From an uncultured Bacilli bacterium (GTDB lineage Bacteria; Bacillota_I; Bacilli_A; RF39; UBA660): 34,815 bases of DNA. The number at the start of each line of letters is the position of its first letter. Position 1 is the first letter of the stretch. Below the pieces are notes generated by a model. The model saw nothing but the letters and a program-made list of their open reading frames with translations, was not told the DNA's origin and did no database searches. Shown here in pieces: positions 1-34,815 of the stretch. The DNA is taken from the NCBI GenBank assembly GCA_947627635.1, contig CANQWT010000006.1:1-34815 (forward strand), given 5' to 3'. The position numbers and the translations under genes are program-made.

Positions 1-10
1 TTTTGTATCA

Positions 11-47
11 AAAAAATGAATCTGTGGATAAAACAAATTCATTTTTT
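11..47. terminator. Intrinsic terminator hairpin downstream of cold-shock gene
   Basis: Perfect 11-bp inverted repeat AAAAAATGAAT (11-21) / ATTCATTTTTT (37-47), A/T flanked on both strands. Confidence 0.75.
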
Positions 48-72
48 CTTTTCTTTCTTTTTTCACCGGAAC

Positions 73-294
73 TCAAAAATTTTGAATAGCTGGTTCTTTT
101 ACCGGATTCACATCAATTGCCTGTAATCCCTTACTGGTTTCTAATAATGTAAATTCTACGTACTGACCTTCTGTCAGGGTTTTGTAACCATCATAGTTAA
201 TGGTTGAATAATGGACAAAGATATCTTCGTTTTCCTTATACTCGATAAAACCGTAGCCCTTTTCATTGTTGAACCACTTAACCTTGCCGACCAA
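73..294 (-). CDS. csp: Cold-shock domain protein (CspA family)
   Basis: [31 protein letters not shown] = CSD RNP1/RNP2 motifs; TTG start preceded by AGAGGTG. Confidence 0.93.
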
Positions 295-509
295 CTTGAG
301 GCACCTCTTTTCATTCTATATTACAAGATTTGACGTCGCAGCTTGCAGGAATAGTATATCCAACTTTTTCCATTTATTTTGCAAATATCTTTAATTTGTT
401 GTTTTGATGCCTTTAATTGAAATATATTTGCAATTTTACTAACAAATGTGACGTTCAAAGACGAAAAAATGAGGTTTTATTATCAAGAACTTTTTAACTT
501 TAAGTTGCA

Positions 510-518
510 TGTTACAAT
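510..518 (+). promoter_or_regulatory. Extended -10 of agrBD promoter
   Basis: TGTTACAAT (TGn-TACAAT), about 28 nt before agrB GTG; poor -35, suggesting an activator-dependent promoter. Confidence 0.45.
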
Positions 519-545
519 TTTTTAAAACTAAGGAGGTAAACAAGG

Positions 546-1154
546 GTGAAACAAGCATTTCTTGATAAGTCTTTAGCTTTTATTCTAAAAAACCAAGATA
601 AATATAAAGAAGAAGATATAGAAAAACTGCGATATGGATTAGAAGGAATTTATTTAACGATTACTAAAACTATTATTTTAGTAGGACTTAGTATCCTATT
701 AGGAATTGGTAAAGAGTTTTTTATTATGATGGTTCTTTTTAATATTATTCGCTATCCTGCTTTTGGATATCATGCAGATAGTAGTATTCAATGTTTAATT
801 CTATCAGGAGGTATTTTTTTAGGATTTACTTATTTATCAACAATTATTACTTTATCTTTTCAAACAAAGCTTATTCTTTATGGAGGTGTCTTTATTCTTT
901 TCTTACTTTTTGCACCGGCTGACACAGTCAAAAGACCTCTTACAAATAAAAAGAAGAGGATTATTAGAAAAATAGCATCACTTTTAGTTTTAGGTCTTTA
1001 TGGAATTTTTATCTTTATGTTAAAAACTAAAGAAAGTAATTATTTTTTAATGTCTATCATCATTGAAGCCATTTTTATATCACCTCTTCCCTATGTTTTA
1101 TTCAAATCATCATATCAAAATTATAAAAAAGTGGGTTTAAACAGAAATGTTTAA
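546..1154 (+). CDS. agrB: AgrB-like accessory gene regulator membrane endopeptidase
   Basis: GYHA-x5-C catalytic His76/Cys83 spacing, APADTVKRPL motif, multiple TM segments; GTG start with AGGAGG at 531-536. Confidence 0.93.
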   Translation: MKQAFLDKSLAFILKNQDKYKEEDIEKLRYGLEGIYLTITKTIILVGLSILLGIGKEFFIMMVLFNIIRYPAFGYHADSSIQCLILSGGIFLGFTYLSTIITLSFQTKLILYGGVFILFLLFAPADTVKRPLTNKKKRIIRKIASLLVLGLYGIFIFMLKTKESNYFLMSIIIEAIFISPLPYVLFKSSYQNYKKVGLNRNV

Positions 1155-1185
1155 ATAGATAAAAGAAAAGAAAGGAGGAACACTT

Positions 1186-1305
1186 GTGAAAAAAAGAATT
1201 TCTAAAGTTCTAGCTGCTGTTGCAATGCTTGCTACTGCTTCTGCATCATTAGGATGTGCTTGGTGGTGGTTTGATGAACCAAAAGCATTAGAAGACATGG
1301 ACTAA
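1186..1305 (+). CDS. agrD: AgrD-like cyclic autoinducer peptide precursor (39 aa), not in ORF track
   Basis: GTG start with AGGAGG 7 nt upstream; MKKRISKVLAAVAMLATASASLGCAWWWFDEPKALEDMD: amphipathic leader, Cys-hydrophobic core, DEP motif, acidic tail; directly downstream of agrB. Confidence 0.88.
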   Translation: MKKRISKVLAAVAMLATASASLGCAWWWFDEPKALEDMD

Positions 1306-1307
1306 AA

Positions 1308-1349
1308 AATAAAAAACTCTATTTCAATTTTTAAGAAATAGGGTTTTTT
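1308..1349. terminator. Bidirectional terminator between convergent agrBD and agrCA
   Basis: AAACTCTATTTC-N9-GAAATAGGGTTTTTT stem with one G-U pair, A-run and T-run on either side. Confidence 0.75.
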
Positions 1350-1395
1350 ATTGAATATTATTATCAATAATGTATTAAATTTTTTTGCTTTGTAT

Positions 1396-2682
1396 TTACC
1401 AAATTGTTAATTTTTGAACATAAAATTCATTCATAATTTTCTGAGTTCCTACAAAATTTTTATTCATATTTAATATTTTATTGGCAAAATATAGACCCTT
1501 TCCTCTTTTTACTCCTTTTGTACTAAATCCTTTTCTATTGATAGCTGTTAAATCTGGTTTATCTTTATAAGAATTGGATAACGTAAAAGTTAATTTATTA
1601 TTACAAACATAGATTTCTAACATGACAAGATGCTTTTTTGTATCTTCTGATGATTCAATGGCATTATCTAAATAAATTCCTAATAAAATATTGAGTTGCC
1701 TATTTGTTTCTTCACTTAAATTCTTTAATATTTTACTAACTTTAGGACTTACTTCCACATAAAAATCTATATTTTTATCTTTAGCAATTGCCATCTTATA
1801 ATAAAGTAATCCTTTGATACCACCTACTGGAATATTCTTTAATTGTTCTATCCACTCTTTTTCTATTACAATACTTTTTTGAAGTATATCATCAATTCTA
1901 CCATGAATTTTCTTATTGTTGGTCATTCCTCTAATAATTGATAAATTATTTTTCATCTCATGGATAGCTAATTCTTCCTTATCAATCCAATTTTCAAATG
2001 TTTGAATACAATGAAACAAAGAATCATACTCATCACTTAACTTATCATAGTTAATTTTCTCAACCATATAAATATAATATAAAACAGAAAAGATGATGAG
2101 TATAGTAAGAGCTAGTGAGTAGGCTTCGCTTGTTTTAAAGATTTCTATCATATTTTCATGAATCATAACAATGCCTAATATAAATAAAATAATAAACAAA
2201 ATGGTAGAAAAATAAACTTTTTTAGCTAATTTTTTAGCAAGAGCCTGAAAAAGTCTTTGAATGTATTTGACTTTAGAAAATAAAATAGAAATGATACTAA
2301 TACCTATATTACTAATCAACATAATATACCAAGTTTTTCTTGCTACGGTAACATCTACAAAGAATTTGGCAATACTACTCCATCCTAAATCAGCTAATGA
2401 TGTTAAAATCATTACAAATGCGCTTAATAACATTGCGTTAATTGTCTTTTCTTTATATAAATTTCTATAAGCAAGAATTGATAAAACAAAGGTAAAAAAT
2501 GGCACCATAGCATTAAATTTCACATCATAAAATATAATGGTTGGTGATGCAACTAATAAAACAGATAAAACCACTTCTATTTTATTTAATTTTTGTTTAT
2601 AACAAAGGAGATTTTTGCTAATAAATAATCCTGCAATGGCCATAATAATACCAATGGAATATTTACTTAACAACAATGACAC
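1396..2682 (-). CDS. agrC: AgrC-like sensor histidine kinase (HPK10 type)
   Basis: Six or so N-terminal TM segments; H-box IHEMKNNLSIIRG, N-box YLDNAIES, G-box STKGVKRGKGLY. Confidence 0.9.
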   Translation of the reverse strand: MSLLLSKYSIGIIMAIAGLFISKNLLCYKQKLNKIEVVLSVLLVASPTIIFYDVKFNAMVPFFTFVLSILAYRNLYKEKTINAMLLSAFVMILTSLADLGWSSIAKFFVDVTVARKTWYIMLISNIGISIISILFSKVKYIQRLFQALAKKLAKKVYFSTILFIILFILGIVMIHENMIEIFKTSEAYSLALTILIIFSVLYYIYMVEKINYDKLSDEYDSLFHCIQTFENWIDKEELAIHEMKNNLSIIRGMTNNKKIHGRIDDILQKSIVIEKEWIEQLKNIPVGGIKGLLYYKMAIAKDKNIDFYVEVSPKVSKILKNLSEETNRQLNILLGIYLDNAIESSEDTKKHLVMLEIYVCNNKLTFTLSNSYKDKPDLTAINRKGFSTKGVKRGKGLYFANKILNMNKNFVGTQKIMNEFYVQKLTIW

Positions 2683-3394
2683 TGTTAATCAACTCCTTCT
2701 TTTTATCCCTTGCAACTAAATGTGTTTTTGTACCGTTTTTAAAAGTTATTTCTCCTGTTTTTATTTCATATTGTTCTATTTGGTCTAAATTCACAATTAA
2801 ACTTCTGTGTACTTTCAAAAAACGATTATCTAGTAACTTATCAATCTCAGAAAGAGTTTTAGGAATTATAAAATCATTATAAGTGGTTCTAATAATACAT
2901 CTTTTACTGTCCTGTTCTTTTTCAATACAAATGATATGTCTAAACTCTATTTTATGAACAACATAGTTATATTCATAGTTGAGTGTTTTTTCACGATTGT
3001 CATAATTTTTCATTACAACTTTTAAAGCTTCTATGACTTTTTGTTTGCAATTATTCAGTTTACTAATAAAATCCAGAAGAAAAAGACGGTTACCCAAAGC
3101 TTCGTACCGATATTCACTAAAGGCTGTGACAATAATAATCAAAGATACCCAGTCATCCTGTTCTTCTCTTATAAACCTTGCAGCATCAATGCCACTACCG
3201 TTTCTCGTTTTGATATCTAAAAAATAAACTTTAAAGCCAATATCAGACTTTACCATCTGTACAAACTTTCTATCATAACTGGTAAAAGTATGTATTTCAT
3301 ATTCAATATCATAGCTCATCATAAAATTGTTGATGATTGCCTTCATATTTTCTAAAAAGGTTAAATCGTCTTCACACACGACAAAATTTAGCAC
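2663..3394 (-). CDS. agrA: AgrA-like response regulator, REC + LytTR
   Basis: CEDD acidic pocket, FLDI phosphoacceptor, LytTR region (FLKVHRSLIVNLDQI); overlaps agrC by 20 bp. Confidence 0.92.
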   Translation of the reverse strand: MLNFVVCEDDLTFLENMKAIINNFMMSYDIEYEIHTFTSYDRKFVQMVKSDIGFKVYFLDIKTRNGSGIDAARFIREEQDDWVSLIIIVTAFSEYRYEALGNRLFLLDFISKLNNCKQKVIEALKVVMKNYDNREKTLNYEYNYVVHKIEFRHIICIEKEQDSKRCIIRTTYNDFIIPKTLSEIDKLLDNRFLKVHRSLIVNLDQIEQYEIKTGEITFKNGTKTHLVARDKKKELINSVIVVK

Positions 3395-3421
3395 ACTACC
3401 ACCTCTTACTATATCATTTTA

Positions 3422-3429
3422 ATTGTAAC
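3422..3429 (-). promoter_or_regulatory. Extended -10 of agrCA promoter
   Basis: Minus strand ATGTTACAATT, identical 11-mer to the agrBD -10 region. Confidence 0.4.
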
Positions 3430-3505
3430 ATAAAAGAGATAAAAAAGAGGTGTTTTGTCAAAAATGGGCATTTTTTGTCCTTTTTTGTTTGTTTTGTAAC
3501 CTTTT

Positions 3506-4603
3506 TTAGCTTTTAGGACGTTTTATGGTCTTTTCTACCTTCTTTTTTAAAGCATCTGTTTTTTCAGGAATTTTTTCAGAAATAATTGAAGTGTGTAAAA
3601 CAAACCACACAACAAGAATAAAGATAATTACATAAATAATTTGTCCTACATATTTATCTTTTAAAGAATAAAAGATAGAAGCAATTGCGAAGAGAATATT
3701 GATTGCATAAATAATAAGGACTGTTGTTCTTTGAGAAAAATGCATTCCAAGAAGTTGGTGATGAATATGTTCTCTATCAGGAGAGAATGGTGTTTGATGA
3801 CGCAAAAGTCTTCTAATAATCGCACAGAATGTATCAAGCATTGGAATTGCAATAATCATCAAAGGAACAAATAAAGAAGTAAGTGCTGTTCCTTTAAACT
3901 CCAAAAGAGAAATAATGGAAATGGTAAAGCCCATGAACATTGAACAATCTCCTGCGAAAATCTTAGCTGGATAAAAGTTATGCAGTAAAAATCCTAAAGT
4001 AGCTCCTAACATAATAAAGGTAAGGAGTAACACCAAAGTACCACTTCTTCCTTGAAAGAAACCAATAATTCCAATTGTCAAATAGAAAATTGCACTAATA
4101 CCACCTGATAATCCATCTAATCCATCAATTAAATTGATAACGTTAGTACAAGCAACAATAAACAAAATCGTTAATGGATAGGACCATATTCCAAAATCAA
4201 AGTTGAAGCCAAAGGCTGTCACATTATTGAGTAAAATATGTCCATAAAAAGCAATGATGGCTGCGGCAATTGTTTGCCCCAAAAATTTATGCGATGCTCG
4301 AATGGGTTTAATATCATCAATAATCCCCGTTAAAATAATAATAAAACTAGCAATTAAAATAGAATTCATTTGGATACTGTTTTCCCCGAATAAAATATAT
4401 CCAAAAAGAAAACCTAGGAATATGCCTACTCCGCCTAATTTAGGTACAGCTTTTTTATGAATATGGCGATGATTTTCATCACTTCTTGGTTGGTCAATTG
4501 CTCCAATATGATAAGCAATTTTCTTCATCAGTGGCATAATTAGTGCCGTAAAAACAAAAGTCACACAAACAATTTTTATTGTTTCTAAAATTTCAGTTCT
4601 CAT
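3506..4603 (-). CDS. UDP-HexNAc-1-phosphate:undecaprenyl-phosphate transferase (MraY/WecA/TagO family)
   Basis: AIDQPRSDENHRHIHKKAVPKLGGVGI, TNVINLIDGLDGLSGG, FAGDCSMFMGF motifs; start placed at MRTEIL because GAGGTGG lies just upstream and overlaps the more distal ATG in the track. Confidence 0.88.
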   Translation of the reverse strand: MRTEILETIKIVCVTFVFTALIMPLMKKIAYHIGAIDQPRSDENHRHIHKKAVPKLGGVGIFLGFLFGYILFGENSIQMNSILIASFIIILTGIIDDIKPIRASHKFLGQTIAAAIIAFYGHILLNNVTAFGFNFDFGIWSYPLTILFIVACTNVINLIDGLDGLSGGISAIFYLTIGIIGFFQGRSGTLVLLLTFIMLGATLGFLLHNFYPAKIFAGDCSMFMGFTISIISLLEFKGTALTSLFVPLMIIAIPMLDTFCAIIRRLLRHQTPFSPDREHIHHQLLGMHFSQRTTVLIIYAINILFAIASIFYSLKDKYVGQIIYVIIFILVVWFVLHTSIISEKIPEKTDALKKKVEKTIKRPKS

Positions 4604-4649
4604 AACCCACCTCATTATCACAATTATAACAGACTTTATCAAAGTATGC

Positions 4650-5899
<1,250 letters not shown>

Positions 5900-5905
5900 C
5901 TATTT

Positions 5906-7270
5906 TTATTGATTTTCCTGTATTTTTAAGTAATCTTTAATATAATTTTTAAATTCACACCCTCGGTCTTCACATTTTTCATACTGGTCCCATGATGCAG
6001 AAGCAGGAGAAAGTAAAACAACGTCACCTTCTTTTCCTAACTCTACACATTTTGGAAAAGCTTCTTTTAAAGTTTCATAAATATAGGTTTCTATTTGTTG
6101 GGTCTTGCCAAACTCTAAAACTCTATCTCTACAAGTTCCTATTCCAACAATTGCTTTGACATTTTGAAGAAACGGCGCTAAATCATTAAAATTTTGTCCT
6201 CGTTCCATTCCACCTAATATCAAAATAGTGGGCTCACTAAATGAAGATAAAGCGATTTGACTACACTTGATATTTGTAGCTTCTGTATCATTATAGTATT
6301 TTACGCCATTGATTGTTCCTGAATACTCTAATCGGTGTTCAACACCTTTAAAGTTTTCTAGAACCTTTGTAATAACTTCATTTGAAACTTGAAATTCTTT
6401 TGCAATCATAATTGCTCCCATAATATTTTCTAAATTATGAGTTCCTTTTAATAAGATTTTAGAAATAGGAAGAACTGCTTCGTCATAATAATAGATTACA
6501 TCATCTTTGATATAACAACCATTGATTTCGTTTTGACTTGAAAAATACTTGACCTTTGACTTTATACCTTCTAATTTATGTACTACATCTTCATTTTCTA
6601 TATTTAAAATAGCAATATCATTTTCGGATTGACTGTAAAACATTTTGGCTTTCGCATCCTTATATGCTTCATAATTTCCAAAAAAGTCAATATGAGCTTC
6701 TGAAAAGTTAGTAACCAGTCCAATATGAGGATGGAAAGCATGAAAGTTTGCTCCTTGTTGACAAGAGACTTCCATGACAATAATATCGCCTTCTTTGACT
6801 TCTTTTAATAAACTACAAAGAGGATATCCTATATTTCCTCCTAAATGCACCTTTTCCTTAAAAGCTTCCTTTAAAATTTCATAAGTAATTGTGGTTGTTG
6901 TAGTTTTTCCATTTGTTCCTGTAATTCCAATTAGAACAACATTTTTAGGAAGAAGATGATAGGCGACTTCTACTTCATTCCAAACAGGAATATGTAACTC
7001 TTCTGCTTTTTGAACATAAGGATGATTATTCGGTATCCCTGGATTTTTTACAAGATAAGAAAAACTTTCATCTAATAAATCAGTAGGATGACTTCCAAAA
7101 ACTAATTCTACTCCTAATTGTCTTAGTTCCTCAACTTGAGCTTCTTTTTGTTCATTTTCCGTTCTTTTATCGTTTAAAATAACATGAGCTCCTTCTTTTA
7201 TAAGTGTTTTCGCGGCTTCATAGCCACTACGAGCCATTCCTAAAATTAAGATTTTTTTATCTTTAAACAT
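5906..7270 (-). CDS. murD: UDP-N-acetylmuramoylalanine--D-glutamate ligase
   Basis: GMARSGYEAAK, GITGTNGKTTTTT, EVSCQQ, NFSEAHIDFFG, HRLEYSGTINGVKYYNDTEATN. Confidence 0.95.
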   Translation of the reverse strand: MFKDKKILILGMARSGYEAAKTLIKEGAHVILNDKRTENEQKEAQVEELRQLGVELVFGSHPTDLLDESFSYLVKNPGIPNNHPYVQKAEELHIPVWNEVEVAYHLLPKNVVLIGITGTNGKTTTTTITYEILKEAFKEKVHLGGNIGYPLCSLLKEVKEGDIIVMEVSCQQGANFHAFHPHIGLVTNFSEAHIDFFGNYEAYKDAKAKMFYSQSENDIAILNIENEDVVHKLEGIKSKVKYFSSQNEINGCYIKDDVIYYYDEAVLPISKILLKGTHNLENIMGAIMIAKEFQVSNEVITKVLENFKGVEHRLEYSGTINGVKYYNDTEATNIKCSQIALSSFSEPTILILGGMERGQNFNDLAPFLQNVKAIVGIGTCRDRVLEFGKTQQIETYIYETLKEAFPKCVELGKEGDVVLLSPASASWDQYEKCEDRGCEFKNYIKDYLKIQENQ

Positions 7271-7371
7271 CTTATCACTCCTACTTCTATTATACTCTTT
7301 TTTCTCTTGTTTTAAATCTTTTTTTCAATAGAGTTTTATGATATAATCAAGGAGATAAGGGAGGCGTTCTT

Positions 7372-8697
7372 ATGCAGATTATCACACTTGAACCTGAAAA
7401 ATTTCAAGAATATGCATCTAACCATCGTTATCGTAATTTTTATCAAACTGTAGCTTACGGAAATACAATGAAAACAAATGGTTACGATATTCACTATCTA
7501 GGTTTTATTGACGATAATGAAAAACTCATTGGAGCTTCCTTGATTATTTTTAAAGAAGTCTTTATGGGAAATAAAATGGCTTATGCTCCAAGAGGAATGC
7601 TTTTCAATTATGGGAATGTAACACTTCTTCAAGAATTGATGACAAAGTTAAAGAAGCTCTTATCAAAACAAGGATTTATGTCTTTAAAAATTGACCCTTT
7701 TATTCCTGTTAATATCCGTTCAAAGCATGGAAATATTTTAAATAGTAATCAAGAAGCAGGAATTATTTTAGAAAATTTAAAAGCAAGTGGTTTTCAATAT
7801 CATGGTAATAATCTTTATTTTGAGAATGAAAAGCCTCGTTTTGAAGCCATTGTGACTTTAAATAGAGATATTAAAATTATTTTTAATTCATTTGATAAGC
7901 GTACTCGTTACAAAATTAAAAAAGCAATGCGTAGTGGTATTGAAATTGAAAAAGGGGAATTAAAAGATTTACCTGCTTTTTATGAGTTTGTTAAAAGAAA
8001 GCATCCAAAGAAACTTTCTTATTATGAAGATTTGTGGAAAAACTTTGGAAATGATATGTCCCTTTATTTTGCGAAAATCAATACTGAGAACTTTGTTGTT
8101 AGTAGTAAGAAACTGTATGAAAAAGAGATTGAACATAATGAAAGTTTGAATAAAAAAATTCAAGATAGTTCTATTACAGGAAAGAAAAAACAAACTTTTT
8201 TAAATGAAAAAATGGAGTCTGATAAACTTTTAAATACGTATAAGAATAATCTTGTCTGGGCAACTTCTCTTTTGAAGGAACATCCTAACGGAATGATTGT
8301 AGGCTCTGCATTAACTTTAATGTATGACCAAGCAAGTTACATGATTATTGAAGGTTTCCATCCTAAATATAAAGAGTTAAATCCAAACTATTTGATTAAG
8401 TGGCGAATGATTGAAGATGCTAAAGAAAAGAAATGTAAGTATATTAGTTTTAATGGTATTTCAGGCGAATTTGAAAATGCTGGGAAATATCAGGGACTAA
8501 ATGAAATGAAATTGGGTTATAATGCTGTGGTTACTGAATTTATTGGAGAATTTGACTATACCATCAATAATCTTACTTATAATTTATATAAAAATTTTAA
8601 TAAAGAAAAAGGCTCTAGTAAAGACAAGAACAAAGCAAAAGATAAAGATAAAAACAAGGATAAAAAGAAAGACAAAGAGAAAGAAACTAAAGCTTAA
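7372..8697 (+). CDS. FemA/FemB/MurM-family aminoacyltransferase (tRNA-dependent peptidoglycan branch) with Lys/Asp-rich C-tail
   Basis: QTVAYGNTMKTNGYDIHYLG, KRTRYKIKKAMRSGIEIE, LNPNYLIKWRMIEDAKEKKCKYISFNGISG; internal coiled coil. Confidence 0.87.
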   Translation: MQIITLEPEKFQEYASNHRYRNFYQTVAYGNTMKTNGYDIHYLGFIDDNEKLIGASLIIFKEVFMGNKMAYAPRGMLFNYGNVTLLQELMTKLKKLLSKQGFMSLKIDPFIPVNIRSKHGNILNSNQEAGIILENLKASGFQYHGNNLYFENEKPRFEAIVTLNRDIKIIFNSFDKRTRYKIKKAMRSGIEIEKGELKDLPAFYEFVKRKHPKKLSYYEDLWKNFGNDMSLYFAKINTENFVVSSKKLYEKEIEHNESLNKKIQDSSITGKKKQTFLNEKMESDKLLNTYKNNLVWATSLLKEHPNGMIVGSALTLMYDQASYMIIEGFHPKYKELNPNYLIKWRMIEDAKEKKCKYISFNGISGEFENAGKYQGLNEMKLGYNAVVTEFIGEFDYTINNLTYNLYKNFNKEKGSSKDKNKAKDKDKNKDKKKDKEKETKA

Positions 8698-8702
8698 TAA
8701 TC

Positions 8703-8738
8703 AAGACTATGGTTTTCGTAAAATCTATGTCTTTTTTC
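8703..8738 (+). terminator. Probable terminator after femAB-like gene
   Basis: AAGAC...GTCTTTTTTC imperfect hairpin with T-run. Confidence 0.45.
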
Positions 8739-8867
8739 TTTTAAACCTTTTGATAATTCAAAGTTTATATTATACTTATAATAGAGAAAAGTAAATCTTT
8801 TAAATGTTTATTGCAATAGCCTATTGTACCTTGAGTTTTAAACAAAATGAAAGAATGTGAGGTTTCT

Positions 8868-10598
8868 ATGAAAAAATATTGGTTTTTAATCGTATGTTTT
8901 AGTCTGTTTTTCTTTCCAATTACTATCCAAGCTGAAAATAAAATAAATCATATTCAAATGGATGTAAACCTTTTAAAAGATGGATCTGCTCTTGTTCACG
9001 AAACATGGAATGTTTCTCTAGATAGTGGAACAGAATTGTATAGATCCTATGGCGATACTAATCTTTATCCTATTACAGATTTTGTAGTAACTGACGATTT
9101 AAATCATACTTATACTTTTATAGAAAATTGGCATTCAAATCTTTCTTTGAATGAAAAACAATATAAAAATGGGTTTATTCAAGAAAATAACGAGATAGAG
9201 CTGTGCTGGGGTATGAGTGACTATTCAATAACGACCTATCATTTGCAATATAAAATTCATAATTTAGTACAAGCTTACCAAGATAGTATGGGAATTGATT
9301 TTACTTTTCTACCTGAAAATATGACTACCTCCCTAAAAAATATGCAAGTTTTTATTCATAGTGATATTTTTAATTTTAAAGAAGAAACTTCTAAAATATG
9401 GGCGATAGGTTTTGATGGAAATATTAGTTTTAATAAAAATGGAGTTTTAGTATCTAGTACAAATCTAACACCAAATAGTTATATGGGCGTACTTATTCAA
9501 ATGAAAAATGCCACGTTTACAAATCCCCATATCGTCAATAAAAAGTTTCAAGATGTATATAATACAGTTACTCAAACAAAAACAGGCTACACAACTACTG
9601 GAATTCAATATTTTTTGTTATTTTTTATCATCATTTTAATTATTCCAGTTTTAACTTTAATTCTTCATTCATTTCCAAGAAAGTCACAATATAAGCAAGA
9701 CCAAAAACTAAGAAAAGTTTCTTTAAGTGAAAATACTTCTATTCCTTATTATAGAGAAATACCACTTCAAAAGGACTTAATTAAAATTTTCTATATTGCT
9801 AATAAATATGATTTAATTGAGAATGAAAGTAATATCATTGGAGCTTTTTTATTAAAGTGGATGAAAGAAAAGCGAATATCTATTGAGATAGATGAAAATA
9901 ATAAAAAGAACTTTAAAATTAAATTTCTTCGTCTTGGAAAATTTAATCAACCTTTAGAAGAAGACTTACAAAATTTATTTTTATGTGCTGAAGTCAACAA
10001 AGTTATTGATTTATCCTACTTTAAAGATATTTGTAAAGACCGCTATCAACAAATTATTTCTTGGTTTTATAATTTGAATTTTGAAGGTAGTGAACTGTTA
10101 GAACATGATGGATTATTAAAAAGAGAAACTTTTAAAGAAACATTTGATGGGAAAACTGTTACAAGAACTTTAATTACCTAAACAGAGCAAGCTGAAGAAG
10201 TTGGACAACAATTATTGGGTCTTAAAAAATTTATGTTAGAATTTGGAACTATAAAAGAAAAAACATGGAAAGATGCTATTGTTTGGGAAGATTATTTGAT
10301 GATTGCTCATCTTTTAGGTATTTCTGATACTGTGTGTAAAAACTTAAAAACTATCGAACCAAGTTTTCTATATTTAAAACAAATGAACTTGAATACTGTA
10401 ATGGATTTTTCTAAAACATTTGAACTTGCTCTTTATAAAACTGCTCATGATATTTATAGACAAAATCATACAAATTTATCAAGCAATAATGATCATTCTT
10501 TTTCTTCGTCTGTTTCATCTGGAGCAGGTGGAAAAAGCTTTACAACAGGGACACGATCTAGTGGTGGATTTTCATCACGTGGTGGTGGTTTCAGATAA
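8868..10598 (+). pseudogene. DUF2207-type predicted membrane protein interrupted by one in-frame TAA (10179-10181)
   Basis: ORFs 8847-10181 and 10215-10598 are in the same frame; signal peptide, DUF2207-like domain, TM, cytosolic domain, then typical Ser/Gly-rich C-terminus (SSGGFSSRGGGFR) after the stop. Confidence 0.75.
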
Positions 10599-10604
10599 GA
10601 CTTT

Positions 10605-10647
10605 AAAAAGCTACTTCATTTCATTATGAAAGTAGCTTTTCTTTTTT
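10605..10647. terminator. Terminator between convergent DUF2207 gene and 10646-11251 gene
   Basis: AAAAGCTACTT (10606-10616) / AAGTAGCTTTT (10630-10640) followed by CTTTTTT. Confidence 0.75.
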
Positions 10648-11251
10648 AAAATTCTAAAGTTCCTAATGTATAAGTACTAATGGCATCCCATTCTTCACTT
10701 TTTTCATTTGGATATTTGAAATCAATCATAACTGCTTTATCATTTAAAGAAAAGAATAAGATATGGTGGCTCATCAAAGTCGTATCATTTTGAATGGTAT
10801 AATTTAATTTTGCGACACTTTTTTCACCAACTTTAACAATATCGTCTTTTGTGATAGAAGCACCATTTACTGTTGCCTTATAATTATCTACAAAAGTTCT
10901 TAATGTATCATCATTTACTGCATCACTTGTTAAGTGAACAAATAACTCTATATCCATAGTATCATTTGTAAAAATAAGTCCTGGTTTAAAGTCATTAGTA
11001 TATCGTTTATTGACCTCTTCATCACTCATTTCTACAAAAAGCTCTGGAATTTTTAATAAAAACTCTTGATTAACACGATACTTTTTAAAAGTAACTTCTT
11101 TTCCATTTAATTCGATTTTTTCTTCATCAGTATCATATTTTACGGGCTTTGTCTCTTCTTTTTTATTTTTTCCAAAACCAAAATATAAACTAATTGCCAC
11201 AATTAAGATAATTCCCACCGAAGATAGTAATATGAGCTTTTTGTTATTCAT
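10646..11251 (-). CDS. Hypothetical single-pass membrane-anchored extracytoplasmic protein
   Basis: One N-terminal TM (LILLSSVGIILIVAISLYFGF), Lys/Glu linker, soluble domain. Confidence 0.7.
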   Translation of the reverse strand: MNNKKLILLSSVGIILIVAISLYFGFGKNKKEETKPVKYDTDEEKIELNGKEVTFKKYRVNQEFLLKIPELFVEMSDEEVNKRYTNDFKPGLIFTNDTMDIELFVHLTSDAVNDDTLRTFVDNYKATVNGASITKDDIVKVGEKSVAKLNYTIQNDTTLMSHHILFFSLNDKAVMIDFKYPNEKSEEWDAISTYTLGTLEF

Positions 11252-11264
11252 AGCTTCTCCTTTA

Positions 11265-11291
11265 AAAGAAAAAGGGACTTAATAAGCCCCT
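11265..11291 (-). terminator. Terminator of tuf
   Basis: Minus strand GGGGCTT-att-AAGTCCCTTTTTCTTTT. Confidence 0.7.
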
Positions 11292-11299
11292 CCTGTTTA

Positions 11300-12490
11300 T
11301 TATTCAACGATTTCAGAAACAACTCCAGCACCAACTGTACGTCCACCCTCACGGATAGAGAACTTAGTACCTTTTTCAATTGCGATTGGGTGAATTAACT
11401 CAACATCAATTGAAACATTGTCTCCAGGCATAACCATTTCTACACCTTCAGGTAAGTTGATTACACCAGTTACGTCTGTAGTTCTGAAATAGAACTGAGG
11501 ACGATAGTTTGTGAAGAATGGAGTATGACGTCCACCTTCTTCTTTAGATAGAACATAAACTTCTGCTTTGAACTTGCTGTGTGGATGAACACTTCCTGGT
11601 TTAGCAAGAACTTGTCCACGTTCAACTTGTTCACGAGAGATACCACGAAGTAATACTCCAGCATTATCTCCTGCTTCTGCGAAGTCTAATTGTTTACGGA
11701 ACATTTCAATTCCAGTAACAACTGTCTTTTGAGTATCACGGATACCTACGATTTCAACTTCGTCATTTAATTTTAATGTACCACGTTCAACACGTCCTGT
11801 AACAACTGTACCACGTCCTGTGATAGTGAAGACGTCTTCAATACTCATTAAGAATGGTTTAGTGTTGTCACGTTCAGGTGTTGGAATCCATTCGTCTACT
11901 GCATCCATTAACTCATAGATAGCATCAACATACTTAGGGTCTCCTTCAAGAGCCTTAAGTGCTGAACCACGAATGATTGGAGTGTTATCTCCATCGTAGT
12001 CATAAGAACTTAATAAGTCACGGATTTCCATTTCTACTAAGTCTAGTAACTCAGGGTCATCTACCATATCACATTTGTTCATGAATACGACCATACGAGG
12101 TACTCCAACTTGACGTGATAATAAGATGTGCTCACGAGTTTGTGCCATAGCACCATCTGTAGCTGCAATTACAAGAATTGCTCCATCCATTTGTGCTGCA
12201 CCTGTAATCATGTTCTTTACATAGTCAGCATGTCCTGGACAGTCAACATGGGCATAATGACGTTTCTCTGTTTGGTATTCAACGTGTGCTGTATTGATAG
12301 TAATACCACGTTCTCTTTCTTCTGGAGCTTTATCGATATTTGCATAATCAGTAAAGTCAGCCCAAGCAGGGTTCTTATCATGTAGACATTTAGTAATAGC
12401 TGCAGTTAATGTAGTTTTACCATGGTCTACGTGTCCGATTGTACCAATGTTAACATGTGGTTTTGAACGGTCAAATTTTTCTTTTGCCAT
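11300..12490 (-). CDS. tuf: Elongation factor Tu
   Basis: [45 protein letters not shown]. Confidence 0.99.
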
Positions 12491-12591
12491 TTTTAAATTC
12501 CTCCTCTTTTCATTTATAATTTATATTTTATCTAACAATTGAAGTTTTTTCAACTGTTTTGATAACGATTTTTAAGATTTAAGAAAAGTTT

Positions 12592-14661
12592 TTAGTTTCC
12601 ACTTTTCTTAATAATTTCTTCAGCAATGTTCTTTGGTACTTCTTCATAGTGGTCAAAGAACATTACGAACGTACCACGACCTTGAGTATTGCTACGCAAA
12701 GTTGTTGCATATCCGAACATTTCAGATAATGGTACCATTGCACTTAATTTCACAACCATTCCTTGGCTTTCTTGTCCAAGTGGACGTCCACGACGGCTTG
12801 TAAGGTCTCCCATAACATTACCGAAGTATTCATCTGGAGTTGTTACATCTACTTTCATAATTGGCTCAAGTAATACTGGATTACAGTTTTTCTTTGCTTC
12901 TTTAAGGGCAAGACTTGCAGCTACTTTGAAAGCCATTTCGTTAGAGTCAACATCATGATATGAACCATCATATAAAGTTGCTTTAACATCAATCATAGGA
13001 TATCCTGCTAAAATACCTGCTTGCATTGCTTCTTGTAGTCCTTTATCAACGACTGGGATATATTCACGAGGAACAACACCACCAACGATAGCATCAACAA
13101 ACTCATATCCCTTATCAGGATTTGGCTCAAACTTAACCCATACGTGACCATATTGTCCACGTCCACCAGATTGTTTAATGTATTTACCTTCACATTCACC
13201 TGATGCTTTAATGGTCTCACGATAAGCAACTTGAGGTTTACCTACGTTTGCTTCAACGTTAAATTCACGCTTCATACGGTCTACTAAGACATCTAAGTGA
13301 AGCTCACCCATACCTGCGATAACAGTTTGTCCTGTTTCATGGTCCGTATGAACACGGAATGTTGGGTCTTCTTCAGCAAGTTTTTGTAGAGCTAAAGCCA
13401 TTTTATCTTGGTCTGCTTTTGATTTTGGTTCAACAGCAAGTTGGATAACTGGTTCAGGTACAACTAAACTTTCTAGAATAATTGGTTTCTTTTCATCACA
13501 TAACGTATCTCCAGTTGTTGTATTTTTAAGTCCTACTGCTGCAGCGATATCTCCTGTATAGACATCTGAGATTTCTGTACGGTTATTCGCATGCATTAAA
13601 AGGATACGTCCAATTCTCTCTTTAGAGTCTTTTGTTGAATTGAGTACATAACTTCCTGCGCTTAAATGACCTGAATAAACACGGAAGAATGTTAAACGTC
13701 CAACAAATGGGTCTGTCATAACTTTGAAAGCAAGAGCACTAAATGGTTCAGTATCACTTGGATGACGAACATCTTCGTCTCCTTTCAAAGTTGTTCCTTG
13801 AATAGATGGAATATCAAGTGGACTTGGTAAATAATCAATTACTGCATCAAGAAGTGGTTTAATTCCCATATTTCCAAGAGCAGTTCCACACATAACTGGG
13901 AAGAATTCAGCTTGAAGTGTTCCATTACGGATAGCCTTCTTTAACATTTCAGTTGAAATAGCTTCTCCTTCTAAGTATTTTTCCATCATTTCATCATCAA
14001 ATTCAGCAACAGCTTCAATTAAGTCATTGTGTTTTTCTTCTGCAATTGCTTGAAGTTCAGCTGGAATTTCAATTTCTGTTGCATTTTCGTCTTGTTGTCC
14101 ATCGAAAGTATAAGCTTTCATTGTAACAAGGTCAATAACACCATGGAACTCATTTTCAGCTCCAATTGGCCATTCAATAGGTTTTGCATTGACCCCAAGA
14201 CGGTCTTTAATTGTTTTTAAACTGTATTCAAAGTTTGCTCCCATTTTATCCATCTTATTTGCAAAGATGATACGAGGAACTTTAAATTCTGATGCTTGAC
14301 GCCATACAGTTTCTGTTTGAGGTTCAACACCTGCTTGAGCATCAAGAAGAGCAACTGCTCCATCAAGTACGCGAAGAGAACGAGATACTTCAATCGTAAA
14401 GTCTACGTGTCCTGGTGTATCGATAATGTTATAACGATATCCTTTCCAGTAAGCAGTTGTTGCGGCAGAAGTAATGGTAATACCACGTTCTTGTTCTTGT
14501 TCCATCCAGTCCATTTGTGAAGCTCCATCATGAGTTTCTCCAATTTTATGGATTTTACCAGTGTGATATAGAATACGTTCTGTACAAGTTGTTTTTCCGG
14601 CATCGATGTGTGCCATAATTCCTAAGTTTCTTGTCTTTTCTAAAGACGTATCTCTTGCCAT
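12592..14661 (-). CDS. fusA: Elongation factor G
   Basis: [39 protein letters not shown]-like, typical C-terminus. Confidence 0.99.
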
Positions 14662-14673
14662 ACTATTTTCCTC

Positions 14674-15141
14674 CTACCAACGATAATGTGCGAAAGCCTT
14701 ATTAGCTTCTGCCATTCTATGTGTATCTTCACGTTTTTTAACAGCTGCACCAGTTCCTTCTGCTGCATCCATAATTTCATTAGCTAAATTGATAGCCATT
14801 CCTTTTCCATTACGCTCACGAGCATATTTTACTAACCAACGAAGTCCTAATGCTTGGCTTCTTGCAGGGCTTACTTCAATTGGTACTTGATAGTTAGAAC
14901 CACCTACACGACGTGATTTAACTTCAAGTTGTGGTTTAATATTTTCCAAAGCTTGATTAAATACTTCAAGTGGGTCTTTTCCTGTTTTTTCTTTTACAAT
15001 ATCAAATGCTTCATAAAGAATTGTTTGCGCAGTTCCTTTTTTACCATCTAACATGATTGTATTGATAAGTTTAGTAACTACTTTAGATTTGTATATTGGG
15101 TCTGGCAATACATCTCTTTTTACTGCACGTCTTTTACGCAT
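14674..15141 (-). CDS. rpsG: 30S ribosomal protein S7
   Basis: [34 protein letters not shown] end. Confidence 0.98.
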
Positions 15142-15170
15142 TTTTATTTCCTCCTTCCAAGATTATTCTC

Positions 15171-15581
15171 TTACTTTCCTTTTTTTGCTCCGTATTTACT
15201 ACGTCCTTGCTTACGGTCTTTTACTCCTGCAGTATCAAGTGTTCCACGAATGATATGATAACGAACTCCGATTAAGTCCTTAACACGTCCTCCACGAACA
15301 AGTACAACACTGTGCTCTTGTAAATTGTGTCCAATTCCAGGAATATAAGTATCTACTTCTTTTCCATTACTTAAACGAACACGAGCATATTTACGTAAGG
15401 CTGAGTTTGGTTTCTTTGGTGTTTTTGTTCCAACACGAGTACATACTCCACGTTTTTGTGGTGCTGGATTGTTGGTTTGTTTACGACGAATTGTATTTAC
15501 TCCAACTCCAAGTACTGGTGCTTTACTCTTACGTACCTTATCTTTTCTTCCTTTACGGACTAATTGAGTAATTGTAGGCAT
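15171..15581 (-). CDS. rpsL: 30S ribosomal protein S12
   Basis: [49 protein letters not shown]. Confidence 0.99.
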
Positions 15582-15683
15582 ATAATATATAGCTCCTTTC
15601 TTTACACATATCCAGGTGTATCATTTTAACTTCTAAATAAAATTTTGCGAGATTTACGCAAAACTCATTCAATCAGCAAACAT

Positions 15684-15712
15684 AATATAACATTATCTTA
15701 TGCAAATGTCAA
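15684..15712 (-). promoter_or_regulatory. Promoter of the rpsL (str) operon
   Basis: Minus strand TTGACA - 17 nt - TATATT. Confidence 0.75.
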
Positions 15713-15803
15713 TCAAAAGATACAAGAAATTTTTGAAAGAAGATGGAAAGACCTCAGCAACAAAAAATGGAAAATTTTGGAAATTTTATTTTGGCGGTTT
15801 CAA

Positions 15804-15832
15804 TTGAAACAAGCTTACTTTTATGCTATGAT
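15804..15832 (+). promoter_or_regulatory. Promoter of candidate antisense antitoxin RNA
   Basis: Plus strand TTGAAA (15804-15809) - 17 nt - TATGAT (15827-15832), with extended -10 TGC. Confidence 0.7.
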
Positions 15833-15854
15833 GTATCTAGCAAGAAAACTTGCA

Positions 15855-15899
15855 TAAAATAAAAATGGGAGCATTCAGTTTTTTCATGTTGAATGCCCA
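15855..15899 (-). terminator. Terminator of the toxin mRNA
   Basis: Minus strand TGGGCATTCA...TGAATGC(T)CCCATTTTTATTTT. Confidence 0.65.
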
Positions 15900-15915
15900 C
15901 CCTATAGTATGGTTA

Positions 15916-15958
15916 GACATTTAATTCAAATAGTTTATGAATTAAGTGTCATTTTTTT
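15916..15958 (+). terminator. Terminator of the antisense RNA
   Basis: GACATTTAATTCA - N9 - TGAATTAAGTGTC (13 bp, one G-U) followed by ATTTTTTT. Confidence 0.7.
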
Positions 15959-16041
15959 ATTATAATAATTAGAACAATTAAAAGTAATAAAATTAGAAAG
16001 ATGTGTTGTAATAGTTTTATATGATATTCTCTTTTGTTCAT
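15949..16041 (-). CDS. Candidate type I toxin: 30-aa hydrophobic peptide
   Basis: ATG...TGA encoding MNKREYHIKLLQHIFLILLLLIVLIIIIKK; GGAGG 9 nt upstream; below track length cutoff. Confidence 0.65.
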   Translation of the reverse strand: MNKREYHIKLLQHIFLILLLLIVLIIIIKK

Positions 16042-16049
16042 CTCCTATG

Positions 16050-16075
16050 ACCTCCTTCCTTTTTGGACTGGAGGT
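16050..16075 (-). promoter_or_regulatory. Shine-Dalgarno-sequestering hairpin in toxin 5' UTR
   Basis: mRNA ACCTCC-ag-TCC-aaaaa-GGA-a-GGAGGT; 3' arm contains the SD. Confidence 0.65.
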
Positions 16076-16103
16076 AGACACTCACTTAAATGTTCCCAGA
16101 ACT

Positions 16104-16133
16104 ATTATAGTTAATTTAATGATTTAAAAACAA
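16104..16133 (-). promoter_or_regulatory. Promoter of toxin gene
   Basis: Minus strand TTGTTT - 18 nt - TATAAT. Confidence 0.55.
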
Positions 16134-16171
16134 TCGAACATTCCTACTTTTCTTTTGGTAATTTTTGGAAA

Positions 16172-16330
16172 TTATTGTTCTAATCTTTCTTCGCTTTCTG
16201 CTTTATTTTTTTGAATTGTACTATTAAAATTAGAATATACAATTGCTATAACTAAAATAAACGCTAAAAGAGCACATACAAGTCCTATCATTAGGCCTAA
16301 ACTCCATCCACGATTATCTAATTTCATCAT
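16172..16330 (-). CDS. Small single-pass membrane protein, 52 aa, not in ORF track
   Basis: MMKLDNRGWSLGLMIGLVCALLAFILVIAIVYSNFNSTIQKNKAESEERLEQ; GGGTGA upstream of tandem ATG. Confidence 0.65.
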   Translation of the reverse strand: MMKLDNRGWSLGLMIGLVCALLAFILVIAIVYSNFNSTIQKNKAESEERLEQ

Positions 16331-16349
16331 TTTTATCACCCGTTCCTTA

Positions 16350-16991
16350 TTATAGCACTTCTATATTACTTATAGAACTATTTTTTTGTTTCTTTATATA
16401 TTGATAAATCTCATACCAACTGTATACTCTTGTAATGTTATTTCCCTCAACACCTCTGTTATATGGTGCATCAAAGCATAAGACTTGCAAATGTTCACTC
16501 AACTTTTCTACATTTGTCTTCTTATCTTCTATCATGATATCTAATTTATTGGAAATACATTTTTCACATTTATTACTAGAACCTGTAATAATCTCATCAT
16601 ATTCTATGTTGTTTTTAGACAACCATTCTTGAATATAAAAATCAATTGTTCCTTCATATTGATTTGTCAAATATTGGTTATCCCTTGCAGTCAAAATTAC
16701 TATTGTATGCCCTTCTTTTCTAAGCTTATGTATCACTTCACTTGCAAAAGGGCGAGGCTCTATGGCAACTAATAAATCAAAAATATATCTTTGCCAGAAC
16801 TTAACGTTTTCTTCACGGTTAAAAAAGAATTCTTGTTCCATATAGTATTCATTAGGATTAAAACCACGGTCTATTCCTTCATCTAGGCAAAACTTCATTC
16901 CATAATTAAAATGCCATGTAGCAATATCATTTAAAACGCCATCTATATCAACGCCAATTCTCACATTAACCCCTATCCTTTCTGTATTCAT
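16350..16991 (-). CDS. HAD-superfamily 5'(3')-nucleotidase-like hydrolase
   Basis: VDIDGVLNDIATWH (DxDG), ILTARDNQY, MIEDKKTN, CFDAPYN motifs. Confidence 0.8.
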   Translation of the reverse strand: MNTERIGVNVRIGVDIDGVLNDIATWHFNYGMKFCLDEGIDRGFNPNEYYMEQEFFFNREENVKFWQRYIFDLLVAIEPRPFASEVIHKLRKEGHTIVILTARDNQYLTNQYEGTIDFYIQEWLSKNNIEYDEIITGSSNKCEKCISNKLDIMIEDKKTNVEKLSEHLQVLCFDAPYNRGVEGNNITRVYSWYEIYQYIKKQKNSSISNIEVL

Positions 16992-17015
16992 TTTAACAAA
17001 ACATTATTCTCTTGA

Positions 17016-17051
17016 AAAGAAAAAAGTGCCAACTCTATAACAAATTGACAC
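17016..17051 (-). terminator. Terminator of surface-protein gene
   Basis: Minus strand GTGTCAA-N12-TTGGCACTTTTTTC (7 bp with one G-U). Confidence 0.6.
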
Positions 17052-17061
17052 ATAAAAATTA

Positions 17062-18519
17062 TTATATCGAAAGGATAAAGGGATTTTCTTGAGAACCTGT
17101 ACCTTGGATGATTTGAATAGTAGATATTAAGTAAACAACTGGGCGAGCTTCGATAGCATCAATTATACTATGATAGCCACGTATACGACCATCATCACAC
17201 ACTCGAAATACAGTACGTAAATTATCAGAATTAGGTGACAGAGTCCATTGAGAATTTCCGTCAAATATCCAATTATTTTTGTAACATTCGTCTGAAGCAT
17301 CCCAACTATATAACTCTGTAGATAGGCATTGTTCTTTTGTCACATTTTCTCCACCACTTGTTGCATATCCATAATCACTTGGATACATTAGTCCTACTTT
17401 TCCTATCCAATTCATAGGTCTTTCTGTATCACAAGCACCTATTGTTTTACACGTTTCTGTTCCCCTTTCTATATTATAAAAATAACTTGTATTACCTGTA
17501 AAAGTATACATATTCGTTGTTCCACCTAAATACCATTTGGCATCACTCGTCATTTTTTTCGCTTGAGTTATTAAGTTTAATGACGCTGTGCCTGTTGAAA
17601 AGTTCAAATTTTTCATAAGACTTGCCTGTGACCAGTCATTTGTATTATTATCCCATACTATCCAATTTATAAACGTATTTTTTATAAGTTTTATTCTTTG
17701 CTCTTTCTCTCCTTGTTCATTCTCTACTGTAAATACTCCAATAATCCTCCACCCTGCTTCTTCTCCATTAAAGTTTACATAGTTATTTGGATTTGCTCCT
17801 ATATAGCGATAGTCTGTTAACTCTTCTTTACTCCATCCTTTTTGCTGTTCTGTCTCTTCATGATGATAGATAAACATTTTATTTTTTGTATCTTCATTAA
17901 ACTCTGCATCCTCACTATTTGTATAATCTTTAAGTAATCTTTCTACTCCTGTTATTATTTTTTCTTGGCTTCCTTCTAAAGCTATCTTACTTTGATAACT
18001 TTTTCCTTGTTCACTATTTGGGGTATTTATATCTAACCATAGTCTTAACTCATAAGTTACACTACTTCCTGCTTCTAGATATTGGTTGATATTAAATCGA
18101 CTTAATGTTCCTATTCTTCCTTCTTTTACACTTCCATCTGTTCCTTTTAATTCATACTTTAAATAGTATGTATTTAACTCTCCACTTTCATCTGTCAAAT
18201 ATAAACTATAATATGCTCCTATTGTCCCAGCATTTTTCTTGACTGTGAATGTATATGGTTTACTCATCTTCCCTTCTTCATCACTCATTGTTCCTAAAGC
18301 ATCTACTTTGATATATTCTCCATCTTCCATATCCACTTTAAATTCTTCTGTTTCAAGAGATACTTTTTTCTTTCCTTCTACCATGATACTAAACAAAGCA
18401 TAACTTGTTCCTATAAATATGGTTATTCCTATTAGTATTAGTATACTCATTAGAACTATACTTCTTTTTACTCTTTTATTACTATCCTCATTTGTCTTTA
18501 CTTCTTTATATTTCTTCAT
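17062..18519 (-). CDS. Modular surface protein: N-terminal TM anchor, beta-rich (possibly TasA/camelysin-like) domain, C-terminal NPNNYVNFNGE...RPVVYL domain
   Basis: N-terminal TM followed by TSYALFS; domain shared at DNA level with 33364-34815; C-terminal WRIIGVF / LSPNSDNLRTVFRV / ARPVVYL pattern. Confidence 0.75.
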   Translation of the reverse strand: MKKYKEVKTNEDSNKRVKRSIVLMSILILIGITIFIGTSYALFSIMVEGKKKVSLETEEFKVDMEDGEYIKVDALGTMSDEEGKMSKPYTFTVKKNAGTIGAYYSLYLTDESGELNTYYLKYELKGTDGSVKEGRIGTLSRFNINQYLEAGSSVTYELRLWLDINTPNSEQGKSYQSKIALEGSQEKIITGVERLLKDYTNSEDAEFNEDTKNKMFIYHHEETEQQKGWSKEELTDYRYIGANPNNYVNFNGEEAGWRIIGVFTVENEQGEKEQRIKLIKNTFINWIVWDNNTNDWSQASLMKNLNFSTGTASLNLITQAKKMTSDAKWYLGGTTNMYTFTGNTSYFYNIERGTETCKTIGACDTERPMNWIGKVGLMYPSDYGYATSGGENVTKEQCLSTELYSWDASDECYKNNWIFDGNSQWTLSPNSDNLRTVFRVCDDGRIRGYHSIIDAIEARPVVYLISTIQIIQGTGSQENPFILSI

Positions 18520-18539
18520 TCTGACACCATCCTAGTGTC

Positions 18540-18567
18540 ATTATATCTTATTAAAAGTACCCCCCCC
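18540..18567 (-). promoter_or_regulatory. Promoter region with -10 TATAAT and G8 homopolymer
   Basis: Minus strand GGGGGGGG-TACTTTTAATAAGA-TATAAT, about 21 nt before the ATG. Confidence 0.5.
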
Positions 18568-18587
18568 GATTTATGAAATTTCGGCAT

Positions 18588-18628
18588 AAAAAAGTAACAC
18601 CTTAACGCCTTAATAGTGCTACTTTTTT
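18588..18628. terminator. Terminator hairpin
   Basis: AAAAAAGTAaCAC / GTGcTACTTTTTT. Confidence 0.6.
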
Positions 18629-18647
18629 ATTTTCTAGTATCCATATA

Positions 18648-18878
18648 CTATTTACTTTTTACTAAAGAACCAGTCTTTGCTTCACTACTGATAGAACCAA
18701 CATGATAATCTTTAGCATCCTTTAAAGAATTGATACTTTCCCATCGATTTCTTACTATCTTATTATGAATACTTTGATTTACTGCATTTAAATGACTTTT
18801 AGAAACAACAAAAGCTATTTCATCGCTTTTTCTTTTCGCAATTGGTTGATAATTTAGTTGAACTCTTTTAATTCCCAT
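18648..18878 (-). CDS. Hypothetical protein, 76 aa
   Basis: ORF without overlap, 12 bp downstream of the next gene; no recognised domain. Confidence 0.6.
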   Translation of the reverse strand: MGIKRVQLNYQPIAKRKSDEIAFVVSKSHLNAVNQSIHNKIVRNRWESINSLKDAKDYHVGSISSEAKTGSLVKSK

Positions 18879-18890
18879 ACTTTTTCTTCC

Positions 18891-19889
18891 TTATTTTCTT
18901 TCAGCTTCTGTAATTCTTTTCACATATTGAATACTCTTTTCAACTTCTTCAACAGAACAAGAAGATTTATGCGCTAAAAAGAAAGACATATTCTTTCCTA
19001 ACAAATCATAATGACTTTCATAAATAATACGGCTCATTTTTGGAACCATTATATCAGGATTATCTGAAGTTTCTTTTAAAGCCTCACTTGCCTTTAATAC
19101 TCTTTCTTTTGCTTGAGGTGAAATGATAAAAGGTTCTTCTTGTCTTTCAACTTTTCCTAAAGGAATATAATTCAACAGTAAATACTCTAAGTTTTGGGAA
19201 ATAGGAAGCCCTTTTTCATTTAGAGTTGAGAAACAATAATCATCTCCTAATGAAATGTTTGACTCCACTAAAACAGACATCATTGCTTGCATTTTCTCTC
19301 TTGTTTTTTCTAAACTAAAATCAGGAAGTTCATTATAGAACAACTGATAAATTTCACATAAAGCTTTTCCTTCTTCATTTAAGGTTACTGGATAAGCTCT
19401 TTTTAACTCTCTTAGTTCTTTCATCGTATCTTGAATTAAATGAATTGAGTTTTTATAAAATGGATATTCAACGATTTCCCCTTGATTATCTGATAAAGAA
19501 AACTGTACTTGCTTATTCGCACTAAACTGAGCTTCATAATTCACTTTAGAACTCTTATGGTGCTCTTTAAAAGTTTCCAAATAATGGTAAGCTAATAACT
19601 GTTGGTTCACATAAGTAACTCTTGTTTCTTTCATATCTTTTGAAAGGACTAAATTTAAAAAACTCTCATCTACATCTTTCAATACTGTTCTTATCCAAGA
19701 AACAACTTTAGAAACTTCACCAAATCTTTCTCTTTCCTTGAAACAACGGTCTAAAAGTGTTTCTATTTTTTCACTTGAAATAGATTTTTTGGCAAGATTT
19801 CCCCTAAAGGTAAAAGATAACTCTTCCTCATCATTACTATAATTTTTTGTGTAAGTTTTTTCCATACTACTATTCCCCTTATTCATCAT
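18891..19889 (-). CDS. Hypothetical cytosolic protein, 332 aa
   Basis: Long ORF, no TM or signal, no recognised domain; start may be the internal MEKTYTKNY. Confidence 0.75.
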   Translation of the reverse strand: MMNKGNSSMEKTYTKNYSNDEEELSFTFRGNLAKKSISSEKIETLLDRCFKERERFGEVSKVVSWIRTVLKDVDESFLNLVLSKDMKETRVTYVNQQLLAYHYLETFKEHHKSSKVNYEAQFSANKQVQFSLSDNQGEIVEYPFYKNSIHLIQDTMKELRELKRAYPVTLNEEGKALCEIYQLFYNELPDFSLEKTREKMQAMMSVLVESNISLGDDYCFSTLNEKGLPISQNLEYLLLNYIPLGKVERQEEPFIISPQAKERVLKASEALKETSDNPDIMVPKMSRIIYESHYDLLGKNMSFFLAHKSSCSVEEVEKSIQYVKRITEAERK

Positions 19890-19926
19890 AACATACTTTT
19901 AACTTTTTCTACTATATTTTTAAAAC

Positions 19927-19955
19927 TAAAAAAGAAGTAGGAATACCCTACTCCA
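19927..19955 (-). terminator. Terminator of rpoBC
   Basis: Minus strand GAGTAGG-gtatt-CCTACTTCTTTTTT. Confidence 0.65.
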
Positions 19956-22900
19956 TAAATTCATCTTCTAATTTTTCAAGTGGTTCTTCATCAACAAAAG
20001 CATTTTCTAGTTCATATTCTACATCACGATAAATTTTACTACCTGTTCCAGCAGGAATAAGTTTACCAAGAAGAACATTTTCTTTTAATCCTTCTAAGTG
20101 GTCTACTTTTCCACGGATAGCTGCATCTGTTAAGATACGAGTTGTTTCTTGGAATGAAGCAGCAGATAGGAATGAATCTGTTTCAAGAGATGCTTTTGTG
20201 ATACCTAATAAGACTGGACGTCCTAAGGCTGGCTTCTTACCTTTAATGATAGCATCCTTATTACCGTCTGTAAACTCACGGAAGTTTACAAGGCTACCTG
20301 GTAAGAATAATGTATCTCCACTTTCAACGATACGAATTTTAGAAATCATTCTACGTGCAATAATTTCAATATGTTTATCTGAAATATCAACACCTTGAGA
20401 ACGATATGTATTTTGTACTTCTTTTAAGATATATTCTTGAGTTGTAATTGGGTCTGTTACATCAAGCAATTCTTTTGGTGAAATAGCACCTTCAGTAAGC
20501 TTATCTCCACAATGAACTTGGCTACCTTGTTCAACACAAAGTTTTGCACCATAATTGGTTGTATGTTCTTTTGTCTCAAGCTTATTCGTGATACTAATTT
20601 TATATTTACCATGGTCCTCTTTAATCTTAGAAACTTTTCCATCGATTTCAGCAATTGTTGCTTTACCTTTAGGATTACGAGCTTCAAATAATTCTTGAAC
20701 ACGTGGAAGACCTTGAGTAATATCTTCACCACCGGCAACTCCACCTGTATGGAATGTACGCATTGTAAGTTGTGTACCAGGTTCACCAATTGATTGAGCA
20801 GCCATAACTCCGACAGCTTCACCAATTTCAACTAAGTTTCCAGTTGCAAGGTTTCGACCATAACATTTTTGACAAACACCGTTCATAGTATTACATGTAA
20901 GAATTGTACGGATTTCAACCTCTTCAATACCTGCACTTACGATTTTTTCAGCAAGGCTTTCTGTAATCATCTCATCTTTTTCAACAATAACAGCTTTTGT
21001 CTTAGGGTTGATAATCTTCTTATTTGCAAAGCGTCCTACAATACGGTCATATAAACTTTCGATAACAGCACCTGTTTTTTCATTGACGAAGTCACGAACA
21101 ACAACACCTTGGTCTGTTCCACAGTCTGCTTCTCTAACAATCATATCTTGACTAACATCAACAAGACGTCTTGTTAAATATCCAGAGTCTGCAGTTTTCA
21201 AAGCTGTATCAGCACTACCTTTACGAGCTGAGTGAGTTGATAAGAAGAATTCAGCAACAGATAGACCCTCTTTGAAGTTAGAAAGAACTGGAATTTCAAT
21301 TGGGTCACCGTTTGGCTTCTGCATTAGTCCACGCATACCAGCAACTTGAGTAAAGTTTGAAATATTACCACGTGCTTTAGAGTGCATCATCATGAAGATT
21401 GGGTTATCAATATTTCTATCAGCAATTTCTTGTAATTCTTGTTGAACTTTATCTTTAACAGCATACCATGTATCAATTACTTTTTGATGACGTTCTTCTT
21501 CAGTAATAAGACCACGTGCATATTGTTTATTGATTTTATTAACTGTTGCTTGTCCTTCATCAATGAACTCTTGCTTCTTATCACTTGTTTCAACGTCACT
21601 CATTGATACAGTAATACCTGCAATGGTTGAATATTTGAACCCTAAGTCTTTTAACTTATCAAGCATGCTTGAAGTCTCAGTTGTTTTATAACGTTTGAAG
21701 ACTTGAGCAATGACTTTTTCAAGTGTTCCTTTTGCATAAGGTTTTACAAGTGGCATAGCTGCGATAGCTTCTTTAATGTTTGTACCTTTTTCTAAGAAAT
21801 ACTTATTTGGAGTAATTTGTTGAATATTTTCATCTGTTGGCTCATTGATATATGGGAATGAGTCTGGCAAAATTTCATTGAACTTAATTTTACCTACAGT
21901 TGTGACTAAATATTTACCATGTTGTTCTTCTGTGAATAACTTATATTTGAAAGAATCAACTGGAACAGCAATTCTTGTATGAAGTGTAATTTCACGACGT
22001 TCATAAGCCATTAAAGCTTCATTACAGTTTTTAAATACACGTCCTTCACCTTCAAGTCCCGCTTTTTCCATTGTAATATAATAGTTTCCAAGTACCATAT
22101 CCTGACTTGGCGTTACAATTGGGTCACCTGATTTTGGATGTAAGATATTGTTAGAACCTAACATCAACATTCTAGCTTCTGCTTGAGCTTCTTCAGAAAG
22201 TGGAACGTGTACAGCCATCTGGTCACCATCAAAGTCTGCGTTGAAAGCAGGACATACAAGTGGATGCAAGCGAATAGCTTTACCTCCAACTAAGATAGGT
22301 TCAAATGCTTGAATACCTAATCTATGTAGTGTTGGTGCACGGTTTAATAGAACAGGGTGTTCCTTAATAACATCTTCTACAACATCCCAAACAACAGGGT
22401 CTTGATTTTCAATTAAACGTTTTGCGGCTTTAATATTATGAGCAATATCACGTTTTACAAGTCCACAAATTACATGAGGTTTGAATAATTCAAGAGCCAT
22501 TTCTTTTGGAATACCACATTGATACATTTTTAAAGAAGGTCCTACAACGATAACAGAACGACCTGAGTAGTCAACACGTTTTCCTAATAAGTTTTGACGG
22601 AAACGTCCTTGTTTACCCTTTAACATGCTAGAAATTGATTTCAAAGGACGATTTCCAGCACCTGTGACACTACGTCCACGTCTACCATTGTCAAATAAAG
22701 CGTCAACTGCTTCTTGTAGCATACGTTTTTCATTTTGAATGATAATTCCAGGAGCTCCTAAATCAATGAGTTTCTTTAGACGATTATTACGGTTAATAAC
22801 ACGACGATATAAATCATTTAAATCACTGGTTGCAAAACGTCCACCATCAAGTTGAATCATTGGTCTTAAATCAGGTGGAATAACTGGAATACAATCCATA

Positions 22901-23580
22901 ATCATCCACTCTGGTTTATTTCCTGATTTATAGAAAGCATCAAGGACATCTAAACGTTTAATTAAACGTGTTCTCTTTTGTCCTACAGCATTTTCTAATT
23001 CTTTGTTAATTGTTGCAATTTCTTTTTCTAAGTCAACGTTTTTAAGAAGTTCTTTAATTGCTTCAGCACCCATTCCTACTTTGAAACCATTTCCATATTT
23101 TTCATAATAAGCACGGTATTCTTTTTCAGATAAGGTTTGTTTATTTTCAAGTGGTGAATTTCCTTTATCAATTACAACATAACTTACAAAGTATAAAACT
23201 TCTTCCAAATCTCTTGGGCTCATATCAAGAACAAGTCCCATACGAGAAGGTACACCTTTAAAGAACCAGATATGAGAAACTGGACTAGCAAGTTCAATAT
23301 GTCCCATTCTCTCACGTCTTACCTTTGATTTTGTAACTTCTACTCCACAACGGTCACAGACAATATTTTTATAACGAACACGTTTGTATTTACCACAAGC
23401 ACATTCAAAATCTTTAGTAGGTCCGAAAATCTTTTCGCAATAAAGCCCATCACGTTCAGGACGAAGTGTACGATAGTTAATAGTTTCAGGCTTTTTTACT
23501 TCACCATAAGACCATTCACGTATTTTTTCAGGGGAAGCAATTCCAATTTTAATTGCTTCAAACTTATTTACATCCATCAT
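19948..23580 (-). CDS. rpoC: DNA-directed RNA polymerase subunit beta'
   Basis: Zn-binding [46 protein letters not shown]. Confidence 0.99.
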
Positions 23581-26500
23581 TATTCTTCATCCCCCTCTAA
23601 CATTGTTTCATCAAAATCGAGTGGAAAGTCCTCTTCTTCCTCCTCAAATTCATCCTCTTGTTCTTCTTCATATTCGTCTTTGGTTAAATCACCACTTAAG
23701 GAAGCACTTTCTATTTGTGATTTATCATCTCTTGGAATGGTAACTGGAGTTACTTCGACTTCGTCAATGTCTGTTTTAACATCTTCTTCGTCTTCTTCCA
23801 TTTGCTTCAGTTCTACTGTTTCGCCTTTATCATTGATGACTGAAATATCAAGACCTAATGCTTGGAATTCTTTCATAAGAACTCTAAATGATTCTGGAAC
23901 TCCTGCTTGGTTAATTTCTTGTCCTTTAACAATAGCTTCATAAACTTTAACACGTCCTATGACATCGTCTGATTTAACCGTTAGAATTTCTTGTAAAGTA
24001 TGGGCTGCACCATAAGCATAGAGTGCCCAAACTTCCATTTCTCCAAAACGCTGTCCACCAAACTGAGCTTTACCTCCAAGAGGTTGTTGTGTAACAAGAG
24101 AGTAAGGTCCTGTACTTCTAGCATGTAGTTTATCATCAACCATGTGATGAAGTTTAATCATATACATTACACCAACAGCAATTCGATTATCAAATGGTTC
24201 ACCTGTACGACCATTATATAGAACAGTCTTTCCATCAGGGTCCATTCCAGCTTCTTTCATCATTTCTTCAATGTCGCTAATGTGTGCTCCATCAAAGACT
24301 GGAGTTGCGATATGAACACCCAATTTCTTAGCAGCCATTCCCATATGAATTTCTAGAATTTGTCCAAGGTTCATACGAGAAGGTACACCTTGTGGGTTCA
24401 ACATAATATCAACAGGAGTACCGTCTGGTAAATAAGGCATATCTTCTTGTGGAAGAATTAGGGAAATAACACCTTTATTTCCATGACGTCCTGACATTTT
24501 ATCTCCAACTTGGATTTTTCTCTTTTGAATGATATAAACACGAATAACTTTAGAAACTCCTGCTGGAAGTTCATCATTATCTTTTCTTGAATAAATCTTA
24601 ATATCGTGGACGATACCGTCTCCACCATGTGGAACACGTAATGATGTATCTCTTACTTCACGAGTTTTCTCACCGAAAATAGCATGAAGTAATTTTTCTT
24701 CAGAAGTAAGTTCTGCCATACCTTTTGGTGTAACTTTACCAACAAGGATATCTCCTTCTTTGACTTCTGTACCAATTGTTACAATACCATTTTCATCTAG
24801 GTTTTTGCGAGCTTCCTCACTAACATTTGGAATATCACGAGTAATTTCTTCAGGTCCTAATTTTGTTTCACGACATTGCATTTCATAGTCTTCTAGATGA
24901 AGAGAAGTATATTTATCATCTTTTACTAAGTTTTCATTTAAGATAACTGCATCTTCATAGTTATAACCATCAAAAGTCATGAATGCAACGACAACGTTTT
25001 TACCTAAAGCAAGTTCTCCTTTATCAGTACTATTTCCATCTGCAAGAATTGTTTTTCCTGCTTCTACTTTATCTCCAACTTGAACAATTGGACGTTGGTG
25101 ATTACAAATACCAGAGTTGGCAAGCTCAAAATTAGCAAGATAATAAGTATCTTTTCCACCCTTATTCTTTACGATAATTTTCTTAGCATCTACATACTCA
25201 ACAACACCATCTGCTTTTGCAACAATTTCAACACCAGAGTCTTTTGCGGCAATAAATTCAACACCAGTTCCAACAAATGGAGCTTCTGTTTTCAAAAGTG
25301 GCATTGCTTGACGTTGCATGTTCGCACCCATTAAAGCACGAGTTGCATCGTCATGCTCTAGGAATGGAATACAGCTTGTTGTAATAGATACAACTTGTTG
25401 CGGACTTACATCGATGTAATCTACTTGTTCAGGTTTTGCTAAAATGTTTTCACCACGAAATCTTGCATTAACAAGGTCTTGAATGATTTTGTTATCATCA
25501 TCTGTATCAACTGTTGACTGTGAAATAATAAAATCAAGCTCTTCATCCGCAGTTAAATATTCAACATCGTCTGTGATTTTTGAATCAACAACTTTACGAT
25601 ATGGTGTCATAATGAAACCATATTCATCGATTTTTGCATAACTTGCAAGAGCTGTAATAAGTCCAATGTTAGGTCCTTCTGGAGACTCAATTGGACAAAT
25701 TCTACCATAGTGAGAAGTATTAACGTCACGAACTTCAACTCCAGCACGGTCTCTTGATAAACCACCTGGTCCTAAAGCAGATAAACGACGTTTATTTGTA
25801 AGTTCAGCAATAGGGTTTGTTTGGTCCATAAATTGAGATAATTGACTGCTTCCAAAGAATTCTTTCATCGCAGCAGTTACAGGACGAATATTGATTAACG
25901 TCTTAGGAGTTACTTCTTCCATTTCTTGAGTTGTCATTCTTTCACGAATAACACGTTCCATACGAGATACACCAATACGGAATTGATTTTGTAAAAGTTC
26001 TCCTACTTGACGAATACGTCTATTTCCTAAATGGTCAATTTCATCAAAGTTACCTACACCATGAAGTAAGTTCAAATAGTAAGATACTGAAGCATAAACA
26101 TCACTAATTGTTAAACGTTTTACATCAATTTCTTGGTCATTTCCAATAACAGCAAGTTTCTTCTTTTTGTCTTTTGGGTCAACTATCATCACTTGTTGTA
26201 CACGGTTATAAGTATCAAGTTCTTCATTGACAGGTAGTGTTTTTACACCATAACCTGATGCGAAAATTGGACGAAGTTGTTCTAATACTTCTTTGGTTAC
26301 TACTGTTCCTTTTGCTACAACAACTTCTCCATCTACTTTAATATCTTCTGCTAAAGTTTGGTGAAGTAAACGGTCACAAATATTTAACTTACGGTTAAAT
26401 TTATAACGTCCAACACGTGCTAAATCATAACGGAATTCATCAAAAAATCTTGTAATGATTTGGTTTTTAGAAGAGTCAAGTGTCGCAGGTTCTCCTGGTC

Positions 26501-27221
26501 TTAACTTTTCATAAATCTCAATTAAAGCTTCATCTGTATTTTTAGTACTATCTTTAGCAATTGTATTTTCAATATAATCATCTGTTCCAAATACTTTTTT
26601 AATATCTTCATCACTTGAAAGTCCAAAAGCACGAAGAAGTGTTGTAAGAGCAACCTTTCTTGTACGGTCAATTCTTACATACATCACATCTCTTGCATCT
26701 GTTTCATATTCAAGCCATGTTCCTCTTGTAGGAATGATTTGTGAAGTAATTAACTCACGACCATTTTTATCAATTTCACGATTAAAGTACACACTTGGAG
26801 AACGAACCAATTGTGATACAATAACACGCTCTGCACCATTGATAACAAAAGTACCGCTATCTGTCATGATAGGCATATCACCCATAAAGATTTCTTGCTC
26901 TTTTACCTCGCCTGTTTCACGATTAAAAAGACGCACTTCTACCTTGAGTGGTGCTGAGAAAGTTGTTTCTCTATCTTTGCTTTCTTTAATGGAATATCTA
27001 GGTTCGTCAAAATGATAATCTCCAAATTCTAAAGAAAGTGTCCCTGAAAAGTTTTCAACTGGAAATAAATCTTCAAAGACTTCTTTGATACCAGTTGTAA
27101 TAAACCAGTCATAAGATTTTTTCTGGATTTCTAGTAAATCCTTTAGTTCATACGTATTTTTAATTTTTGAAAAGTTTCTTCTTTTGCGATGTGCGCCACA
27201 ATCTACAATTTTATATGCCAC
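23580..27221 (-). CDS. rpoB: DNA-directed RNA polymerase subunit beta, with long acidic C-tail
   Basis: [49 protein letters not shown]; start placed at GTG 27221 ([18 protein letters not shown]) behind GGGGTG. Confidence 0.98.
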
Positions 27222-27290
27222 AAAATTCACCCCTATACACATATTTTTGCATCAGTCATATTTCTATAAATAATACGTTGCCAATTTATA

Positions 27291-27319
27291 TTATTAGCAT
27301 AAAACCGGCAACAAGTCAA
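27291..27319 (-). promoter_or_regulatory. Promoter of rpoBC
   Basis: Minus strand TTGACT - 17 nt - TAATAA with extended TGC. Confidence 0.55.
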
Positions 27320-27907
27320 TTAGTTTTTGCATTTCACGATAAAAAATCCTTTTTTTCTTTCAATAATTGTTACATGATAGCTTTTTTCCATGTCGGAAAT
27401 TATCGATTTTGCACCTTGTTCTTTTCGAATAACAAAGTAAAGTGTTCCGTCTTTTTCCAAATGTTCTTTCGCTTGTTCTAAAATTTCATAAACTATTTTC
27501 TTACCCGCTCGAATTGGTGGATTTGTAAGAATTAAACGATACTTCCCATCTACATTTTGATAACAATTACTTTCATAAACGTTTAAGCTCTCACAATGAT
27601 TTGCTTTACAATTTTGTTTTGCTAAATGAAGAGCCCTTAAATTTATATCAACCATATCCCCTTCTAGACCATAAACTTGATTTAAGATAATTCCAAGGGT
27701 CCCTACTCCACAACCTACATCAAGAAAAGGACCTTTCATATCTTCTTGCTCTAAATTTTCTAAAAGAAGCCTGCTTCCAAAATCAAGACCTTTTTTCGCA
27801 AAGACACCATTGTCTGTTAAAAAGGTAAATTCTTTATCAAATATCTTTGTTTTATATGGTTGAATTTCACTTTTAAGGTGCAAATCATTTTCAAAATATT
27901 GACTCAT
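27320..27907 (-). CDS. Class I SAM-dependent methyltransferase, RsmC-like
   Basis: FSKKGLDFGSRLLLE-type region, FLDVGCGVGTLG, LILTNPPIRAGKKIVY; located upstream of rpoB as in many Bacillota. Confidence 0.88.
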   Translation of the reverse strand: MSQYFENDLHLKSEIQPYKTKIFDKEFTFLTDNGVFAKKGLDFGSRLLLENLEQEDMKGPFLDVGCGVGTLGIILNQVYGLEGDMVDINLRALHLAKQNCKANHCESLNVYESNCYQNVDGKYRLILTNPPIRAGKKIVYEILEQAKEHLEKDGTLYFVIRKEQGAKSIISDMEKSYHVTIIERKKGFFIVKCKN

Positions 27908-27919
27908 TTTATCACCCAT

Positions 27920-27964
27920 AAAAAGAAAAAGAGATAACTAAATCTAAAATGATAGAGTTATCTC
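27920..27964 (-). terminator. Intrinsic terminator in the rsmC-like leader
   Basis: GAGATAACT (27931-27939) / AGTTATCTC (27956-27964), minus strand followed by TTTTTCTTTTT. Confidence 0.7.
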
Positions 27965-27977
27965 CTTTCGTACTTGT

Positions 27978-28006
27978 ATAATACAACAAAATTAACTAAT
28001 CGTCAA
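27978..28006 (-). promoter_or_regulatory. Promoter directly upstream of the leader terminator
   Basis: Minus strand TTGACG - 17 nt - TATTAT. Confidence 0.65.
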
Positions 28007-28070
28007 CCAGTTTTTTCAAGAAATCATAAGCATTTGTAAAGACTTTATCATATTAGTTTCTTTCTTTTTT

Positions 28071-29690
28071 CTACTTCTTGAGTTCATAAAGTCTTGTATA
28101 GTTAGAATGACTTTTATAGTATCCTAAGCCATATAATTGATTGTTTTCTAAATAGTAATCATAGATGCCGTTTATTTGTTTTGTCTTTTTTGTTTTTAAA
28201 TCATATATTTTTAGTTGATAGCGTTTGTAAGGGTCTTCGTTGCTATCTTTCAAGTTAATGAAATAAAGTTGATTTTTATCAAGAGTGATTTTTTCATTAG
28301 ATACAAAATGGTTTTTAGAAAGTTTTATCTGAGTTTGTTCTTTTCCTGATTTTGTAAATAGTCCAATTCTTGATAGTTCATATTCTTTATAATATATGGC
28401 ATACTTATCTTTTTCATAAGAAACACTATATATTTTACTAAATTGTTTTTGTAAATGAATTTTTTGAGGTTGATACTCTTTAGTAATGGTCTCATTTAAG
28501 TTAAAGTGAAGAAGAGTTGGAACTCCATCTATATAAGTAGATAAGATTAAGTTGTTTTTTTCTATATTGATTGTTTGAAAAGGCAAATCTTCACTTCTTA
28601 TGTTTTTAATTCGATAGATTTCTTTTTGTTCATGTTTTTCTATATCATATTCCATGATAGAAAGGCGAGCTCGATTATAGTCAATGATTTCATAATAAAC
28701 TTTATCTTGATATAATCCTAAACTATAACTTTGAGGATGAAAGGTATCATAATTTATAGAAGCAATTTTATAAGTTGCATTTTCTAATCTATCATAATAA
28801 AAGTATCTAATTTTTTTATCCTCTACTTCACTCCAAGTTACATAATCATTATTCCCAGATAGTTGAAAGATTTGAAATGGTGTATCTTTTTTATCATCAT
28901 AGACAACATGCATGAAATCAGGTTCTTTGCTGACTGATAATTTGTAGCGATTTTGATTTTCCTTTTTAAATAGAGTGTACCAAGTACTATTAGAATTATC
29001 TTGACCGTTTATCTTTAAAACAAAAGATGGTATTTCATCACTTCCATATACGGCTAAAGCTTTTTTAGTAAAAGGTATTTCTTTACTATTTTGATAACCT
29101 AAATAAATTCCTAAACTTCCAAAAATAATGCAAATAAAGAATGTCACAAGTGCTTCTCCTAAACGTCCTATTTGAACACCTTTCTTTCCACCAGTTTTAA
29201 CATAGTAAAAATCAAAGGCAAAACAAACTCCAAAAAGAAATATTCCAAGAGCAATAAACAAATTACGAGCAAGACTTATTCCATAAAAGTAGAAGAACAA
29301 ACCTGTACTAAAAAAGATAGAAGCAAAATAGAAATATTTCATATTCTTATATTGATAATTTATTTTTCCTTCTGTTGATTGGTGTTTGTAAGCATAGTTG
29401 AACAAGAAAATTCCTAAAAACAAGAAAAGAAAAAAGAAAATAGATGTAAAAAATTCCATATTTGGAAGAAATTCTTCGACTAAAAATATAGATGACAGAG
29501 AAAGAAAAAGGAAAAATATTCCAAGAGCAATGACTTTAGCATTTTTTCTTTGACACTTATCAATTCGAAAATACATTTTTACCAAGTCTTTATCTTCCAT
29601 CATTTCTTGTTTAAAAAATGTATCTTTTATTCTTCTATATTTATGATAAAAAATTACTTCTTCTTTTTTGAATGCTTTTTTCCCTTTCAT
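28071..29690 (-). CDS. Hypothetical multi-TM protein with C-terminal beta-propeller-like extracytoplasmic region
   Basis: About 5-6 TM segments in the N-terminal 200 aa; then repeated beta-strand pattern (YYDRLENATYKIASI, MEYDIEKHEQKEIYRI, LKIYDLKTKKTKQI). Confidence 0.7.
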   Translation of the reverse strand: MKGKKAFKKEEVIFYHKYRRIKDTFFKQEMMEDKDLVKMYFRIDKCQRKNAKVIALGIFFLFLSLSSIFLVEEFLPNMEFFTSIFFFLFLFLGIFLFNYAYKHQSTEGKINYQYKNMKYFYFASIFFSTGLFFYFYGISLARNLFIALGIFLFGVCFAFDFYYVKTGGKKGVQIGRLGEALVTFFICIIFGSLGIYLGYQNSKEIPFTKKALAVYGSDEIPSFVLKINGQDNSNSTWYTLFKKENQNRYKLSVSKEPDFMHVVYDDKKDTPFQIFQLSGNNDYVTWSEVEDKKIRYFYYDRLENATYKIASINYDTFHPQSYSLGLYQDKVYYEIIDYNRARLSIMEYDIEKHEQKEIYRIKNIRSEDLPFQTINIEKNNLILSTYIDGVPTLLHFNLNETITKEYQPQKIHLQKQFSKIYSVSYEKDKYAIYYKEYELSRIGLFTKSGKEQTQIKLSKNHFVSNEKITLDKNQLYFINLKDSNEDPYKRYQLKIYDLKTKKTKQINGIYDYYLENNQLYGLGYYKSHSNYTRLYELKK

Positions 29691-29751
29691 TTAACCTTGC
29701 CTCCTAAAAATTGCTTTCTTGCATTTATTATACAATAAAACAAACATAAAG

Positions 29752-29790
29752 AAAAAGATATCCACAAATTTCTTCGTGAATATCTTTATT
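29752..29790 (-). terminator. Terminator of rplJL
   Basis: AAAGATATcCAC / GTGaATATCTTT with T-run on minus strand. Confidence 0.65.
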
Positions 29791-29800
29791 TTTTCCTGTC

Positions 29801-30175
29801 TTATTTAATTTCAACAGTAGCTCCAGCTTCTTCAAGTTGAGCTTTGATTTGATTAGCTTCTTCCATAGAGATATTTTCTTTAATTGGTGTTCCTGCGTTA
29901 TCTACTAAGTCTTTAGATTCTTTTAATCCTAAACCTGTAATTTCACGAACAACTTTGATAACTGCAACTTTAGCAGCTCCTGCATCTGAAATTGATACAG
30001 TTACTGTTGATGGTTCAGCATCAGCTTGAGCTCCACCTGCAACTGGTGCAGCTACTGCAACAGCACTTGGGTCTACTCCAAATTCCTCTTTCATTGCATC
30101 TACTAATTCTTTAATTTCTAAAAGGTTCATCTCTTTTAAAGCACTAATAAAATCTTCTTTATTTAATTTAGCCAT
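29801..30175 (-). CDS. rplL: 50S ribosomal protein L7/L12
   Basis: LLEIKELVDAMKEEFGV, VVREITGLGLKESKDLVD. Confidence 0.98.
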   Translation of the reverse strand: MAKLNKEDFISALKEMNLLEIKELVDAMKEEFGVDPSAVAVAAPVAGGAQADAEPSTVTVSISDAGAAKVAVIKVVREITGLGLKESKDLVDNAGTPIKENISMEEANQIKAQLEEAGATVEIK

Positions 30176-30214
30176 TTTTAATTCCTCCTTCTTTTTTATT
30201 TTTCAGCTAAATGA

Positions 30215-30712
30215 TTATTCATTTTCCTTTTTTTGTTCAGCATATAAATCTAAACAGATTGATAAATCTCGTACAAGTCCAATCATACCACCTGCTAACA
30301 TAGTAAGTAATCCATCTCTTGATGGGATTGTTGCATACTCTTTTAATTTTGCTGTATCTGCAAGTTCATTATCAACAAGTCCTACTTTTAAGATAAGAGC
30401 TGGATGGTCTTTTGCAAAATCAGATAGTACTTTTATTGGAGCTATTTGGTCTTCACTATAAGCAAAAGCACTTGGTCCTGTTAAGGCATCACCCATATCA
30501 ATTTTTAAATCGTTGAATGCACGAGCCATTAAAGTATTCTTATAAACTTTATAATCAGCACCAGCATTTCTTAAAGCACGTCTTAATTCTTTTGCTTCAC
30601 TATCTGTAATTCCTCGATAGTCAAACAATACAACACTATTGCTTTCTTCAACACGATTTTTAATTTCATCGATGACTTTTTGCTTTGCTTCTAGAATTTT
30701 TGCACTTGCCAC
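30215..30712 (-). CDS. rplJ: 50S ribosomal protein L10
   Basis: VVLFDYRGITDSEAKELRRALRNAGADYKVYKNTL. Confidence 0.97.
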   Translation of the reverse strand: MASAKILEAKQKVIDEIKNRVEESNSVVLFDYRGITDSEAKELRRALRNAGADYKVYKNTLMARAFNDLKIDMGDALTGPSAFAYSEDQIAPIKVLSDFAKDHPALILKVGLVDNELADTAKLKEYATIPSRDGLLTMLAGGMIGLVRDLSICLDLYAEQKKENE

Positions 30713-30738
30713 AATAACACCTCCTTTTTTGTATGAGG

Positions 30739-30847
30739 TCCATAAAAAAGTTCTTGATATTTTACCAAGAACTTTTCCTAAAACATTTTTATAAAAGTTT
30801 TAAAGTCCTCGGTAGGATTTACTTTTACCTACTGTCTATGGCACTCA
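30739..30847 (-). ncRNA. Ribosomal protein L10 leader
   Basis: Minus strand GACAGTAGGTAAAAGTAAATCCTACCGAGG and AAGTTCTTGgtaaaatatCAAGAACTTTTTT attenuator-like hairpin upstream of rplJ. Confidence 0.82.
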
Positions 30848-30876
30848 AATCAATAGTTATTATATGCATTTTTTAA

Positions 30877-31575
30877 TTATTTGTCAAATGTATTTACTTG
30901 AATTTTAATACCAGGTCCCATTGTTGATGAGATAGAGATGTTTTTAACATAGTCTCCTTTTACTGTTGTAGGCTTAATTTTTAAGATTTGTGAAACAAAA
31001 GCATTTAAGTTTTCAATTAAGTCTTCTTCAGTAAAGCTTGCTTTTCCAATGATACCATGAACATTACCAAAGCTATCTGTTCTATATTCAACACGTCCTG
31101 CTTTAGCATCTTGAACTGCTTTTGCAACATCAACTGTAACAGTTCCAGTTTTAGGATTTGGCATTAAACCTTTAGGTCCAAGTACACGTCCTAAACGTCC
31201 TAAAAGTGGCATCATATCTGGAGTTGCTATCATTGTATCAAAATCGAACCAGTTTTCTTTTTCGATTTTTTCTAATAAATCAGTATCTCCAACATAATCT
31301 GCTCCTGCTTCTTTTGCAGCTTTTGCTTGGTCACCCTTAGCAATAACTAAGACCCTTACTTCTTTTCCTGTTCCTTTAGGAAGTACAATTGCACCTCTTA
31401 ATTGTTGGTCTGCTTTTTTTGTATCCAAGTTAAGACGCATTGCAACTTCGATGGAAGAGTCAAAAGAAGTAATTGCTGTTTCTTTTACAAGTTTTACTGC
31501 TTCTTCTTTTGTATAAACTTTGTTCTTCTCTACTTTTGAAAAAGCTTCTTGATATTTTTTACTTCTCTTTTTCAT
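30877..31575 (-). CDS. rplA: 50S ribosomal protein L1
   Basis: [23 protein letters not shown]. Confidence 0.98.
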
Positions 31576-31589
31576 TTTCTTTCCTCCTT

Positions 31590-31649
31590 ATGTGGTCTCG
31601 TCTTGTATTATCTTGTTGATTTGCGGACTATTTATTTTTCCTCCCACAT
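31590..31649 (-). promoter_or_regulatory. Putative L1-binding leader motif before rplA
   Basis: Minus strand ATGTGGGAGG...GACCACAT. Confidence 0.4.
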
Positions 31650-31667
31650 AGGTTTCCCTATATGTAT

Positions 31668-32225
31668 TTATTCTTCTTCTTTATTTTCTTCTTGACTTTC
31701 ACTTGCTGGAGCAAGTGCTGCTTCTTTTTCTGCTTCCTTTGCTTCACGAATTTCTTCTAGTTGAGCTTCTTGAGCTTCTTCTTCAAGTTCTTTATCGTTA
31801 ACACCTTCTACAGCAATACCCATGTTTCTTGCAGTTCCTTCTACAACTTTCATTGCTTCTTCAACTGTATAACAGTTCAGGTCAGGAAGTTTGATTTCTG
31901 CGATTTCACGAATTTGATTTTGTTTTAAAGTTGCGACAATTTCATGTGCACCTTTAACAGAACCTTTGTTAATCTTCGCATACTTTTTAAGTAAGAAACT
32001 AACAGGTGGAGTTTTGATTACGAAGTCAAAACTTCTATCCTCATAAATTGAAATTTCAACTGGTAGAACGTCTCCCATTTTATCACGTGTTGCTTCATTA
32101 TACTTGGTACAAAATTCTTGTAAGTTAATTCCTGCAGGTCCAAGCACAGTACCAACTGGTGGTGCTGGGGTTGCTTTTCCAGCTTCGATTTGTAATTTGA
32201 TTTTCTTTACAACTTCTTTTGCCAC
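31668..32225 (-). CDS. rplK: 50S ribosomal protein L11 with acidic C-terminal extension
   Basis: [30 protein letters not shown]; start GTG at 32225 (MAKEVVKK). Confidence 0.97.
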
Positions 32226-32256
32226 GAAAAACACATCCTTTCTTTAATTCTTCGCG

Positions 32257-32306
32257 AGTGGTACGAACAGCCTTTTTGTCCGCCTAAATAGGCATTGCTT
32301 CCCACT
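32257..32306 (-). promoter_or_regulatory. Putative L1-binding leader motif before rplK
   Basis: Minus strand AGTGGGAAGC...GTACCACT. Confidence 0.45.
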
Positions 32307-32392
32307 AAATCTATATTTAATATAAATATAGCCCTTAAATAATAACATAGTTTTAGCTATCTTGCAACTATTTTGTATTGATGTATTTTATT

Positions 32393-32926
32393 TTATGCCT
32401 TCTCAATTTGACTTAGTTCAACTTCAACTGAAGTCTCTTGTCCAAATAAGTCGACGAGCAACATAATCTTTTGATTTGGAAGATCAATGCTGTCAACAGT
32501 TCCAAACATTCCTTGGAATGGTCCAGCAATAATTTTGACTTTTGCTCCTTCTTTTAGGTCTTCATCAACATCCATACGACTAATGCCCATATTTCCAAGA
32601 ACTTTATCAACTTCATATGGCTGTAATGGTGTTGGTTTGGCACCTTTTCCACTTGAACCAATAAACCCTGTAACACCAGGAGTGTTTCTTACAACATACC
32701 ATGCTTCATCTGTCATAACCATTTCGACTAAAATGTATCCTGGAAACATTTTCTTAACCTTTTTCTTAGTTACTCCATCTTTTACTTCGATTTCTTCTTG
32801 TTCAGGAACTACAACACGATGAATATAGTCTTGCATTCCCATTGACTCAGCACGCATTTCAAGTTTTTCTTTAACTTTGTTTTCATGTCCTGAATATGTA
32901 TTTACGACATACCATTGTTTATCCAT
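32393..32926 (-). CDS. nusG: Transcription termination/antitermination protein NusG
   Basis: WYVVNTYSGHENKVKEKLE, FPGYILVEM, RNTPGVTGFIG, KOW motif. Confidence 0.97.
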   Translation of the reverse strand: MDKQWYVVNTYSGHENKVKEKLEMRAESMGMQDYIHRVVVPEQEEIEVKDGVTKKKVKKMFPGYILVEMVMTDEAWYVVRNTPGVTGFIGSSGKGAKPTPLQPYEVDKVLGNMGISRMDVDEDLKEGAKVKIIAGPFQGMFGTVDSIDLPNQKIMLLVDLFGQETSVEVELSQIEKA

Positions 32927-32938
32927 TTTTATCCTCCC

Positions 32939-33250
32939 TTATCCTATTAGTGAATGAATGAGTGCGAAAATGACATCGATAATATAGAAAAATACTGCGA
33001 AGAATACTACAAAAACTATTGTTGCAATTGAATATTTAATCATTTCTTTCTTAGTAGGCCAATGTATTCTTTTTGTTTCTTGTTTTACTCCATGAGCAAA
33101 TCCTATAGTCTTATCTTTCACACTTTTCTTTGTCTCTTTTTTAGGTTCTTTTTTCTTGTTTGTTTTGTTAGAGTTCTTTAGTGTCTTTGGTGTCTTTTCA
33201 TTTTTTGTTTTGAGTTCTTTAAAATTTTCATTCTTCTCAACTTGTGCCAT
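32939..33250 (-). CDS. secE: Preprotein translocase subunit SecE with Lys-rich N-extension
   Basis: VKQETKRIHWPTKKEMIKYSIATIVFVVFFAVFFYIIDVIFA, upstream of nusG. Confidence 0.93.
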   Translation of the reverse strand: MAQVEKNENFKELKTKNEKTPKTLKNSNKTNKKKEPKKETKKSVKDKTIGFAHGVKQETKRIHWPTKKEMIKYSIATIVFVVFFAVFFYIIDVIFALIHSLIG

Positions 33251-33303
33251 TTTTCATCTTCCTTTTTTTCAAAATAAAAACACATCTCGTTTGTGTTGTC
33301 TTT

Positions 33304-33332
33304 AAGATATCAAATATTTAAAGATTTGTCAA
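33304..33332 (-). promoter_or_regulatory. Promoter of secE-nusG-rpl operon
   Basis: Minus strand TTGACA - 17 nt - TATCTT. Confidence 0.65.
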
Positions 33333-33363
33333 ACAAAATGTGTTAGTTTTATAAGGTTTTAGG

Positions 33364-34815
33364 CTAGTTGTTTGGGGTGAGGACGATACGGAAGGAAATT
33401 CTTACACCTACTGCTCCTGCTTCGCCTGCCCTACCGAATGAGAAAATTCCAGAGGTAGTATCATCATGGTTACCGCCACGTACCAACCATGAAGCTATTG
33501 CATCTACCATCCAAGGAGAATCACCGTACCACCCTGCGACTTCGTTGAGGGCGTGTCCTTTACAAGGTTTTCCATTACATGCCATTGTTGTATCTGTCGC
33601 TGTATATATATCATAATATTTTTCGGAGGGCCACTCTCTTGCATTTTCTGTAAATTCACTTCCATCAGTCAACATTCCCTTATATCCTGAATTTGTTCTT
33701 TGTGTATATCCACTTCTTTTTTCTAATACCCCCATCATATATTCCCAGGTTCCTCCATTGATATCATAAATTCCTGTAATATTTCCTGTGGTTGAAGCTC
33801 CGGCTCCGGCATAGCCTTGTCCTTCTCCTCTATCTACTAAGTCGTCATATGCATAACCTTCTTCTGCTGTACTTGAGGCTGTTCCTTGTCCACTTGAACG
33901 TCCAGTCAACCATCCATTATAATTGTTCATATAAACTTGCTTATTTTCTCCTGTATATAGTGGATTACCATATTTTCCATATTGACTTTGGGTTAAGTAG
34001 GATATCAAAGCCCACTCACTATTCTTTGTGGCATGACTATCATACGTGCTTTGGTCAAAGCCATATATGTTATCAACCTTTGTTATCCCCATAGACACTA
34101 ACTCTAACGTTGATAATCGAATAGCTCTCCATGAGTACACATTAGGCTTAATTATTACTTTGTTAGGATCTTCTGTATCATGCTGTGCTTCCGTTGTTGT
34201 GTTTGCTCCTAAATATCCTGTCTCAAACTTGCCTATCCATATCCCAGGTAACTCTTTATCTCCAAAGGTAAACCCAGGAGGTGTATACCATCCATTTGGT
34301 ACATATCCTGTATATTGGGCACTTCCATCTTCTTTCGTTGAAGTAGAAACAAACTTCACATCGATTTCTCCTGGTAAAGAAACACTTGGATTATCACTTC
34401 TTCCTTCCTCTTTCTTTCCATAATAATGTGTTCCATCTTCACTCTTTATCGTATATGAATATCTCGGTATCCATACCCACATTTGTAGGATATCATCACT
34501 ATCTGCATCAAACTCTTTTCTTCCTGCTTTATACTCTTCTCTTATATTCTCTCTTACTGTTATCGCATTTGCCCATTCTTGTTTATCATAGTTATACCAT
34601 TGATTATCTTTATCTGTGGTGGTTACCCATTTTCCTTTCTCTTCATTATATATGACTGGTATCATGTTATCTGCAAGAACTGGTCCTCCTGTTGGTATCT
34701 GACTTCCATTTAGGGCTATCTTACTTTGATAACTATTCCCTTGTTCACTATTTGGGGTATTTATATCTAACCATAGTCTTAATTCATAGGTTACACTTTC
34801 TCCTGCTTCTAGATA
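33364..34815 (-). CDS. Modular surface protein, 5'-truncated by the window edge; C-terminal FGE-sulfatase/C-type-lectin-like fold
   Basis: Frame stays open from 34815 (YLEAGESVTYELRLWLDINTPNSEQGNSYQSKIALNGSQ...) into the 34665 ORF; C-terminus GGTWEYMMG...SWLVRGGNHDDTTSGIFSFGRAGEAGAVGVRISFRIVL. Confidence 0.78.
   Translation of the reverse strand, partial: YLEAGESVTYELRLWLDINTPNSEQGNSYQSKIALNGSQIPTGGPVLADNMIPVIYNEEKGKWVTTTDKDNQWYNYDKQEWANAITVRENIREEYKAGRKEFDADSDDILQMWVWIPRYSYTIKSEDGTHYYGKKEEGRSDNPSVSLPGEIDVKFVSTSTKEDGSAQYTGYVPNGWYTPPGFTFGDKELPGIWIGKFETGYLGANTTTEAQHDTEDPNKVIIKPNVYSWRAIRLSTLELVSMGITKVDNIYGFDQSTYDSHATKNSEWALISYLTQSQYGKYGNPLYTGENKQVYMNNYNGWLTGRSSGQGTASSTAEEGYAYDDLVDRGEGQGYAGAGASTTGNITGIYDINGGTWEYMMGVLEKRSGYTQRTNSGYKGMLTDGSEFTENAREWPSEKYYDIYTATDTTMACNGKPCKGHALNEVAGWYGDSPWMVDAIASWLVRGGNHDDTTSGIFSFGRAGEAGAVGVRISFRIVLTPNN

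Follow-up and report, generated by a model that had tools for sequence, protein, structure and literature searches.

Does the short open reading frame directly after agrB in the genome of an uncultured gut bacterium encode the precursor of an autoinducing peptide (AIP), and if so, what kind of cyclic peptide would it release? The frame lies on contig 6 of a 1.2-Mb draft metagenome-assembled genome (MAG; 96.5% complete) of an uncultured gut Bacilli, and the whole 34,815-nt stretch analysed is referred to here as the window (Table 1). The original prediction of a 39-residue frame with a GTG start and a Shine-Dalgarno sequence directly after agrB was found to hold exactly: the start codon is GTG, AAAGGAGG stands seven bases 5' of it, and 31 bp separate the agrB stop codon (1152-1154) from agrD. 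The product is MKKRISKVLAAVAMLATASASLGCAWWWFDEPKALEDMD, and its translation reads MKKRISKVLAAVAMLATASASLGC-AWWWF-DEPKALEDMD. A Pfam search of the peptide returned no match. An NCBIfam search, as the original prediction had proposed, placed the product above the curated cut-off of the AgrD model (TIGR04223, quorum_AgrD; 27.7 bits, 2.2e-6, against a cut-off of 19). The peptide has the features of AgrD proteins, namely a leader, a Cys/Ser ring core and a charged follower with conserved Glu and Pro (C24, E31 and P32 are invariant in alignment A3).

Table 1. Coordinates of the agr locus and neighbouring features within the window.
Feature	Position	Strand	Basis
cspA-like cold-shock protein gene, divergent from agrB	73..294	-	divergent cspA in relatives
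putative cspA promoter, TTGCAA - 20 nt - TATACT	353..384	-	sequence
putative AgrA/LytTR direct repeat TCAATTAAAG-(11)-ACAAATTAA, 21-bp period, facing cspA	391..420	-	motif search; S. aureus half-site test
putative -10 element (TACAAT) of agrBD	513..518	+	position kept across relatives
agrB, membrane cysteine endopeptidase	546..1154	+	Pfam AgrB PF04647, 117.5 bits (gathering score 23)
Shine-Dalgarno sequence of agrD	1171..1178	+	read from sequence
agrD, predicted 39-aa autoinducing-peptide precursor	1186..1305	+	GTG start, stop codon included; TIGR04223 match, kept beside agrB
AgrD leader, residues 1-23	1186..1254	+	hydropathy; [ST]-x-[GA]|C conservation; cleavage predicted
predicted ring core CAWWWF, residues 24-29	1255..1272	+	Cys spacing to [DE]EP; ring closure inferred
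C-terminal follower DEPKALEDMD	1273..1302	+	presumed removed by AgrB; E31, P32 invariant (alignment A3)
hairpin between convergent agrD and agrC, T-rich flanks on both strands	1309..1353	.	RNA fold z = -3.25
agrC, GHKL histidine kinase, hydrophobic multi-helix N-terminal half	1396..2682	-	Pfam HATPase_c_5; NCBIfam AgrC 68 bits; hydropathy
agrA, response regulator with LytTR DNA-binding domain	2663..3394	-	Pfam LytTR 56.5 bits; NCBIfam AgrA 70 bits

The frame belongs to a complete agr set, in which agrB and agrD run rightward and converge on agrC and agrA running leftward, so that a GHKL sensor kinase and a LytTR response regulator are linked to agrBD. In AgrB, H76 and C83 (H-x6-C), R69 and G74 are invariant in 23 relatives (alignment A2). 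A search by sequence for a solved AgrB structure found none; the solved structures closest to the AgrC kinase are 4bxi and 6e52, both of S. aureus AgrC, and AgrA is the best NCBIfam model for the response regulator. The convergent arrangement recurs in 86 of the 87 loci with enough 3' sequence, counts that are slightly inflated by a small number of loci present in both of two collections. The hairpin between the convergent genes is probably a bidirectional terminator, although it is absent from the output of a consensus terminator scan. Two loci each carry two tandem agrC copies (L171, 4824-7453, and L177, 4803-7664, both on the minus strand); the second may be an assembly artefact, because its AgrD core CVMFLC is also repeated and the scores are identical. 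The window further contains an ordinary ribosomal protein L10 leader RNA (RF00557, 55.5 bits; 30735-30859, minus strand) upstream of the L10 gene.

Conservation beyond this genome argues strongly for the same identity. Far from lacking AgrD homologs or linkage to agrB, which the original prediction had named as grounds against itself, 87 of the 91 AgrD matches in the family lie 3' of agrB on the same strand and within 600 bp. AgrB is present in 94 of 145 family genomes and AgrD profile matches in 85 of those 94, and AgrD is found in none of the 51 genomes lacking AgrB, since every genome with AgrD has AgrB. The family-specific profile recovered these 85 genomes, against 62 for TIGR04223 alone. 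Several of the nine AgrB genomes with no AgrD match break off at a contig edge or show a weak or partial AgrB match; in three (G076, G121 and G141) there is room for agrD beside agrB and none was recognised. Among same-genus relatives AgrD adjoins agrB in five of five, with 59-87% identity and the cores CLWWWF, CVLWWF, CVWWFV, CLIWLF and CLLWIL, and pN/pS within the genus is 0.44 for the whole frame and 0.49 for the ring, ratios that mark agrD as being under purifying selection. Tandem agrD copies with differing cores occur in two family loci (CLGFIF and CIGLVF in L065, 1017-1358, minus strand; CIVLWI and CMLLWL in L075, 1000-1600, plus strand).

The nearest named agrB records come from uncultured Bacilli MAGs labelled Lapin (rabbit, according to the label), followed by Candidatus Onthousia, Faecimonas, Aphodocola and Coprosoma, all of which we take to belong to the RF39 order. 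These relatives were found by an alignment search; a search with the single AgrB sequence gave none. No AgrB relative was found in the phage records searched.

A chance reading frame was rejected on the TIGR04223 match, the agrB-linked conservation and the pN/pS of 0.44. That the region encodes a small secreted lipoprotein, or is spurious, rather than a pheromone is extremely improbable and already refuted on sequence evidence: the hydrophobic leader with its Gly-Cys end superficially resembles a lipobox, but the lipobox pattern [LVI][ASTVI][GAS]C occurs in 0 of 132 family AgrDs and the window's own SLGC does not fit it, and the AgrD model match, the restriction to AgrB-positive genomes and purifying selection all speak against it. 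Positions 1186-1305 thus almost certainly encode a genuine AgrD, as judged from sequence. The original claim of an AgrD-type pheromone precursor is also borne out by the adjoining cognate agrB, agrC and agrA, and this AgrD is likely to give rise to a cyclic AIP within a full agr circuit of the kind proposed below.

The size of the ring is indicated by the spacing between the cysteine and the follower. The original prediction aligned CAWWWF with the staphylococcal CDFIM-DEP, an equivalence that is one residue off: five residues separate Cys from DEP here, against four in Staphylococcus. AgrDs of both Staphylococcus and Listeria have Cys-x4 ahead of a [DY]E motif, a five-residue format that the window's AgrD (Cys-x5-DEP) does not share, and AgrDs in other families of the class also follow a five-residue pattern (C/S-x4-[YH][EQ]P). 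In the family itself, the Cys of 132 of 138 distinct AgrDs lies exactly six positions ahead of [DE]EP (Cys-x5-[DE]EP); of the six exceptions, two carry Ser in place of this Cys, a known lactone substitution. The family core format is one residue longer, so a six-residue ring is predicted.

Between the two rings originally offered, family data thus favour CAWWWF and not CAWWW. The shorter ring would arise if AgrB cut one residue earlier (W28|F29), a cut with which composition alone would be compatible, W28 and F29 being hydrophobic alike; five-residue rings are moreover the most common AIP form (PMC12312760), and Listeria-type AgrDs have a single residue (Y) between ring and EP. However, cleavage directly ahead of an acidic residue and Glu reproduces the S. 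aureus pattern CDFIM|DE, the [DE]EP behind five variable positions is near-invariant, and rings of six residues are on record for C. acetobutylicum, which together make CAWWW improbable. The likely product is the six-residue ring CAWWWF, a reading that the family pattern supports well. Such a ring is not new in kind: the C. acetobutylicum AIP, listed as the six-residue ring [CVLVTL] (PMC12312760, PMC10301443), is the closest precedent, and a group of solventogenic clostridia is predicted to make six-membered rings (PMC10301443).

The ring sequence had been described as a distinctive chemotype, which overstates the case. Among the 132 family AgrDs with Cys-x5-[DE]EP there are 128 distinct cores. 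Hydrophobic residues (A, V, I, L, M, F, W, Y, C) make up 96% of the five variable ring positions, and charged ones do not occur there. At ring positions 3 and 4 Trp is more frequent than any other residue family-wide, and CAWWWF is one of four cores (of 132) with at least three Trp. By sequence it is therefore rare in its number of Trp yet continuous with relatives such as CLWWWF and CVLWWF. A second Cys is present in roughly one ninth of the family's ring cores (e.g. CIWWCL, CAWWCA and CVWFLC), where a disulfide or a differently closed ring might form; these cores belong to the AgrD frames of L128, L130, L131, L136, L138, L141, L144, L145, L148, L164, L165, L177 and L186.

Whether the mature peptide carries an exocyclic tail depends on where the leader is removed. 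The leader consists of a KKR n-region, a hydrophobic stretch and an ASASLG end, and resembles a signal peptide. The motif [ST]-x-[GA] stands immediately before the Cys in 122 of 132 family AgrDs, against 2.8% expected from leader composition. A junction of this kind resembles a site of leader cleavage, and no tail is therefore predicted; it could alternatively be an AgrB-recognition element and not a protease site. The SLG and LG tails proposed originally find no support in this pattern, which points to a tail-free ring. A mature peptide retaining SLG-, LG- or G-CAWWWF, freed by an MroQ-like CPBP protease, is the less likely outcome, although staphylococcal AIPs have tails of two to four residues and MroQ serves several of the S. 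aureus types (PMC12312760), and the host genome encodes a single CPBP protease with EExxxR-type motifs. Against it, the nearly fixed -3 (S/T) and -1 (G/A) positions with a variable -2 form a protease-site pattern directly before the Cys, and related systems have known tail-free AIPs. The tail-free AIP of C. thermocellum, whose leader is cut directly before the ring according to SignalP, has been confirmed by LC-MS (PMC5322536), and in Listeria the tail-free pentameric thiolactone rearranges, with a half-life of 1.3 min, into a homodetic ring (PMC11297923). For type I signal peptidase the genome gives one strong match (153.6 bits) and two weaker ones. On balance, mature CAWWWF would more probably lack an exocyclic tail.

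The output of the circuit may lie on the other side of agrB. A divergent cspA-like gene accompanies 96 of the agrB loci examined, nearly all agr loci of the family. An unsupervised motif search of 87 distinct intergenic regions recovered a direct repeat (about ACAnTTtAAGG, 21-bp period) facing cspA near a TATAAT-like element, with a good fit in nearer relatives and a poor one in more distant ones. In the window this repeat (391-420, minus strand) is followed by the putative cspA promoter elements TTGCAA and TATACT, 20 nt apart. The S. aureus P3 promoter likewise has a 20-nt spacer, with AgrA repeats just upstream (PMC4227749). The first matrix used for scoring the repeats had been set by eye on the same intergenic sequences, and the result was rechecked with the S. 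aureus half-site. For this test the half-site was taken to be ACAGTTAAG, a sequence that does not derive from the family's intergenic regions. A spacing of 21 bp was the best of 17 in both directions, with an excess of 0.41 +/- 0.09 facing cspA and 0.27 +/- 0.10 facing agrB, errors that are too small because the intergenic sequences are related. The window's own agrB-facing repeat does not rise above shuffled sequence (15.2 against a shuffle mean of 15.2). Overall, a link to cspA is plausible. A search of the host genome for further AgrA-like repeats gave no more matches than a reversed-pattern control; the only exact repeat genome-wide is the agr locus itself, the source of the pattern, and the next best apparently lies inside a coding region. 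From these sequence patterns, action of AgrA on cspA has about an even chance of being correct.

Building on the gene identities, operon, conservation, spacing and layout observed at the locus, we infer a mechanism covering cleavage sites, ring chemistry, AgrC ligand, receptor activity, AgrA targets and regulon. The AgrD leader would insert in the membrane, and AgrB, through H76 and C83, would cut between F29 and D30 (...CAWWWF|DEPKALEDMD) and close a thiolactone from Cys24 to Phe29. A membrane peptidase, either type I signal peptidase or the single CPBP protease as an MroQ analogue, would then cleave the conserved [ST]-x-[GA]|C junction, N-terminal to Cys24, and release tail-free CAWWWF, which may rearrange to a head-to-tail cyclic peptide, as tail-free Listeria AIPs do. 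AgrC would sense CAWWWF and phosphorylate AgrA, which would bind the LytTR-type direct repeats between agrB and cspA and activate cspA and probably agrBD.

Several known systems share parts of this design. The agrBD/agrCA system of C. acetobutylicum likewise has a six-residue ring listed without a tail and separate agrBD and agrCA operons (PMC12312760, PMC10301443), a likeness drawn from the listed AIP and the layout; its ring sequence differs, and it has the LanM-like CA_C0082 downstream where the window instead has convergent agrCA and a divergent cspA. The agrBDCA system of S. aureus (AIP-1) has homologous AgrB, AgrD, AgrC and AgrA, a follower that begins with an acidic residue and Glu, and LytTR-type repeats in the divergent intergenic region (proposed here for the window). 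However, S. aureus has a five-residue ring with a tail and four genes in one operon opposite RNAIII, whereas the window has a predicted six-residue ring and convergent agrCA, with cspA in the place of RNAIII. The Listeria monocytogenes AIP [CFMFV], with or without an Ala tail, is also a hydrophobic ring with a possible tail-free form leading to a homodetic peptide (PMC11297923), but it is a five-residue ring encoded in a single agrBDCA operon. The AgrD-type R5T0 lactone of C. thermocellum resembles the predicted product in that SignalP predicts leader cleavage directly before the ring residue and no tail is left (PMC5322536), but it is a five-residue serine lactone with no linked agrB. Convergent agrBD/agrCA and the same core spacing (S-x5-EEP) occur on a plasmid of Alkaliphilus sp. 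B6464 (NZ_CP058558.1; L213, 2501-5298), which belongs instead to the class Clostridia, has the serine core SVILIF and carries an AgrD annotated as hypothetical.

The peptide itself is a further member of the known AgrD type, its ring sequence being one of at least 128 on a shared template. The convergent agrCA, the cspA opposite agrB and the family-wide six-residue template could represent a system-level variant. A literature search combining RF39, agr and quorum sensing found no paper in the collection searched. AgrB occurs in about two thirds of the sampled genomes of the family, most of these with an adjacent AgrD, and the family provides a second and much larger set of six-residue-ring AIPs beside that of the solventogenic clostridia. 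Because the Cys-x5-[DE]EP template is constant, each ring can be read from its genome and made by synthesis, and receptor specificity and crosstalk could therefore be tested without culturing the bacteria. We tentatively propose that this family of small-genome uncultured gut Bacilli may form a distinct agr subclass, in which tail-free six-residue hydrophobic AIPs are processed at a site like that of signal peptidase, agrBD and agrCA converge, and AgrA controls a divergent promoter for a cold-shock RNA-binding protein in the position that RNAIII has in S. aureus. If this is true, each lineage would have its own ring sequence, and the family would constitute a large network of private signals among uncultured gut bacteria.
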